In this document: positions 1 through 64,000 of the stretch, one piece after another | Layout: every line of letters starts with the position of its first letter | Position numbering within the stretch: position 1 is the stretch's first letter | Made by a program: the position numbers and the translations under genes | The notes under the pieces: generated by a model | Database searches by the model: none | What the model saw: the letters and a program-made list of their open reading frames with translations, nothing else | Told to the model about the DNA's origin: nothing | Source of the DNA: an uncultured Gammaproteobacteria bacterium | Lineage (GTDB): Bacteria; Pseudomonadota; Gammaproteobacteria; Pseudomonadales; Litorivicinaceae | Direction of reading: 5' to 3' | Assembly (NCBI GenBank): GCA_913057215.1 | Contig: CAJXNQ010000005.1 | Coordinates: 1-64,000, forward strand | DNA length: 64,000 nt

Positions 1-122
1 GCGAAAAGGACTCCTTTCCAGCAAACATTGGATTGCATTCTTCAGGATTTATTTTGCTTCCAGTATCATTTGGCGGTTTTTTAGGCGGTGCGTTTATGAT
101 TTTGATGCAGATTCTTGGGTAA
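1..122 (+). CDS. 3' end of an unidentified membrane protein gene (partial)
   Basis: An open frame enters from the left edge (first whole codon at base 3) and ends with TAA at 120-122, giving about 39 residues. The tail is hydrophobic and glycine-rich, with residues such as FILLPVSFGGFLGG followed by FMILMQILG, which looks like a last transmembrane segment. It converges on the small leftward gene that ends at 128, so the two stop codons lie a few bases apart. The base composition is AT-rich like the integrase, so it probably belongs to the same mobile element. The family cannot be named from this fragment, and a chance open frame is not fully excluded. Confidence 0.45.
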   Translation, partial: EKDSFPANIGLHSSGFILLPVSFGGFLGGAFMILMQILG

Positions 123-127
123 ATTGA

Positions 128-343
128 TTAGTTCAATATTCGCTTTTTGAACCAGACGAAAATGCGGTATTTGTAGTCATTATATTCCTCCTTTATCGCC
201 GTCTCAATATGTAATCCGCATATCTCCCAACCATCTTTTCCTTTTTCGTTGAGTGCGTCTTCTATTTCTTTCGAACTCGGGTTTTCGGGATAGTATGTTT
301 GGCATTTATACTGAAATCCGTCTTTGTATGTTTTTGCATTCAT
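128..343 (-). CDS. small DUF4177-like hypothetical protein
   Basis: A 71-residue soluble protein. The central pattern ALNEKGKDGWEICGLH followed by a C-terminal YRIFVWFKKR strand resembles the DUF4177 family, whose members carry a short helix, a GWE motif and a final F-K-R strand; the function of that family is unknown. Its ATG shares one base with the TAA of the upstream integrase gene (TAATG), so the two are probably cotranscribed and translationally coupled. It shares the AT-rich composition of the element. I infer that it is cargo or an accessory gene of the integrative element; nothing in the sequence points to an excisionase. Confidence 0.7.
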   Translation of the reverse strand: MNAKTYKDGFQYKCQTYYPENPSSKEIEDALNEKGKDGWEICGLHIETAIKEEYNDYKYRIFVWFKKRILN

Positions 344-1674
344 TACTTTTTCCTCTTGCTTTGTAGCATATCAATATTAAGTTCGCCTTCCAATTGGGAG
401 GCGTAATGCCTTTCAATCATTTCAACACTTGTTCGAGCATTCTTTGCAAGCGTTATGTAGTCGATATTTTCGCCTTCTGTCAGTCTAAACATAATGCAGG
501 TGTGGCGTAGAGAGTAAATTGTTCTGTCTTCGTCGTTCGCACCCTGCTTCAAATCTGCGTGCCAAGTCAGCACATCGAATTGTCTCTGTAGTTGTTTAAG
601 TGCGTAGTCTCTTTGTAGGTTTGGGTAGAACAGATAGTCTTCTGCACGAACCATAGGGACTTTTTTCTTCTTCTTCGTCTTCTCGTCTTCAACTTCGATT
701 TGGTATTTTGCTTTATTGTATTCAGTAAGTCGTTCATATACCTCAACTGCCATTTCCATAGTTGCTATTGGTTTGTCTTTCTTCTTGCTGGGTGGCAAGT
801 TAAGGACAAGATAGTTGTGTGTTCCCTTCTTCACTTCTATGTGTTTGTGCTGAAGGTTCTTAATGTCTGTCGGGCGGATAAATGAGGTGGACATAAAGAT
901 AATCAGTTCGTAAAGTTCCCGTTCGATTTTGATTTTTCTTAATAGCCTGCCTTCTGTAGTTTCGCCTTCTTTGAACAGCGTTCTGCCTTTGCTCTCTATA
1001 ACTCGTTCTTCAAATCGTTTGCCAATAAGAGATTTTGCTCGTCTGTGTAGAAGGTTGTATTCCTTGCTGTTGAAGTAGCCTCTGGCTTTGCTTTCAGCCT
1101 TAAATTTTGGAGTGGCTGGGGTGTTATTGATGTATCGCATTTTGTGTGCGTATGCGAGAACACGCTTGGCTAACTTTAGGTATTGAAGTGTTGTGTCTGC
1201 ACTAATTTTCTCGTTTTGCCGTTTAAGGTGATGTAGGAATGTCTGTAGTGTGTCGTAATAAATTGATGCAACCTCAGTTTTGTTGAGATTTTTGAAAACT
1301 GGTTTGTTCAGTCTCAATCGCGCTATTTGTGCAGTAGTCTTCGTAAGTTCGTTTCTTTCAACTTGATTGTCCATTTCGTTGAGCATCTGTAATGCAACTT
1401 TACGGAATGTCATTGTGGTGTTGAGCGATTCGCCATCATAGTCTCTGCGCAATAAGTCGTTGTAAAAGTCTTTGGCGAAGTTGAGTGCGTCTCTTTTGTT
1501 TTCAGTCTTTGTGCTTCGTTTCAGTATCTTTCCGTTCATATAGCATCTTACTTGCCAATACGAACTTGCGTGTGTTTTGAAGATTGTGAGTTTTTTTGGA
1601 TAGTGAGGAACGGCAGTAATAGTGTCTGCTATTGGAGTAGTGCGATGCTTTGTTGTTGCGTTTGATGCTGCCAT
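343..1674 (-). CDS. tyrosine recombinase / phage-type integrase
   Basis: A 443-residue site-specific recombinase that would integrate or excise the element next to it. The N-terminal half (about 25-190) holds an arm-binding and SAM-like core-binding region; the catalytic domain follows. Visible catalytic residues are the first arginine in FIRPTDIKNL (about 267), the Arg-His pair in YSLRHTC (about 390-391) and the nucleophile tyrosine in ERHYAS (about 424). The usual box III histidine is not obvious: the segment reads AKNARTSVEM. I chose the ATG at 1674 over the TTG one codon upstream. The gene lies about 120 bp from the 3' end of tRNA-Arg, the usual place for an integrase beside its attachment site. 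AT-rich codon use differs sharply from the genes to the right. Confidence 0.9.
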   Translation of the reverse strand: MAASNATTKHRTTPIADTITAVPHYPKKLTIFKTHASSYWQVRCYMNGKILKRSTKTENKRDALNFAKDFYNDLLRRDYDGESLNTTMTFRKVALQMLNEMDNQVERNELTKTTAQIARLRLNKPVFKNLNKTEVASIYYDTLQTFLHHLKRQNEKISADTTLQYLKLAKRVLAYAHKMRYINNTPATPKFKAESKARGYFNSKEYNLLHRRAKSLIGKRFEERVIESKGRTLFKEGETTEGRLLRKIKIERELYELIIFMSTSFIRPTDIKNLQHKHIEVKKGTHNYLVLNLPPSKKKDKPIATMEMAVEVYERLTEYNKAKYQIEVEDEKTKKKKKVPMVRAEDYLFYPNLQRDYALKQLQRQFDVLTWHADLKQGANDEDRTIYSLRHTCIMFRLTEGENIDYITLAKNARTSVEMIERHYASQLEGELNIDMLQSKRKK

Positions 1675-1744
1675 CAATCTACATCCGTTTCTAAATCTTC
1701 ATATGCGACAGATACTTACGATTTAGATTAGTGTAGTTTAGAAA

Positions 1745-1770
1745 AGTAGTATAGTCAAAACTATACTACT
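1745..1770. repeat. 11-bp inverted repeat between integrase and tRNA-Arg
   Basis: Bases 1745-1755 and 1760-1770 are perfect reverse complements (AGTAGTATAGT and ACTATACTACT) separated by four bases. A second imperfect pair (TCTAAATC at 1690-1697 and GATTTAGA at 1720-1727) lies closer to the integrase start. The position, between the recombinase promoter region and the presumed att site, suggests an operator or recombinase/excisionase binding sites. It has no U-tract and does not look like a terminator. Confidence 0.55.
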
Positions 1771-1795
1771 CGAAAACGCTGTAAGCCTTGTATAA

Positions 1796-1872
<77 letters not shown>

Positions 1873-2211
1873 ATTGCGAAGATGCCGAAGTTTATGACTT
1901 CAACGCTTCTATATTGTTAAGTATATCAGCAATAGAGAAGAAGGGCCGCATGTCGCGGCCAGAGGCTAAGAATCTGAGGCTGAACGCCCTGTTCCCCATC
2001 GGGTGGATTAGATTTTTATTTTCGAGAAGACTTATGATCAGGGCGTGCAGTCACGTGAAAGCCTACGAGGATCAAAAGACCTTCCCCGAACGCATCGTGA
2101 ATGTCTTCAAACAATTCTGCTGTGATATGCGACACAGCAAAGGCTGCAACCAAAGACCAGTGAGAGACTCATAAGAATGGGTCCCAAACGACTAGACTTT
2201 TGCCACATGTG
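1873..2211. other. intergenic region upstream of tRNA-Arg
   Basis: About 340 bases without a convincing gene. It holds one clear hairpin, GGCCGC (1944-1949) with GCGGCC (1955-1960) around a 5-base loop. Read leftward it is followed by CTTCTTCTCT, so it may end transcripts coming from the PepSY gene before tRNA-Arg. The tRNA promoter must lie in about 1880-1940, but no strong -35/-10 pair is visible. Nothing recognisable was found from 1961 to 2211. Confidence 0.5.
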
Positions 2212-2484
2212 TCAGTCACGTTCATCACTGATGACTTCGAGTGTAACTGCATGAACATAGAGTTCTCGGCGCTGCCCTTTATCATCTAGAGCATAGACCT
2301 CAAAGCAGCCATCTTCAGTTTTTATTCGTCTTACCTCCCACCCCTGCGCAGTGAAATGCATTTTTACCTCGTCTCTGCTTTTTATATCCGCTTGATCCGT
2401 GCCGCTGCAACGGTAGTCATCATCGGATGCCCAAACAGAGCCAGTGATCATTAATATAGGTAGTAAAACGTGATGAATACGCAT
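2212..2484 (-). CDS. PepSY-domain periplasmic protein
   Basis: A 90-residue exported protein. Residues 1-19 form a typical Sec signal peptide ending in VWA-S. The mature part shows the PepSY pattern: an initial helix (SRDEVKMHFTAQGWEV), a strand with basic residues (RRIKTEDGCFEVYALD) and a last strand (RRELYVHAVTLEVI). PepSY domains are small periplasmic modules found alone or next to peptidases and sensor kinases; single-domain members like this have no settled function. Two cysteines (in YRCSG and DGCFE) could form a disulfide. Upstream, and divergent, lies the membrane-tethered LuxR-type regulator at 2603. The pairing suggests, without proof, a common stress or envelope response. Confidence 0.75.
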   Translation of the reverse strand: MRIHHVLLPILMITGSVWASDDDYRCSGTDQADIKSRDEVKMHFTAQGWEVRRIKTEDGCFEVYALDDKGQRRELYVHAVTLEVISDERD

Positions 2485-2602
2485 GGGTTACACTCCTTTT
2501 TGTGTTGATGCATGTCGTGGAACTCATTGTCCGGAAAGCAATGGCGAAGTCTGTAAACTTGAGTTGAAGTGATCTAAACCACGGGCTATAAACTTTAGGT
2601 AT

Positions 2603-3124
2603 ATGAAAAGTGCGCTAAGAAAAGATTGGATCGCTCGACTGACTATGGTTGTACTTGCAGCCTGTTGCAGCTTCTTTGCGTTGGATGTGGCTTTCGATCT
2701 AACAGACATGCGTGAGGCTGATACGCTCAGTTGGGTTCACCTCGTCGTTGAATTTTTTGCGACCCTCAGTATTGTCGCGGCTCTATTTTTATTGAGGGAT
2801 TACGTCCGTTTGAGTCGGGCCGATGAGGCGAGCCTGCAAGAATCGCTTGATCAGGTGAGACGAGGGATTAATCAGCTTATTTTAGATCGCATACAGCAGC
2901 TTCGACTGACGCAAGCGGAGCAGGAGGTGGCTCTATTTATCGTTAAGGGTTATGGATTATCTGAAGTAGCGTCTCTTCGCGGAACCAGCGAGGGGACGGC
3001 CAAGGCACAAGCCCATGCGGTCTATCAAAAAGCGGGAGTGTCCTCGCGCTCCGAGCTTATTTTACATTGCATAGATGAGATTGTGGGTGATGAGGCGGTG
3101 ATGGAATATCGCTCAGTGCTGTAA
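2603..3124 (+). CDS. membrane-anchored LuxR-type transcriptional regulator
   Basis: A 173-residue protein with an unusual order: two predicted transmembrane helices (about 12-32 and 45-65), a charged linker that could be a coiled coil (about 70-100), then a LuxR/GerE helix-turn-helix at about 100-155. The HTH is recognised by LTQAEQEVALFIVKGYGLSEVA and the following recognition-helix region GTSEGTAKAQAHAVYQKAGV, which match the LTxxExEVL and T-V-K-x-H-x-x-x-I-Y-x-K-L pattern of the family. It has no receiver, PAS or autoinducer domain. It probably binds DNA while tethered in the inner membrane, with the signal sensed by the short membrane part. It is divergent from the PepSY gene, a possible target. 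DNA targets cannot be told from the sequence. Confidence 0.8.
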   Translation: MKSALRKDWIARLTMVVLAACCSFFALDVAFDLTDMREADTLSWVHLVVEFFATLSIVAALFLLRDYVRLSRADEASLQESLDQVRRGINQLILDRIQQLRLTQAEQEVALFIVKGYGLSEVASLRGTSEGTAKAQAHAVYQKAGVSSRSELILHCIDEIVGDEAVMEYRSVL

Positions 3125-3401
3125 TGTGATCGGAGTTAGGCGGTCCAGTGACCGGTTATCTGTGACTTCGATAGATTAGTGTTCCTAAATGAAAATTCTC
3201 CTGATGTTCAGTCTGACTTTGAAATTCGAGCAGCTGATAAATTGGTTTGAACGTTTAGCACTTTGGATTTCTGGCACTTTGCTTTCGGAAAGCTTCAATC
3301 TATTCAGCTAACCAACAGGCGCAACCAATGCGGCACTCGGTGAGGTCAGCCGGTTGATTTATAACCAATACCCCCTAAGTCACACATAAAAGGAGAGTTC
3401 A

Positions 3402-3560
3402 ATGCCGTATTTAATTGGAATTGCTGTGTGGGTGCTGGCGGGCGTCGTCGCCGAGTTATTGGGTGGTCAATTTATGTCCGGGAAGGTCTTCGTATTTGGT
3501 GGGCTTGCAGCAGCAGTTGTTGCAGGTGTGGCCATGACATTTCAAACGAAGACAGAATAA
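3402..3560 (+). CDS. 52-aa small membrane protein
   Basis: A short gene with a strong ribosome site (AGGAGAG at 3391-3397, four bases before the ATG). The product is almost entirely hydrophobic: one helix at about 3-21 (LIGIAVWVLAGVVAELL), a short loop (GGQFMSGK), and a second helix at about 29-46, ending in a polar tail (QTKTE). This is a hairpin membrane protein with both ends probably on the same side. The family is not recognised. It stands alone between the LuxR-type gene and a cytochrome c gene, about 280 bp after the first, in a stretch otherwise without features. The SD spacing and clean codon structure make it likely to be real. Confidence 0.65.
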   Translation: MPYLIGIAVWVLAGVVAELLGGQFMSGKVFVFGGLAAAVVAGVAMTFQTKTE

Positions 3561-3641
3561 AGCGCGCAGTGCCGTGGCGCGAAAGCGCAGGCCGCAGTAT
3601 AATTTAGCGCACATTTTTGGATATGAAGGATGAGGTGTCCA

Positions 3642-4049
3642 ATGACCCGAATCATTGCCGTACTTGGCGCACTCATGGCCGGCACAGTGTTCGCTGTGAC
3701 CGATGATGCAAGCGCCGTTCTCGAACGACTCAAATCGCCTGCAACAGTGTGCGTGATGGGAGATCCCTGTTCAGAAAATATTGGTCAGGCGACAACAACT
3801 GTAGCGACAAGCCGCAGTGGTGAGGACGTATACAACGGCGCCTGCGCGGCTTGTCATAATTCAGGTGCCGCCGGTGCACCGAAGCTGGCCGATGCCGCTG
3901 GTTGGGCCGGCCGTGTTGATAAGGGTATGGATACACTGGTGAAGCACGTGGTTGAAGGTTACAACGCCATGCCTGCAATGGGATTGTGTGCTGATTGTTC
4001 TGAGCAAGAAATCACGGATGCAGTCGCATTCATGGTGGATTCACTGTAG
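3642..4049 (+). CDS. cytochrome c (c5-like), periplasmic
   Basis: A 135-residue exported monohaem cytochrome. Residues 1-18 (MTRIIAVLGALMAGTVFA) are a signal peptide. The haem attachment motif CAACH lies in YNGACAACHNSGAAGAPKL, and the distal methionine is probably the one in NAMPAMGLCADCSEQEI, a typical class I c5 arrangement including the second CxxC pair (CADC) seen in cytochrome c5 proteins. It would carry electrons in the periplasm. I placed the start at 3642 rather than the in-frame ATG at 3630, because GAGG at 3632-3635 is then correctly spaced as ribosome site and the signal peptide begins cleanly. It ends just before the bidirectional terminator shared with nagZ. Confidence 0.85.
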   Translation: MTRIIAVLGALMAGTVFAVTDDASAVLERLKSPATVCVMGDPCSENIGQATTTVATSRSGEDVYNGACAACHNSGAAGAPKLADAAGWAGRVDKGMDTLVKHVVEGYNAMPAMGLCADCSEQEITDAVAFMVDSL

Positions 4050-4066
4050 ACAACCAGATCGCACGA

Positions 4067-5092
4067 TTAAGACGGCCGATCCCACGTGGGATCGGCCGTT
4101 TTCGTTTGTGTACCCATGCGAGCCTGAAGTTTCGCAATCTGATGAGTGCGGGCTTCAGATGAGAGAGGTTGCAGAGATTCTAGAGATTCTCGCACCATCC
4201 GCGGCTCGCCGGCAGCCAGCACGGCGCGGTGGCGCTCTTCGTTCGACCCGTTGGAAAACAGTGCGAGGTCAACGCCCGCATTCAACGTGTTTTCAATACG
4301 CGCCTCGATGCTCCCTTCAATGGCTGCCATGGTAAGACAATCTGAGATGATCATCGGATCATTGAAATGTTCACGAATGGCATTGATTGAGGCGGTCGAT
4401 GTCGTGACCGGCTGGTCGTCCCAAGCACTGAGCACAACGTGAGCGGTCATCATCCAACGGGTCCCTGAGATTGCACGAAAAGGAACCCAGTCTGTCTGCT
4501 CGAGCACCTCGACAGGCGTATCGATGGTTGCAAGTCCATAATGGGTGTCTTTGGTTACACGCCCCATTCCTGGAACATGCTTCAAAATGCCCATGACTCC
4601 AGTGCGGCTGAGTCCGTCTAAAAACGCTGTTGCCAAGGGGACCACTTCAGCAGGGGTTTCACCAAAGGCGCGATCGCCGATAACGGGGTCAGCGGCTGGG
4701 TCAAATAAATCGACGACGGGGCTGCAAGTGTGCGTTATGCCGAGATCCGCCAGCTGATCGCCGATGATTTGGCCAAGTAGGTTGGCAGCCTCCAGTCCAT
4801 GAAACTGATGACGTCGCCACAGCTTTCCGATGGAGAGAGCCGATGGCAGAGCAGGCCAGTGTGGGGACTTCAGGCGTTGGACCCGTCCGCCTTCTTGGTC
4901 GATGAGGATCGCAGTGTCCTCGCCCAAGTGTTCTCGGACTTGGGCGGTGAGGGCTCTGACCTGATTCGGGGTATCGATGTTTCGTGAAAATAAAATCACA
5001 CCATAGGGCTGCAGCTCGGGGAGCCATTGGACCTCCTGTTGTGTCAGGACTGTTCCATCAAGGCCAATCACAATCGGTCGAGTCAGTGTCAT
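4067..5092 (-). CDS. nagZ: beta-N-acetylhexosaminidase, glycoside hydrolase family 3
   Basis: A 341-residue cytoplasmic enzyme that removes N-acetylglucosamine from anhydromuropeptides during peptidoglycan recycling. GH3 landmarks are all present: IDQEGGRVQRL near residue 64; the NagZ loop KHVPGMGRVTKDTH near 168, in which the Asp-x-His acid/base dyad (DTH) is kept although the usual PGHG reads PGMG; and the nucleophile aspartate in IISDCLTMAAI. The length matches single-domain NagZ. The start codon overlaps the rep stop (ATGA), so it is the last gene of the imuA-imuB-rep-nagZ operon. Oddly, its final residues (TADPTWDRPS) are encoded by the transcription terminator palindrome, so the C-terminus is probably not functionally constrained. 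Confidence 0.93.
   Translation of the reverse strand: MTLTRPIVIGLDGTVLTQQEVQWLPELQPYGVILFSRNIDTPNQVRALTAQVREHLGEDTAILIDQEGGRVQRLKSPHWPALPSALSIGKLWRRHQFHGLEAANLLGQIIGDQLADLGITHTCSPVVDLFDPAADPVIGDRAFGETPAEVVPLATAFLDGLSRTGVMGILKHVPGMGRVTKDTHYGLATIDTPVEVLEQTDWVPFRAISGTRWMMTAHVVLSAWDDQPVTTSTASINAIREHFNDPMIISDCLTMAAIEGSIEARIENTLNAGVDLALFSNGSNEERHRAVLAAGEPRMVRESLESLQPLSSEARTHQIAKLQARMGTQTKTADPTWDRPS
4072..4103. terminator. bidirectional terminator, inside the nagZ 3' coding end
   Basis: A perfect 28-bp palindrome spans 4072-4099 (ACGGCCGATCCCAC and its reverse complement), followed on the plus strand by TTTTC. It would end transcripts of the cytochrome gene (stop at 4049) and, more weakly, of the leftward nagZ. 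The nagZ stop codon lies beyond it at 4067-4069, so the hairpin encodes the last ten residues of NagZ. Confidence 0.85.
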
Positions 5093-7143
5093 CTGTCTCC
5101 TCCAAGCATTGCATGCAAGGCATCAAGCGTATTTTGGCCCTTTTGTCGTGTCAGTTCTGGATCCTCGGCTTGGCGGCCTTGCCAGTGAATATGGGCATCC
5201 GGTAATTCGTCTAAGAATCGGCTGGGTGTCGTTTCCAACATCTCACCAAATTGTTTTCTTTTTTGAGCGTAGGTGATCGTCAAATGCTGTTGTGCTCGCG
5301 TGATCCCGACGTACATCAGTCTCCGCTCCTCCTCAATGGTGTCACTCTCAATGGCATTTCTGTGAGGAAGAAGCTCTTCCTCTACACCCATGAGAAAAAC
5401 TTGGGGAAACTCGAGTCCTTTTGCGGCGTGAAGTGTCGCAAGCTGCACCCGATCGCTGTCATCCTCCTCTTCCTCTCGTTCAAGAAGATCCCGGAGAACC
5501 AATTTTCGAATGGCAGCCTCAACGGCGCTGTCATCTGCGGTCTCGTCGAACTCTTCTGCGTCGTCGGCATCGCGACCGCGATTTAAATCGTTCTGCAAAG
5601 CGTCCATCAGTTGCATGACATTGCCCCAGCGTCTCTCGGCCATCGCCTCAGATGAGCTCTGATCGGATAACCAGCCGCGGTAATTCATGGTGTCCAGTAA
5701 TTCATGGATTCCCCTCAGCCCGTCGCCCGCGAGGAGGGCGCGGCGGGCACAGTCCAGCATCTCATGAAACTGGGTCAATCGTTTGTGTGCCTCGGGCTCG
5801 AGCTGCGATGCCAGTCCAATTTCAGTGATGCAGGGGTACAAAGGTTGGTGTCGCTGGTGTGCATAGTGACCCAGCACTTCCAAAGTCGTGGGGCCAATAC
5901 GGCGCCTGGGCACATTGACGATCCGAAGCAAGGCATTGTCATCATCTGGATTGATGAGCAATCTGAGATATGCCATCAGGTCGCGAATTTCCGAGCGGGC
6001 AAAAAAGCTGGTCCCGCCGGTGAGCTTGTAGGGGATTTTGAAGTGCTGCAATTTGAATTCAAGAATCCGCGCCTGATGATTGCTTCGATAGAGCACTGCA
6101 AAATCGGCGAACCGCCGTTTCTGATTCAGCCGCCGTTCGAGAATCATCGACGCAATACGCTCAGCTTCATCCTCATCGGTGCGCGCCGGTAAAATATCGA
6201 TGACATCGCCGAAACCTTTTTCACTCCACAGTGTCTTTTCAAAAATGTGCGGATTGTTTGCAATGAGCGTGTTGGCGGTTTCTAAAATCACACGTGTCGA
6301 TCGATAATTCTGTTCAAGCTTGATGACTTTGAGCGTTGGGTAGTCTCGACTCAGTGCATTCAGGTTTTCAGGCCGTGCACCGCGCCAGGCATAAATGGAT
6401 TGATCGTCATCACCGACAATGGTCAATGCGCCAGAGAGTTGGGTGAGTTGTTTGACGAGCTCATACTGAATCCCGTTCGTATCTTGATACTCGTCGACCA
6501 AAAGATAGCGGATTCGAGTTTGCCATTTGGCCAAGATCTCAGGATGGCTCTTGAATAAGAGCACTGGTTTTAAGATGAGATCATCAAAATCAACGGCATT
6601 ACAGGCGCGCAAATAGCGGTCGTATTCGGTATACGTACTTGCTGCTAAAACAGCCTCAGGCGTGTCGGCATGATCGAGCGCCTGCTCGGGTGACAGCCCA
6701 TCATTTTTCCATTGAGAAATGTGGTGCTGTACGGCAGCGATTGCGTCCTTATCATCAAGGTTCTCGCGCTTCATCAAATCAGAGAGCACAGACTTGGCAT
6801 CGTCTTGATCAAGAATGGAAAACCCGGATTTTAAGCCAACTGCGGGCGCTTCGCGTCGTAAGAGGTTGAGACCAAAGGTATGAAAGGTTGAGACCGTTAA
6901 TCCCCGCGAGTGCTCTTTCGATGTGATTTGGCTGATGCGTTCGCGCATCTCGCGGGCGGCTTTATTGGTAAATGTGACCGCGGTAATTTGACGCGCAGGG
7001 ATCTCAGCGTTGGCAATGAGCCAGGCAATCTTGTGTGTGATCACACTGGTTTTACCGCTGCCTGCGCCGGCAAGGACGAGAAGCGGTGAGCCAAGATGCG
7101 TGATGGCATCTTGTTGTCTTGGGTTAAAACGGGATAGGTCCAC
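5089..7143 (-). CDS. rep: UvrD/Rep-family DNA helicase, Rep-like
   Basis: A 684-residue superfamily 1A 3'-5' helicase. The N-terminus (FNPRQQDAITHLGSPLLVL) and Walker A AGAGSGKT (about 25-32) are followed by TNKAAREM (motif Ia), DEYQDTN (motif II), GDDDQSIYAWRGA (motif III), QNYRST (motif IV), TLHAAKGLEF (motif V) and VGITRAQQHL (motif VI). The length and these motifs fit Rep (about 670 residues) better than UvrD (about 720). Rep removes proteins ahead of the replication fork. It starts 37 bp after the imuB stop, so it is probably read from the SOS promoter before imuA, which would make a fork-clearing helicase DNA-damage inducible here. It overlaps nagZ by 4 bp. Confidence 0.93.
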   Translation of the reverse strand: MDLSRFNPRQQDAITHLGSPLLVLAGAGSGKTSVITHKIAWLIANAEIPARQITAVTFTNKAAREMRERISQITSKEHSRGLTVSTFHTFGLNLLRREAPAVGLKSGFSILDQDDAKSVLSDLMKRENLDDKDAIAAVQHHISQWKNDGLSPEQALDHADTPEAVLAASTYTEYDRYLRACNAVDFDDLILKPVLLFKSHPEILAKWQTRIRYLLVDEYQDTNGIQYELVKQLTQLSGALTIVGDDDQSIYAWRGARPENLNALSRDYPTLKVIKLEQNYRSTRVILETANTLIANNPHIFEKTLWSEKGFGDVIDILPARTDEDEAERIASMILERRLNQKRRFADFAVLYRSNHQARILEFKLQHFKIPYKLTGGTSFFARSEIRDLMAYLRLLINPDDDNALLRIVNVPRRRIGPTTLEVLGHYAHQRHQPLYPCITEIGLASQLEPEAHKRLTQFHEMLDCARRALLAGDGLRGIHELLDTMNYRGWLSDQSSSEAMAERRWGNVMQLMDALQNDLNRGRDADDAEEFDETADDSAVEAAIRKLVLRDLLEREEEEDDSDRVQLATLHAAKGLEFPQVFLMGVEEELLPHRNAIESDTIEEERRLMYVGITRAQQHLTITYAQKRKQFGEMLETTPSRFLDELPDAHIHWQGRQAEDPELTRQKGQNTLDALHAMLGGDR

Positions 7144-7180
7144 GGGCGTCGTCCTGAATACTCACGTGAAGTGTAGCAGG

Positions 7181-8566
7181 TCAAATAAACCAGCCGGCAA
7201 GCCACCATGTTTTTGTATGTTGCTCTTCATATACCCAAGCCACGCGATCATCGGTTGTTCGACTGATCCAGTAGCGTCGACACGCCGGTTCAAAATCCCA
7301 CCAACCGCTTTCGAGTCGTTCAGGACCCGAGAGCAGTTGATGACCAACTGCTTCTGGAGTTCCTCCAAGTGGCTTGGGTGGCGCGCAGATCCAGATGGGG
7401 CGCGGTGGCAGTGATGGGAGATCGATTGAGGGTTGCCCCGCTTTGAGTTGATTGGCTTTTTCAGGTCGTGGATCTTGCAGACGGCACGGTGTTCTGATGG
7501 CTTGAGTCCCAAGTCTTGCGGTCAGTCGATCCAAGAGTTGCGCACGATCGATGGCATCTTGTTTTTGAAATAGGTCACCTGCGCGTGGTCTCGCTTGTGT
7601 GCATTCTTTAAGGTGCAAACTGATCTCTACAATCGGAGCTTCAATGGCGTACTGCATGAAATACAGCCAAGTTGGATCACATAGCGCTTGCGCGTCGGTT
7701 TGTGGGCTGTTGAGCTGAATCGAGTGTGTTTCTGTACGCCGGCTTTCAAGACGCAATTGCCACAGTAAAAGAGCGGTAGCGGATTGTTGCTGACGCAACC
7801 AAGCGGCTGCGTCCTGTGTTAAGCGATGTATTGGAAAACGCAGCATCTCTTGGCTTTCTAGACCGCGCATGAATTCTAAGGATTGGTGGAAGGCAGCCGG
7901 CGGTTGGAACCAGTTGATTGGTTGGGTGTGGCGTCCGCGGACAGCCTCTAAGTGAAGGAACGCATCCTGCGGCAGTCGGCTCTGGCGCGCCCTGCTCGGT
8001 GCACTGAAGTATTCACCGAGTGTTCGAAATCCCATGTGACGCAGTCGTCGGACATGTGTCTGTTTGAGCCCAGATGCTGTGATTGGGCTGCTGGCAACCA
8101 CGCGGTCAAAGTCAGATGCCTGTGGGCAATACCCCTGCCGCAAGAACAGCTCAGCCATTTCTGGAGTGATGCCAAATGCCAGTTGGATCGGTCGGCTGGC
8201 TTGTGTACGTAAGGTGTCTGCAATGCGTTTTAAATCACCAAATAAAGACTCACTTTTAGACACTTCGAGTACCAGTCCATGCTGTCTGATGGCGACCTGA
8301 TGTGAGTATTGATAGGCCCAGAGGGCCAGTTGGTTTAGCAGCCTACGCTGTTTGTGTTGATCCAAATGGATGAGTTGTAGTTTTGGGCACAGTGTCATGG
8401 CCATCGAGGGCGTCATGCCGGGAAGGACGCCTTCGGTCAGCGCAATGCTCGAAGCTTGTAAGACGCGGTTTCCTTCATACACCGCACAGGCTGTTGTTGC
8501 ATAGTCACAGCCTGAAGCCTCAAGCAGCAATTCAGGGAACCGGATGCGCGCATATATGGGTTGCAT
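7181..8566 (-). CDS. imuB: ImuB, inactive Y-family polymerase-like mutagenesis protein
   Basis: A 461-residue Y-family homologue. The N-terminus starts YARIRFPELLLEAS, where active Y polymerases have the metal-binding D-x-D-x-F-F motif; the catalytic acids are missing, as in known ImuB. The C-terminal signature GPERLESGWWDFEPACRRYW, with WLAGWF at the end, is typical of ImuB. In other bacteria ImuB bridges the beta clamp and the error-prone polymerase DnaE2 in SOS mutagenesis. A beta-clamp motif is plausible but I could not fix it by eye. Its start shares one base with the imuA stop (TGATG). No dnaE2 follows, unlike the usual imuA-imuB-dnaE2 cassette; rep takes that place. Confidence 0.92.
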   Translation of the reverse strand: MQPIYARIRFPELLLEASGCDYATTACAVYEGNRVLQASSIALTEGVLPGMTPSMAMTLCPKLQLIHLDQHKQRRLLNQLALWAYQYSHQVAIRQHGLVLEVSKSESLFGDLKRIADTLRTQASRPIQLAFGITPEMAELFLRQGYCPQASDFDRVVASSPITASGLKQTHVRRLRHMGFRTLGEYFSAPSRARQSRLPQDAFLHLEAVRGRHTQPINWFQPPAAFHQSLEFMRGLESQEMLRFPIHRLTQDAAAWLRQQQSATALLLWQLRLESRRTETHSIQLNSPQTDAQALCDPTWLYFMQYAIEAPIVEISLHLKECTQARPRAGDLFQKQDAIDRAQLLDRLTARLGTQAIRTPCRLQDPRPEKANQLKAGQPSIDLPSLPPRPIWICAPPKPLGGTPEAVGHQLLSGPERLESGWWDFEPACRRYWISRTTDDRVAWVYEEQHTKTWWLAGWFI

Positions 8567-9246
8567 CAGTGTGTTGTTCCGATCTGTTGCGGCTGTGTTG
8601 TCTGTCGCATACGTGGAGGAGGTGCGTCAGTCCAAGGTAGGTGAGCTGGGATTTGAATCCGTTGGGTGGTTTGTCGCCCCGGTTGCTTGAGAATTTCAAT
8701 TGTGGGTTGATGCTGGCGTTGTATCAGCTGAAGGCGAACTGGTGCCGGAGAAGGCTGTTCTGCGCAGCCGAGTTCGCGGACTAAAAATAATTGTGTTTCA
8801 CCCTGTTGGCAGGCCAGTTGCAGACGTCTTAATTGTGTGTGGCTCCAGGATTTTGGAGACCAGGCCAGTAGACTGTGCATCACAGGTGAGCGACTCAGTT
8901 GTTCAAGCGTCCAGGCTGTGTCTTCTCCAGCATCAATGACATCGATCTGTTCAGGGTTGAGCCCGACCTGCTGAAACCCTTCGGCAGAGGGCGTAGCTGG
9001 AGGATTGATGAGTGCAATCCATCGCGTGTCATGGTGTTGTTGCCAGCTCGGCAGTATGCACTGGATCGGAAGGCTTGTGGGGCAGTCAGTCAGGAGTTCA
9101 ATCAGCATATGAGCAGGCCATCCGCCACCGCTCAGTGCGGTGTCGAGTGCGCTGAAGCCGGTTGGATGCGTGGGAATATCCAAGGTGGATGCTCCCTGCC
9201 AGAGTCGACCGGCGTCAAATAGAGGACGTAAAGATACAACAGACAT
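8566..9246 (-). CDS. imuA: ImuA, RecA-like SOS mutagenesis protein
   Basis: A 226-residue protein of the ImuA/SulA-RecA-like group that works with ImuB in translesion mutagenesis. The typical opening SLRPLFDAGRLWQG is followed by a RecA-core-like stretch (PTGFSALDTALSGGGWPAHMLIELL) and LLAWSPKSWSHTQLRRLQLA. The Walker A loop is degenerate. I put the start at 9246, not at the upstream in-frame ATG at 9396: the shorter start gives the usual family N-terminus, and the longer frame would run through the LexA box and antisense to dsbD. The LexA box ends two bases before this ATG, so no ribosome site precedes it and the mRNA may be leaderless. Confidence 0.88.
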   Translation of the reverse strand: MSVVSLRPLFDAGRLWQGASTLDIPTHPTGFSALDTALSGGGWPAHMLIELLTDCPTSLPIQCILPSWQQHHDTRWIALINPPATPSAEGFQQVGLNPEQIDVIDAGEDTAWTLEQLSRSPVMHSLLAWSPKSWSHTQLRRLQLACQQGETQLFLVRELGCAEQPSPAPVRLQLIQRQHQPTIEILKQPGRQTTQRIQIPAHLPWTDAPPPRMRQTTQPQQIGTTH

Positions 9247-9247
9247 A

Positions 9248-9265
9248 ACTGTATAAAAATACAGT
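9248..9265. promoter_or_regulatory. LexA (SOS) box before imuA
   Basis: ACTGTATAAAAATACAGT matches the gammaproteobacterial LexA consensus CTGT-N8-ACAG exactly, with an AT-rich centre. It covers the region where the imuA -10 element must lie; TTGACT about 20 bp upstream on the minus strand is a candidate -35. It also sits 35 bp before the divergent dsbD start at 9300, so LexA could influence both directions. Confidence 0.93.
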
Positions 9266-9299
9266 TTTTTGCCTGAGTCAATCGGATAATCTGCATTGC

Positions 9300-11300
9300 A
9301 TGAAACGTTATTCCCATTGGATCGCAACACTGTGCATGTGTGTGATTGCGCTGCCATCGTTTGCCAACCAAGTAACTGCACGGATTCTTTCGCCAACGAC
9401 CGCTGTTGTGCCGGGCGACACGTACTGGTTTGCCTTGGCGCTTGAGATTGAGCCGGGTTGGAATACCTACTGGAAAAATCCTGGAACGACCGGGTTACCG
9501 CCGGTTTTGACCGTCAATGATCAAACGCCTGAGTTGCTCTTTCCGACACCGACTACGAAGCCTTTTGGTGGCGATGCGAATTTTTTGACCTACGGCTATG
9601 TTGACCGGGTTGTACACCCTTTTCAGTTCAGCGTGCCGGAGACGGCAACACATCGCTGGCAACTCGAGGGCGAAGCACGCTGGTTGGTGTGTAAAGAAAT
9701 CTGTATTCCCGAATCTCAGGCTGTATCGCTTTCATTACCCGTGGCCTCGAATCCGCTCGACACCCAACGCACACCAGAACTGACCGAGATCAATGCGGCA
9801 CGTGGACAGATCCCATCGGATTTCCCCGGTGCTGTGAATTTTCAAGGCCCGCAATCGGTTTGGATCAGTGGGCTTCAAGACGTCACGATTTTAGACGTGA
9901 TGCCTGAGCAAAGTGGTGAAGTACTGGGTCTGGTAGAACGCACCAGTCCACTGGATGGCGGCGTGCAGGTTGTCTTTGATCGGCCGATCAATGCCACAGA
10001 GCTTACGGCAACGCATTGGTTGATTGGAACCACTGAAGGCGGCATCCGCGTGCCTTGGGATCCAGCACTGGTCACACCCAAGGACTCATCAAGTCAGTTG
10101 TCTCTGAGCCTTGTCTTGTTGATGGCCTTAGCAGGTGGACTCATTCTGAATTTGATGCCGTGCGTATTCCCCGTGCTGTCGATCAAAGCACTGTCAATTG
10201 CTGCCAAATCCTCAAAATCACGGCATGAAGTGCAACGCGGTGCATGGTTATACACAGCTGGGATCTTGGTCTCCATGCTGACATTGGCCGGTGTCATGGT
10301 GGCCTTGAAGGCTGGTGGTGCGCAGATTGGATGGGGCTTTCAATTGCAAACCCCCTGGTTTGTCGCCTTGCTTGTATATGTGTTCGTATTGCTTGGTCTT
10401 TGGCTGTATGGATGGATTGAGTTTGGTGGGCAATTGGCCGGTGTGGGCCAAGGTCTGACGGAGGGAACAGGCGGGCGTGCGGAGTTCTTTACAGGCGTGC
10501 TCGCTGTGATTGTTGCAACGCCATGCACGGCGCCCTTCATGGGTGTGGCCATGGGCTACACCCTGACACAGCCTTGGTGGGTGACCTTGATTGTATTTGC
10601 AGTGCTCGGTTTTGGTCTCGCGCTTCCGATGCTTGTATTTGCCATCGCGCCTGAAACAGCCAGCCGATTGCCACGCCCGGGTCAATGGATGATCCGTCTC
10701 AAACAACTGTTGGCATTTCCGATTTTTGCCACAGCCATTTGGCTACTCTGGGTCTTGGTACAACAAACCTCCGCGGACATGATTCTCCTCATGCTTGGCG
10801 GGCTTCTGTGCATGGTCTTTGGATTGTGGTTGTATCGCGGTGAGTCGAAGATGGCTCGAGGCCTGTCTGTGGTCATTGTGCTGATCTCGCTCGGCGCGCT
10901 ACCGGCAGTGAGCCAAATGAGCCCGCAAACGTCAGCGGCGCAAGCGATTGAAGTGGATGCCGAAGCCTATTCCAGTAGTGCACTGCGCGCACATGTCGAG
11001 TCAGGTCAATCAGTCTTTATCAACATGACGGCCGATTGGTGTATCACCTGCAAAGTGAATGAACAGCGACTCCTCAACACTGAAAAGGTGGATGCGCTTT
11101 TTGAAGAGCACGCTGTGCTCAGAATGACCGGCGATTGGACGCGTTATGATGCAAGTATCACCGAGTACTTAAATCAATACGATCGCGTTGGGGTGCCGCT
11201 CTACGTTATGCATCATCCGGATCAAGAACCGATCGTATTGTCTGAATTTCCTGGCTTTGAGGAATTAAAAGCGGCAGTTACTGCAAGATCTTCGCTCTGA
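9300..11300 (+). CDS. DsbD/ScsB-family thiol:disulfide reductase
   Basis: A 666-residue inner-membrane protein passing electrons from cytoplasmic thioredoxin to periplasmic partners. The order is: signal peptide (1-22); periplasmic N-terminal domain of the ScsB/DsbD type with cysteines in VCKEICIPE (about 128-136); a membrane domain of about eight helices from residue 265, carrying the redox cysteines in NLMPCVFPV and IVATPCTAPF; and a C-terminal thioredoxin-like domain with ADWCITCKVN near 578. All three redox centres are intact. The N-terminal CKEIC pattern is closer to ScsB than to enterobacterial DsbD. A convergent TlpA-type thioredoxin overlaps its last 23 bp and could be its periplasmic client. 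Confidence 0.9.
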   Translation: MKRYSHWIATLCMCVIALPSFANQVTARILSPTTAVVPGDTYWFALALEIEPGWNTYWKNPGTTGLPPVLTVNDQTPELLFPTPTTKPFGGDANFLTYGYVDRVVHPFQFSVPETATHRWQLEGEARWLVCKEICIPESQAVSLSLPVASNPLDTQRTPELTEINAARGQIPSDFPGAVNFQGPQSVWISGLQDVTILDVMPEQSGEVLGLVERTSPLDGGVQVVFDRPINATELTATHWLIGTTEGGIRVPWDPALVTPKDSSSQLSLSLVLLMALAGGLILNLMPCVFPVLSIKALSIAAKSSKSRHEVQRGAWLYTAGILVSMLTLAGVMVALKAGGAQIGWGFQLQTPWFVALLVYVFVLLGLWLYGWIEFGGQLAGVGQGLTEGTGGRAEFFTGVLAVIVATPCTAPFMGVAMGYTLTQPWWVTLIVFAVLGFGLALPMLVFAIAPETASRLPRPGQWMIRLKQLLAFPIFATAIWLLWVLVQQTSADMILLMLGGLLCMVFGLWLYRGESKMARGLSVVIVLISLGALPAVSQMSPQTSAAQAIEVDAEAYSSSALRAHVESGQSVFINMTADWCITCKVNEQRLLNTEKVDALFEEHAVLRMTGDWTRYDASITEYLNQYDRVGVPLYVMHHPDQEPIVLSEFPGFEELKAAVTARSSL

Positions 11301-11745
11301 CATCTTGAACCACCGCATCAGAACCCCAGGCTTTGATTCCCTGGACGCTCTCCACAGTTTCGCCGCGTGTGTTAATGAGGACGGTCGTAGGGACGCCTCT
11401 CAGTCCATAGGCACTGAGTCCAGCCATGCTCGAATCTTTCAAAAGCACGGTGTGTGCGCCAAATAATGTGGGATTTTTCGCCTTGAATTGTTCGATCGTC
11501 TCAGTGCTTTCGCCGAAATTCACGAGGTAGACCGTTGCCTCATCATCGAGTTTCTCACCCAATTCTTCGAGGTCTGGAAGCTCTTTGATACAGGGTGCGC
11601 ACCAGGTCGCCCAGAAATTGACAACAGCCGGTGAATCAATGGTTGCTGGTTGGTCGGCAAGATCTGTAAATCCTTCATTTGCGGATGCAAAATGTGCACT
11701 CACCGAGAAAAAAATGAGAGGTAAGATTGTCCTACGATTGAACAT
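11278..11745 (-). CDS. TlpA/ResA-family periplasmic thioredoxin
   Basis: A 155-residue exported thioredoxin-fold protein. Residues 1-22 are a signal peptide; the active site is WCAPC at 48-52, within VVNFWATWCAPCIKELPDLE, and the cis-proline loop is GLRGVPTTVLI. Such proteins reduce apocytochrome haem-binding cysteines or other periplasmic thiols. The gene faces the DsbD-family gene and their 3' ends overlap by 23 bp, so the two cannot share a transcript, yet their functions fit together: the DsbD-type protein would keep this thioredoxin reduced. It is shorter than ResA and has no N-terminal membrane anchor beyond the signal sequence. Confidence 0.88.
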   Translation of the reverse strand: MFNRRTILPLIFFSVSAHFASANEGFTDLADQPATIDSPAVVNFWATWCAPCIKELPDLEELGEKLDDEATVYLVNFGESTETIEQFKAKNPTLFGAHTVLLKDSSMAGLSAYGLRGVPTTVLINTRGETVESVQGIKAWGSDAVVQDVRAKILQ

Positions 11746-11824
11746 TGTTTATGCTCCAAATATCGAGATGAATTTCGATCTAACGTCCGCTCATCATATG
11801 TGAAGAATTACAAAGGAGCGACAC

Positions 11825-12652
11825 ATGCTGGACCAAGTCCGCGCGACGCTATCAAATCTCAGTAAGTCTGAACGGGCTGTCGCTGAAACAATTTTATCCG
11901 ATCCAGATCGCGTGGTGCATTTGAGCATTGCACGGATGGCGGTGGCCTCCGGCGTCTCTGAGCCGACCGTGAATCGGTTTTGTCGATCACTCGGCTGCAA
12001 GGGGTTTCCGGATTTTAAGCTGCGGCTCGCGCAAACCATTGCAAACCCGGCGAGCTTCCAAGTCCGTGGTTTAAACGACACAGATACCGCACCTTTACTT
12101 GCAGATAAAATGTTTGAAACTGCGATGTCTCGATTAAGCCGGGCCCGTGCGCGATTGCCCGAACAAGACCTGGCCGGGGTGATTGGTGAAATCCGAGATT
12201 GTCAGCGGCTGTTGATTTACGGATTGGGTCCGACATCAGGCTTGGCTCGGGGTGCTCAAGAGCTATTTATTGGCGCGCCGGTGACGGTCTTGGTGCATAC
12301 CGATGCAGTGATCCAAGAGCTGACTGCGAATACCGCTTCAGATGGCGATTTGTTTTTGTTTTTGTGCACCAACGGTGAAACTGCACCTATGGTGCAGTCG
12401 GCGACCTTGGCAGACGAGCGGGGCGCTCGATTGATTGCGATCGCGCCCACAGGATCGCCTTTGGCACGCGCCTGTCATCGGACGATTGATCTGGTACTGG
12501 ATTCTGCATCAGCGACGCTCGCGCGATTCACCAACCGGTTGGTGTGTCAGATGGTGCTTGAGGTGTTGGCTGAAGCGCTTGAGCAGGGTGTCCGCACCGG
12601 CAAGCGTCAGAAACGAGGACTTGCTGGTCCAACAGAGCAGGCCGCGCGCTAG
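11825..12652 (+). CDS. RpiR/HexR-family transcriptional regulator
   Basis: A 275-residue sugar-phosphate-responsive regulator. The N-terminal RpiR helix-turn-helix (1-77) shows LSKSERAVAETILSDP, then SIARMAVASGVSEPTVNRFCRSLGCKGFPDFK, the hallmark of the family. The C-terminal SIS domain (about 110-250) contains LLIYGLGPTSGLARGAQELF and DLFLFLCTNGETAPMV, the phosphosugar-binding loops. HexR controls central carbon genes in gammaproteobacteria in response to KDPG, and the sequence is HexR-like, but the genes nearby (radA, pdxH) are not sugar genes, so the symbol is not assigned. The ribosome site AAAGGAG sits 6-7 bases before the ATG. The C-terminus is a basic, probably disordered tail. Confidence 0.87.
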   Translation: MLDQVRATLSNLSKSERAVAETILSDPDRVVHLSIARMAVASGVSEPTVNRFCRSLGCKGFPDFKLRLAQTIANPASFQVRGLNDTDTAPLLADKMFETAMSRLSRARARLPEQDLAGVIGEIRDCQRLLIYGLGPTSGLARGAQELFIGAPVTVLVHTDAVIQELTANTASDGDLFLFLCTNGETAPMVQSATLADERGARLIAIAPTGSPLARACHRTIDLVLDSASATLARFTNRLVCQMVLEVLAEALEQGVRTGKRQKRGLAGPTEQAAR

Positions 12653-12687
12653 AAACTGGTCTATCCTGTGACAGACAGGAGGACCTC

Positions 12688-14052
12688 GTGGCTAAAGTAA
12701 AGACGCTCTATCAGTGCCAAGATTGTGCGGCGACCGTTGCACAGTGGGCAGGTCAATGCCCGACATGTCATGCGTGGAACACGCTGGTTGAAACCGTTTC
12801 TCAACCGATTGGTTCGCAAAAAAGTGGCGGCGGATACGCAGGTGTTTTGCCGACACGCGCCACCTTGTCATCCATCCGGCCTGAAACACTCACCCGCATC
12901 CCATCGAGTTACTCGGAGTTTGATCGCGTCTTAGGGGGTGGTTTTGTTCCAGGTTCGGTGATTTTACTTGGTGGCGCACCAGGGGCAGGCAAAAGTACCC
13001 TGTTGTTACAGGTCACCGCGCAGCTTTCAAATCAGCAAGCCTGTTTGTACGTCACAGGTGAAGAATCACTTGAACAAATTGCACTTCGCGCCAATCGACT
13101 CGGCGTATCGGCAGGCCAGCTCGAATGCGTCTCAGAAACCCGGGTTGAAGCAATTGCGGCGATGGTTGAGCAGGTGAAACCTGTTCTACTGGTGGTGGAT
13201 TCGGTGCAAGTGATGCAGGTTGAAGCGCTGACAGGAGCGCCGGGAAGCGTGGGTCAGGTGCGTGAGTCAGCCGCGCAACTGACCCGGTTGGCAAAACGCA
13301 CTGGGACAGTGGTCTTGTTGGTGGGGCATGTCACCAAAGAGGGAGCCTTGGCTGGGCCGAAGGTGCTTGAGCACATCATCGATGCCTCGTTATTGCTTGA
13401 CGGTGATACAGGCGGCCGTTTCCGAACACTCCGTGCCCACAAAAATCGCTTTGGCTCTGTCGGTGAGCTGGGGGTTTTTGCAATGACTGAAACTGGACTT
13501 CGCGAGGTGACTAATCCCTCGGCCATCTTTTTAAGCCGACCGGATTCGGTTGCACCCGGTTCAGGGGTGATCTGTACGTGGGAGGGCACACGGCCTTTGT
13601 TGGTCGAAGTGCAGGCGCTCGTTGATACGAGCCTTGGTGGTTCGCCGAAACGTGTGGCGGTTGGCCTTGATTCGCAACGGCTGGCGATGTTGCTTGCGAT
13701 TTTGCATCGGCATGGGCAATTGCAACTGGGTGACCAAGATGTCTTCGTCAACGCAGTTGGTGGGGTCAAGGTCACAGAGACGGGCGCAGACCTTGGATTA
13801 TTGTTAGCCTGCGTGTCGAGTTTTCGAGGGAAGTCGATCCCCAAAGAGTGGGTGGTCTTTGGTGAAGTTGGGTTGTCCGGTGAAGTTCGACCCGTTGCCT
13901 CGGGGCAAGAACGGATCCGCGAGGCTGCCAAACATGGTTTTCGGCATGCGATTGTGCCCTCAGCCAATGCACCCAAAAAACCCGTGGCTGGAATGACGGT
14001 GCATCGTGTGGATCGTTTAACACAGGTGTTGGAGATTTTTGATGAGTCGTGA
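12688..14052 (+). CDS. radA: DNA repair protein RadA
   Basis: A 454-residue branch-migration ATPase that helps RecA-mediated recombination. The parts are in order: a C4 zinc finger (C10, C13, C24, C27), Walker A GGAPGAGKST at 95-104, the RadA signature KNRFG at about 252-256, and a C-terminal Lon-protease-like domain (GGVKVTETGADLGLLLA onward). The start is GTG at 12688 with an AGGAGG ribosome site, 35 bp after the regulator gene. Its stop overlaps pdxH by 11 bp, so these two are translated from one mRNA. All key residues are present and nothing is odd. Confidence 0.97.
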   Translation: MAKVKTLYQCQDCAATVAQWAGQCPTCHAWNTLVETVSQPIGSQKSGGGYAGVLPTRATLSSIRPETLTRIPSSYSEFDRVLGGGFVPGSVILLGGAPGAGKSTLLLQVTAQLSNQQACLYVTGEESLEQIALRANRLGVSAGQLECVSETRVEAIAAMVEQVKPVLLVVDSVQVMQVEALTGAPGSVGQVRESAAQLTRLAKRTGTVVLLVGHVTKEGALAGPKVLEHIIDASLLLDGDTGGRFRTLRAHKNRFGSVGELGVFAMTETGLREVTNPSAIFLSRPDSVAPGSGVICTWEGTRPLLVEVQALVDTSLGGSPKRVAVGLDSQRLAMLLAILHRHGQLQLGDQDVFVNAVGGVKVTETGADLGLLLACVSSFRGKSIPKEWVVFGEVGLSGEVRPVASGQERIREAAKHGFRHAIVPSANAPKKPVAGMTVHRVDRLTQVLEIFDES

Positions 14053-14680
14053 TTTAGACGCGTTAAGACGAGACTATCAGAAAGGTCAGTTACTTGAGGC
14101 CGATGCCGGTGATGACCCCGTAGCCCTTTTTGATCGATGGCTTGACGATGCAAGACAGGCCGGTCAACTCGAGCCCAACGCGATGACATTGGCGACCGTC
14201 GATGCGGACGGACATCCTCATGCACGCATCGTGTTGTTGAAGGGGCTTGAAAATCGCGAGTTTAGTTTTTTTACCAATTACACAAGTCATAAAGGCCAAG
14301 AACTTGAGGCAATGCCGCGAGCCGCATTGTGTTTTTGGTGGGATACGTTAGAGCGGCAAGTGCGTGTTGAAGGCCCTGTTCGTCGATTGGATGACGCCGA
14401 CAACGACAGGTATTTTCAGTCACGCCCACGTGGTTCAAGGCTTGGTGCATGGGCCAGTGCTCAATCGCAGGAGATCGATTCGCCAGAGATCTTGACCGCT
14501 CAAATGCAGCAACTTGAAGCAGTGTACCCAGATCACGTGCCACGCCCGCCTCATTGGGGGGGCTATTGTGTCTGTGCTGAACGCATTGAGTTCTGGCAGG
14601 GGCGTTCATCGCGACTCCACGACCGATTGGATTACCGCTGGACGGGATCTGCTTGGAATCGAAGTCGTCGTTCCCCATGA
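14042..14680 (+). CDS. pdxH: pyridoxamine 5'-phosphate oxidase
   Basis: A 212-residue FMN enzyme making pyridoxal 5'-phosphate from pyridoxine or pyridoxamine phosphate. Family marks are RIVLLKGLENREFSFFTNYTSHKG (FMN and substrate binding), FWWDTLERQVRVEG, SRPRGSRLGAWAS and the C-terminal dimer/substrate segment HWGGYCV through RLHDRLDYRW. The start was set at the ATG at 14042, with GGAG at 14031-14034 as ribosome site; it lies inside the end of radA in another frame. The RadA-PdxH pairing seems to be one of convenience. Confidence 0.95.
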   Translation: MSRDLDALRRDYQKGQLLEADAGDDPVALFDRWLDDARQAGQLEPNAMTLATVDADGHPHARIVLLKGLENREFSFFTNYTSHKGQELEAMPRAALCFWWDTLERQVRVEGPVRRLDDADNDRYFQSRPRGSRLGAWASAQSQEIDSPEILTAQMQQLEAVYPDHVPRPPHWGGYCVCAERIEFWQGRSSRLHDRLDYRWTGSAWNRSRRSP

Positions 14681-14725
14681 TGAAAAGAATTGTGCGTTGC
14701 ACGATATGAACGACAAAGGGGTTCT

Positions 14726-15718
14726 ATGCGTTTTGTAATTGGCTTGGTTGCATTGCTCGGCAGCCTGTCTGTGTTGGCATCTGACGTGTCTGTAACCACA
14801 GAGCGTCTGGATCGCTTGGCGAGTCCGATTGAGTCGCTCTATCCAGCCAACAGTGAGCCGCTGGAAACGAGTTTGATCTCCGCGGGTATTGCCGCAGAAA
14901 TTCTCGAGATGACGGTACGTCCCGGCGACTCGGTCAGCGTTGGAGATCCTTTGGTCCGACTGGATTGCCGTGACGCAGAGATTCTTCAAACACAAGCCGA
15001 GGACGCGAAGTCAGAGGCAGAGACTCGGCTGGAGTTCCAAAAACGCCAAGCGGCCCGAGTCGCAAAGCTTGCCGAGACCAATATCGCCAGTGAGGAGCTC
15101 AAAGATACGCGAGCCACTGACGTACGCCTTGCTGAAATCACAGTGCGTCGTGCCCAGACTGCGCTCGATGATGCCAACCTTCAGGTCGAACGGTGTTCGA
15201 TTACAGCACCCTTTGACGCTGTCATCGTTGATCAACTGGCATCCCGTGGAACCCGCGCCGCTGTCGGCTCACCGATCCTTGAATTGGTCTCACAGGCTGC
15301 CGAGATTCGTGCACGTATGCCGCTTGATTTTCGGGTGACGGCTGATCAACGCTTTGAGTTTGAGTCTGCTCTGGGTGTAGCTCAAGTCGATGTGGTCGCC
15401 TACAGTCGAGCGGTGGATACGCAGACTGGGACGCGCTTGATTCGATTTCGACCTGAAAATGGCGCGATTGAGCCCGGTGTGCCCGGCCAGATCCGCGTGC
15501 GGTCAAATGCTGTCACATTACCCGCAGACTTTTTGGTTGAGCGCCAAGGGGAATATGGGCTGATGGTCGCCGAAGGCGCAACCGCCTCCTTTGTTCCGAG
15601 GCCTGAGGCGGTTCTTGGACAACCAGTGGAGGTGACCGATCTCGCCGGCTCGCTCGAGCTGATTGTCGATGGACGCTTCCGAGCGCGTGCCGGTGATGCA
15701 ATTTCGGTGACACCATGA
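14726..15718 (+). CDS. RND efflux membrane fusion protein (HlyD family)
   Basis: A 330-residue periplasmic adaptor linking the inner-membrane pump encoded next door to an outer-membrane channel. It begins with a signal peptide (MRFVIGLVALLGSLSVLAS). A lipoyl/barrel-sandwich half (GIAAEILEMTVRPGDSVSVGDPL), a short alpha-hairpin with Glu/Ala-rich helices (about 80-150), the returning lipoyl half (CSITAPFDAVIVD) and a beta-barrel follow. It has no lipobox cysteine. I moved the start to 14726, after AAAGGGG, because the longer frame adds a non-signal stretch. The stop overlaps the pump ATG (ATGA). The adaptor is short, as in environmental multidrug RND systems; no outer-membrane TolC-like gene is nearby. 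Confidence 0.87.
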   Translation: MRFVIGLVALLGSLSVLASDVSVTTERLDRLASPIESLYPANSEPLETSLISAGIAAEILEMTVRPGDSVSVGDPLVRLDCRDAEILQTQAEDAKSEAETRLEFQKRQAARVAKLAETNIASEELKDTRATDVRLAEITVRRAQTALDDANLQVERCSITAPFDAVIVDQLASRGTRAAVGSPILELVSQAAEIRARMPLDFRVTADQRFEFESALGVAQVDVVAYSRAVDTQTGTRLIRFRPENGAIEPGVPGQIRVRSNAVTLPADFLVERQGEYGLMVAEGATASFVPRPEAVLGQPVEVTDLAGSLELIVDGRFRARAGDAISVTP

Positions 15719-18700
15719 CAGGGTTAGCCCGACTCCTGATCGGCAATAAAGTATTGACCAATCTGACCTTTGTGCTGATCTTGGTGATGGGCGCCCTGGC
15801 CTATTGGTCATTACCCAGGCAGCAAGATCCCACCATCAACTTCAACTGGATCGTCATCACCACCGCGTGGCCCGGTGCCTCGGCGATCGATATTGAGAGT
15901 CGCGTCACCGATCCGATTGAAGAGGCTATTCAGCGGGTTGATGATCTTGATTTCGTCTCGAGTTATTCCCGTGAAGGCCTGTCCTCGATTTTGGTGCGTT
16001 TTGAAGACGTCCCAGATGCAACATTTCAGCGACGCTTGGCCGACCTTCGACGTGAAGTGAATACAGCCGAGGGTGAGTTTCCTGATGAAACCGCTGATCC
16101 GATTTTTATCGAGATCACCTCATCCAATGCCTTCCCAGCTGCCACCATGGTTCTGGTGGGCTCCGGCGACGACGACAGCCTTAGAGAGCAGGCTGTTCTC
16201 ATTGAGAAAGATTTGGAACGCCGTGAGCGTATTGATCGCATCGATACACAGGGATTGTCTGATCCTGAAATTCGGATCGAGTTTGATCCCGCCGCGCTCG
16301 CATCGCGTGGGCTTGCACCGGCTGACCTGGCGAACACCATTCAAACCTATTTTCAAGATTTAGCCGCCGGTGAACTGAATGTCGGGGATACGAGCTGGCT
16401 TGTTCGGTTGAAAGGCAAGTCAACCGATGCGTTTGATTTAAACCAGTTTCCGATCTTAACGCGCGATGGCAGCGTGCGTGTTGGCGACGTCGCACGTATC
16501 ACCCGCACGCGCGCCGAACGCTCAGAATTGGTTCGCTATGACGGCCAGCCGGCCGTGATGTTGGCTGTGATGAAAGCCGAGGGGGCCAATACTCTCGAGC
16601 TGGTCGATGAAATGAAAGCGTACATCGAGACGCGGAATGCACTGGAGTCAGTCACCGGGACGCGTCTGGTCCTGATTGATGATCAAACAATTCCGACCCG
16701 GAAAGCTCTGAGTATCATGCAGAACAATGCATTGATTGGCTTGTGTTTGGTCCTGCTGGTTGCTTGGCTATTTTTGGGGTTCAAGATTGCAGCACTGACC
16801 GCGATTGGAATTCCTTTCATTCTAGCCGGTACATTTTGGGTGTTGTCGGGCCTTGATCAGACCCTCAATGTCACGGTGCTGCTTGGTGTTGTCATTGCAC
16901 TTGGGATGTTGGTCGATGACGCCGTGGTCGTTGTAGAGGCGATTTATTATCGGATCGAACGCGGTCAACGTGGCCTGCCCGCGATCTTAGACGCGCTGTC
17001 AGAGACTGCAGCACCGGTGACTGCTGCGGTACTCACGACAGTTGCGGCCTTTATGCCCTTGATGCTGCTACCTGGAATTTTGGGCAAATTCATGATGGTG
17101 ATTCCGCTTGTTGTGTCTGTTGCGCTCTTGATCAGCCTTGTTGAGGCCTTTTGGATGTTGCCAGGTCATGTCCTTGGGACGGGGATGACCCTCAATCAAG
17201 ATGGCCGGATGCAACAGTTTCGGACGCGCTTTAACCGAGGGATCCGGCACATCTACACGCATGCTTTGATTCGTGCACTCAGGCGGCCGATCCTGACGCT
17301 TTCAATTGCCGTGGGCGCGTTTCTTGGCGCCCTTGGTTTGCTGGCCAGTGGACAGATACGCGCTGATTTTTTTGCCGCTGATCCGATTCGAGTGTTTTAT
17401 GTCAATTTAGACGCGGAGCCTGGCACACGCCTTGAACGGACTTTGGAGATGGCGGTGCAGGCCGAACAGGTGGTACGTGCTCATCTTGAACCAGATGAGG
17501 CGCGCGGCGTGGTCGCCTACGCGGGACAGCAATTTACTGAAACCGAGCCCTTGCGAGGCAGTCATCTCGGGCAGGTTCTGGTGGGGCTGAACCCAGACGG
17601 TCGAGAGGTGTCGGATATCGTCGATGGGATGCGGGATGCAGTTGGGGCATTGGCTGGCCCGACGCGTGTGACCTTCTTACAGTTGGCTGGCGGGCCGCCG
17701 GCGGCCAAACCAATTTCGATCAAGGTTCGCGGGTCTGATTTTTCAGAGCTGCGGCAAGCCGCGGATCGAATCAAGGCAATTTTACGTGATACACCGGGCG
17801 TGACAGATATTACAGATGATGCCCAAGATGGGCGGCTGGCACTGGACATGCGATTGAAGGGTGATCAGGTGGCGCGGACTGGCATGTCTCCAATCACAAT
17901 TGCGCGCAACGTGCGGATGTTGGTGGATGGTGAGATCGTTGCCTCGGTTCAGGATGGCGGTGAAACAGTCGATGTTCGCGTGTTGGCATTGGAATCGGCA
18001 TTTGCATCACCCACTCAATTGTTAGCGACGCAAATGCCAACACCTGCAGGTGAGCTCATTACCCTGGGCGAATTGATGACGGTCGAGCGCACCCCTGCAC
18101 TTGGAACGATTCGGCATTACAACTTCAGGCGAACCATCACGGTCGAAGCCGATATCGACAGTGCAGTGACGGATACCGTCACCGCCAACACCAGTGTGAT
18201 GGACGCATGGAGCGGACTTCAAAATCAATATCCGAACGTCAATCTCGATTTTTCTGGAGAGCTCGATGACATCCAAGAAAGCTTGGATTCAATCGGTATC
18301 TTATTCATGTTCGGCTTGGGTGTGATGTATTTGATTCTTGGCACGCAGTTTAAAAGCTATGGGCAACCCATCTTAATCTTGGTCACCGTACCCTTGGCAT
18401 TTACAGGCGTGGTACTCGGCCTTTTTGTGACAGGCAACCCGTTGTCGCTGTACACGCTCTACGGGGTGGTCGCCTTGGCTGGTATTGCCGTGAATTCGGC
18501 GATTGTCTTAATCAGTGCAGCCAACGATCGATTGCGGCAAGGGATGAGCTTAAAGCATGCCACGCTCTATGCCGGTCGGCGTCGCGTTGTTCCTATTGTC
18601 ATCACGGTGATGACAACCATCGCCGGTTTGTTCTCGTTGGCAGCCGGTCTTGGTGGGTCCTCCCTGATTTGGGGTCCGGTAGCAACAGCTATTGTCTGGG

Positions 18701-18798
18701 GGCTCGGCTTCAGCTCGATATTGACACTCTTTGTGGTGCCAATCTTGTATTACCTCACTGGCAAGCGGAGAGCACGTCGACTCAAGCCGGCGACTTGA
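15715..18798 (+). CDS. RND-family efflux permease (AcrB-like)
   Basis: A 1027-residue proton-driven pump with 12 predicted transmembrane helices and two large periplasmic loops. The opening SLPRQQDPTINFNWIVITTAWPGAS and the TM4 aspartate pair in GMLVDDAVVVVEA (proton relay) mark the AcrB/MexF superfamily. In TM10 the AcrB lysine is replaced (GIAVNSAIVLI), which is common in environmental members. It is translationally coupled to the adaptor gene. The substrate cannot be deduced. The stop codon is at 18796-18798, about 110 bp before ibpA. Confidence 0.92.
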   Translation: MTGLARLLIGNKVLTNLTFVLILVMGALAYWSLPRQQDPTINFNWIVITTAWPGASAIDIESRVTDPIEEAIQRVDDLDFVSSYSREGLSSILVRFEDVPDATFQRRLADLRREVNTAEGEFPDETADPIFIEITSSNAFPAATMVLVGSGDDDSLREQAVLIEKDLERRERIDRIDTQGLSDPEIRIEFDPAALASRGLAPADLANTIQTYFQDLAAGELNVGDTSWLVRLKGKSTDAFDLNQFPILTRDGSVRVGDVARITRTRAERSELVRYDGQPAVMLAVMKAEGANTLELVDEMKAYIETRNALESVTGTRLVLIDDQTIPTRKALSIMQNNALIGLCLVLLVAWLFLGFKIAALTAIGIPFILAGTFWVLSGLDQTLNVTVLLGVVIALGMLVDDAVVVVEAIYYRIERGQRGLPAILDALSETAAPVTAAVLTTVAAFMPLMLLPGILGKFMMVIPLVVSVALLISLVEAFWMLPGHVLGTGMTLNQDGRMQQFRTRFNRGIRHIYTHALIRALRRPILTLSIAVGAFLGALGLLASGQIRADFFAADPIRVFYVNLDAEPGTRLERTLEMAVQAEQVVRAHLEPDEARGVVAYAGQQFTETEPLRGSHLGQVLVGLNPDGREVSDIVDGMRDAVGALAGPTRVTFLQLAGGPPAAKPISIKVRGSDFSELRQAADRIKAILRDTPGVTDITDDAQDGRLALDMRLKGDQVARTGMSPITIARNVRMLVDGEIVASVQDGGETVDVRVLALESAFASPTQLLATQMPTPAGELITLGELMTVERTPALGTIRHYNFRRTITVEADIDSAVTDTVTANTSVMDAWSGLQNQYPNVNLDFSGELDDIQESLDSIGILFMFGLGVMYLILGTQFKSYGQPILILVTVPLAFTGVVLGLFVTGNPLSLYTLYGVVALAGIAVNSAIVLISAANDRLRQGMSLKHATLYAGRRRVVPIVITVMTTIAGLFSLAAGLGGSSLIWGPVATAIVWGLGFSSILTLFVVPILYYLTGKRRARRLKPAT

Positions 18799-18860
18799 AA
18801 AATGTGACACCAATCCTTACTTTCTTGAATGAGGCGCCATGTTGGGCCTCTAAATAAACG

Positions 18861-18908
18861 GCTCTGTCTTCGGAAGAGCACCACAATTTGATCGCTTAAG
18901 GAGGATCA
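18861..18908 (+). promoter_or_regulatory. ROSE-like RNA thermometer in the ibpA leader
   Basis: Two hairpins precede the ibpA start. The first (18861-18879) has GCTCT/AGAGC arms, a bulged G and a cUUCGg tetraloop. The second (18889-18908) pairs TGATC with GATCA and continues as CTT with the AGGAG of the ribosome site, leaving a bulged G at 18894. The sequence UCGCU opposite the Shine-Dalgarno fits the conserved U(U/C)GCU of ROSE thermometers, which melt on heat shock to free the ribosome site. Confidence 0.78.
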
Positions 18909-18909
18909 C

Positions 18910-19353
18910 ATGACAGTAGACCTTTCACCTTTATATCGCACAGCCATTGGCTTTGATCGTTTGGCTGCCATGCTCGAGAGCGCGAATCGCGTTGAGAGTC
19001 AGGGATACCCACCCTACAACATTGAAGTGATTGGCGAAGACGCCTACCAAATCACGATGGCGGTTGCTGGGTTCACAGACGACGAACTGTCTATCGAGTC
19101 GAAGCAGAATGAGTTGACTGTGTCTGGACAAAAAGCAGATGCGGATGACGACACAGAACGTAAATTCTTGCATCGTGGCATTGCGACGCGAGATTTCGAG
19201 CGCCGGTTCCAGTTGGCCGATCACGTGTACGTCAAGGGTGCTCGCATGGAGCATGGATTGCTGCATATCGAGCTGTATCGTGAATTGCCAGAGGCGTTGA
19301 AGCCACGTTCAATTGCGATTGAAACAGGGAACCTGATCGAAAATCAGTCCTAA
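18910..19353 (+). CDS. ibpA: small heat-shock protein, IbpA/Hsp20 family
   Basis: A 147-residue holdase chaperone that binds unfolding proteins on heat stress and hands them to DnaK. The alpha-crystallin domain spans about 37-130 (YNIEVIGEDAYQITMAVAGF; then ARMEHGLLHIEL, the A-x(n)-G-x-L motif), and the C-terminal IxI-like anchor is RSIAIE. The N-terminus (LSPLYRTAIGFDRL) is of the IbpA class. Regulation is visible in the leader: a ROSE-like thermometer hides the AAGGAGG ribosome site. A CTTGAAT at 18824 resembles a sigma-32 -35 element, but no well-spaced -10 could be confirmed. A strong terminator follows. Confidence 0.96.
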   Translation: MTVDLSPLYRTAIGFDRLAAMLESANRVESQGYPPYNIEVIGEDAYQITMAVAGFTDDELSIESKQNELTVSGQKADADDDTERKFLHRGIATRDFERRFQLADHVYVKGARMEHGLLHIELYRELPEALKPRSIAIETGNLIENQS

Positions 19354-19362
19354 TCGTGAAAG

Positions 19363-19386
19363 GCCCGGCATCGGCCGGGCTTTTTT
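19363..19386 (+). terminator. rho-independent terminator after ibpA
   Basis: GCCCGGC (19363-19369) and GCCGGGC (19374-19380) form a GC-rich stem with a 4-base loop, directly followed by six T residues at 19381-19386. Confidence 0.95.
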
Positions 19387-19407
19387 CAACACACAAGCAC
19401 GCCTCGC

Positions 19408-19436
19408 TTGTCATCAAATTGTCTTCAATTTATTGT
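19408..19436 (+). promoter_or_regulatory. candidate sigma-70 promoter for the MaoC-Pta/ackA operon
   Basis: TTGTCA (19408-19413) and TATTGT (19431-19436) with a 17-bp spacer, lying just after the ibpA terminator and about 30 bp before the start codon. Found by consensus reading only. Confidence 0.5.
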
Positions 19437-19469
19437 GCAATGCAATAAAGATCCACGGAAGGCGATCCC

Positions 19470-20861
19470 ATGACCCCAATCACCCGGTTAACGAATACCA
19501 CCTATGACGAACTGACTCTCGGTCTTTCGGCGTCGATTGAAAAGCGGCTGACGATGGACGACATTCGGTTGTTTGCTGTCATGACCGGGGATGTCAATCC
19601 AGTCAGTCTCGATGCGAAATTTGCGAGCTCCAGCCGTTTTCATGACATCGTCGCCCACGGCATGTGGGGCGGTGCACTGATCTCTGCTGTCCTCGGAACT
19701 GAGTTGCCAGGCGCTGGGACGGTGTATCACCAGCAAATGTTGAATTTTATCGCGCCGGTGCGCATTGGTGATGTCTTGAAAGTGACGGTCACGGTGCGTG
19801 AGAAGCGAGCCGATGCACAGGTTGTATTTGAGTGTGATGTTGTCAATCAAGCGGGCGAGCAAGTCCTGTCCGGTGAAGCGATCGTGATCGCACCGACGGA
19901 AAAAATTGAGTCTGAAGTGGTTGAGCTGCCGGATGTCTTGTTAAACGAGCGACGACATCTCACGCACTTGTTTTCAAGATGTCAGGCGTATCGTCCACTG
20001 AGGGTCGCTGTCGTGCATCCGTGCGATGAAGTGTCCTTGACTGGGGCCTTGGAGGCCCGCGCCCAGGGGCTGATTGAGCCGATTTTGATTGGTCCAGAAG
20101 CAAAAATTCGAGCGGTCGCAGACGCGTTGGATTTGAGCTTACAAGGTGTTGAGATTCAATCGGTGGCGCATTCGCATGCAGCCTGTGAGCGCGCGGTGAC
20201 ACTCTGCCAGACTGATGCGGTTGAGTCTGTTATGAAAGGCAGTTTGCATACCGATGAGCTGATGGGCGCGCTGTTAGCCAAACAGGCAGGCCTTCGAACG
20301 GACCGCCGTGTCAGCCACGTGTTTGTTTTTGATGTACCGACCTATCCTCGGCCGCTGCTCATCACAGATGCCGCCATCAATATCACTCCAGATCTGACCG
20401 CCAAGCGTGACATCATCCAAAATGCCATCGAGCTTGCGCATGCGTTACAGATTGAAATGCCCAAGGTGGCCATCCTATCTGCTGTCGAGACTGTCACTCC
20501 TGCGATTCCCTCGACATTGGATGCAGCGGCATTGTGTACGATGGCGCTTCGCGGCCAGATCACCGGTGGCATCCTCGATGGGCCGCTGGCCTTTGATAAT
20601 GCAGTCAGTGAAGCTGCCGCGAAGATCAAAGGTATTCAATCTGAGGTGGCTGGCCAAGCCGATATTTTGGTCACCCCTGATTTGGAGTCGGGCAACATGC
20701 TTGCGAAACAACTTGAGTATCTGGGACACGGCGAGGGTTCAGGCATTGTTCTCGGTCTTCGGCTGCCCATCATTCTCACCAGTCGAGCCGATGATGCGAC
20801 GTCACGCCTGGCGTCATGCGCACTGGCGGTGCTTCTCAGCGCACATCAGCGAGGGCTGTAA
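19470..20861 (+). CDS. bifunctional MaoC-type enoyl-CoA hydratase / phosphate acyltransferase
   Basis: A 463-residue fusion. Residues about 15-150 form a MaoC hot-dog domain, with the catalytic D-x-N-P-x-H-like segment (MTGDVNPVSLD...VAHGMW). From about 160 to the end runs a phosphotransacetylase/phosphotransbutyrylase domain (KGSLHTDELMGALL, VFDVPTYPRPLLITDAAINI and GILDGPLAFDNAVS). It would hydrate short enoyl-CoAs and convert acyl-CoA plus phosphate to acyl-phosphate; acetate kinase, starting 2 bp downstream, then makes ATP. The fusion is a known arrangement in proteobacteria, often beside short-chain acyl or PHB metabolism. The acyl preference (acetyl or butyryl) cannot be read from the sequence. 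Confidence 0.92.
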   Translation: MTPITRLTNTTYDELTLGLSASIEKRLTMDDIRLFAVMTGDVNPVSLDAKFASSSRFHDIVAHGMWGGALISAVLGTELPGAGTVYHQQMLNFIAPVRIGDVLKVTVTVREKRADAQVVFECDVVNQAGEQVLSGEAIVIAPTEKIESEVVELPDVLLNERRHLTHLFSRCQAYRPLRVAVVHPCDEVSLTGALEARAQGLIEPILIGPEAKIRAVADALDLSLQGVEIQSVAHSHAACERAVTLCQTDAVESVMKGSLHTDELMGALLAKQAGLRTDRRVSHVFVFDVPTYPRPLLITDAAINITPDLTAKRDIIQNAIELAHALQIEMPKVAILSAVETVTPAIPSTLDAAALCTMALRGQITGGILDGPLAFDNAVSEAAAKIKGIQSEVAGQADILVTPDLESGNMLAKQLEYLGHGEGSGIVLGLRLPIILTSRADDATSRLASCALAVLLSAHQRGL

Positions 20862-20863
20862 TC

Positions 20864-22045
20864 ATGTTATTCGTGATCAATGCAGGCTCTTCCAGCGTCA
20901 AATTTTCTGTGTATGAATTGTCTGATGCATTGACTCTCCTCGAGGAGGGTCAGGCGTCTGTGCGCGATGGCCACGTACATATCGAGGCGCAGACTGCGTC
21001 TGGAGAGACACTGTCTTATGACCCCGACACGCTCGCACTTGAGCAGGATCGGGTCATGCTGTTGTTATCCGCTGTCCTTGAACTGTTGGAGCGTCAGTTT
21101 TCAGGTTCCCCAGAGGCGGTGGTGCATCGGGTGGTTCACGGCGGGGAGACCTTTCAGAGTCCTGTGCGCGTGGATGCTGAAGCGCGCGATGCCTTAGAGG
21201 CGCTCGTCGATCTGGCGCCACTGCATCAGCCCGTGAATCTTGCGGGCATTGATGCCTTTTCTGAACGCTATCCCGATGTTCCGCAGATCGCATGTTTTGA
21301 TACCGCATTCCATGCAGGCCAGTCGAGCCTGGAAACGCAGTATGCGTTGCCCCGAGATGTGACAGATGCTGGTGTGCGCAAATACGGATTCCATGGCCTC
21401 TCCTATCAGTCGATTTGTCAGCAGTTACCGGCTTACAGTGTGCAGCCACCTTACCGTGCGGTGATTTGTCACCTGGGTAATGGAGCTTCAATTTGCGCGG
21501 TTGAGAATGGTCGATCTGTGGCCTCAACCATGGGGTTTACAGCGGTTGAAGGCTTGCCGATGGGCACCCGGTCTGGCCGACTTGACCCAGGGGTGTTGCT
21601 GCATTTGCAGTCCCATTTCGGATATCAACTCGATGAACTTGAGCACATGCTGTATCAGGAGTCTGGCTTGAAAGGGTTGTCTGGTATTTCCAGTGATGTG
21701 CGAACACTTGAAGCCTCGGACTCGCCTGATGCGGCCTTTGCAATCGATTATTTGACCTATCGCATCAATGCAGAAATCGGTGCATTAACGGCAATTTTAG
21801 GTGGGATTGATCTGTTGGTGTTCACCGGCGGGATTGGTGAACACTCAAGTCGTGTCCGACTGGAGGTGTGTGAGCGGTTGTCGCGTTGGCTGCCGCTTGC
21901 GATGGATGAGCAGGCCAATGCAGAGCAGGCTGTGATGCTCAGTGACGCCGCATCGGAGATTTTAATCTTGCGTTTAGAAAGTAATGAAAATCAATACATG
22001 GCCGCGCAGGCTCGAGCGCTTCTCGAGCCACAGATCTCCCCGTGA
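20864..22045 (+). CDS. ackA: acetate kinase
   Basis: A 393-residue ASKHA-fold kinase interconverting acyl-phosphate plus ADP and the free acid plus ATP. Motifs: N-terminal NAGSSSVKF (phosphate 1), the catalytic-aspartate segment CFDTAFH, KYGFHGLSYQ, CHLGNGASICAV (phosphate 2), GLPMGTRSGRLDPG and FTGGIGEHS (adenosine site). The start is the ATG at 20864, two bases past the MaoC-Pta stop, which gives the conserved N-terminus; an upstream in-frame start inside the previous gene is unlikely. The full family length is present. Its partner is the fused phosphoacyltransferase just upstream. Confidence 0.96.
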   Translation: MLFVINAGSSSVKFSVYELSDALTLLEEGQASVRDGHVHIEAQTASGETLSYDPDTLALEQDRVMLLLSAVLELLERQFSGSPEAVVHRVVHGGETFQSPVRVDAEARDALEALVDLAPLHQPVNLAGIDAFSERYPDVPQIACFDTAFHAGQSSLETQYALPRDVTDAGVRKYGFHGLSYQSICQQLPAYSVQPPYRAVICHLGNGASICAVENGRSVASTMGFTAVEGLPMGTRSGRLDPGVLLHLQSHFGYQLDELEHMLYQESGLKGLSGISSDVRTLEASDSPDAAFAIDYLTYRINAEIGALTAILGGIDLLVFTGGIGEHSSRVRLEVCERLSRWLPLAMDEQANAEQAVMLSDAASEILILRLESNENQYMAAQARALLEPQISP

Positions 22046-22084
22046 TTGAGATAGTGTTGTAGAATGCTCGCACAGGAGGTGTGT

Positions 22085-22177
22085 ATGAAAGTATTGAAAG
22101 AGTTGACGTCGGGTGACACGGGTTTTGCCTTGATGTTAGTGGCGATGACGCTGACGATTCTCGCACTCGCTTTTTAA
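22085..22177 (+). CDS. 30-aa single-pass membrane peptide
   Basis: A very short gene with an ideal ribosome site (AGGAGG at 22074-22079, five bases before the ATG). The product has a charged N-terminus (MKVLKELTSGD) followed by a hydrophobic helix (GFALMLVAMTLTILALAF) running to the C-terminus, a tail-anchored topology. It lies 39 bp after ackA and 7 bp before the next membrane-protein gene, so it is probably in the same operon. The family is not known. Small peptides of this shape often modulate a larger membrane protein; here the 115-residue neighbour would be the obvious partner. Confidence 0.6.
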   Translation: MKVLKELTSGDTGFALMLVAMTLTILALAF

Positions 22178-22184
22178 ACGCTGC

Positions 22185-22532
22185 ATGCGTGCAGCCACCT
22201 TTTCGATCGTGTGTTTGGTGGGCGTCTTCGCTGCACTGAGCTTGAATCATTTCTACCCGTCTAAGATGGCCTATGGGTTGGTTGCACTGACATCGGGTGC
22301 AACCCTGTCGCTTTACTGGTTTAAAGGCCTCTGGCGCGGCATCCATGCGGACTGGCTGGGTGGCTTGGTGGTTGTTTTGGTGGCGTTGTTTACGATTGTC
22401 TTGCCCTTGATTCAGTATCTCTTACAAGCACCGTCTTTATATATCTCGGCCATGGTTTTTGGCGGGCTCATTGTGGGCGTTTTGAGGCATCGTTTGCCTG
22501 CACGTTCTGATGGCCTCGATGTGAATCTGTGA
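22185..22532 (+). CDS. uncharacterised integral membrane protein
   Basis: A 115-residue hydrophobic protein with about four predicted transmembrane helices (about 5-22, 28-45, 57-77 and 83-99) and a short cytoplasmic tail rich in Arg (RHRLPARSDG). I do not recognise the family; there is no motif of catalysis or transport. It lies between the 30-aa membrane peptide and glycerate kinase, whose GTG start overlaps its stop by 4 bp, so it belongs to that transcription unit. The ribosome site is weak, suggesting translational coupling with the preceding small gene. Confidence 0.65.
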   Translation: MRAATFSIVCLVGVFAALSLNHFYPSKMAYGLVALTSGATLSLYWFKGLWRGIHADWLGGLVVVLVALFTIVLPLIQYLLQAPSLYISAMVFGGLIVGVLRHRLPARSDGLDVNL

Positions 22533-23782
22533 CCGACTCTTATCGTTTGCTCATGGCCGCCTTTGAAGCGGCCGTCGATGCCGCTCGCGCACCCTGTTTG
22601 ATCCCCTATTTGAATGCGCTTCCTGAGGTTCAGGGGCGGCGTCGGTTTTTGTTGGTTGGTAAGGCGGCGGCCAGTCAGGCGGAGGTCCTCGAATCGGTCA
22701 TCGAACAGCCAGAGGGACTCTGTATCCTGCCCAAAGGGCATACGGCGAGGACGTCGTTGAGAGTGATCGAAGCGACACACCCGACCCCAGATGCGGGGAG
22801 CATCGAGGCAGCCACAGCCGCCATGGCACTCGCTGACCAGACCGAAGAAGGTGATCAGTTGGTGTGTCTGATTTCAGGTGGTGGTTCCAGTTTGATGTCG
22901 GCACCACTGCCAGGCATGGATCCCGCGCTCAAACTCGAAGTACATCGCGCGCTGTTAGCATCCGGTGCCAGCATTTCCGAGCTCAATACCGTGCGGAAAC
23001 AATTGTCGCTGGTCAAAGGAGGTCGTTTGGCACAGGCATGCCGCGGCACTTTGATCAATTTGTTGGTGTCCGATGTCCCCAGGGATGAGGTTGAGATGAT
23101 TGCATCCGGGCCGACCGTGCCTGCACACACCACACAAGCAGACGCTTTACATGTTTTAGAGCGCTACGATATTGGCCTTATCAAAGAGCTTGAGCCTTGG
23201 CTGACCGATCCCGCATTTGCCACTCCCAAGCCATCGGATGCATGTTTCGAACGCGTGACAACGCACGTGGTTGCCGCCCCATCTCGATCACTGGAGGCGG
23301 CAGCCAACGTATTGGCCGCCGAAGGCGTCGATTGTTGGATCCTTGGTGACTCGATTGAAGGGCCTTCAGAGATCGTTGCACGGGTCATGGCAGAAACAGC
23401 CCTCTGGCAGAAACGCAAAGGTGCACTGGCTCGGCCCTTATGTTTGTTATCCGGGGGTGAGACGACCGTCCGCGTCACCGGTGACGGAGTGGGCGGCCCG
23501 AATGCGCACTTTGCACTGACCTTATTGGATGCATTGCAGGCCACGCCTGGCATTGCGGCGATGGTGTGTGACACCGATGGCGTCGATGGCGCAGCCGAAA
23601 TCGCCGGAGCCTATGTGGATGAACACACGCTTGAGTCCGCCCGGCAACGTGGACTCAACCCGATCGATGCTTTGGCGCGACAAGATGCGCATACATTTTT
23701 CAGTGCCCTGGATCAGGCTGTTGTCCCCGGTCCGACTGGGACCAACGTCAACGATTTTCGAGCGATTTTGATCACTCCTTAA
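22529..23782 (+). CDS. glycerate 2-kinase (DUF4147/MOFRL family)
   Basis: A 417-residue enzyme phosphorylating D-glycerate to 2-phosphoglycerate, linking glyoxylate, tartrate or hydroxypyruvate breakdown to glycolysis. The N-terminal domain shows VGKAAASQAEV and ISGGGSSLMSAPLPG; the C-terminal MOFRL domain shows LSGGETTVRVTGDGVGGPN and GPTGTNVNDF, the family signature. The start is GTG, overlapping the preceding stop. The related gene names are gckA, ttuD and garK-type; I give none because the upstream pathway is not encoded here. Malate synthase G, another glyoxylate enzyme, lies 5 kb away on the other strand. The gene converges on the AEC carrier with a 4-bp overlap of stops. Confidence 0.9.
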   Translation: MTDSYRLLMAAFEAAVDAARAPCLIPYLNALPEVQGRRRFLLVGKAAASQAEVLESVIEQPEGLCILPKGHTARTSLRVIEATHPTPDAGSIEAATAAMALADQTEEGDQLVCLISGGGSSLMSAPLPGMDPALKLEVHRALLASGASISELNTVRKQLSLVKGGRLAQACRGTLINLLVSDVPRDEVEMIASGPTVPAHTTQADALHVLERYDIGLIKELEPWLTDPAFATPKPSDACFERVTTHVVAAPSRSLEAAANVLAAEGVDCWILGDSIEGPSEIVARVMAETALWQKRKGALARPLCLLSGGETTVRVTGDGVGGPNAHFALTLLDALQATPGIAAMVCDTDGVDGAAEIAGAYVDEHTLESARQRGLNPIDALARQDAHTFFSALDQAVVPGPTGTNVNDFRAILITP

Positions 23783-24714
23783 ACCAGCTTCAATAAGCCA
23801 ATCACGAGAGACAAGGTGGCAATCCCACTGACTGTCGAGATCAAGATGCTGGTGGTGGCTGTAGGCGGTGACACATCATACCGGCTCGCAAATAAATACA
23901 TATTGACGCCTGTTGGCATGGCCGCGAGCAGTACAGCCACCGATAACCAGAGTGGTTCAAGGCCAAGCGTGTAGCCAACACCGAATACCAGGAGTGGTTG
24001 CAGCAGGTTTTTAAGCACGCTGACCAAGATCGCCGGCGCAATCGATCCTGAGAGTCGGTATCCCGCCAACGAACTGCCCAACACAAAAAGAGCGGCCGGT
24101 GTGACACTGGTGGATACGAGATCAAACATGTCTTCGGCCAGTGGATGTAAACCAAGCCCCGTGAGTTTCCAAAGAAATCCTGCTGCTAGCCCCACAATCA
24201 ACGGATTAGCCAATAGGCCACGGATAACTTGTTGCGGTAACTCAGACAGGCTTGCATTTCGACCACGTGCGATTTCGATCGCCACCGTGACGGCGGTGAA
24301 TACCGTGATCCCGTGCACTGAAATAATCAGAAATAACGGGAACAAGGCCTCATTTCCAAGTGCTCTCGGTATGAGTGGAATGCCGAGTAATACAGTGTTT
24401 GAGAAACAGGCTCCAAGTCCGATCACCATCGACTCCACCAGTGATCGGTTGAGTGCCCACCATGCAATGGCAAGGCCGACGATAAAAATAACAACCAATG
24501 GCAAGTAATAGCTGATAAAGAGCGCGCTGGTTGAGGCTTTGGGTGGCTCGAGTTGGACGACTGCGGAGAACAGGAGCATGGGGACTGCAAAGTCGAATAC
24601 ATACTTTGCCAGTCCATCACGATGCGTCGACTGAAAGTGCCCAAGCCGCGTGGCAAAGTAGCCAATCAGACCCAATGCCAAGATCGGTGCGAGGACTTGG
24701 AAAATATCAGCCAT
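23779..24714 (-). CDS. AEC-family membrane transporter under TPP riboswitch control
   Basis: A 311-residue carrier of the auxin-efflux-carrier (AEC/BART) superfamily, with about ten transmembrane helices in two halves. The first segments (ILALGLIGYFATRLG and YVFDFAVPMLLFSAV) and the family-typical NPLIVGLAAGFLWKLTG, with ANP-type turn, are clear. AEC proteins move organic acids or other small anions by ion coupling. Its start lies 8 bp inside the ThiY-like gene, so it is translated from the mRNA headed by the TPP riboswitch. That makes it a candidate carrier for thiamine or a pyrimidine/thiazole precursor, which is inference from context only. No ABC permease or ATPase gene is present in this window. 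Confidence 0.87.
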   Translation of the reverse strand: MADIFQVLAPILALGLIGYFATRLGHFQSTHRDGLAKYVFDFAVPMLLFSAVVQLEPPKASTSALFISYYLPLVVIFIVGLAIAWWALNRSLVESMVIGLGACFSNTVLLGIPLIPRALGNEALFPLFLIISVHGITVFTAVTVAIEIARGRNASLSELPQQVIRGLLANPLIVGLAAGFLWKLTGLGLHPLAEDMFDLVSTSVTPAALFVLGSSLAGYRLSGSIAPAILVSVLKNLLQPLLVFGVGYTLGLEPLWLSVAVLLAAMPTGVNMYLFASRYDVSPPTATTSILISTVSGIATLSLVIGLLKLV

Positions 24715-25681
24715 CTGGGTGTTGCCAGAGATAGGTCGAGACTGGTGAGACGTCCGAAATCAGTCCACGTCTCTGCATGAATTCTGCAAACTCGATCCAG
24801 GCATCTGAGTCGCTTGCCCGGACATCTCGGGTGAGTTTTGGCAAGGTGTCTCTCCAAGCGCGGGCGTTGAGTGGGGTATCAAGGTCTTGGGGGTTATAGG
24901 CAACAAAATCACGCCAACCAGCCTCTGGATCTTCGAGGATCTCCGCCGTCACTGTATTGAGTATGTCCAGCACATCCTGCATGGCTGGATGTGCGGCCTT
25001 ATCAGGATGCGCCACAAGCACCAGTTCTTCATAGGTTGGAACGCCGTGGCGTTCTGGAAAAAACGCCCGCCCGGGGCGTTGATCAAGATCCATTTGATTG
25101 AGCTCAAAATTTCGAAACGCGCCGATGACCGCATCGACTTGCCCTGTATAGAGCGAGGGTGACAACGCAAAATTTACATTCACCAAGGAGACGTCTTCCA
25201 GTGTGAGACCGTGATGCTCAAGCATGGCCCCTAAAATTGCATCCTCAAATCCACCGACTGAGTATCCGACAGTTTTGCCTTTTAAATCGGAAATGGATTG
25301 GATGGGTCCGTCTGCAAGCACCACCAGTGAGTTCAGTGGTGTATCCACCAGTGAGCCCATGCGGACCAATGGCAATTCGTTATTTAAATCCACCATCAAA
25401 GAGGGTTGGTAGCTGACTGCGAGATCAGCCTGTTTAGCGGCTGCCAGTTTTGGTGGCATCGAGGGATCACCCGGTTCGATGAGTTGGACGTTGAGTCCCT
25501 TCTCTTTAAATAGACCGCGCTGCTGAGCGACGATCAAGGCCGCATGATCTGGGTTTACAAACCAATCGAGCAGGATAACAAACTCCCGTGCGACGGCTTG
25601 AGTGGGTATCCACACAGATCCGCATAACAGGAGAGTCATGAAGCATTTCGCCCAGCGGCGATCGATACAATATGAAGTCAT
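24707..25681 (-). CDS. ThiY-like (NMT1/THI5) substrate-binding protein
   Basis: A 324-residue periplasmic binding protein. After a signal peptide (to about residue 32, TQAVA-R) comes the NMT1/THI5 fold: FVILLDWFVNPDHAALIVAQQRGLFKEKG is very close to the ThiY opening, followed by DLAVSYQPSL, VLADGPIQSISDLKGKTVGYSVGGFE and VGAF-type hinge segments. ThiY proteins bind formylaminopyrimidine or related thiamine pyrimidine precursors for the ThiXYZ ABC importer. The TPP riboswitch upstream confirms a thiamine role. Here the usual thiX and thiZ are missing and an AEC carrier gene follows. The start at 25681 has GAGG eight bases upstream, hidden in a hairpin. Confidence 0.9.
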   Translation of the reverse strand: MTSYCIDRRWAKCFMTLLLCGSVWIPTQAVAREFVILLDWFVNPDHAALIVAQQRGLFKEKGLNVQLIEPGDPSMPPKLAAAKQADLAVSYQPSLMVDLNNELPLVRMGSLVDTPLNSLVVLADGPIQSISDLKGKTVGYSVGGFEDAILGAMLEHHGLTLEDVSLVNVNFALSPSLYTGQVDAVIGAFRNFELNQMDLDQRPGRAFFPERHGVPTYEELVLVAHPDKAAHPAMQDVLDILNTVTAEILEDPEAGWRDFVAYNPQDLDTPLNARAWRDTLPKLTRDVRASDSDAWIEFAEFMQRRGLISDVSPVSTYLWQHPDG

Positions 25682-25687
25682 AGCGTG

Positions 25688-25720
25688 GGTCCTCTGTTCG
25701 ACACGATGCGGCAGCGGACC
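25688..25720 (-). promoter_or_regulatory. possible Shine-Dalgarno-hiding hairpin of the TPP riboswitch
   Basis: On the minus strand GGTCC (25716-25720) can pair with GGACC (25688-25692), which follows the GAGG ribosome site of the ThiY-like gene. This would be the expression platform, giving control at translation. The stem is short (5 bp), so the assignment is tentative; no U-tract terminator is visible between aptamer and gene. Confidence 0.45.
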
Positions 25721-25745
25721 AATCGTTTGAAATAGATTGATTCAA

Positions 25746-25812
25746 GGCTCCCTACGCCGGTGCTAACCGGATCAGGTTCAAAGGGTACTTCTCAGCGATT
25801 GCGCCCCTGCCA
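25746..25812 (-). promoter_or_regulatory. TPP riboswitch (THI element)
   Basis: On the minus strand the conserved aptamer parts appear in order: AGGGGCGC, GCTGAGA, GTACCC, TGAACCTGATCCGG, TTAGCACCGGCG and TAGGGA, with a P1 stem GGC/GCC closing the element. The P3 arm is minimal (AATC between GGGGCGC and GCTGAGA). It lies 65 bp before the ThiY-like start and controls that gene and the AEC carrier according to thiamine pyrophosphate. Confidence 0.95.
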
Positions 25813-25846
25813 CGTGGGCGTAGCATACCCGATCCGGTCGCATGCG

Positions 25847-26893
25847 TCAGAGGTTTGGGCAAACATCGCGCGTGGTTGGGCCTTGCCTCAGGTTTGGATT
25901 GGCGCGCAACCGATCGCCGCGCAGCTCGATATAGGCCTGAAAGCTTGGGTCTTCGAGATACACAGACTCTGAGGCAAATTCAAGCAGTGCCTCGGTGTGA
26001 AAATTACGCAATTGTGAGTCGGCTCGTATGATTTCTTGTCCGTTCGCATCAAACAAGACCAGTGTCGGTGCATACGCGATGTTCAGTGACTTGGCGAAGT
26101 CTCGCGCCGTCATCGATCGGCCATCGGGCGTTTTGACGGGCTCACTGGACCACATGTCGATCTGGGTGGTTTGAAAGGGCGCAAAGCGTGTTTGGACAGA
26201 CTCAAGACTCAGTACACATCGATGGAAGTTGTCACAGTCTGGACAAGCGGTTTGCTCAAATAAAACGGCTCGGGGCTGTCCTTGGCTCGGGGCATTTGGA
26301 TCAACGAAAAAGGGCTGTTGGTTAAGCTTCCCCGTGGGGTCTGGTCGTTGTTGGCTGGCCAAGTAATCAAAAATGCTCATGGATGTGTAATGCCGTTGGC
26401 TGACATATTCCAAGGCAGTCGTCATGTCATAGGGTGATACATAGCCGTTGAGTCGCAGTATGACCTCACCCTCGGCATCAAAGAACATGAGCGTCGGCGT
26501 GAACTGAACGTCCAGGGCGGCTGCGATGGCTTTCTCGGTGGTCTCCTCGCCATCAAATCCATAGACTTCGCGCGCACCCCAGATATCCAGGGACACCACG
26601 TCGAAGTGGCGTTCAAAGGTGTCCCGAATTGAGGTCTGTGTCAGATTCTGCTCCACCATTGCCTTGCAGTAAGGACAAAATTCTTGGCTGAAGAACACCA
26701 CCAGTTGTTTGCCCTCTTCCTGGGCTTCAAGGTTGTCTTCAGACAAATCAAGGAATGACACTTTAAACCAGTCGGGTAAGACAAATGATGGAAAGCTGGT
26801 TTGCGTCTGTTGCGGCTCGGGTGTGTTGGCCTGGACTGTCGGTGTGAACGACAGGATGAGAATGGTCAGAACCTTGGCAATTTGAGTCTGCAT
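25847..26893 (-). CDS. exported protein with two thioredoxin-like domains
   Basis: A 348-residue periplasmic protein: signal peptide (to about A22), then two SoxW/thioredoxin_2-type domains. The first has CPYC (73-76, in SQEFCPYCKAMV) and cis-proline FTPTL (133); the second has CPDC (217-220, in EQTACPDCDNFH) and cis-proline YAPTL. Both domains keep the WGAREV/DMWSSEPV-like insert before the cis-proline, and both CxxC pairs are intact. SoxW-like proteins reduce or repair thiols in the periplasm. The tandem form suggests an electron relay. The ribosome site GGAGG is ideal. It stands between malate synthase and the TPP-controlled operon with no visible link to either. Confidence 0.82.
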   Translation of the reverse strand: MQTQIAKVLTILILSFTPTVQANTPEPQQTQTSFPSFVLPDWFKVSFLDLSEDNLEAQEEGKQLVVFFSQEFCPYCKAMVEQNLTQTSIRDTFERHFDVVSLDIWGAREVYGFDGEETTEKAIAAALDVQFTPTLMFFDAEGEVILRLNGYVSPYDMTTALEYVSQRHYTSMSIFDYLASQQRPDPTGKLNQQPFFVDPNAPSQGQPRAVLFEQTACPDCDNFHRCVLSLESVQTRFAPFQTTQIDMWSSEPVKTPDGRSMTARDFAKSLNIAYAPTLVLFDANGQEIIRADSQLRNFHTEALLEFASESVYLEDPSFQAYIELRGDRLRANPNLRQGPTTRDVCPNL

Positions 26894-26952
26894 ACGAACC
26901 TCCGGCGCGCACAGTTTTATTGAACTATGCGACAGCCGGAGGCGATGTCAAG

Positions 26953-29124
26953 TTAATGTGTTTGGGAGGCTTTGAGCTCCAAACGACGGCGGTGCAATAC
27001 CGGTTCAGTGTATCCATTGGGTTGTTCGACCCCTTTGAGCACTAAATCAAGCGCTGCCTGGAAGGCCACTGACTGATCGAAGTTTGGTGCCATGGGCTGA
27101 TACGCCGGATCTCCCGCGTTTTGATCGTCCACAACCGATGCCATCCGCTGCATGGTCTCCAGAACCTGTGCCTCATTGGTGATGCCGTGCACTAGCCAAT
27201 TGGCTATGTGTTGTGAGCTGATCCGAAGTGTGGCGCGATCTTCCATGAGCCCCACATTATTAATGTCTGGAACTTTGGAGCACCCAACGCCTTGATCCAC
27301 CCAGCGAACAACATAGCCGAGGATGCCTTGGGCATTGTTGTCGAGTTCAGCCTGAATCTCCTCAGCTGTCCAGTGTGGATCTGAGGCGACCGGGATGGTC
27401 AGGATGTCATCGACCTGGTTTCTGCGTTGGCCTTTCAGCGCATCTTGGCGCTGAAACACATCCACCTGGTGATAGTGCATGGCGTGGAGTGTTGCGGCGG
27501 TCGGTGAGGGGACCCAGGCGGTATTCGCACCTGCGTTGGGATGCCCAATTTTTTGTTCGAGCATGGCGGCCATGAGATCTGGCATCGCCCACATGCCCTT
27601 GCCGATTTGCGCGCGGCCCTGTAGCCCGCACTCGAGACCGATATCGACGTTCCAGTTCTCATAGGCGGTAATCCAGGTTGATTGTTTCATATCACCTTTG
27701 CGGATCATGGGGCCTGCGTACATGGAGGTATGCATTTCATCCCCAGTGCGATCTAAGAATCCGGTGTTGATGAAGACCACACGCTCAGAGGCCGCATTGA
27801 TGCATGCTTTCAGGTTCACCGTGGTGCGACGTTCCTCATCCATAATGCCCATTTTCAGTGTGAAACGATCGAGGCCGAGCAGGTCCTCAACCTGAGCAAA
27901 CAGACGATTTGAGAAGGCCACTTCTTCAGGACCGTGCATCTTGGGTTTGACGATGTAGACGCTGCCTGCACGTGAGTTTTTGTTTTCGGCTCGTTTGAGA
28001 TCATGCATTGCAATCATGGACGTGAAAATCGCGTCCATGATGCCTTCAGGCACTTCGTGGCCGTCTTGATCGAGGATCGCTGGATTGGTCATCAAGTGAC
28101 CGACGTTTCGAACGAACATCAGCGCGCGACCGGGCACCGTCACTTGGTCTCCATCGAGTCCTTGGTAATGCCGATCTGGATTCAGTGTCCGAGTGAAGGA
28201 TCGAGATCCTTTGCTGACGGTTTCTGACAAGTCGCCCCGCATGAGACCGAGCCAGTTTCGATACACCAGCACTTTATCTTCCGCATCAACGGCGGCGACA
28301 GAATCTTCACAATCCATAATGGTTGTCAGTGCCGACTCCATCAAAACATCTTTCACGCCGGCTGCGTCGGAACTGCCAATCTCAGAATCCCGATCAATTT
28401 GGATCTCAAAGTGCAGACCATTGTGAATGAACAAAATCGCCGTCGGTGCATTGGCCTCACCAAGGAAACCAACACACTGCGCGGGATCTTTCAGGGTGGT
28501 TGTTTGGCCGTTGTATTCACACACCAGGTTTCCTGACTCGATGCGATAGGCAACAACGTCGGCGTGGCTGCCAGTCACCAAGGGCGCAGCCTCATCTAAA
28601 AACGCTTTAGCGCGCGCGATGACGCGACCACCACGAACTGGATTGTAGCTGGTACCCGCTTCAGCACCACCTTCACTTGAGATTGCGTCGGTGCCATAGA
28701 GTGCGTTGTACAAGCTGCCCCATCGCGCATTGGCAGCATTCAGTGCATAGCGTGCATTCATGACAGGAACAACAAGTTGTGGCCCGGCAGTCGTCGCCAC
28801 CTCTGGATCAACGTGCGCTGTGTCGACTTGCACGTTTTGAGGCTCCGGCAGTAAATAGCCGATGTCTTCTAAAAATGCCTTATAAGCTTGCGCATCATGG
28901 GGTTGGCCTGCATGCGCTTTGTGATACGTATCGATCTTTTCTTGCAGTGCGTCTCGCTTGGCAAGGAGATCACGATTGATGGGTGCGAGATCATGAATGA
29001 GCGTATCCACACCAGACCAAAATGCATTGGGGTCGAGTCCGGTGCCAGGGAGTGCGTGTTCGTTGATGAATTGATACAGCTCAGTAGCCACCTGTAGGCC
29101 GCCGCATTGCGTCCGGTCAGTCAT
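26953..29124 (-). CDS. glcB: malate synthase G
   Basis: A 723-residue enzyme condensing glyoxylate with acetyl-CoA to malate, the last step of the glyoxylate shunt and of glycolate use. Typical marks are [77 protein letters not shown] and [19 protein letters not shown]. The length is right for the single-chain G isoform. I set the start at the ATG at 29124, since GGAGAAG lies eight bases upstream; the upstream TTG alternative would overlap that site. The acetyl-CoA and metal-site residues are present. It follows the amphi-Trp gene by 86 bp on the same strand but is functionally unrelated to that cassette. Confidence 0.96.
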
Positions 29125-29210
29125 GCAAATCTTCTCCAAAATACATCTATGAATGTGGTTATCTTAGCATTTGAGCGCGGCCCGTTCAAAAAATGAAAAC
29201 TCATTCCATT

Positions 29211-29489
29211 TTATGATTTGCCAGTCTGAATGGTTAATGAGCCCTGATCGGCCTGTTCCACCTCACTGTCCCACGACAGTTTTATTTCGAGGCGGTGCCG
29301 GCTGTCGTCTTCTGAAGCCACAATTTTGAGATTGATCAAACCATTGGGCTTGAGTGTGATCTCGCCGCCGTCATCTGCGAAGGTCAGCTCACCCGAGGCC
29401 AGTCCCTTCGTAATCGCCTTGAGGTACCGTTGGATGCTTTTTCGGTCTTCCAGGCTGTCGTGTCGAAACCGATTTTTATGCTCAAGCAT
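29211..29489 (-). CDS. amphi-Trp domain protein (GAK-locus member)
   Basis: A 92-residue soluble protein of the amphi-Trp type, recognised by the opening FRHDSLEDRKSIQRYLKAITKGLASGELTF, followed by GGEITLKPNGLINLKIVAS and a final amphipathic strand RHRLEIKLSWDSE. The function of the family is unknown; it is found in bacteria and haloarchaea and, as I recall from TIGRFAM descriptions, often near GAK-system genes. Here it is the last gene of the leftward cassette, 8 bp after the metallophosphoesterase. Being small, non-enzymatic and acidic at the C-terminus, it is a candidate substrate or carrier for the kinases and ATP-grasp enzyme upstream, which is inference. Confidence 0.82.
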   Translation of the reverse strand: MLEHKNRFRHDSLEDRKSIQRYLKAITKGLASGELTFADDGGEITLKPNGLINLKIVASEDDSRHRLEIKLSWDSEVEQADQGSLTIQTGKS

Positions 29490-29497
29490 GTGCGTCC

Positions 29498-30793
29498 TTA
29501 ATTTGCAGGTGTGAAGACTTTCTGGCGCGGGTAGTCACGACTCACTCCGATGACGCGACCGCTTGGACAAATCTGGGTAAAACCGAGCCCAATGCCCTCA
29601 AGTCCCTCTTTACGCCGTGAATTCCGATCGAGCGTGATATCACCTTCGATGTGCAACAACCCCTGTTTGACGATGATTCGCTGTCCCTCGGTGCGATTCA
29701 AGTGCCCGTGCACAACAGCGAAGATTCCAAGCCGATGTATTCGGCGGACGCCCTTTGGCGTGAGTGGGAGATCGACCGGACGGTATTTCGTACGCATCAC
29801 ATTGGCGACGGTGCCGTAATAAAATTCAAAGAGGTCTTTTTTCAGCTGTGATTTATACAGTCGATTCAGCGCTCGGACTCCTTTGCGTTTCAAAATGTGT
29901 GTCACAGAGTCATCAAGCCCTGCATGGAGAAACAAAAATGAGCCCTGTTTCGCGGCCAGTGTCATCTCCTTAAAAAACCAGCCATAGTCACCCTTGGGCT
30001 TCAAAAAGAGTTTTTGCAGCACTTTGGCTGTCACATATACGTCCTGCAGAGTCATGCCGTACTCGAGGCACTCGGCCTCGAATGTTTTGATTTTTTTTCC
30101 CATGCGTTCGAGTTCGCGGGCAATCGCCTCAGGAGGCATGCGCCCCTCAACCGCCTGAGGGAATCGATAAAACCAATCATCGCGTGGATACAGCGCGCGT
30201 CGACACGCATCAAGCGAAGGGCAGTTTTTTGGACGTGGGTTGGGTGCGACGTATCGTGTGAAAACCTCTGCGATTAAGGGCACCACCTTTTTGCCCATGC
30301 GGACAAACAAATGCTCAGTCAGAACGCTTCTTTGGCCCTCAAGCGCACGCAAGCCCATCAGTAAGCGCATGTCATGATTGCCAGCAATGAGCGTGACTTT
30401 GGCACCGGCTCGATAGAGGGCCCGAATACTCTCGAGGAGTCGTAGATTGCTTGGCCCCTTGTCGAGGCAATCTCCTCCGATGACAAAATGAGCACGTTGT
30501 CCGAGGCGCGTTAACTTGATCTTGTCATGCTGTTTCGGCGGTTTGATCCCACCGGTGGCCAGTAGACTTGCAAGGAAGGCCTCTGCATCGGCGTGCGGGT
30601 CGGACAAAAAAAAGATCGGTTTTTTAGGCCACTTCCATCCTGATTTCTGTGTGGTCTGTTTGAGATGCTCTTTCACCATCCGGTGCGAAGCCTTATGGGA
30701 CCCGGAATGATGTGAGTGCAACTGCCAGCGCTCTTGGCCCACAGGCAGTGTTTGCACTGCAGGTGACAGTGTTTGAAGGGCAATCTCAGTCAC
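29498..30793 (-). CDS. metallophosphoesterase (calcineurin-like) of the GAK cassette
   Basis: A 431-residue protein with all dimetal phosphoesterase motifs: SDPHAD (64-69), GGDCLDKG (107-114), GNHD (138-141), FLHAGLDD and VHGHLN near the C-terminus. Between GNHD and the histidine motifs there is a long helical insertion (about 150-280), longer than in simple PPP phosphatases. The first 55 residues are basic and probably flexible. The motif GDxxDKG and the fold suggest a fructose-bisphosphatase- or PPP-like enzyme acting on a phosphorylated small molecule or protein. It overlaps the histidine phosphatase gene by 8 bp, so it is made from the same mRNA as the kinases. The substrate is unknown. 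Confidence 0.85.
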   Translation of the reverse strand: MTEIALQTLSPAVQTLPVGQERWQLHSHHSGSHKASHRMVKEHLKQTTQKSGWKWPKKPIFFLSDPHADAEAFLASLLATGGIKPPKQHDKIKLTRLGQRAHFVIGGDCLDKGPSNLRLLESIRALYRAGAKVTLIAGNHDMRLLMGLRALEGQRSVLTEHLFVRMGKKVVPLIAEVFTRYVAPNPRPKNCPSLDACRRALYPRDDWFYRFPQAVEGRMPPEAIARELERMGKKIKTFEAECLEYGMTLQDVYVTAKVLQKLFLKPKGDYGWFFKEMTLAAKQGSFLFLHAGLDDSVTHILKRKGVRALNRLYKSQLKKDLFEFYYGTVANVMRTKYRPVDLPLTPKGVRRIHRLGIFAVVHGHLNRTEGQRIIVKQGLLHIEGDITLDRNSRRKEGLEGIGLGFTQICPSGRVIGVSRDYPRQKVFTPAN

Positions 30794-31478
30794 AGGGCGA
30801 ATCCATCAATTCCATCTCCGATGCCCGTACTTTCCATGCTCCGGCAACAACTGTCCAGACACCCGAGGGTGCGCACTGCAAGCACACGGGTTTCGCGTGA
30901 AACATACTCAAGCGTTGAATCTCATCAAATTCCAGAACACCCAACTGATAGGCCGCATGGCGAAAGGCGGCTCCATGACCAATGACCGGAACCAGTGTAT
31001 TGGCGGCAAACATTCGGTTGAGAGACTTCAATCGTCCAGCCACGCGACGGCCTGCATCCATCAATGACTCAGCCCCAGGTAATGGCAGTCGAAACGTACT
31101 ATTGGACTTCCAGTCTGAAGGCCAGGCAGACACGCGTGGATCAGCCTCCAAAACCGACTGAATCTGGGTGATCGATAAATTATTGGCTGACCCTAGGTTG
31201 CGTTCAGAGAGGTCCTCAAAGGCCTTTAAGTTGGCGGGTACGGGCCAGTGTTGCGACACAATCTGTCCGGTTTGATGCGCCCTTAACAGAGTCGAGGTGA
31301 TGATCTGATCGGCAGGCGTCCATTGATAGGCATCCATCAGCTCTTGCAGTTCGCCAGCCAGTGCTCTGGCTTGGCTCTCGCCTGCTGAGGTCAGTGGCCA
31401 GGGCTGCTGGGCACTTGGTGTATCGGACGCCTGGTGGTATTCACCGTGGCGAATCAATGCCAAGACTGCACCGCTCAT
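30786..31478 (-). CDS. histidine-phosphatase-family protein of the GAK cassette
   Basis: A 230-residue phosphoglycerate-mutase-like phosphatase. The catalytic RHGE is at 10-13 (the histidine accepts the phosphate), the second arginine is in STLLRAHQTG, the acid in DLSERNLG, and the second histidine in VIGHGAAFRH. The fold is complete. The family dephosphorylates sugars, nucleotides, cobalamin intermediates or proteins (SixA type); the loop after ERNLG lacks a known specificity signature. Its start overlaps the HprK-like kinase gene by 4 bp (ATGA), so kinase and phosphatase are coupled. It may remove the phosphate placed by that kinase, a guess from position. Confidence 0.87.
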   Translation of the reverse strand: MSGAVLALIRHGEYHQASDTPSAQQPWPLTSAGESQARALAGELQELMDAYQWTPADQIITSTLLRAHQTGQIVSQHWPVPANLKAFEDLSERNLGSANNLSITQIQSVLEADPRVSAWPSDWKSNSTFRLPLPGAESLMDAGRRVAGRLKSLNRMFAANTLVPVIGHGAAFRHAAYQLGVLEFDEIQRLSMFHAKPVCLQCAPSGVWTVVAGAWKVRASEMELMDSPCD

Positions 31479-32560
31479 GATGCGCCCTTCAGATGCTGTA
31501 TCGCGAACGCGGATGCCTGTTCAAAATCCACACGACCTGTCACTTCAAAGATGGGTGTTGACCCTAAGGTCCTGAGATATTCATCTGGATCGACAGACGT
31601 ATCTGCGGCGCGTGGCCTACCCTCGGGTGAGATATACAGTGGCCCTGATGATTTCATCAATGCGTCAAGAAGGCCTTGATGTGTTTTGAGGTTGACGGCT
31701 TCAATGTGCGTGGGTTCAACACTGTCGCGATCCCAATTGAGAATCATCACCCCACTCAGTGCTCCGTTCAGCTGAATCCTGTGTTTGCCATAGGCAGCGT
31801 CGATATCCACATCATATTTTTCTTCCAACTCCCACAGTGCCTCGGTTGGCATGGCGGCCAGCTCAGCCTGCCGATCGGCTGGCAGCAGGGAGCGGAGGGC
31901 CGGATTATGCAGAAGCGTTCCTGGATTGACGCGTGGGAGTTTGGGGACTCCGGCGGCAATGACCTGTTCTCCCTGTTGTTTGATGAGTAATCGATCATTG
32001 GTGAGGAAGTCCATATCAGGGTCGTGAAGGCACTGAAGCATCAAGGTGGATTTCCCTCCACCAGACAACGCTGCAAATGCCATCGTACGTCCCTGATAAT
32101 GACAGCCCGCTGCATGACAGATCAGAAAATCACGATGCTCAAGCGCGTTCATATAACAGATATTGACGAAGTTGATGACCTGATTGGGGTTGGCCAGACA
32201 GGGCCCAATTGCCATCTTCCGGTCGTTTGTTTGATACAAAATCAGTCCGGTTTTGACTTTGCGAACAATCCGCCCCTGTTCGAGGTCAATATAAGCCTCT
32301 TTCCGTCCTGTTTTGCCAGGCTCTCGGGGCCAGTCTTGCCAGTTCAAATCGTCCAGGACAGGCGCGCAATCGACGGCTTCGATGGTCACATGCGGAGGAT
32401 GGTCCTCGAAACTGACAAGCGATTGAAAATAGCTGCGGAGCGTTTCGATGAGTGCATCGGAATTACTGGTCACCCGACAACGAAAGCCATCGAGGCATAA
32501 GGTCAGTTTCGCGGGCTGTGCGACCGCCTCAACGCCTGCTTGTTCAAGCACATGATTCAT
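31475..32560 (-). CDS. HprK-related kinase (GAK system, type B-like)
   Basis: A 361-residue relative of HPr kinase/phosphorylase. The P-loop is LSGGGKST at 165-172, preceded by CHAAGCHYQGRTMAF and followed by DFLTNDR and PKLPRVNPGTLL, the order seen in the HprK catalytic core. The N-terminal 130 residues are specific to this subfamily. HprK phosphorylates a serine of HPr; HprK-related proteins are found with amphi-Trp, ATP-grasp and CofD-like genes and their target is unknown. Its start and stop overlap its neighbours by 4 bp each. No HPr/PTS gene is near, so the target is probably not HPr. Confidence 0.87.
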   Translation of the reverse strand: MNHVLEQAGVEAVAQPAKLTLCLDGFRCRVTSNSDALIETLRSYFQSLVSFEDHPPHVTIEAVDCAPVLDDLNWQDWPREPGKTGRKEAYIDLEQGRIVRKVKTGLILYQTNDRKMAIGPCLANPNQVINFVNICYMNALEHRDFLICHAAGCHYQGRTMAFAALSGGGKSTLMLQCLHDPDMDFLTNDRLLIKQQGEQVIAAGVPKLPRVNPGTLLHNPALRSLLPADRQAELAAMPTEALWELEEKYDVDIDAAYGKHRIQLNGALSGVMILNWDRDSVEPTHIEAVNLKTHQGLLDALMKSSGPLYISPEGRPRAADTSVDPDEYLRTLGSTPIFEVTGRVDFEQASAFAIQHLKGAS

Positions 32561-33444
32561 GCGAGCTGCTCGAGTGCATAGTTGACATACGCGCGCGCTG
32601 CATCAACGCCTGCGCCCTCAAGTGCGCCCTTAAAACCGCCGAAAGCTGACACTTCAAAGCAAATGGCGCCTGCGTCGGTTTCTGCAACATCGACTGTTGT
32701 GAAATCCATGTTAAACAGACTCTGGGCTTTTGAGGCCATGGCAATGATGTCCTCTGAGGGTGTTGCCAGTTCATATTTTCCACCGGAGTGAATGGTTGTA
32801 TTCCAAGCATCGGTTTGTGCGACCCGCGCATACGCACCGAGGTATTGTCCACCAAGAAACACAAGACCCAGGTCGCGGCCTGAGAGCGTCAACTTTTTTT
32901 GCAAATAGATCACAGGGTGAGTGCTTTGGAAGTTCGCAAGTTGGGCACGAATGGTCTCGCGCGACGCCTCGGCTGACACCAATGTCATGCCACGGGCTTT
33001 GGTTGAAAATAAGGGTTTGAGTACGGCCTCACCAAATCGCTCAACTGCGTCTGTGGCCGCATCAAGATCTTCGGTGACGACCGTATCGGGCATGGGAATG
33101 TGGTGGTTTCGAAGTGTCACTGTGCAACTGAGTCGATCGATCAATCGGAGCATGGAATTGGCCGGACTGAACACCCGAACACCCAGTGCTTCAGCCACAC
33201 GGAGCAGTTCCAGTCGATCGAGGGTGGCTGGGCTGTAGTCTTCGCTGATCTTTTTGACCAACAGTCCGTCATGTGCTGTGAGATCAACATCGCCGGCGAT
33301 CAGGCGGTTGTTCACACCATCAAACACCACCTGCGTCATATCGATGACTTGCCGATAACCGGTGGCCTCTTCAACGCGATCCGCCAAGACTTCGGTTGAC
33401 CATTTGCCTGGGATCCCGATGACCCCGATGCGCGGTTTATTCAT
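32557..33444 (-). CDS. ATP-grasp family ligase of the GAK system
   Basis: A 295-residue RimK-like ATP-grasp protein. The N-terminal domain (1-100) opens with IGVIGIPGKWSTEVLADRV. ATP-binding residues follow: VLKPLFSTKARGM (lysine at about 143), SGRDLGLVFLGG, NTTIHSGGKYE, and the metal-site segment DVAETDAGAICFEVSAFGGFKG. ATP-grasp enzymes join a carboxylate, activated as acyl-phosphate, to an amine or thiol. In the GAK set this gene is a defining member, with CofD-like and HprK-like partners. It overlaps the PhoU-APH gene by 8 bp and the kinase gene by 4 bp. The acid and amine substrates are unknown. Confidence 0.88.
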   Translation of the reverse strand: MNKPRIGVIGIPGKWSTEVLADRVEEATGYRQVIDMTQVVFDGVNNRLIAGDVDLTAHDGLLVKKISEDYSPATLDRLELLRVAEALGVRVFSPANSMLRLIDRLSCTVTLRNHHIPMPDTVVTEDLDAATDAVERFGEAVLKPLFSTKARGMTLVSAEASRETIRAQLANFQSTHPVIYLQKKLTLSGRDLGLVFLGGQYLGAYARVAQTDAWNTTIHSGGKYELATPSEDIIAMASKAQSLFNMDFTTVDVAETDAGAICFEVSAFGGFKGALEGAGVDAARAYVNYALEQLA

Positions 33445-35080
33445 TGAGTAAATCCTTCAGTGGTAATCGGAATCGTGCCTCCTGGCCTGCGGGCACGTAT
33501 TGAATCCGCTCTAATATAAACCGGGCGCGTAAAAGCATCCGGCGGGACAGGGTGGGGTCGAGAATAAACCGGGTGGAGGTGATCAGCGACCGTGCCAAGC
33601 CGAGAGCGAGTCGAAATTCAAAGGTTGTGTCCTTTTCTCGACGTGCGAAGCGTTTCGCGAAATTGGCCATGTCGATCGCGAGCCTGAGGATACGCGCACG
33701 CTCAGGGCCCTCAAGGATCTGCAGCCGATAACAAGACACCATCATCACTGAGATATCTTGCACGTAGTCCATATATCGCGAGCGGTGCAGGTCAATGAAA
33801 TTAATCCGGTTTTCCTGTGCGTCAAATAAAATATTATCAAGATTGAAGTCGCCATGGATGTAGACGGAAAAAGGCGAAGCGACTTCGCGCTGTTTTGCCT
33901 GCGAGATCAGTGTACGTAATCCAGGAGCGACTGCTCCGCAGACCACTCTGTCAGGCCACTCAAAGTCAGGGTGCAGGGTCAAGATGTCAGGTAAGCGTTT
34001 TTCCAATTGCGCCATGTAGTGGGCATGTGCGGGTTGCGCCTCTCGCGTCTCGCGCCAAACACTGCGGAGTGTCTGAGTCAGACGTTTGAGTGCTCGTTCA
34101 AGCAACGCCTCAGATTCGTGGAGAAGAATGTGTTCGAACGTTAGCCCATTTAAGTGTTCAATCAATAATGCAGCCGAGTCACCGCGCTTTTTATAGGACA
34201 ACACTTTCGGCGCCAAGCCTGGATAGATCTCATGCCAGGCCTCAAATCCTTCCCGCTCCTCCTTGAGCTTTTTCTTTTCACCGTCTTTGAATATGGCGGA
34301 GACTTCGTTGGATCCCGCCGTTTTGATGGCGGAAATTCCACTGCCGGATCGTGTTTCGGCAATGGTCTGAATTTCAATCTCTTGTCCGTCTGTTTCAAGG
34401 TCATGACTGACGGCTTCGAGAGAATAAAAGCGCTCAAAATTGATGGCCTGGCCGAGCGTTGCAGACAACAAAGATTCGCTGATTCGATACAGCGCTCGGC
34501 CGATTTGCGCACATGCATGTCCGGTGAGTAAGACTGCCGCGAAATCACGTGCGACACTGCGTCGGACTTGACGGATGCAGTCAGCTTCGACTTTCTGATG
34601 GCGTTTTTCGATTTTTTCTGACACCCGACTGAGGGCAATTGCAGCGCGCGTTTCCTTGGTTTCGAGGCTTTCTTTGATCTGTTGCAAACCCAGTGTGATC
34701 AGTTTGAAAATCGACTTAAACGGCCTTTCATCCAGATGTTTCCGCTCCTCGATTGATTCCACATGCTCAACGACAGTACGTGCCAGTTCATTGATGCGGT
34801 CGAGATCCTGAGCCACTGATTCAAAGGCTTGTAAGCGAATGCGTTTGGTGGTCGAGCCCTTGGCTTTTTGGCTCGTCCAACAGCTGTTTTGAATCCGTAC
34901 TTTGAGATTGTAACTGTAGCCTGCGCGGTCAAGGATCCGCCGACCTGCAGAGGCATCTTGATCAACGAGGTAGCGCTTAAGGGATCCGATTTGAGACTCG
35001 GTTTCACCAAGTAGGAACGTCAGATTTTCTTGGACCGATTTAGGTAAGCGATACATCGGCCTGTCCCATTGGATGGTCAT
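33437..35080 (-). CDS. PhoU-like domain fused to APH-type kinase
   Basis: A 547-residue protein in two parts. Residues 1-220 are nearly all helical and resemble the PhoU three-helix bundle (long charged helices such as SVAQDLDRINELARTVVEHVE, with the E-x-D-x-x-R-I pattern). Residues about 240-470 form an aminoglycoside-phosphotransferase/choline-kinase-like domain: FKDGEKKKLKEEREGF, LLIEHLNG, the catalytic loop YIHGDFNLDNILFD (about 407-420) and metal-site FIDLHRSRYMDYVQDIS. It should therefore phosphorylate a small molecule, with PhoU perhaps sensing metal or phosphate. It is the first gene of the leftward cassette; the start at 35080 has only a weak ribosome site, and a second ATG at 35056 is possible. 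Confidence 0.83.
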   Translation of the reverse strand: MTIQWDRPMYRLPKSVQENLTFLLGETESQIGSLKRYLVDQDASAGRRILDRAGYSYNLKVRIQNSCWTSQKAKGSTTKRIRLQAFESVAQDLDRINELARTVVEHVESIEERKHLDERPFKSIFKLITLGLQQIKESLETKETRAAIALSRVSEKIEKRHQKVEADCIRQVRRSVARDFAAVLLTGHACAQIGRALYRISESLLSATLGQAINFERFYSLEAVSHDLETDGQEIEIQTIAETRSGSGISAIKTAGSNEVSAIFKDGEKKKLKEEREGFEAWHEIYPGLAPKVLSYKKRGDSAALLIEHLNGLTFEHILLHESEALLERALKRLTQTLRSVWRETREAQPAHAHYMAQLEKRLPDILTLHPDFEWPDRVVCGAVAPGLRTLISQAKQREVASPFSVYIHGDFNLDNILFDAQENRINFIDLHRSRYMDYVQDISVMMVSCYRLQILEGPERARILRLAIDMANFAKRFARREKDTTFEFRLALGLARSLITSTRFILDPTLSRRMLLRARFILERIQYVPAGQEARFRLPLKDLLNE

Positions 35081-35249
35081 CAGTGTCTTGTATTGTTTGG
35101 GTCGTGGTGGCGCCGTGCATCAGGGTCCTTTGTATGCAGTCAGTCATGTGTCTTCCGTGGCCAGGCGCAGTGTGCCAAAAAAACAGGCACAATTGTGCGG
35201 TCATTTGGGTATGTTGCGCACTCAATGCATTATTGAGAGGAATTGTTCG
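35081..35249. promoter_or_regulatory. divergent control region of the GAK cassette
   Basis: 169 bp between the PhoU-APH gene (leftward) and the CofD-like gene (rightward). Both promoters must be here if the leftward genes form one operon. I see no clean inverted repeat or consensus promoter pair; TTGTAT at 35092 and TATGCA at 35134 are not well spaced. Confidence 0.4.
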
Positions 35250-36410
35250 ATGGATCGTCAATTGATCGCCCGATTACAACGGGCGCCTGAGCTCGGTCCC
35301 GAGATGGTGATTTTTTCCGGTGGCACTGCGTTTAATGATACGGCTCGCCGATTAAAACACCTCACACACCACACCACGCATTTGCTGACGCCCTTTGACT
35401 CCGGCGGGTCATCTGCTTCGCTGCGTAAGGCCTTTAACATGCCAGCTGTTGGTGATCTGCGATCACGCCTCATGGCGCTGGCTGATGAGACCTTGAGCGG
35501 CCATCAGGCGGTCGTGAAACTGTTTCAGGCACGGATTCCAAAGACCATTGATGCGCCTGTATTAGAGATCTTGATGCGAGGCTTGACCGGTGGTTCAGAC
35601 CGACTCTTGACGCAGATTGAAGAGCCAATTGCCAGCATGGTGATGCGATTATTGCATCGGTTTTTTGAATCGGCGCCGGCTGACTTTGATTACCGAGGCG
35701 CGAGCCTTGGCAATTTGGTGCTTACTGGTGCCTATCTCGATCATCATTGTCGAATGGATCCGACTGCCTCATTGTTCTCGCGTTTGGTCAAGGCACGCGG
35801 CACAGCACGTCTCTCAGTGGAAACCAATCTTCATTTGGGTGCCGTACTCGAGAACGGTGAGACTGTCATTGGACAACACCACATGACTGGCAAGGAGGCC
35901 GCCCCGCTGGTCTCTCCAATTCGTGAAATCTTCATCAATCGAGGATTGGAGCGCGTGTCGAAAACCCGCGTGGTGGCGAGACAAAAAGTGCGGCAAGCAA
36001 TCCGCAACAGTGAGCTGGTGGTGTTTGCCCAGGGCAGCTTTTACACCAGTTTAGCGGCGAATCTGTTACCTGCGGGTGTTGGGAGCACGATTGCAGAATC
36101 GTCTTCACCAAAGGTCTGGATCCCCAACCTTGGCGAAGACCCAGAGCAGTTGGGGATGACCGTGGAGGCTGCACTGCGAACGCTTGTTGCGACAATTCAG
36201 CGCGACCAACCGCATGCTGACCCACGCGACTGCGTGACACATGTCTTATTTGATCGGTCGAGTACGTATCGTGGGGGAATCCCCGAAGTATTGCTCGCTC
36301 ATTGGGGGATTCAACCCGTTGCAGCCGCTCTTGTAGGGACTGAGTCCACTCGGTACTGTCCAGATCGGTTGAGTGCAATGCTCTGTTTGCTTGCGCTCGA
36401 GATGCGCTAG
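35250..36410 (+). CDS. CofD/YvcK-like protein of the GAK system
   Basis: A 386-residue protein of the CofD (2-phospho-L-lactate transferase)/YvcK fold. Signs are IFSGGTAFND (21-30), FDSGGSSASLR, AVGDLRSRLMALAD, YRGASLGNLVLTGAYLD and VFAQGSFYTSLAANLLPAGV, which run parallel to the YvcK/CofD nucleotide-binding loops. CofD transfers a phospholactyl group in F420 synthesis; YvcK binds UDP-sugars. This branch is found with the ATP-grasp and HprK-related kinase, and its reaction is unknown. The start at 35250 has a GAGAGGA ribosome site; longer frames begin before the divergent promoter region. It is transcribed away from the other GAK genes across a 169-bp gap, and ends at a strong terminator. Confidence 0.86.
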   Translation: MDRQLIARLQRAPELGPEMVIFSGGTAFNDTARRLKHLTHHTTHLLTPFDSGGSSASLRKAFNMPAVGDLRSRLMALADETLSGHQAVVKLFQARIPKTIDAPVLEILMRGLTGGSDRLLTQIEEPIASMVMRLLHRFFESAPADFDYRGASLGNLVLTGAYLDHHCRMDPTASLFSRLVKARGTARLSVETNLHLGAVLENGETVIGQHHMTGKEAAPLVSPIREIFINRGLERVSKTRVVARQKVRQAIRNSELVVFAQGSFYTSLAANLLPAGVGSTIAESSSPKVWIPNLGEDPEQLGMTVEAALRTLVATIQRDQPHADPRDCVTHVLFDRSSTYRGGIPEVLLAHWGIQPVAAALVGTESTRYCPDRLSAMLCLLALEMR

Positions 36411-36443
36411 TTGGTTCGAGTGCGAAACCCAAGATTTGTCAAA

Positions 36444-36480
36444 CCTCACTAAGCTGATCTTAGTGAGGCTTTTCGTTTTT
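36444..36480 (+). terminator. rho-independent terminator after the CofD-like gene
   Basis: CCTCACTAAG (36444-36453) and CTTAGTGAGG (36459-36468) form a perfect 10-bp stem with a 5-base loop, followed by CTTTTCGTTTTT. It ends the CofD-like transcript; read leftward it may also serve to end tmRNA precursor transcripts. Confidence 0.92.
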
Positions 36481-36839
36481 GGTGGAGACGGCGGGATTTG
36501 AACCCGCGTCCGTCAGTCCGCTACCAAACGCTCTACATGCTTAGTCGCGTTTTTTGATTTAAGTCAGGGTTTCCCAACGCACAGGGATTCCCGTTCCGAG
36601 TTCAGTTTAAAATTTAGCTTCTCAACCCTGAACACAGCGTTGAAGCGAGTCTCTGTTTTGAACCCTGTTAGCAAGGACCAGAGACGATCCCCACTCAGGG
36701 CCTAGCTTATGCTGCTAGTGCGTAGTTTTCGTCGTTGGCAGTTATAGCTAACGAGCCCACAGTTGGGTTTACGAACACTGTAGAACTGCTCGGCATGCAC
36801 ATTTGGCTTTGTAACCGGCGTCGAATCCATATCGTCCCC
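36480..36839 (-). ncRNA. ssrA: transfer-messenger RNA (tmRNA)
   Basis: On the minus strand the 5' end GGGGACGATATGGATTCGACGCCGG (as in other tmRNAs) starts at 36839. The 3' end (CGTCTCC-A-CCA) at 36480 completes the acceptor stem with one G-U pair, and the T-arm GCGGGTTCAAATCCCGC is present. The tag reading frame is at 36707-36739 (resume codon GCC at 36737-36739), giving ANDENYALAA and stop TAA, identical to the E. coli tag. tmRNA rescues stalled ribosomes together with SmpB, encoded about 630 bp upstream on the same strand. Confidence 0.97.
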
Positions 36840-36848
36840 GAACCGCAT

Positions 36849-36877
36849 ATTATCCGCCGAGATCACGGGGTGTTCAA
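36849..36877 (-). promoter_or_regulatory. candidate sigma-70 promoter for ssrA
   Basis: On the minus strand TTGAAC (36872-36877), a 17-bp spacer and GATAAT (36849-36854) lie just upstream of the tmRNA 5' end at 36839. The -35 element overlaps the last codons of the LysE-type gene. Confidence 0.6.
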
Positions 36878-37473
36878 GTGTTTTGTACTGCAAGCCAGCC
36901 ACTGGACAGCAAAAGAATGATGCCTAATCCACGGTTGAGGTGGAGGAGTCGCTCTGTATGCAAGAATCGTCGTGCACCGAGGGCAAACAATGCGACGAGC
37001 GTATAGACCAGGGCATCAATCACACCCGCCAAGACACCCATCGACACCTGGGTCGGTCTACTGTGATTCGGGTCGATAAAGGGTCCAAAGACAGCTAGAA
37101 AAAAGACCAAAACCTTGGGGTTGAAAATGGCCACAAGAAATCCGGCAAAGAAGCCAGCCCCTGTCGTCAGTTGGTCTGGCAGTGGTGGTACGCCAGCGCG
37201 AGCCAGTCGATACCCGAAATAGGCAAGTAAGCCAATACCAAGCCAGGTTAAGAGATATGCCAGTTCAGGGGCCGCCAGTAGAATTGCTGACAGTCCAAAG
37301 ACTGTGGTGAGTGCGAAGACAGTAATGCCAAGGCCGTGTCCGACAGCACCTGCCAAGCCGGCACGAAGCCCATGGTTCGCTGACATCGTCACGATAATCA
37401 GCCAAGACAGACCGGGAGAAGCTGCGCCCGCGAGGCACAGCAGTGCAAGTTTAAGCCAATCTGCTTCGGTCAT
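36874..37473 (-). CDS. LysE/RhtB-family amino-acid exporter
   Basis: A 199-residue membrane protein with about six transmembrane helices. The family opening LCLAGAASPGLSWLIIVTMSANHGLRAGLAGAVGH (the P-G-P-like turn here reads SPG) and the mid-protein NPKVLVFFLAVFGPFID are typical of LysE/RhtB exporters, which expel amino acids such as threonine, homoserine or lysine. Its ATG shares one base with the smpB stop (TAATG), so the two are cotranscribed. The substrate cannot be assigned. The ssrA promoter starts inside its 3' end. Confidence 0.85.
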   Translation of the reverse strand: MTEADWLKLALLCLAGAASPGLSWLIIVTMSANHGLRAGLAGAVGHGLGITVFALTTVFGLSAILLAAPELAYLLTWLGIGLLAYFGYRLARAGVPPLPDQLTTGAGFFAGFLVAIFNPKVLVFFLAVFGPFIDPNHSRPTQVSMGVLAGVIDALVYTLVALFALGARRFLHTERLLHLNRGLGIILLLSSGWLAVQNT

Positions 37474-37949
37474 TAGCGAACGCGATGACGGACAGCGCGT
37501 TGCTTTTCAATCTGCCACTCACGATCTCGGATGGTGTCCCGTTTATCATGCTGCTTTTTGCCACGAGCCAGGCCAATGTTCAATTTGACGCGTGGCCCTT
37601 TCCAATACATTTCGAGCGGTACGCAGGCATGACCCTTTTGGCTCAATGCGCCATGGATCACAGCCAATTCCCGTTTATGTAGGAGCAGCTTTCGTGACCG
37701 TGTGGGGTCTGCAATGACATGCGTTGACGCCGAGTCGAGCGGTGTAATTTGTGCGTTCAGCAGGTAGGCCTCACCTTTTCGGATCACCACATAGGTATCG
37801 GTCAGATTGGCTTTTCCAGCCCGAATGGATTTAACCTCCCATCCGAGCAAAGACAGACCTGCTTCGAAGGTTTCGTCGATGTGATAGTCAAATCGCGCGC
37901 GCTTATTGGCTGCAATCTGGTTGGATGAGGTCTTCGGTTTTTTGGCCAT
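37473..37949 (-). CDS. smpB: SsrA-binding protein SmpB
   Basis: A 158-residue RNA-binding protein that delivers tmRNA to stalled ribosomes. It has the usual opening ([38 protein letters not shown]), [19 protein letters not shown] and the basic C-terminal tail ([20 protein letters not shown]) that mimics mRNA in the ribosome. The start is the ATG at 37949; the longer frame would run into the divergent ratA. It lies on the same strand as ssrA, with the LysE-type gene between them. Confidence 0.97.
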
Positions 37950-38003
37950 GGCGGGCGACTTTACGTATATTTCCCGATTCGTCAAATGACGTGTGAGGAT
38001 TGA

Positions 38004-38450
38004 ATGCCCAAGATTACGCGTACAGCACTGGTTTCGCACCCACCAGAACAGATGTTCGATTTAGTCAATGACTTCTCTTCGTATCCAGATTTCCTGCCCT
38101 GGTGCTCTGGCGCTCGGGTGCTCTCTGCCTCGGATACTGAGATCGTCGGCGAGCTGACCATTCAAAAGGGTGCCATTCGTCAGACATTTTCAACGCGGAA
38201 TACACTGACGCGACCCACACGGATCGATTTGTCGCTCGTTGACGGTCCATTTCGAGCACTCGGTGGCCATTGGCAGTTTGAAGCGGTTGGAACGGATGCC
38301 TGCCGGGTCAGCTTAGAACTCGAGTTCGAATTTGCGGGACGGCTGATCGCCATGGCAATTGGTGCGGTGTTCTCGCAGATTGCAGGCAGTCTTGTCGATG
38401 CATTTTGCGATCGAGCGGATCAGTTATACGGGGCAAATCATGCAGGTTGA
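38004..38450 (+). CDS. ratA: RatA/COQ10-like START-domain protein
   Basis: A 148-residue protein of the polyketide-cyclase/START group (COQ10-like). [38 protein letters not shown] is the diagnostic opening, followed by [20 protein letters not shown] and [27 protein letters not shown]. In E. coli it was described as a 70S-association inhibitor (RatA); COQ10 homologues bind ubiquinone, so the true role may be lipid or quinone handling. It overlaps rnfH by 11 bp and is divergent from smpB, the usual gammaproteobacterial order. Confidence 0.92.
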
Positions 38451-38730
38451 GGTGGTGTACGCATTACCGGAACGGCAAGCGGTCGTTCAACTTGAGGTCC
38501 CGGAGGGCACCACAGTCTATCAAGCCGCAGTCGCGTCCAAACTTGCCGATCAATTTCCAGATATCGATTTAGAAACGATCCCGATGGGGGTATTCGGAGT
38601 CCGTGTTAAAACGGCCACCACCACGATCCTTCATCCGGGGGATCGGGTCGAGTTGTATCGATCTTTGATAGCGGATCCGAAGGAGAACCGCCGGTCTCGC
38701 GCTGAATCTCAGCGACCCGATCATCGGTGA
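38440..38730 (+). CDS. rnfH: RnfH-family ubiquitin-like protein
   Basis: A 96-residue beta-grasp protein (RatB/YfjF). The pattern [32 protein letters not shown]-like MGVFGVRVK and HPGDRVELYRSLIADPKE is characteristic. The function is unknown; its name comes from a location beside rnf genes in some bacteria. It starts 11 bp inside ratA. Its last 125 bp overlap the convergent bamE gene: the conserved GDRVELYRSLIADP segment lies opposite the BamE C-terminal extension, while its own basic tail (NRRSRAESQRPDHR) lies opposite the last conserved strand of BamE. Confidence 0.92.
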   Translation: MQVEVVYALPERQAVVQLEVPEGTTVYQAAVASKLADQFPDIDLETIPMGVFGVRVKTATTTILHPGDRVELYRSLIADPKENRRSRAESQRPDHR

Positions 38731-39001
38731 AATTGACGATGAGAAATGTGTTTTCACGGATCTCGCCGTCAAAATCAACGCGCTCAAGGTAGATCCAGCG
38801 ATTTGGGTTGAAGGTGTTGACAGTGATGGGAGAACCCAACAGGAATCGAACCTGATCGCGTGTCATCCCGACTTCAACGCGTTCGACTCGTTCTGGAATC
38901 AGCTGATTTCCTTGCTCAATTGGGTTTTTATGCACGCCCGGAAAGCTGCATCCCACGAGGAGCGAGACAGCAGCGACAATAGAAATCGAAATCAAACGCA
39001 T
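38606..39001 (-). CDS. bamE: outer-membrane assembly lipoprotein BamE
   Basis: A 131-residue lipoprotein of the BAM complex. The lipobox is LLVGC (Cys18) after MRLISISIVAAVS; the mature domain shows IEQGNQLIPERVERVEVGMTRDQVRFLLGSPI, the SmpA/OmlA hallmark, and WIYLERVDFDGE. The start at 39001 has GGAAG as ribosome site; the longer frame would overlap the fur promoter. A 26-residue C-terminal extension ending WWWPF goes beyond E. coli BamE (113 aa). It converges on rnfH with a 125-bp overlap and is divergent from fur, the common arrangement. Confidence 0.94.
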   Translation of the reverse strand: MRLISISIVAAVSLLVGCSFPGVHKNPIEQGNQLIPERVERVEVGMTRDQVRFLLGSPITVNTFNPNRWIYLERVDFDGEIRENTFLIVNFTDDRVAEIQRETGGSPSDPLSKIDTTRPDPPDEGSWWWPF

Positions 39002-39066
39002 TGAGATCTTCCAATGAGGTCTAAAGGTCCGAATAATAGAGATCTCCATGCAATGAGTCTACGCAG

Positions 39067-39480
39067 ATGCAGTTTGAAACCGATGAATTGAAAAAAGCCG
39101 GCCTGAAAGCGACCTTGCCACGCATCCATGTGTTGCAGTTATTGCTGTCCAACGAAGGCGAACATATGTCGGCTGAAGTGGTCTATCGTAAGCTTCATGA
39201 ACAGGGTGTGGACGTCAATCTCGCCACGATCTATCGCGTGCTAACTCAATTTGAGGAAGCCGGTCTGGTCGAGCGTCACCAATTTGATGCGACCACGAGC
39301 GTGTTTGAGTTGAAGCCTGATGATCATCACGACCATATGGTGTGCGTGAAGTGTCACACAGTGATTGAGTATGTCAGTCCAGACATTGAGGCGTTGCAAG
39401 AGCAGATCGCCACACAACACGGCTGTGAAATGGTCGATCACACGCATGTGATTTACGTGGTGTGCCCGAACTGCCAGTAA
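39067..39480 (+). CDS. fur: ferric uptake regulator Fur
   Basis: A 137-residue metal-sensing repressor of iron uptake. The N-terminal winged helix runs to about 80 (LKATLPRIHVLQLLLS and DVNLATIYRVLTQFEEAGLV); the metal sites are in the dimer domain, HHDHMVCVKCHTVIEY and the C-terminal CPNC. Both CxxC zinc pairs and the HHDH iron site are intact. It is divergent from bamE with 65 bp between the starts, where an auto-regulatory Fur box might be expected; I could not pick one confidently. Confidence 0.97.
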   Translation: MQFETDELKKAGLKATLPRIHVLQLLLSNEGEHMSAEVVYRKLHEQGVDVNLATIYRVLTQFEEAGLVERHQFDATTSVFELKPDDHHDHMVCVKCHTVIEYVSPDIEALQEQIATQHGCEMVDHTHVIYVVCPNCQ

Positions 39481-39511
39481 TCACACAAGTGGCTTTCGAG
39501 TGGGTGAGGCC

Positions 39512-41179
39512 TCAGTGCGGCTCTGTGACCCGCAATTCGCGTGCTGCCGTCAACGTGGTTTCGGTGATGGTATGCCCACCCAGCATCCGTGCAATCTCTT
39601 TGATACGCTGATCTTCGGTCAGGAAGGTGGCTTGGCTTTCAGTGACGTCTGCATCTGAGCGTTTCTCCACATGCAGATGCGCATGCGCGTGACCCGCAAC
39701 CTGCGGTTGGTGAGTGACCACCAAGACTTGGGCATTCGATGCGAGGTTACTCAGCAGCTGACCGACTCGCGCCGCTGTCTGTCCGCCGATGCCAACATCC
39801 ACCTCGTCGAACACCAGAGTCGGTGTTGCCATCTGTTGTGCCGTGATGACCTGGATCGCGAGGCTGACACGGGATAGCTCTCCGCCGGATGCAATCTTCG
39901 AAAGTGAGCCACCCGCCTGTCCGGGATTTGGCTGAAACTGAAAGCGCACAGTTTCCGCGCCACCCAGCGTGAGCTCAGCCTGTGTGACGAGTTCGATCTC
40001 GAGCATGGCATGTGGCATGCCAAGGTCTGGAAGTAACGCCGAGATCTGAGCAGACAGCGTCTGTGCCGCCTCTGCTCTAAGTTCTGTGAGATGACTTGCA
40101 GCCTGTTCAAGTGCAGATCGATGTGTTGCGACCTGCGCCTCGAGTTCGGGAATGCGTTCATTGGCGTTGGCGATGCCATCGAGACGTGACTGAAGTGCGC
40201 GGTGATGTGCGACCAGATCCTCGGGTTCGATCTTGTGTTTTCGTGCCAGCGTGAACACCTGAGCCAGTCGTTCTTCGACAAAGTGAAGTCGCTCTGGGTC
40301 CAGGTCGAATTGATCGCGTGCCGATTGGACTTCGTGACGCGCCTCAGTCAACGCGATCGTCGCCTCTGTCATCAACTCCGATGCATTGCGAAGGCTTTGG
40401 TGCTCGCTGGACAGTCGCTCTAGATCAGATGCGATCCGCTCCGCGTGGCTGATTAATCCGTCGGTTTCATCGCCGTTGAGATGTGCAAGTGCTGTGTTGA
40501 CCGTGCGCACAAACGCCTCCCCGGAGGACAGTTGACGTTGCTCCGCATCCAACGCTGTGAATTCGGTTTCGCCCAGGTTGAGTTGATCAAGCTCCTCGAC
40601 CTGAAAGCTCAAGAGTTCGCGTTCCGCATCCGCTTTTGCAGTGTCTTCCCGCAATTGATTCAATTCATCAAGGGCGGCGCGCCACGCTGTAAATTGCTGC
40701 TGATACCGTTGGAACCCTTCGCCTTGATCGGCAAATGCATCGACCAACGCCAATTGATGTTTGGTTTGCAGTAGTTTTTGGTTGGCATGTTGGGTGTGCA
40801 TGAACACCAATTGATCCGACAACTCTTTAAGTTGGTTATTTGTCAGCGGCGTTCCGTTGACGAACGCTTTCGAACGGCCTTCTGCGGTAATTGTGCGTCG
40901 GAGGATCACGGTGTCTTCATCGTCGAGTTCGTTTTCGGCGAGCCACTGTTTCGCATCGGGAAGTGCGCTGATGTCAAAGGTCGCTGTGATTTGCGCGCGC
41001 TCTGTGCCTGAACGCACCAATCCGGTATCCGCTCGCGCTCCGAGCGCCAATTCTAAGGCGTCCAGAATCAGTGATTTACCGGCGCCGGTATCCCCCGTGA
41101 CAGCGACAAGTCCATCTTGAAACTCGAGGTCAACGGAGGTGAGCGTGGCTAGATTTTTTACATTCAGTTCAGTGAGCAT
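39512..41179 (-). CDS. recN: DNA repair protein RecN
   Basis: A 555-residue SMC-like ATPase for double-strand-break repair. Walker A GDTGAGKS is near residue 31, a long coiled coil fills the middle (about 160-390), and QFQPNPGQAGGSLSKIASGGELSRVSLAI plus FDEVDVGIGG form the ABC signature and Walker B. The start was set at the ATG at 41179 (MLTELNVKNLATL), the family N-terminus; an upstream extension is unlikely. recN is SOS-induced in E. coli; a half-site CTGT lies next to the start but no full LexA box is visible. It is divergent from grpE. Confidence 0.95.
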   Translation of the reverse strand: MLTELNVKNLATLTSVDLEFQDGLVAVTGDTGAGKSLILDALELALGARADTGLVRSGTERAQITATFDISALPDAKQWLAENELDDEDTVILRRTITAEGRSKAFVNGTPLTNNQLKELSDQLVFMHTQHANQKLLQTKHQLALVDAFADQGEGFQRYQQQFTAWRAALDELNQLREDTAKADAERELLSFQVEELDQLNLGETEFTALDAEQRQLSSGEAFVRTVNTALAHLNGDETDGLISHAERIASDLERLSSEHQSLRNASELMTEATIALTEARHEVQSARDQFDLDPERLHFVEERLAQVFTLARKHKIEPEDLVAHHRALQSRLDGIANANERIPELEAQVATHRSALEQAASHLTELRAEAAQTLSAQISALLPDLGMPHAMLEIELVTQAELTLGGAETVRFQFQPNPGQAGGSLSKIASGGELSRVSLAIQVITAQQMATPTLVFDEVDVGIGGQTAARVGQLLSNLASNAQVLVVTHQPQVAGHAHAHLHVEKRSDADVTESQATFLTEDQRIKEIARMLGGHTITETTLTAARELRVTEPH

Positions 41180-41190
41180 CTGTATACGTG

Positions 41191-41217
41191 TTGAAAGTGA
41201 AGATTCTGGCCTTATAC
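41191..41217 (+). promoter_or_regulatory. candidate sigma-32 heat-shock promoter for grpE-dnaK-dnaJ
   Basis: GTTGAAA (ending 41196) and CCTTATAC (41210-41217) with a 13-bp spacer resemble the RpoH consensus CTTGAAA-N11-16-CCCCATNT. It lies 54 bp before the grpE ATG, in the 91-bp gap to the divergent recN. Confidence 0.55.
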
Positions 41218-41270
41218 ATGCGAGTCTGTTGACAGTGTAGCGCAGTCGCGGACAAAACAAGGAGGAGAAC

Positions 41271-41885
41271 ATGGCAGACGAACAATCGCCCGTTGATGAC
41301 GAGCCGATCGAGGACGCCAACAGTCAGAATGACGCTGACGATTCGGTGAGCGAAACCGAGGCGGAGACATCCGAGGTGACCGATGAGTCGCCAGTTGACA
41401 CAGCCGAGTCAGATGCATCAGAGGACAGCGCCAGTTTAGAGACTCAAATTGAAGAGCTGAAAGAGTCAGTGTTGCGTGCGCATGCTGATTTGCAAAATGT
41501 GAGACGTCGCGCCGAACGTGATGTTGAAAGTGCGCATAAGTACGCAATCGAGAAATTCGCGAAAGATTTATTGCCTGTTTTGGATTCGATGGACCGGGCA
41601 CTTGAACTGGCTGAGACCACCGAGGGCTTTGACCCAGCCATGCTGGAAGGGACGCAAATGACCCACAAACTGCTGTTGGATACAGCGGCGAAGCATGGTG
41701 TTCAGCCGATCGAGCCAACAGGAGAGCCGTTCGATCCGCAGGCGCATCAAGCCATGAGCATGGTCGAATCCGCAGAGCATGAACCAAATACAGTGATGGC
41801 AGTGATGCAGAAGGGATACACGCTCGAAGGACGTGTACTGCGAGCGGCGATGGTCGTGGTGACGAAAGCGCCGGCAGACACTTGA
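41271..41885 (+). CDS. grpE: nucleotide exchange factor GrpE
   Basis: A 204-residue co-chaperone that exchanges ADP for ATP on DnaK and acts as a thermosensor. The first 55 residues are very acidic and disordered; the long dimer helix follows (IEELKESVLRAHADLQNVRRRAERD), then EKFAKDLLPVLDSMDRAL and the C-terminal beta-wing NTVMAVMQKGYTLEGRVLRAAMVVV. It starts after AGGAGGAG and precedes dnaK and dnaJ on the same strand. Confidence 0.97.
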   Translation: MADEQSPVDDEPIEDANSQNDADDSVSETEAETSEVTDESPVDTAESDASEDSASLETQIEELKESVLRAHADLQNVRRRAERDVESAHKYAIEKFAKDLLPVLDSMDRALELAETTEGFDPAMLEGTQMTHKLLLDTAAKHGVQPIEPTGEPFDPQAHQAMSMVESAEHEPNTVMAVMQKGYTLEGRVLRAAMVVVTKAPADT

Positions 41886-41960
41886 ACACACTCACTTGAC
41901 CGCAATTAACAAACGAGTAAGCCGGTTAAACCGGACATGGATGAATAGAGAGGACAAACC

Positions 41961-43886
41961 ATGGGTAAGATCATAGGAATCGATCTTGGGACAACCAATT
42001 CTTGCGTGGCTGTGCTTGAGGGTGACAAGCCACGGGTGATCGAAAACGCTGAGGGCGATCGAACCACGCCATCGATCATTGCATACACCGACGATGAGAC
42101 GTTGGTTGGGCAGCCAGCCAAACGGCAATCAGTGACCAATCCTGATAACACTGTGTATGCGGTGAAGCGGTTGATCGGCCGTAAATTCAAAGACGATGTT
42201 GTGCAAAAAGACATCAAGATGGTGCCGTACAAAATCGTCGGGGCTGACAACGGCGATGCGTGGGTTGAGATTAAGGGTGAGAAACTCGCACCACCGCAAG
42301 TGTCGGCTGAAGTGCTTAAGAAGATGAAGAAAACAGCCGAGGATTATCTCGGTGAAGCGGTCACTGAGGCAGTGATCACAGTTCCTGCGTACTTCAATGA
42401 CAGCCAGCGCCAAGCCACAAAGGACGCCGGAAAAATCGCGGGGCTCGAGGTGAAGCGCATCATCAACGAGCCAACAGCGGCGGCTTTGGCGTACGGCATG
42501 GATCAAGCGCGCGGCGATTCGGTTGTTGCTGTGTACGACCTCGGCGGCGGTACCTTCGATATTTCCATCATCGAAATCGCTGAAGTTGACGGTGAGCATC
42601 AATTCGAAGTGTTGTCGACCAACGGCGATACCTTCCTTGGTGGGGAAGATTTCGACATGCGCGTGATCGATTATTTGGCGGAAACCTTCCACAAAGAGCA
42701 AGGCATGGACTTGAAGGGTGATCCCTTGGCGATGCAGCGTCTGAAGGAAGCCGCTGAAAAGGCAAAAATTGAGTTGTCTTCAAGTCAGCAGACCGATGTG
42801 AATTTGCCGTACATCACTGCAGATGCATCCGGGCCGAAGCACATGAATGTGAAACTGACGCGCTCAAAGCTTGAGTCGCTGGTTGAGGATCTTGTCGAGC
42901 GGACGCTCGGGCCGGTGAAGCAGGCTCTCGAAGACGCAGGGCACGACGCGTCAGAAGTCAACGATGTGATTTTGGTCGGTGGTCAAACGCGGATGCCCTT
43001 GGTCCAGGACAAGGTAAAGGGTTTCTTCAACAAGGAGCCGCGCCGCGACGTGAATCCAGATGAAGCGGTTGCCATTGGTGCATCGATTCAGGGTGCGGTG
43101 TTGGCTGGTGATGTGAAAGATGTATTGTTGTTAGACGTTACACCGTTGTCATTGGGCATCGAGACGATGGGCGGGGTCATGACTGCGCTGATCGAAAAGA
43201 ACACCACCATCCCAACCAAGAAGACACAGGTGTTCTCAACCGCCGAAGACAATCAAACAGCGGTCACCATTCATGTGTTGCAGGGTGAGCGTAAGCAAGC
43301 GACTCAAAACAAGTCGTTGGGTCGCTTTGATTTGGCTGACATTCCACCTGCGCCGCGAGGCATGCCTCAGATTGAAGTGGCGTTTGATATTGATGCCAAC
43401 GGCATCCTGAACGTGTCTGCAAAAGACAAGGCGACTGGCAAAGAGCAGTCCATTGTGATCAAGGCGTCGTCTGGACTCTCAGATGATGAGATCGAACAAA
43501 TGGTGAAGGATGCAGAAGCCAATGCGGACGCAGATCGTGAGTTTGAGGAATTGATCGCCGCGCGCAATGCGGCTGATGGAATGATTCACGCGACCCGGAA
43601 ATCCATGACCGAGGCAGGTGATAAGCTGACCGAGGATGAAAAGGCACCGGTTGAGGCTGCAATTGCTGAGCTTGAAGAGGCGCTCAAAGCCGATGACAAA
43701 GAGCAAATTCAAGCGAAGACAACGGCTTTAACAGAAGCGTCGGCAAAAATTGCTGAGAAGCTCTATGCGGCTGCGGATCAGGGTGGCGAGGACGTCGCCT
43801 CGGGTGCGGGTCAAGACAACGCGAAGGCCGATGAAGATGTGGTCGATGCCGAGTTTGAAGAAGTGAAGGATGACGAAAAGAAGTGA
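41961..43886 (+). CDS. dnaK: chaperone DnaK (Hsp70)
   Basis: A 641-residue ATP-dependent chaperone. The ATPase domain opens with [13 protein letters not shown] and shows [13 protein letters not shown] and [16 protein letters not shown]; the linker and substrate domain begin near [18 protein letters not shown], and the lid ends in the acidic [13 protein letters not shown] tail. The length is standard. It lies 75 bp after grpE; the gap contains an inverted repeat CCGGTTAAACCGG (41922-41934) but no clear sigma-32 promoter. Confidence 0.98.
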
Positions 43887-43921
43887 GGAGACATCCTCAT
43901 TTCCCATGGAAGGAGCGCTGA

Positions 43922-45855
<1,934 letters not shown>

Positions 45856-45955
45856 TCAACCCGGAATGATCCATGGACTTTTGCAGTCCATCTCCCTACA
45901 ATGCGCCCTCAATCGCTCGGCGCCTGTCGAGTCTGTTAAGACAGAGGACCTCCGG

Positions 45956-47077
45956 TTGACTTCTCCTGCTATGTTAATTTTGGCCGACGGCACCGAGTTC
46001 GCCGGCCGCTCGATTGGTGCCGACGGCTTTTCGGTCGGCGAAGTGGTTTTTAATACTGCACTCACTGGGTATCAAGAAATCCTGACGGATCCCTCATATG
46101 CGCGTCAGTTGGTCACCCTGACGTATCCCCATATTGGCAATGTTGGTGTGAACGCTGAGGATCAAGAATCAGACCGCATCCATGCCGGTGGGCTGATCAT
46201 TCGCGATTTACCCTTCGCGCATAGCAATTACCGGGCGGAACAATCGCTTGATACCTACCTGAAGACTGAGGGAGTGGTTGGGATTGCTGAAATTGACACA
46301 CGAAAACTCACCCGGATTTTGAGAGAGAACGGGGCGCAGGCCGGTGTCATCGTTGCTGGCGATGCCTCTTTTGAGGATGCACGCGCGGCGCTTCAAGCGT
46401 TCCCAGGGCTGTCTGGTATGGATCTGGCCAAAGAGGTGACAGTACCGAGCGCATACGCCTGGTCGGAAGGTGAGTGGTCACTTGATACTGGATTTGTGAC
46501 GCCTCCTGAAGCACGTTTTCATGTGGTTGCCTATGACTTTGGCGTCAAACGCAATATTCTGCGGATGCTCGCGTCGCGGGGGTGTCGATTGACGGTGGTG
46601 CCTGCACACACTCCAGCGAGTGAGGTCTTGGACCTGAACCCAGACGGTGTCTTTTTATCCAACGGGCCCGGTGATCCAGAGCCCTGCACCTATGCCATCG
46701 ACGCGATTCAAGCGCTTTTGAAGACTGGAATTCCAATCTTTGGTATCTGCTTAGGGCACCAGCTCCTCGGGTTGGCCTCTGGTGCGCAGACTGTGAAGAT
46801 GAAGTTTGGCCATCATGGTGCCAACCATCCGGTTCAAGATCTCGCCTCGGGTCGCGTGATGATCACCAGCCAAAATCATGGATTTGCGATTGAGGAATCG
46901 TCGTTGCCGGCCACACTGGAAATGACGCACAAGTCACTATTCGATGGCTCGTTACAGGGAATTCGGCGCACCGATGTTCCTGCATTCAGTTTTCAGGGCC
47001 ATCCTGAAGCCAGTCCGGGCCCGCACGATGTGGCGCCGCTGTTTGATCAGTTTATCCAGCTCATGGAGGCCCGCTAA
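45956..47077 (+). CDS. carA: carbamoyl-phosphate synthase small chain
   Basis: A 373-residue glutaminase subunit that supplies ammonia to CarB for arginine and pyrimidine synthesis. The N-terminal domain opens [42 protein letters not shown]; the amidotransferase half has [13 protein letters not shown] (nucleophile Cys), and [11 protein letters not shown] (His, Glu). I chose TTG at 45956 as start because AGAGGA sits seven bases upstream; the ATG at 45971 has no ribosome site. The stop shares one base with the carB ATG. Confidence 0.95.
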
Positions 47078-50000
47078 TGCCCAAACGCACCGATCTTGAA
47101 TCCATTTTAATCATTGGTGCCGGACCGATTGTGATTGGGCAGGCATGTGAATTCGATTACTCCGGAGCACAGGCCTGCAAGGCCCTTCGAGAGGAAGGGT
47201 ACCGGGTGATTCTCGTGAACTCGAACCCGGCAACCATCATGACAGATCCTGCCATGGCAGATGCAACCTATATCGAGCCAATCCGATGGCAATCAGTCGC
47301 CAAGGTGATTGAGAAAGAAAAGCCAAGTGCGCTGCTGCCAACCATGGGCGGACAAACCGCACTGAATTGCGCGTTGGATCTGGATCGAGAGGGTGTACTG
47401 GCTGCCCATGGTGTGCAGCTGATTGGCGCCAACGCCGATGCCATCGATAAAGCAGAAGATCGTGATCGGTTCGACAAAGCAATGAAAGCGATTGGCTTGA
47501 ATACGCCGAGAAGCCACATCGCGCACAGTCTCGAAGAGGCACGTGCTGCAGCTGATGATCTTGGATTCCCCTGCATTATTCGACCATCCTTCACCATGGG
47601 AGGCTCTGGCGGCGGTGTTGCCTATAACCGCGAAGAGTTCGAGGAGATTTGCGAGCGCGGTTTGGACTTATCGCCAACCAATGAGTTGTTGATTGATGAG
47701 TCATTACTCGGTTGGAAAGAGTTTGAGATGGAGGTGGTGCGTGACCGAAAAGACAACTGCATCATCGTATGCTCCATCGAAAACTTAGATCCGATGGGTG
47801 TGCATACAGGGGATTCCATTACCGTGGCCCCCGCACAGACTCTGACTGATAAAGAGTATCAGTTGATGCGGAATGCCTCGATCGAGGTGCTGCGCGAAAT
47901 CGGTGTTGAGACCGGTGGCTCGAATGTGCAGTTTGCGGTGAATCCTGAAACCGGTCGACTGATCGTGATTGAGATGAATCCACGTGTATCGCGATCGTCT
48001 GCATTGGCCTCGAAGGCAACTGGCTTTCCGATCGCCAAGGTCGCCGCCAAACTCGCGGTGGGCTATACCTTGGATGAGCTCGCCAATGAGATCACAGGCG
48101 GTGCAACACCGGCCTCCTTTGAGCCCTCGATCGATTATGTCGTGACCAAGGTGCCGCGGTTTACGTTTGAAAAATTCCCACAAGCCGACAGTCGCTTGAC
48201 GACACAGATGAAATCAGTCGGTGAAGTCATGGCAATCGGTCGGAGTTTCCAGGAGTCCTTACAAAAAGCATTGCGCGGGCTCGAGATCGGAGTCTCGGGT
48301 CTTGATCCTGCATTTGGCTGGGATAACGACGAGTCCGTTCAGGCCATGCGTCACGAGTTAGCCAATCCAGGACCCCGCAGACTCTGGTGCGTTGCCGATG
48401 CCTTCCGCTCTGGAATGAGCATGGACGATGTGTTCCAGGTGTCCAAGATCGATCCCTGGTTCCTCGCACAAATTGAAGACTTGGTTTGGGAAGAAGCACA
48501 ACTGTCTGAAATCGCATTGTCTGATTTAGACCGTGATGGCTTATGGCGTTTGAAGCGAAAAGGATTTTCAGATCAGCGGCTTGCAAGCTTGCTGGATGTG
48601 TCTGAAAAAGAATTGCGCGAGCGTCGACTGAAATTTGATGTGCGTCCCGTATTCAAGCGGGTCGATACCTGTGCGGGCGAGTTTGCGACACCCACTGCCT
48701 ACCTCTACTCCACCTATGAAGACGAGTGCGAGGCGGCGCCGTCATCACGTGACAAGATTATGGTGCTTGGCGGTGGCCCCAACCGGATTGGCCAAGGGAT
48801 TGAGTTCGATTACTGCTGTGTGCATGCGGCTTTTGCCATGCGTGAAGATGGCTTTGAAACCATTATGGTGAACTGTAATCCGGAAACTGTGTCAACAGAT
48901 TATGACACCTCTGATCGTCTGTATTTTGAGCCCTTGACCCTGGAAGATGTGCTCGCGGTCGTTGATCTTGAGCGACCCAAGGGCGTGATTGTTCAATTTG
49001 GCGGTCAAACACCACTCAAGTTAGCGCGTGCACTCGAAGCGGCCGGTGTTCCCATCATTGGCACCTCACCAGAGGCCATCGATCGCGCTGAAGATCGCGA
49101 ACGATTCCAGCAGATGGTGACTCGATTGGGACTTCGTCAACCGGCCAATGCGACTGCGCGGAGTCTTGACGAGGGGCTCGCACTGGCTGAGCAAATTGGC
49201 TTCCCATTGGTCGTGCGTCCATCGTATGTACTCGGTGGACGCGCCATGGAAGTGGTCTCGACAATGTCGGAATTGAAGCGGTATCTGCAAGAGGCGGTCA
49301 TCGCGAGTGATGACTCGCCTGTGTTACTCGATCATTTTCTTGATCCGGCGATTGAAATCGATGTGGATGCGGTCAGTGATGGAGAGCACGTCGTCATTGG
49401 CGCCATCATGGAGCATATCGAGCAAGCTGGGGTGCATTCAGGAGATTCTGCGTGTTCGTTGCCGCCGTATAGTTTGCCGTCCCATATCCAGGATGTGATT
49501 CGGGATCAGGTGATTCGGATGGCCCGTGAGTTGAACGTGGTCGGTCTCATGAATGTCCAAATGGCCGTCCAGGGAGAGGACGTGTTTGTGATTGAGGTCA
49601 ATCCGCGGGCATCGCGGACGGTTCCTTTTGTGTCAAAGTGCATCGGTGTCTCTCTTGCCAAGATTGCAGCGCGGTGCATGGCGGGTACCTCGCTGGCAGA
49701 CCAAGGCGTCACGTGCGAGCGTATCCCTCCCTTTTTCAGCGTCAAAGAGTCGGTCTTCCCGTTTGCGAAATTCCCAGGCGTGGACCCGATTTTAGGTCCT
49801 GAAATGAAGTCGACGGGTGAGGTGATGGGCACCGGCGATAGTTTTGACGAGGCCTTCGCAAAAGCACATGCAGCCGCAGGCGATCGCTTGCCAACCATCG
49901 GTCGGGCATTTATCTCCGTACGCGATGCGGATAAACCACGGATGCTGGGGGTTGCCAAGTCATTGGTTGAAATGGGCTTTAGCCTGGTTGCCACCGGTGG

Positions 50001-50304
50001 TACCAGTGACTATTTGACCGAGGCGGGGATTGGATGCGAGCGCGTGAATAAGGTGCTGGAAGGTCGTCCGAATATCGTCGATATGATCAAAAACGATTCG
50101 ATTGCATTCATTGTCAATACGACAGAGGGTCGACAGGCGATTACGGATTCTGCGACGATTCGACGTTCGGCGTTAAATCATAAAGTGTGTTACACCACCA
50201 CCTTAGCGGGCGGCGAATCAATCGTGCGTGCGCTGAAGTTCGGCGATGAGCGCGAGGTACGTCGTTTGCAGGATCTGCATCAGCGGGTCGAACTCAAATA
50301 TTAG
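47077..50304 (+). CDS. carB: carbamoyl-phosphate synthase large chain
   Basis: A 1075-residue enzyme with two homologous ATP-grasp halves ([21 protein letters not shown] in the first; [21 protein letters not shown] in the second), an oligomerisation region between them, and a C-terminal MGS-like allosteric domain ([15 protein letters not shown]). It makes carbamoyl phosphate from bicarbonate, ammonia and two ATP. The start overlaps the carA stop. It is full length. Confidence 0.98.
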
Positions 50305-50313
50305 GGCCAGACT

Positions 50314-50790
50314 ATGAATAAGATTCCAATGACACAGGCCGGTGAAAAGGCACTTCGTGATGAGCTGCAGCGCTTGAAGCAGATCGAGCGGCCGCGGATC
50401 GTGCAGGCGATTGCTGAGGCGCGCGAGCACGGCGACCTGAAAGAGAACGCGGAGTACCACGCGGCGCGTGAACAACAAGGATTTTGCGAAGGCCGGATTA
50501 AAGATATCGAGGCTAAGTTATCGCATGCCCACGTCATTGATATCACCCAGATTGAAAATACCGGTAAAGTCATTTTTGGTGTCACTGCGACTTTGATTAA
50601 TGTGGATACAGATGAGTCGGTGACGTATCGCATCGTCGGTGAAGACGAGGCCGATGTGAAAAATGGAAAAATTTCGGTCACAAGTCCGATCGCACGCGCA
50701 CTGATTGGTAAAGAAGAAGGTGATGAGGTCGCGGTCACAACACCCGGCGGTGTTGTGACGTTCGAAATTGACTCAGTCGAGCACGTGTAG
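50314..50790 (+). CDS. greA: transcription elongation factor GreA
   Basis: A 158-residue factor that rescues backtracked RNA polymerase by stimulating RNA cleavage. The N-terminal coiled coil ([45 protein letters not shown]) has the tip acids D and E in GDLKENAEY, and the C-terminal FKBP-like part has [18 protein letters not shown]. It begins 9 bp after carB and converges on yhbY, with only 1 bp between stops. Confidence 0.97.
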
Positions 50791-50791
50791 G

Positions 50792-51094
50792 CTAGAGCGG
50801 TCGGATGAGATTCGAGAGGCGCGGGTTTGGTTGCTCAGCAGCGCGAAATAAAAGTGCCATGGCTCCTGTGGATTGGATGCAATGCGCGCCCGTTTCTTCA
50901 CAGAGCGAATCAATTAAGAGCTTGCGGGTCTCGCGCTCAGCGCGAATTTTGACTTTAATCAGTTCATGATCGTTGAGTGCTCGATTCAATTCCTCGAGCA
51001 CACCTGTGGACATGCCTTGGTCGCCGACCAAAACCACAGGTTTGAGATGATGTCCAATCGCCCGCATCTGCTTTTTGCGTTCTGGCGTTAACAT
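50792..51094 (-). CDS. yhbY: YhbY-family RNA-binding protein
   Basis: A 100-residue CRM-domain protein that associates with pre-50S ribosomes. It shows [44 protein letters not shown] and the GxxG-like loop. The start at 51094 (MLTPERKK) follows AGGAG on the minus strand; the longer frame would overlap the divergent rlmE start. The usual neighbours greA and rlmE are on either side. Confidence 0.94.
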
Positions 51095-51134
51095 AAGTGT
51101 CTCCTCTAAGGGGCGCGCGAGTGTAGAGCAAAAG

Positions 51135-51758
51135 ATGGCACGATCCAAGTCCAGTAGCCGATGGTTGAAAGAGCACTTTGACGATCAGTACGTGCAAAAA
51201 GCGCAGGCTGAAGGTCGGCGCTCGCGCGCGAGTTTTAAACTTGAGGCGGTGCAAGCTAAGGACCAGTTGATCCAGCCAGGAGATGTCGTTGTTGATCTTG
51301 GCGCGGCGCCTGGTGGTTGGACTGAGCTGGTTGCGCAATGGACTGGCCCAACAGGCGCCGTATTTGCGCTCGATATTTTGCCCATGGATTCGATTGCCGA
51401 TGTTGAGATCATTCTCGGCGACTTTACTGAGGATGCCGTATTAGACGCACTGAATGCGCGATTGAACGGTCGAGCGGTGGATGTGGTGCTCTCGGATATG
51501 GCACCGAATCTGTCGGGCAATCGTTCTGTGGACCAACCGCGTGCCATGTATTTGTGTGAACTGGCGCTTGAGTTTGCGAGAACCGCTTTGAAACCGGATG
51601 GCTGTTTTTTGATCAAGGTCTTTCAAGGTGAGGGCTTCGATGCTTTTTTGGCAGACCTCCGTGCCAATTTTTCTGTTGTTAAAACCAGAAAACCAGATGC
51701 GTCCCGAGCGCGCAGTCGTGAAACCTATCTTTTGGCAAGTGGCTTTCGCGCTGGGTGA
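51135..51758 (+). CDS. rlmE: 23S rRNA (uridine-2552-2'-O) methyltransferase
   Basis: A 207-residue SAM-dependent methyltransferase (RrmJ/FtsJ). Motifs: [11 protein letters not shown] with the first catalytic Lys, [11 protein letters not shown] (SAM loop), [10 protein letters not shown] (catalytic Asp), [11 protein letters not shown] (catalytic Lys), and [13 protein letters not shown] (Glu). It starts at the ATG at 51135; the longer frame was rejected because it enters the yhbY promoter. It precedes ftsH, as in most gammaproteobacteria. Confidence 0.96.
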
Positions 51759-51839
51759 ATCATTGATTTCGGGTGTAACGCCCAAATAAATCCCTGTATA
51801 TTGAGGGGTTCGGGCTCCTTGACAGGAATGGAGAAGCAC

Positions 51840-53780
51840 ATGGCCAGAAATTTAGTTCTGTGGTTGGTAATTGCAGCCGTATTGTTGACAGTATTCAACA
51901 ATTTCAGCGTTGAGACGCAGTCGCAGCAAGTCAACTACTCCCAGTTTGTGGAAGAAGTGAATCGTGATCAGATCCGACGTGTGGTGATCGATGGGCAGAC
52001 CATCATCGCAACCCGCTCCAATGGTGATGTGTATGAGACGGTGCGGCCCAATGTGGAAGATCCCCGTCTGATGGATGATTTGCTGCAGCATAATGTGGTG
52101 GTCGAGGGACGTAAGCCAGAGCAGCAGTCCATTTGGATGCAGTTACTCGTGGCTGCATTCCCAGTCCTCATCATTTTGGCCATTTTCATGTTCTTCATGC
52201 GCCAAATGCAGGGCGGCATGGGTGGCGGTCGCGGCGGTCCGATGTCATTTGGAAAATCAAAAGCACGCTTGATTGGTGAAGATCAAATCAAGACCACTTT
52301 TGGTGATGTGGCCGGCTGTGACGAAGCGAAAGACGATGTGGCTGAGCTTGTTGAATTCCTCAAAGATCCTGGAAAATTCCAGAGATTGGGTGGTCGGATC
52401 CCAAGAGGCGTCCTGATGGCAGGTCCTCCGGGCACCGGTAAGACATTGCTGGCGAAGGCGATTGCCGGTGAAGCAAAAGTGCCTTTCTTCACAATCTCGG
52501 GTTCAGATTTTGTTGAGATGTTCGTCGGTGTCGGTGCCTCACGTGTGCGCGACATGTTTGAGCAAGCCAAGAAACAAGCCCCTTGTATCATCTTTATCGA
52601 TGAGATTGATGCGGTTGGCCGACAGCGGGGAGCGGGTCTCGGCGGTGGACACGATGAGCGTGAGCAAACACTGAACCAGCTTCTGGTTGAGATGGATGGA
52701 TTTGATGTCAACGATGGTGTCATTGTGATTGCAGCGACCAACCGTCCGGATGTCCTGGACTCGGCGTTGTTGCGGCCCGGTCGTTTCGACAGACAGGTGG
52801 TTGTTGGTTTGCCAGATATTCGTGGGCGCGAACAGATTTTGAAAGTGCACATGAAGAAGGTGCCTGTGTCGCCGGAAGCGGACCCAGCCATCATTGCGCG
52901 TGGAACGCCTGGATTTTCTGGTGCCGATTTGGCGAACTTGGTGAATGAGGCTTCATTGTTTGCAGCGCGAGCAAATACGCGCGTCGTGGCGATGAGTCAC
53001 TTCGAACAGGCCAAAGATAAGATCATGATGGGCGCAGAGCGGCGTTCGATGGTCATGAAAGAGTCTGAAAAACGGAACACCGCCTTCCACGAGGCAGGTC
53101 ACGCGATTGTGGGTCGGCTCATGCCAGAGCACGATCCTGTGTACAAGGTCTCCATCATTCCTCGCGGACGTGCGTTGGGTGTGACTATGTTCTTACCTGA
53201 AGAAGATAAGTACAGCCATTCCAAGCGTGGTTTGATCAGTCAGATTTGCTCACTGTACGGCGGCCGGATTGCTGAGGAGCTCACGTTGGGCGCGGACGGT
53301 GTGACCACAGGCGCCTCGAATGATATTCAGCGCGCGACATCAATCGCTCGCAACATGGTGACCAAGTGGGGTCTGTCTGAAAAAATGGGCCCTCAGATGT
53401 ATGACGAGGATGACAATGAGCCCTTCTTGGGGCGCTCGATGGGTCGTCCGGCACACAATCAGTCAGACGATACAGCGCGATTGATTGATCAGGAGGTCAA
53501 AGACATCTTGGATTCGTGTTACCAGACAGCGAAGAAAACGCTTGAAGACAACATGGACAAGTTACATCTGATGGCGGATGCCTTGATGGAGTATGAAACC
53601 ATCGATACCAACCAGATCGATGAGATCATGGAAGGCAAGAAGCCGAGCCCTCCCGAAGGGTGGGACGACCGCGATAAGCCACAAGGTGGTCAGCCAGATG
53701 CCAATGACGACCTGAAGGAAGCGGATGTCTCTGCAAGTGATCGTGATGCGCCAAAAGGTGGCGAAGCGACCACACACTGA
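51840..53780 (+). CDS. ftsH: ATP-dependent zinc metalloprotease FtsH
   Basis: A 646-residue membrane AAA+ protease. Two transmembrane helices (about 4-22 and 100-118) flank a periplasmic part; the AAA module has [19 protein letters not shown] and the pore and SRH motifs ([21 protein letters not shown]), and the protease site is HEAGH with the distant Asp. It degrades sigma-32, LpxC and SsrA-tagged proteins, so it links the heat-shock and tmRNA genes of this window functionally. The start at 51840 ([12 protein letters not shown]) has GGAG upstream and matches the family N-terminus. Confidence 0.97.
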
Positions 53781-53782
53781 AC

Positions 53783-54628
53783 GTGCGTACATCACGAACC
53801 TGGCATGATCTGGGGCTGAATGAGCCTCGGATCATGGCCGTCTTGAACATCACCCCGGATTCATTTTCAGATGGCGGGCAACTGTTTAACAGTGCCGTCA
53901 AAATGGATGCAGTCATCGATCAGGCGGCCCGGTTTGTAGAGGCTGGAGCGCATATTTTGGATGTGGGTGGAGAAAGCACACGTCCTGGTGCGGATCCAGT
54001 GCCGGAGCATCTTGAGCTCGAGCGTGTCATCCCTGTCATCGAAGCGCTGTCGACACGGTTTGACTGTGTTCTGTCTGTAGATACCTCAACGCCCTCTGTC
54101 ATGCAGCAATCAGCAGAGCAGGGTGCACATTGCATCAATGATGTGAGGGCGCTCACACGTGACAACGCACTTGAGGTCGCGGCCGCAACCGGATTGCCTG
54201 TGTGCTTGATGCACATGCAAGGGACGCCGCAAACCATGCAAGTTGCACCCACCTATGATGATCCCGTGCGTACTGTTTTGGATTGGCTCATGCAACGCGT
54301 TGCGGCTTGTCTTGAAGCCGGCATCGAGGCAGATCAGGTGGCGCTTGATCCAGGATTTGGTTTTGGCAAAACGCTGGCGCATAATTTAGCGCTTTTTCAG
54401 AATTTGAACGCGTTTGTGAAAACGGGCTATCCGATCATGATCGGTGTGTCGAGAAAACGGATGATTGGAGAGCTGACAGGTCAGCCGGTGGAGCAGCGTG
54501 CGGTTGGCAGTGCTGTGGCTGCCGCCTTGGCTGTGCAAGCGGGTGTGCATGTCGTCCGAGTGCATGATGTCGAGGCGACACGGGATGCGCTGGCGGTATG
54601 GCAAGGGATTTCGCAGGGAATGCAGTAA
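53783..54628 (+). CDS. folP: dihydropteroate synthase
   Basis: A 281-residue TIM-barrel enzyme joining p-aminobenzoate to hydroxymethyl-dihydropterin diphosphate in folate synthesis; the sulfonamide target. Marks: MAVLNITPDSFSDGG, DVGGESTRPGA, CINDVRAL, CLMHMQGTPQTMQ, DPGFGFGKT and GVSRKRMIG. The start is GTG at 53783, two bases past the ftsH stop. It lies before glmM, the usual order. Confidence 0.97.
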   Translation: MRTSRTWHDLGLNEPRIMAVLNITPDSFSDGGQLFNSAVKMDAVIDQAARFVEAGAHILDVGGESTRPGADPVPEHLELERVIPVIEALSTRFDCVLSVDTSTPSVMQQSAEQGAHCINDVRALTRDNALEVAAATGLPVCLMHMQGTPQTMQVAPTYDDPVRTVLDWLMQRVAACLEAGIEADQVALDPGFGFGKTLAHNLALFQNLNAFVKTGYPIMIGVSRKRMIGELTGQPVEQRAVGSAVAAALAVQAGVHVVRVHDVEATRDALAVWQGISQGMQ

Positions 54629-55972
54629 ATGAGTCGACAGTATTTCGGGACAGACGGCATTCGTGGCCGTGTTGGGGAAGGGTGTATTACCGCTGAATTC
54701 GTCTTAAAGCTCGGTTGGGCCTTTGGACAAGTGGTTCGCGCAAAACATGCAGGGCGTCCGCGTGTTGTGATTGGGAAGGACACTCGGCTCTCCGGATACA
54801 TGTTTGAAACTGCACTTGAAGCAGGTTTGATCGCGGCCGGCGTTGACCCGGTCATGCTCGGTCCAATGCCAACCCCTGCGGTTGCCTATTTAACGCGTAC
54901 ATTTTCAGCAGCTGGCGGCATTGTGATCAGTGCCAGTCACAACACCTACGAAGACAATGGCATTAAGTTTTTTGATGAACATGGAACCAAGCTGCCAGAC
55001 GCCATGGAAGTCGAGATCGAATCCTGGGTGAATCAGGGGTTTGAAACGGTCAGCGGCCCACTGCTGGGTCGAGCCTCGCGCGCCAATGATGCTGCAGGTC
55101 GGTATATTGAATTTTGCAAGCACACGCTGCGGCTTGGCACTGATTTGAGTGGGCTGAAGGTGGTTCTCGATTGTGCGCACGGAGCGGCATATCAAATTGC
55201 ACCGAAAGTTTTCAGTGAGCTGGGCGCTGAGGTTCAGAGCATTGGTGTGGCGCCCGATGGTTTGAATATTAATCACGGCGTGGGCTCGACCTCACCGGGT
55301 GCCTTGGTTGAGGCTGTGGTAAGTCAGCAGGCTGATCTTGGTATCGCACTCGATGGTGATGCCGATCGGGTGGTCCTGGTCGATGAGGCCGGGACATTAG
55401 TGGATGGTGATGAGGTGCTTTTCATTATCGCTTCGGCACGGCATCAGCGGGGACGGATGCACGGAGGCGTGGTTGGAACCCTGATGACGAATTTAGGACT
55501 CGAGCACGCGTTGGCTGACATGCAGATTCCTTTTGTCCGCACTCAGGTCGGTGATCGGTACGTTATTGAGGCAATGACAGCGCGTGACTGGTCATTAGGT
55601 GGAGAGACTTCTGGACATATTATTTGCTCAGATTTGACATCGACCGGTGACGGAATTGTCGCGGCCTTGCAGGTCGTCAACGCGTTGCGCCAATCCGGCA
55701 TGACACTCAGTCAGGCCCGTCTTGGTATGAAGAAGTATCCACAAGTCCTGGTCAATGTGCCGCTAGTCGATCCAGAACATCTGGCGCATCCTTCGGTTGT
55801 GGCAGCGGTCGAGCAGGTTGAGCAGGCATTGGGTGATCAGGGTCGCGTAGTGCTTCGCCCATCGGGAACAGAACCGGTTGTTCGCGTGATGGTTGAGGGG
55901 CCGGACCAGTCGGTCAGTGTGCATGCGCGACAAATCGCCGACTCGGTGGAAAACGTGGCGACAATCGCGTAA
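54629..55972 (+). CDS. glmM: phosphoglucosamine mutase
   Basis: A 447-residue enzyme converting glucosamine-6-phosphate to glucosamine-1-phosphate for UDP-GlcNAc. The active serine lies in [19 protein letters not shown], the metal loop is [12 protein letters not shown], the sugar loop is GGETSGHI and the phosphate site is [15 protein letters not shown]. It starts directly after the folP stop. Confidence 0.97.
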
Positions 55973-56001
55973 CGTACGCGCCCCGTAGTGGAGAGAACCG
56001 G

Positions 56002-56721
56002 ATGATCATCGGCAACTGGAAGATGAATACGTTGCGTGAAGAGGCGCGTACTCTCGCGGAGTCACTTGCTGAGTTGCCGGTACAACCCACCACGCGTGTT
56101 GGTGTCTGTCCACCTGTGATCTGGCAGCAGACTGTGGGTGAGGTGCTCAAAGGCTCTCCAGTCATGGTTGGATTACAGGATTGTGTTGGCGACCCATTTG
56201 GGGCGCAGACAGGATGTGTCAATGCAGCGATGGCGCGTGACGCCGGTTGTCAATTTGTGGTGCTTGGGCACTCAGAGCGACGTCAGCGATTTTCAGAGAC
56301 AACGGATACATTGATACCGGCGCTACAAGCAGTGCTTGAGGCAGGTCTGTTCCCGATTTTGTGTGTTGGTGAAACGCGTGACGATCGGGACCAGGGTCGG
56401 GCCATTGAGGTCGTCGATGCGCAATTAGCGCCTGTACTGACAGCAGGGCTTGATTTAGATGGGCTGGTGGTGGCCTACGAGCCAGTCTGGGCCATTGGAA
56501 CCGGGTTGTCGGCCAGTCAATCGGATATTGACACCATGCACACAACCATTCGGGCGATATTGGATCGTGACGATGCAGTGGTGCTCTATGGAGGAAGCGT
56601 GTCGCCAGAGTCCGCTCCAGATGTGTTTGCGTCGCAGGCCGTGTCAGGGGCACTGGTGGGTGGCGCCTCATTAGATATTGAAAAATTCGCAGCCATCGTG
56701 GCTGCCTGGGAACAGAGATAA
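56002..56721 (+). CDS. tpiA: triosephosphate isomerase
   Basis: A 239-residue TIM barrel interconverting dihydroxyacetone phosphate and glyceraldehyde-3-phosphate. Catalytic residues are visible: Lys in GNWKMNTL, His in VVLGHSERRQ and Glu in VAYEPVWAIGTG, with the phosphate loop YGGSVSPESA. It is slightly shorter than the usual 250 residues. Its stop overlaps the secG start (TAATG). Confidence 0.97.
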   Translation: MIIGNWKMNTLREEARTLAESLAELPVQPTTRVGVCPPVIWQQTVGEVLKGSPVMVGLQDCVGDPFGAQTGCVNAAMARDAGCQFVVLGHSERRQRFSETTDTLIPALQAVLEAGLFPILCVGETRDDRDQGRAIEVVDAQLAPVLTAGLDLDGLVVAYEPVWAIGTGLSASQSDIDTMHTTIRAILDRDDAVVLYGGSVSPESAPDVFASQAVSGALVGGASLDIEKFAAIVAAWEQR

Positions 56722-57044
56722 TGGAAACCGTTCTTTTAATCGTACACGTGATCATTGGTGCTGCCGTCATCGGACTTGTGCTTTTGCAACAAGGCAAGGG
56801 AGCCGATGCAGGGGCATCTTTTGGCGGTGGTGCTTCGCAAACCGTGTTTGGATCCGCTGGCGCCGGGGGCTTTTTGGTCAAGCTCACGGCGGGACTTGCA
56901 GCTTTGTTTTTCGCAACCAGCCTTGGTCTTGCCATGGTTGCAAAACAAAAGGCTGTAGAGGCAGGGACGGTGGGTCTCCCTGAAATTCCTGTTGAGCAGA
57001 CCGGTGAGCCAGCTCCACCAGAGATTCCGACAACTGTTGACTGA
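56721..57044 (+). CDS. secG: preprotein translocase subunit SecG
   Basis: A 107-residue subunit of the SecYEG channel. Two helices (about 2-20 and 54-72) flank GKGADAGASFGGGASQTVFGSAGAGGFL, the conserved SecG loop. The C-terminal tail is Pro/Glu-rich. It overlaps tpiA by one base and is followed by tRNA-Leu, as in E. coli. Confidence 0.96.
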   Translation: METVLLIVHVIIGAAVIGLVLLQQGKGADAGASFGGGASQTVFGSAGAGGFLVKLTAGLAALFFATSLGLAMVAKQKAVEAGTVGLPEIPVEQTGEPAPPEIPTTVD

Positions 57045-57087
57045 ATCTTGATTTTTTGCACGGGGCTCATTACTCTGCGCATCCCTT

Positions 57088-57173
57088 GCCGAAGTGGTGG
57101 AATTGGTAGACACGCTATCTTGAGGGGGTAGTGAGCAATGCTCGTGCCGGTTCAAGTCCGGCCTTCGGCACCA
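57088..57173 (+). tRNA. tRNA-Leu (anticodon GAG)
   Basis: An 86-nt class II tRNA: acceptor GCCGAAG pairs with CTTCGGC, followed by A and encoded CCA (57171-57173). The anticodon stem CTATC/GGTAG has one T-G pair and loop TTGAGGG, giving GAG, which reads CUC/CUU leucine codons. A long variable arm (TGAGCAATGCTC) and T-arm GCCGG-TTCAAGT-CCGGC are present. It probably shares the secG transcript, as in E. coli. Confidence 0.97.
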
Positions 57174-57220
57174 TCTGATCCTGCAGTGTCCGTGTTACGG
57201 ACCCAAGTCTGGAGTCGTCA

Positions 57221-57592
57221 ATGGCGAAACCTGGTAATCAGGGACTGACTCGGGTGATCAAAGCAGCCGGATATTCCGCAAAGGGATTTCGTGCGGCTTG
57301 GAAATATGAGTCCGCATTCCGACAAGAGGTCGTTCTGGCCGTCACCTTGATGCCCTTTGCCGTGTGGCTGGGTCGAGATCCGTTTGAAATCGCAGTTTTA
57401 ATTGCTTCGCTGCTTTTGGTTGTGATTGTTGAGCTCTTAAATTCAGCTGTTGAGGCGGTGGTGGATCGCGTTGGTGATGAGCCACATCAATTATCTGGAC
57501 GCGCCAAAGATTTAGGGTCCGCCGCTGTCTTTGTATCACTGGCCTTGGTCATTATGTTGTGGTCGGCCGTTTTATGGGATCGCATCGGTTAA
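57221..57592 (+). CDS. dgkA: diacylglycerol kinase (DgkA family)
   Basis: A 123-residue membrane enzyme phosphorylating diacylglycerol for phospholipid recycling. It has three transmembrane helices and the family signature VELLNSAVEAVVDRVGDEPHQLSGRAKDLGSAAV, with the catalytic Glu pair, plus the N-terminal GLTRVIKAAGYSAKGFRAAWKYESAFRQE. It lies 47 bp after tRNA-Leu. An inverted repeat (GCACAGAG 57607-57614 with CTCTGTGC 57624-57631) follows the stop and may act as a weak terminator. Confidence 0.95.
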   Translation: MAKPGNQGLTRVIKAAGYSAKGFRAAWKYESAFRQEVVLAVTLMPFAVWLGRDPFEIAVLIASLLLVVIVELLNSAVEAVVDRVGDEPHQLSGRAKDLGSAAVFVSLALVIMLWSAVLWDRIG

Positions 57593-57606
57593 TTGGTGTC
57601 GCATCT

Positions 57607-57631
57607 GCACAGAGCCCTTCGACCTCTGTGC
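57607..57631 (+). terminator. hairpin after dgkA, possible terminator
   Basis: A perfect 8-bp stem (GCACAGAG / CTCTGTGC) with a 9-base loop lies 14 bp after the dgkA stop. It is followed by GTTGAAAAAC, with no clear U-tract, so termination efficiency is doubtful. Confidence 0.45.
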
Positions 57632-57703
57632 GTTGAAAAACACCTGCGTGCCCACTACCTTTAAACGCACAAAGAGAATAATAAAACCGAAAGGAGGAGC
57701 GTG

Positions 57704-57928
57704 ATGTTGACGATTCAACGTTTGGGACGACGAAGCTTTGAGGTGTTTCGTCATGGTCGGCCGGTCGGTATCGTTCGTTTTTTGAGAGACGTTCGTCTTT
57801 GGAGTTTTCGCCCCTATCCAACGCCTGATCGCGCGCATGATATGAACGAGCGTCGCGATGCAGTGCTTCGTAACTTATTGTGTCAACACGGTGAGCATTG
57901 CTCTGTGGATCGCCGGGTCCACGCGTAG
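57704..57928 (+). CDS. 74-aa Arg-rich hypothetical protein
   Basis: A small basic protein with a strong ribosome site (AGGAGG at 57692-57697, six bases before the ATG). The sequence is rich in Arg and aromatic residues (FRHGRPVGIVRFLRDVRLWSFRPYP) and ends in a Cys/His-containing tail (LLCQHGEHCSVDRR). No known family, signal or membrane segment is seen. It sits between the dgkA hairpin and the rimP promoter and appears to be a single-gene unit. The spacing of two Cys and His residues is not a standard zinc finger. Confidence 0.6.
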   Translation: MLTIQRLGRRSFEVFRHGRPVGIVRFLRDVRLWSFRPYPTPDRAHDMNERRDAVLRNLLCQHGEHCSVDRRVHA

Positions 57929-57930
57929 CA

Positions 57931-57959
57931 TTGATCTTGCGCCTTGATTTCTGCATAAT
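57931..57959 (+). promoter_or_regulatory. sigma-70 promoter of the rimP-nusA-infB operon
   Basis: TTGATC (57931-57936) and CATAAT (57954-57959) with an exact 17-bp spacer, just after the stop of the 74-aa gene. The predicted transcript starts near 57966 and has a structured leader of about 110 nt. Confidence 0.7.
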
Positions 57960-57965
57960 GCGCCC

Positions 57966-58077
57966 TCTTTCGACGAGGGGGCTCTGGATAAAGTTGCGTT
58001 TTATCCAAAGTGGTTGAAAGGGAATACGCAGAGCGAGAACCCCATTATGGGGTTTTTTCATTTTTGGCGGATCGAAA
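57966..58077 (+). promoter_or_regulatory. structured leader of rimP-nusA-infB
   Basis: The leader holds a hairpin from CCCTC and GAGGG, then GGATAAA / TTTATCC (57988-57994 and 58001-58007) with a 6-base loop, then the terminator-like stem at 58038-58054. No tRNA is present here, unlike the metY position in E. coli. The arrangement looks like an attenuator that may sense NusA. Confidence 0.5.
58038..58058 (+). terminator. intrinsic terminator/attenuator before rimP
   Basis: AACCCCA (58038-58044) pairs with TGGGGTT (58048-58054) around a 3-base loop, followed by TTTT. It lies 20 bp before the rimP ATG and downstream of the operon promoter, so it must be read through for expression of rimP-nusA-infB. 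Confidence 0.85.
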
Positions 58078-58566
58078 ATGACACCAAAGCAGCAACAACT
58101 GACCGATTTACTCGGACCGACTGTGACTGCGCTCGGCTTGGAACTGTGGGCGATCGAAATCATTGGCACAGGAAATCGATCGACACTTCGATTGGTGATT
58201 GATCATCAAGACCGTCCAGTCTCCGTTGAAGACTGTGAAAGCGTCAGTCGACAGGTTTCACGGGTGTTGGATGTTGAGGATCCGTTGCCCGAACGGTACA
58301 CACTGGAGGTGTCGTCGCCGGGTATCGAGCGCTCACTCCACACACTGGCACACTTTGAGCGCTTTGTTGGATACCAAGCTCGGATCAAGCTCAAGATCCC
58401 CTTTGAAAGACGAAAGAATTTTACCGGTGTGATTGCCGGAGTTGAGAATCAAGCGGTGCTCTTACAGCAAGACGAAACTGAATATGAGTTTCCAGAAGAG
58501 CAGATTGAACGAGGTCAATTAATCGTGACAGATGTCACAGACGTAGGCGGAAGCAAGCATGGGTAG
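58078..58566 (+). CDS. rimP: ribosome maturation factor RimP
   Basis: A 162-residue protein for 30S subunit maturation. Marks: GLELWAIEIIGTGNRSTLRLVID, SVEDCESVSRQVSRVLDVEDPLPERYTLEVSSPGIERSL and the C-terminal Sm-like part (IKLKIPFERRKNFTGVIAG). It is the first gene of the operon and overlaps nusA by 8 bp. Confidence 0.97.
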   Translation: MTPKQQQLTDLLGPTVTALGLELWAIEIIGTGNRSTLRLVIDHQDRPVSVEDCESVSRQVSRVLDVEDPLPERYTLEVSSPGIERSLHTLAHFERFVGYQARIKLKIPFERRKNFTGVIAGVENQAVLLQQDETEYEFPEEQIERGQLIVTDVTDVGGSKHG

Positions 58567-60088
58567 TAAGGAAATTCTTCAGGTTGTCGAATTGTTCTCA
58601 AATGAGAAAGGCATCCCGAAGAGCATTGTATTTGAAGCGATTGAGCAGGCGCTGGCGACTGCGACACGTAAGCGGTTTGAAGGTGAAGAGGCTGACATCC
58701 GCGTTGTGATTGATCCTGCCTCCGGCGAATACGAGACTTTCCGCCACTGGGTTGTTGTGCCTGATGACCATTTGGCAATCCTAGGTTGTGAGCTCACTAC
58801 TGAAGAAGCCCGCGAGATTGACCCGGAGTTAAAGGTTGGTGATGAGCACTCTATTCAAATCGAGTCTGAAGACTTTGGCCGGATTGAGGCGCAAACAGCC
58901 AAGCAAGTGATCGTACAGAAAGTGCGGGAGGCGGAGCGTGAAAAAGTCGTCGCCGACTATGAAAACCGCTTACTGACGTTGATCAACGGATCTGTCAAGA
59001 AAGTCACTCGCGATGCAGTCATCGTCGATTTAGGTGGAGCGGCCGAGGCACTCTTACCCCGTGAGAATTTAATTGGTCGAGAGATTTTTCGGGTCAACGA
59101 TCGTGTTCGTGCCATCTTGCAAGAGATTCGGACCGAGGGTCGCGGCCCTCAACTGGTTTTGTCACGGAACTCGCCTGAGTTCCTCGTTGAATTGTTTAAG
59201 ATCGAAGTTCCTGAGATCGCCGAAGAGACCATCGAGATTCGGGGTGCGGCGCGTGATCCGGGCATGCGCGCAAAAATTGCTGTGAAAACCAACGACGGTC
59301 GGATTGATCCGGTCGGTGCTTGTGTGGGCATGCGGGGTGCGCGCGTGCAGGCCGTCTCCAATGAGTTGAACGGTGAGCGTGTCGATATCGTGTTGTGGGA
59401 TGACAATCCAGCGCAATTGGTGATCAATGCCATGGCGCCGGCTGAGGTGTCATCGATCGTGATGGATGAAGACAACCGTTCGATGGATGTCGCTGTCGCA
59501 GATGATAATTTGGCCCAGGCCATTGGTCGCGGCGGACAAAATGTACGCTTAGCGTCTGATCTCACCGGCTGGAAACTCAATGTCATGAGTGAAGATCAGG
59601 CCGTCGAGCGCCAAGAAGCCGAGTCTGAAAAACTGGTCAACATGTTCATGGTGCGCCTCGACGCCGATGATGAATTGGCGCGGATCTTGGTTGATGAAGG
59701 ATTCACTTCGATTGATGAAGTGGCCTATGTTCCTGTCGAGGAAATGCTTGCCATTGAAGGGTTTGATGAAGAGCTTGTTGAGACACTCCGAGCTCGGGCA
59801 CGTGACGTGCTGTTAACGTCCGCGCTTGCCGGTGAGGAGTCGCGAGAGCCCGCCGATGATCTTCTGGCGATGGAGGGCATGAGTCCTGGGCTTGCATATA
59901 AACTGGCAGATCGTGGTGTGTGCACCATGGATGAGTTGGCAGAGTTGTCGGTGGATGAACTGACAGAGATTGAGGGCGTTGATGAAGCGTCTGCAGCGGC
60001 GCTGATTATGAAGGCTAGAGAGCCGTGGTTCGCAGACGACGCAGAGGATGCGGAAGCAGGCGAAGAAGCCAAGAGCGAGCAGGAGTAA
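58559..60088 (+). CDS. nusA: transcription termination/antitermination factor NusA
   Basis: A 509-residue RNA-polymerase-binding factor. The order is an N-terminal RNAP-binding domain (1-130, EILQVVELFSNEKGIPKSIVFEAIEQAL), S1, KH1 and KH2 (VDPVGACVGMRGARVQAV-like; GRGGQNVRLASDLTGW), and two C-terminal acidic repeats with helix-hairpin-helix character (LLAMEGMSPGLAYKLADRGVCTMDELAELSVDEL). Both AR repeats are present, as in E. coli. The start overlaps rimP. Confidence 0.97.
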   Translation: MGSKEILQVVELFSNEKGIPKSIVFEAIEQALATATRKRFEGEEADIRVVIDPASGEYETFRHWVVVPDDHLAILGCELTTEEAREIDPELKVGDEHSIQIESEDFGRIEAQTAKQVIVQKVREAEREKVVADYENRLLTLINGSVKKVTRDAVIVDLGGAAEALLPRENLIGREIFRVNDRVRAILQEIRTEGRGPQLVLSRNSPEFLVELFKIEVPEIAEETIEIRGAARDPGMRAKIAVKTNDGRIDPVGACVGMRGARVQAVSNELNGERVDIVLWDDNPAQLVINAMAPAEVSSIVMDEDNRSMDVAVADDNLAQAIGRGGQNVRLASDLTGWKLNVMSEDQAVERQEAESEKLVNMFMVRLDADDELARILVDEGFTSIDEVAYVPVEEMLAIEGFDEELVETLRARARDVLLTSALAGEESREPADDLLAMEGMSPGLAYKLADRGVCTMDELAELSVDELTEIEGVDEASAAALIMKAREPWFADDAEDAEAGEEAKSEQE

Positions 60089-60091
60089 GTT

Positions 60092-62575
60092 TTGTCGCAA
60101 ACAACAGTCAAACAGCTGGCGTCCGTCGTTGGTATTCCAGCTGAACAACTTCTGGCACAAATGACAGACGCAGGGGTTTCAAAATCTTCTGCCGATGACG
60201 TTGTGACAGATGATGAGAAGCAGAAATTACTGGCGCACATTCGGTCGGGCCAGACACGGGTTGCTGCCGAGCCAGCAAAAGTCACATTGCGCAGGAAGTC
60301 AACGTCGACCATTAAGGCCGGCACCGGTGCCGTCAATGTTGAGGTCCGCAAGAAACGCACCTATGTGCATCGCGATCTAACCGCTGAAGCGGAAAAGCAG
60401 CGCGAACTTGAAGAGGCGAAGGCGCGCGAGGAACAGGAAGCCCTCGAGGCAGCGAAGCGTGCGGAAGAAGCCGCGGCAAAGGCAGCCGAAACGGCCGCCG
60501 AACCTGCAGCTGACAGCGCTGAAGTCGACTCGGCTCCTGAACCGGTCGTTACTACACCTGACCCTGCGTTTGTCGAACCACCTCCGCCGCCGAAAGAAGG
60601 TGATGGCAAGCGCCATAAGAAAGATCCGCATGCGAAGCGCGAGCGTAGCGGTGATGATGAGCCGAAACGGCATGGTAAACCCCTGTCGAAGCGCGACGAA
60701 AAGCGCGGTCGCGTACCGGTGGATGATGAGCGTGGCCCGAAGATGCGCGGACGGCGCAAGCCAGGCAAAGCAGCCGAGGAATTGTCTTCACACAAGTTTG
60801 AAAAGCCAGCAGCGCCCATCATTCGTGATGTGAAGATTTCTGGTCCTGTGACCGTGGCTGAGCTGGCCAATCAGATGGCGGTGAAGTCTGGAGAATTGAT
60901 CAAGGTCTTGATGAAGATGGGTGTCATGGCAACCATCAACCAAGTACTCGATGAAGACACGGCCGTGCTTGTTGTCGAAGAAATGGGTCACAAGATTGAA
61001 GTCGTTGCCGATGATGCACTCGAGCAAGAGGTGCTCGGTGATTTTGAGGAAGTCAGAGGGGAGCAGTCACCCCGTGCTCCGGTTGTCACGGTGATGGGGC
61101 ACGTTGATCACGGTAAGACATCGTTGCTTGATCGCATCCGAAAAGCGCGTGTCGCCGCTGGCGAAGCCGGTGGCATTACGCAGCACATTGGCGCATATCA
61201 CGTCACCACCGATAACGGCATGGTGACCTTCATTGATACGCCCGGTCACGCAGCATTTACCAGCATGCGTGCCCGCGGTGCGCAGGTCACCGACGTGGTG
61301 ATTCTGGTGGTTGCTGCAGATGATGGCGTCATGCCACAGACTGAAGAAGCAGTGCAGCATGCCAAGGCCGCCGGCGTGCCGATGGTGGTTGCTGTGAATA
61401 AAATCGATAAAGAAGAAGCTGACCCAGAGCGTGTGAAAAATGAGTTGGCTGGCCGAGAGGTCATTCCCGAAGAGTGGGGCGGGGATGTTCAATTTATCCC
61501 TGTAAGCGCGCACTCTGGGGAAGGGATCGATGCACTGCTTGATGCCGTCTTATTGCAAGCGGAGCTCTTGGAGTTGACGGCAGTCCACACAGGGCCTGCG
61601 CGAGGTACGGTTGTTGAGTCTCGCTTAGACCGAGGTCGTGGCCCGGTTGCGACTGTGTTGGTCCAAAACGGACTGCTGCGCGTGGGAGATGCGATTCTTG
61701 TTGGTGAGCAAGTTGGCAAGGTGCGAGCGCTGGTTGATGAAAACGGCAAGCAAACCAAAGAGGCCGGGCCTTCTATTCCGGTTGAAATCTTGGGTCTGTC
61801 TGGCACGCCGGATGCGGGCGATGAGCTGATCGTGCTTGAGAGCGAAAAGAAGGCACGTGAAGTTGCTGAGTTCAGATCGCAGCGCTCTCGAGATACCGAG
61901 CATAAGCGCCAGCAGGCGGCAAAACTTGATCAGATGTTCGCCAACATGGAAGCCGGGGATGTATCCAACCTGAACTTGGTACTGAAAACTGATGTGCGAG
62001 GTACTTTGGAGGCCTTGAGTTCGGCGCTCTTAAAGCTGGCCACTGATGAGGTTCGAGTCAATTTGATTGCCTCAGGCGTTGGCGGCATCACAGAATCAGA
62101 TGCCACCCTGGCCTCGTCAGCGAATGCCATTATTTTGGGATTCAATGTGCGAGCTGACGCGGGAGCGCGTCAGGTGATTGAGCGTGATGGGCTCGAGCTC
62201 CGCTATTACAGCGTGATTTATGACATTGTCGACGATGTGAAGGCCGCAATGTCGGGTCTCTTGGCGCCTGAGTTGCGTGAAGAAATTGTTGGCGTGGCCG
62301 AGGTCCGTGATGTGTTTAACTCGCCAAAGTTTGGTCAAATTGCCGGTTGTATGGTGGTTGAAGGCACGATCTTCCGGAATAAGAAAATCCGCGTACTGCG
62401 TGATAACGTGGTGATTTATGAGGGTGAATTAGAGTCCTTGCGCCGCTTTAAAGATGATGTCAACGAAGTCCGCAATGGGATGGAATGTGGCGTTGGAGTG
62501 AAGAACTACACAGACGTCAAAGCCGGCGACAAGATCGAGGTCTTTGATGTTCGTGAGGTGGCTCGCCAGATCTGA
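60092..62575 (+). CDS. infB: translation initiation factor IF-2
   Basis: An 827-residue GTPase that recruits initiator tRNA. The N-terminal IF2_N domain ([24 protein letters not shown]) is followed by a long charged, Ala/Glu- and Lys/Arg-rich linker (about 90-230), a second IF2_N-like part ([24 protein letters not shown]), and the G domain with [18 protein letters not shown] and NKID. The start is TTG at 60092 after CAGGAG; no ATG is available nearby that keeps the IF2_N domain. Confidence 0.96.
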
Positions 62576-62946
62576 TGCCAGCTGAGTTCAGTCGTACACA
62601 ACGCCTCGGGGGTCAGATCCAGCGGGATCTGGCCATGTTGATTCAGCGAGAACTGAAAGATCCCCGGGTGGGCATGATCACAATCAATGATGTGAGTCTG
62701 TCTAAGGATTTGGGCTACGCTGACATCAACGTCACGGTCTTGGTTCCTAATGACGACGAGACACGGATTATTGAGAGTCTGACCATCCTCAATGAGGCGG
62801 CAGGATTTTTGCGCTCGGAGCTCGGACGTGGATTAAAGATCCGGAAAGTCCCGCATTTGCGCTTTCATTATGACGACTCGTTGAAGCGTGGTGCAGAGAT
62901 CAACGCCCTGATCCATCAAGCGTTGGCGTCCCAGCGGTCTGAATAA
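62575..62946 (+). CDS. rbfA: ribosome-binding factor A
   Basis: A 123-residue KH-type protein needed for 16S rRNA 5'-end maturation and cold adaptation. It has FSRTQRLGGQIQRDLAMLIQRELKDPRVGMITINDV and LRFHYDDSLKRGAEINALI. It is coupled by 1-bp overlaps to infB (TGATG) and truB (TAATG). Confidence 0.96.
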   Translation: MPAEFSRTQRLGGQIQRDLAMLIQRELKDPRVGMITINDVSLSKDLGYADINVTVLVPNDDETRIIESLTILNEAAGFLRSELGRGLKIRKVPHLRFHYDDSLKRGAEINALIHQALASQRSE

Positions 62947-63923
62947 TGGCACGCCGGAGAAAGGGAATCCCGATCAACGGTGTGTTGGTCGTTGATAAAC
63001 CGGCCGGACTATCCTCTAACCGCGTTGTACAACGTGTCAAAAGCCTGACCCGCGCACAAAAAGTGGGCCACACCGGCGCATTGGATCCAATGGCCACAGG
63101 CGTGTTGCCGTTGGTGTTTGGTGAAGCCTCAAAATTTAGTCAGTTTGGTTTGGATGCGGATAAACAGTATCTCGGCCGAATTCAGTTCGGAGTCGCAACT
63201 GACACATTGGATGCTGACGGTGCAATCACCGAGACTGCGGACATCCCGGTGCTTGACGAGGTCTTGATTGAAACCGTACTGCAGGAGTTTCGTGGACCAC
63301 AAATGCAATTGCCACCGCTGATCTCTGCACTGAAACAAGACGGTCAGCCATGGTACAAACTGGCGCGCCAAGGGATCTCTGTAGAACGCACTCCTCGAGA
63401 AATCATTGTTCATGAGCTGGCATTTAGAGCGCATGGTCCAGATTGGTTGGATATTTTTGTGCGCTGTTCAAAGGGTACCTACATTCGAACTTTGGCCTAT
63501 GACATCGGCCGAGCCTTTGGTTCAGTTGCTCACTTGCGTCAATTGAGGCGCATCGATGCCGGTGGTCTTCAGATTGATCAAGCGCATCCACTGGAGCCCC
63601 TGCTCGAGCGCTTGGCAGACGATTCAGGCGAGCTTAAGAAGGTGTTGTGTCCTGTGGATACACTTATTACTCACTTGCCTGCGATTTCGCTGTCCGAAAG
63701 TGAATGCATGACATTGATTCATGGGCAAAAAGTCGCTGGCCACTCCAGGGTCGAATGCGATACCATGCGCGCGTATTTTGAGAGTCATCAGTTCATCGGG
63801 CTTGTTCAACAGGATGAGTCAGGACATTTACTCGCAAAACGGATGTTAACTCCGGCTGCTGCTGGCATGCGTGGCAGTTCGGAATCTGGGCCTTGTGGGT
63901 CGGGCATGCCATCGAAGGAGTAA
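62946..63923 (+). CDS. truB: tRNA pseudouridine-55 synthase
   Basis: A 325-residue enzyme making pseudouridine-55 in the tRNA T-loop. The N-terminal signature GVLVVDKPAGLSSNRVVQRVK and catalytic GHTGALDPMATGVLPL (Asp) are present, with YLGRIQFGVATDTLDADG and the C-terminal PUA-like part. Its stop is 5 bp before rpsO. Confidence 0.97.
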   Translation: MARRRKGIPINGVLVVDKPAGLSSNRVVQRVKSLTRAQKVGHTGALDPMATGVLPLVFGEASKFSQFGLDADKQYLGRIQFGVATDTLDADGAITETADIPVLDEVLIETVLQEFRGPQMQLPPLISALKQDGQPWYKLARQGISVERTPREIIVHELAFRAHGPDWLDIFVRCSKGTYIRTLAYDIGRAFGSVAHLRQLRRIDAGGLQIDQAHPLEPLLERLADDSGELKKVLCPVDTLITHLPAISLSESECMTLIHGQKVAGHSRVECDTMRAYFESHQFIGLVQQDESGHLLAKRMLTPAAAGMRGSSESGPCGSGMPSKE

Positions 63924-63928
63924 TATCA

Positions 63929-64000
63929 ATGGCTTTGACTGTTGAGAAAAAAGCGGAAATCGTTGAGAAGTTTGGTCGTGGCGAAAACGACACAGGTTCA
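63929..64000 (+). CDS. rpsO: 30S ribosomal protein S15 (partial, 5' end)
   Basis: The first 24 codons (MALTVEKKAEIVEKFGRGEN and on) match the N-terminus of S15, which binds 16S rRNA in the 30S platform. The window ends inside the gene. The position after truB is the standard gammaproteobacterial order, before pnp. Confidence 0.93.
   Translation, partial: MALTVEKKAEIVEKFGRGENDTGS

Follow-up and report, generated by a model that had tools for sequence, protein, structure and literature searches.

The locus at 29211–36410 of the window, the whole stretch of 64,000 nucleotides analysed here, raises the question of what is achieved by a set of proteins, the GAK proteins, that NCBI names without a function. 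A sequence-only reading of this region had claimed seven consecutive genes, and all seven ORFs were indeed found intact, without internal stops. Six of them run on the minus strand. The first operon gene encodes a PhoU-APH kinase (33437–35080), in which an N-terminal PhoU domain (residues ~1–220) is fused to an aminoglycoside-phosphotransferase-type kinase. It is followed by a GAK ATP-grasp ligase resembling RimK, LysX and MptN (32557–33444), HprK-related kinase B (HprK_B; 31475–32560), a branch 1 histidine phosphatase resembling alpha-ribazole phosphatase (HisP; 30786–31478), a calcineurin-like metallophosphoesterase with a GTG start (MPPE; 29498–30793) and the amphi-Trp protein of 92 aa (29211–29489). 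Metallophos (PF00149), His_Phos_1 (PF00300, 74.7 bits), APH and PhoU all exceeded their cut-offs in a Pfam search. The coordinates give overlaps of 8 bp (PhoU-APH/ATP-grasp), 4 bp (ATP-grasp/HprK), 4 bp (HprK/HisP) and 8 bp (HisP/MPPE) and a gap of 8 bp (MPPE/amphi-Trp), exactly as read before. The view that these six genes form one operon is supported, the core lying on one strand throughout in 59 fully flanked loci.

The seventh gene, divergent and on the plus strand, encodes the GAK CofD-like protein (35250–36410). Its ORF had been listed from 35073. The TIGR04357 match begins only at residue 75 of this longer ORF, and relatives have about 395–400 aa; the likely start, judged from these sequence comparisons, is therefore the ATG at 35250 (residue 60, with AGAGGA upstream). 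This leaves a divergent promoter or regulatory region of ~170 bp (35081–35249) between the CofD-like and PhoU-APH genes, which is non-coding given the corrected start.

All four NCBIfam GAK models scored above their curated cut-offs, bearing out the GAK-type identity assigned earlier. These are amphi-Trp (TIGR04354; 76 bits, cut-off 31), with its gene inside the same operon, HprK_rel_B (TIGR04355; 334.9 bits, cut-off 200), grasp_GAK (TIGR04356; 426.2 bits, cut-off 300) and CofD_rel_GAK (TIGR04357; 411.3 bits, cut-off 340). The expected co-occurrence across genomes was also found: HprK_rel_B was present in all 13 grasp_GAK carriers of the phylum sample. Since the same gene order recurs in the 59 flanked loci and in Rhodobacterales plasmids annotated independently by NCBI, the gene set is far beyond chance. 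The cassette belongs to a system that is known yet functionally uncharacterised; 5.39 million open-access texts searched for GAK, amphi-Trp and the HprK-related kinase yielded no relevant paper and no function. The loci differ from the system as named, in that the NCBI models include no PhoU-APH kinase, histidine phosphatase, metallophosphoesterase, NUDIX or SixA-NUDIX member, while the CofD-like gene is optional in the loci examined. The XXXCH protein (TIGR04358), which we take to be linked to the set through NCBI naming and not to be defining, reached at best 13.8 bits (cut-off 40) in a family search of the window's own genome and did not exceed the cut-off in 15 other GAK genomes. It is not part of the GAK set in this lineage.

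At least 491 related stretches occur in bacterial genomes, the best-matching set being mainly from marine Proteobacteria. About 90 cassette copies were compared, with core counts taken from the 59 loci with full flanks. A same-strand core of six genes emerged, each present in 93–100% of these loci (PhoU-APH 59, ATP-grasp 59, HprK 58, MPPE 57, HisP 56, amphi-Trp 55). A NUDIX hydrolase accompanies the core in 33 of the 59 and a SixA-NUDIX fusion in 30; both are absent from the window's cassette. Its earlier description as complete is thus refuted, about half of the relatives adding these two genes. Relocation of the pair to another site in the same genome was considered and rejected, as none of eight NUDIX matches from family searches is a clear relative (best match to the cassette NUDIX, E 1.7e-4 over 49 residues).

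Catalytic residues are invariant in the five core enzymes. These include H409, D411, N416 and D430 in the PhoU-APH kinase (85 homologues), R10, H11, R66, E92 and H168 in the histidine phosphatase (79 homologues) and D65, H67, D108, N139, H140, H290 and H364 in the metallophosphoesterase (72 homologues), for which ApaH (2dfj; E 1e-3) is the nearest solved relative. The PhoU domain of the PhoU-APH kinase is real by profile comparison: residues 1–220 match the PhoU structure 4q25 (E 2.5e-8), and TIGR02135 (phoU_full) is found in 15 of 20 members.

Neighbouring genes may point to phosphate or polyphosphate, a context that had not been proposed before the comparison. At least one phosphate gene (CHAD, Na/Pi symporter-PhoU, PPK1 or CYTH) lies near 17 of 92 loci, compared with 1 of 60 control regions drawn from a handful of genomes and unmatched one-to-one (Fisher p 9e-4). 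Under the same controls, CHAD and Na/Pi symporter-PhoU were each found near 9 of 92 loci and near none of the 60 control regions. The remaining 75 loci, the window's included, have no scored phosphate gene nearby. In one locus (L141) PPK1, PPX, SixA and a TIGR00153 PhoU-like protein adjoin CofD-NUDIX-GAK. CofD copies away from the cassette adjoin a Na/Pi symporter (L162) or ugpB, ugpC and a glycerophosphodiesterase (L163, and L164 with the same layout). Pho-box-like repeats occur upstream of 12 of 85 operons, compared with 10 of 202 other genes of the same loci, a weak enrichment (p 0.01; p 0.07 at a stricter threshold); in the window's divergent promoter the best match, 10 of 14 positions, is not significant. 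A family search found PPK1 encoded in the window's own genome and CHAD absent from it. A genome-level association of CHAD with GAK was rejected, CHAD being present in 6 of 13 GAK carriers and in about half of all 398 genomes.

CHAD is a polyphosphate binder, and NUDIX (Ddp1) and PPN2 are polyphosphatases (PMC6537752); ppk, SixA and ppx are present in marine phosphate islands (PMC10734472). The Streptomyces ppk-pptA(CHAD)-NUDIX operon, which belongs to the Pho regulon (PMC8003754), resembles GAK in its NUDIX hydrolase and putatively in its polyphosphate context, and its Pho control has a possible counterpart in the Pho-box-like repeats of a GAK subset. Unlike GAK, it lacks ATP-grasp, HprK-like, PhoU-APH and amphi-Trp genes; CHAD and PPK are only occasional GAK neighbours.

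The sequence-only reading had suggested a full modification cycle with either a small molecule or the amphi-Trp protein as its target. We predict, with a probability of roughly 45%, that the operon runs a reversible phosphorylation/ligation cycle for phosphate or polyphosphate homeostasis. The PhoU domain would gate the APH-type kinase by phosphate status, and this kinase and the HprK/PEPCK-fold kinase would phosphorylate one shared substrate; the RimK-type enzyme would link this substrate to an amino group or make some other use of an acyl-phosphate. Hydrolysis of the product would fall to the histidine phosphatase and the ApaH-like phosphoesterase, elsewhere joined by NUDIX and SixA-NUDIX. 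The set of hydrolase folds suggests that this product is probably phosphoanhydride-bearing. The amphi-Trp protein may be its carrier or binder, or a regulated target, and the YvcK-like protein an optional regulator, perhaps a nucleotide-sugar sensor. With a six-gene core, optional parts and a candidate link to phosphate or polyphosphate, the GAK nickname becomes a testable system. If the link is right, the system would add a new layer to bacterial phosphate regulation, and possibly a new phosphoanhydride metabolite, on a mobile cassette.

A bolder version, which we regard as improbable, is that the operon makes and degrades a new bacterial phosphoanhydride messenger or store. The PhoU-gated kinase, the PEPCK/HprK-fold kinase and the ATP-grasp enzyme would assemble a small molecule or protein bearing pyrophosphate, with amphi-Trp as its receptor or carrier, histidine phosphatase, ApaH-like and NUDIX enzymes would erase it, and it would report phosphate status across marine Proteobacteria. 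Eukaryotic inositol-pyrophosphate metabolism offers a possible analogy, combining ATP-grasp (the fold of the PPIP5K kinase), histidine phosphatase and NUDIX (DIPP) in a phosphate-homeostasis setting. PPIP5K has kinase and phosphatase domains (PMC11836120). The GAK ATP-grasp, however, is nearest to RimK/LysX ligases and not to inositol kinases, and we saw no sign of inositol phosphates.

The homeostasis cycle has to be weighed against a protein-regulator cycle, in which the HprK-like kinase, with the APH kinase and the ligase as further or alternative enzymes, would modify amphi-Trp much as HprK modifies HPr and Crh, with the phosphatases reversing this and carbon or cell-wall control, not phosphate, as the output. 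The HprK_B model (AlphaFold, pLDDT 94) is matched by Foldseek to PEPCK and HprK/P with probability 1.00, and Walker A (GGGKST) and N188-D189-R190 are invariant in 81 homologues; on this model HprK_B adopts the P-loop fold of HprK and carries both Walker A and the neighbouring Asp. A sequence-only PDB search had matched only Walker A motifs of ABC transporters, a point settled by the fold search. Amphi-Trp, present in nearly all loci and about the size of HPr or Crh, has H10, S12, P48 and W73 in 67 of 69 sequences, H10 and S12 (67 of 69 each) being near-invariant. In Bacillus, YvcI is a NUDIX protein and Crh a small HprK substrate. Their operon, ordered yvcI-yvcJ-glmR(yvcK)-yvcL-crh-yvcN (PMC6171935), parallels GAK in its YvcK-family protein, its NUDIX and, putatively, its small HprK substrate. 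GAK differs in lacking RapZ/YvcJ, WhiA/YvcL and any HPr-fold protein, and in adding kinases, a ligase and phosphatases. Two sister loci that retain HprK, L058 and L059, have Ala in place of S12, and the full-length HprK_B model has a higher query-normalised TM to small-molecule PEPCKs than to HprK. The amphi-Trp model (pLDDT 87; one helix and four strands) had no match in the PDB and no relation to the HPr fold, no HPr-like partner was found in the cassette, and PTS/HPr genes were not seen among recurrent neighbours. We consider this cycle unlikely. A coupling of phosphatase loss with loss of the amphi-Trp acceptor Ser was unsupported by locus comparison.

The ligase and the CofD-like protein bear on another reading, in which a small cofactor-like molecule with an F420- or methanopterin-like tail is made: the CofD-like protein would join a phospho-acid, the MptN/RimK-like ligase would add glutamate and the phosphatases would trim precursors. 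The ATP-grasp protein matches RimK/LysX structures (E 3e-18) and scores 135 bits to MptN, the tetrahydromethanopterin glutamate ligase, with no equivalog cut-off reached. The CofD superfamily is represented, and HisP is nearest to alpha-ribazole phosphatase. The ligase fold and the Lys, Asp and Glu of the ATP site are kept (K143, K149, D252 and E264 invariant in 92 homologues), but S266, invariant in 92/92 (E-x-Ser), replaces the metal-ligand Asn of the RimK/LysX ExN motif, and NxxRGG has become TxxSGG or variants, with Thr for Asn and Ser, His or Asp for Arg. From its sequence the CofD-like protein belongs to the YvcK branch and is not nearest to true CofD (2-phospho-L-lactate transferase): all PDB profile matches are YvcK/UPF0052 proteins (best E 6e-33), the NCBIfam YvcK model gives 110 bits and the CofD equivalog is absent among its NCBIfam matches. 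The YvcK branch comprises UDP-sugar binders for which no transferase activity has been demonstrated. CofD_GAK is found in 5 of the 13 grasp_GAK genomes and missing from 8, and in 46% of loci. The gene is thus dispensable, and its earlier reading as a transferase is not borne out. A CofC-like gene was not noticed among recurrent neighbours, and several hydrolases and a PhoU domain would be unexpected in such a pathway, which appears quite unlikely.

The cassette is a mobile, self-contained operon with modular gain and loss. Litoricola relatives have the same chromosomal site without it, and other copies lie on plasmids among unrelated genes. A foreign base composition was rejected, the GC content of 51–55% being similar to that of the flanks. 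A stress or defence cassette acting against phages or damaged nucleotides through nucleotide-cleaving hydrolases would suit this patchy, mobile, plasmid-borne distribution and the NUDIX and ApaH-like hydrolases typical of nucleotide sanitation, but it is very improbable, as defence genes were not seen among recurrent neighbours and the core is strongly conserved in two proteobacterial classes and in symbiont genomes, which suggests that its role is metabolic and akin to housekeeping. The insertion site is bordered on one side by ssrA (tmRNA; 36480–36839, minus strand; ARAGORN and Rfam), which is not a member of the system. Between its 3' end and the cassette, 3' of the CofD-like gene, lies a terminator-like hairpin (36444–36468, plus strand) whose 10-bp stem leads into a T-rich tail.

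All seven cassette ORFs of the window (29211–36410) are present and intact, and the GAK cassette is a real and well conserved entity. The family assignments of the sequence-only reading were confirmed, TIGR04354, TIGR04355, TIGR04356 and TIGR04357 each scoring above the curated cut-off, with Pfam matches to Metallophos, His_Phos_1, APH and PhoU among the cassette proteins. The tight junctions it described between the leftward genes were also found (−8, −4, −4, −8 and +8 bp). As called, the CofD-like ORF is too long, since the family match begins at residue 75 and relatives measure about 395–400 aa. An AGAGGA sequence lies just upstream of ATG 35250, and a start there leaves approximately 170 bp between the divergent genes. 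A terminator-like hairpin (36444–36468) lies 3′ of CofD, and ssrA starts beyond it at 36480. The window cassette is a further member of a named, uncharacterised system, to which this analysis contributes a corrected parts list and a phosphate lead.

The survey covered 398 evenly sampled Pseudomonadota genomes. Thirteen passed the cut-off for the ATP-grasp family grasp_GAK and all 13 also passed that for the kinase family HprK_rel_B, so the expected co-occurrence across genomes holds; CofD_GAK was found in only 5 of them. In a fourteenth HprK_rel_B genome the gene lies at a contig edge, followed by a SixA-NUDIX fusion, histidine phosphatase (HisP) and metallophosphoesterase (MPPE). The XXXCH protein (TIGR04358) did not exceed its cut-off in the window's own genome or in 15 other GAK genomes and lies outside the set in this lineage.

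Scanning 84,980 species returned at least 491 related stretches, of which 80 loci were retained and pooled with earlier ones to give 92 unique loci, mainly gamma- and alphaproteobacterial among the best matches and many of them marine. Gene content was scored in the 59 loci with sufficient flank. The same-strand core comprises PhoU-APH (100%), ATP-grasp (100%), HprK (98%), HisP (95%), MPPE (97%) and amphi-Trp (93%); a NUDIX gene directly precedes PhoU-APH in 56%, 51% have SixA-NUDIX, placed between HprK and HisP, and 46% have CofD, which is divergent in 26 of the 27 cases. Overlapping junctions are common among relatives (median −8 for PhoU-APH/ATP-grasp, −4 for ATP-grasp/HprK). Judged by this survey, the window set is not the complete cassette that had been proposed, and consists of the core plus CofD without the two accessory hydrolases, NUDIX and SixA-NUDIX. 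A Methylomonas MAG (L146) retains only PhoU-APH and ATP-grasp, either through decay of the cassette or as a minimal pair. In three rearranged cassettes (L088, L090, L079), genes for an endonuclease/exonuclease/phosphatase protein and for a third NUDIX (~190 aa) lie between MPPE and HprK.

Within the genus the cassette occurs in 3 of the 22 genomes in the relatives sample. Cassette-free relatives have the order ssrA-hopJ-phnA-glcB, in a cassette-bearing one (L072) the order runs from the end of ssrA through hopJ, cassette and phnA to glcB, and the window has ssrA-cassette-glcB, hopJ and phnA (YjdM) not being found. The ssrA/glcB interval is variable in Litoricola (window 36410–36874 and 26953–29211), holding hopJ and phnA in relatives and the cassette in the window. 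In the ATP-grasp tree the four copies from Litoricola cluster on one branch (100/99 support), compatible with a single arrival in the genus, and Roseibium (Alphaproteobacteria) copies are nested within gammaproteobacterial ones. The operon is also carried by Tritonibacter, Pseudooceanicola and Qingshengfaniella plasmids, where the GAK annotation is NCBI's own.

By sequence, the PhoU domain of PhoU-APH is genuine (E 2.5e-8 to Pseudomonas PhoU, 4q25; TIGR02135 matched by 15 of 20 members), and the catalytic H-D-N-D of the APH kinase part is invariant in 85 homologues. The ATP-grasp enzyme has the RimK/LysX fold (E 3e-18) with K143, K149, D252 and E264 invariant. In 92 of 92 homologues, however, the ExN motif has Ser in place of its metal-ligand Asn, and NxxRGG is replaced by a TxxSGG-like motif, so amino-acid ligation is plausible without being certain. 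Homologue alignments show catalytic residues kept in HisP and MPPE. The latter is closest to ApaH; PPN2 is likewise a metallophosphoesterase. The joint occurrence of HisP, ApaH-like, NUDIX and SixA hydrolase folds suggests a product containing a phosphoanhydride.

The best-supported reading is a write/erase cycle gated by phosphate status, which we infer from PhoU sensing onward. The PhoU domain would sense phosphate status, two kinases and the ligase would write, two to four phosphohydrolases would erase, amphi-Trp would be carrier or target, and the YvcK-like protein an optional regulator.

The predicted HprK_B structure (pLDDT 94) matches PEPCK over its full length and HprK/P with probability 1.00, so its substrate may be a protein or a small molecule. 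The amphi-Trp model (helix plus four strands, pLDDT 87) gave no fold match in a PDB search; F8 is invariant across homologues and H10, S12, P48 and W73 nearly so. An HprK-amphi-Trp regulator resembling HprK-Crh is the foremost alternative, though an unlikely one. Every PDB match of the CofD-like protein is YvcK-type, and Bacillus YvcK/GlmR has a regulatory role and binds UDP-sugars (PMC6171935); synthesis of an F420/methanopterin-type cofactor appears still more doubtful. A role in defence or sanitation is improbable.

When neighbouring genes were clustered, those recurring next to the cassette included genes for CHAD and CYTH proteins, a ParA-like ATPase and a Na/Pi symporter-PhoU fusion. The controls were 60 regions, each of ~18 kb, drawn from genomes that carry GAK and from one close relative (G226). 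CHAD and Na/Pi-PhoU were each found near the cassette at 9 of 92 loci (0/60 in controls) and PPK1 at 3 (0/60). At least one scored phosphate gene occurs at 17/92 loci versus 1/60 controls (p 9e-4), such a neighbour being absent at most loci, the window's included. The CHAD-bearing loci are spread over several separate tree branches. No CHAD-GAK association was seen at genome level (6 of 13 GAK genomes versus about half of all 398); in the window's own genome PPK1 is present and a family search found no CHAD.

At one locus (L141) the order is TIGR00153 PhoU-like, PPK1, PPX, SixA, CofD, NUDIX, GAK. CofD copies without or away from a cassette adjoin a Na/Pi symporter (G226, L162) or ugpB, ugpC and a glycerophosphodiesterase (G370, L163), the latter layout recurring by sequence in G354 (L164). 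Pho-box-like direct repeats precede 12 of 85 operons versus 10 of 202 other genes from the same loci (p 0.01; p 0.07 at a stricter threshold). There are precedents in the literature: a ppk-CHAD-NUDIX operon of Streptomyces belongs to the Pho regulon (PMC8003754), polyphosphatases include NUDIX-type enzymes and PPN2 (PMC6537752), and marine phosphate islands carry ppk, SixA and ppx (PMC10734472).

CHAD and the ParA-like ATPase occur together near GAK at L126, L132, L138, L141, L147, L063, L065, L085 and L123, and might position polyphosphate granules. A CNNM/CorC-type transporter lies near the cassette at 10/92 loci (L088, L090, L092, L095, L097, L100, L108, L126, L138, L147) versus 1/60 controls (p 0.03), perhaps serving magnesium or polyamine balance for polyphosphate.

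Elsewhere in the window, a 444-aa protein (343–1677, minus strand) without a match in Pfam or NCBIfam adjoins a tRNA-Arg gene (1796–1872) and is possibly a divergent integrase. A TPP riboswitch (25732–25818, minus strand) lies upstream of genes for a predicted substrate-binding protein (24707–25681; weak match to an SsuA-like family) and a membrane protein (23779–24714), together probably a thiamine-precursor uptake operon.
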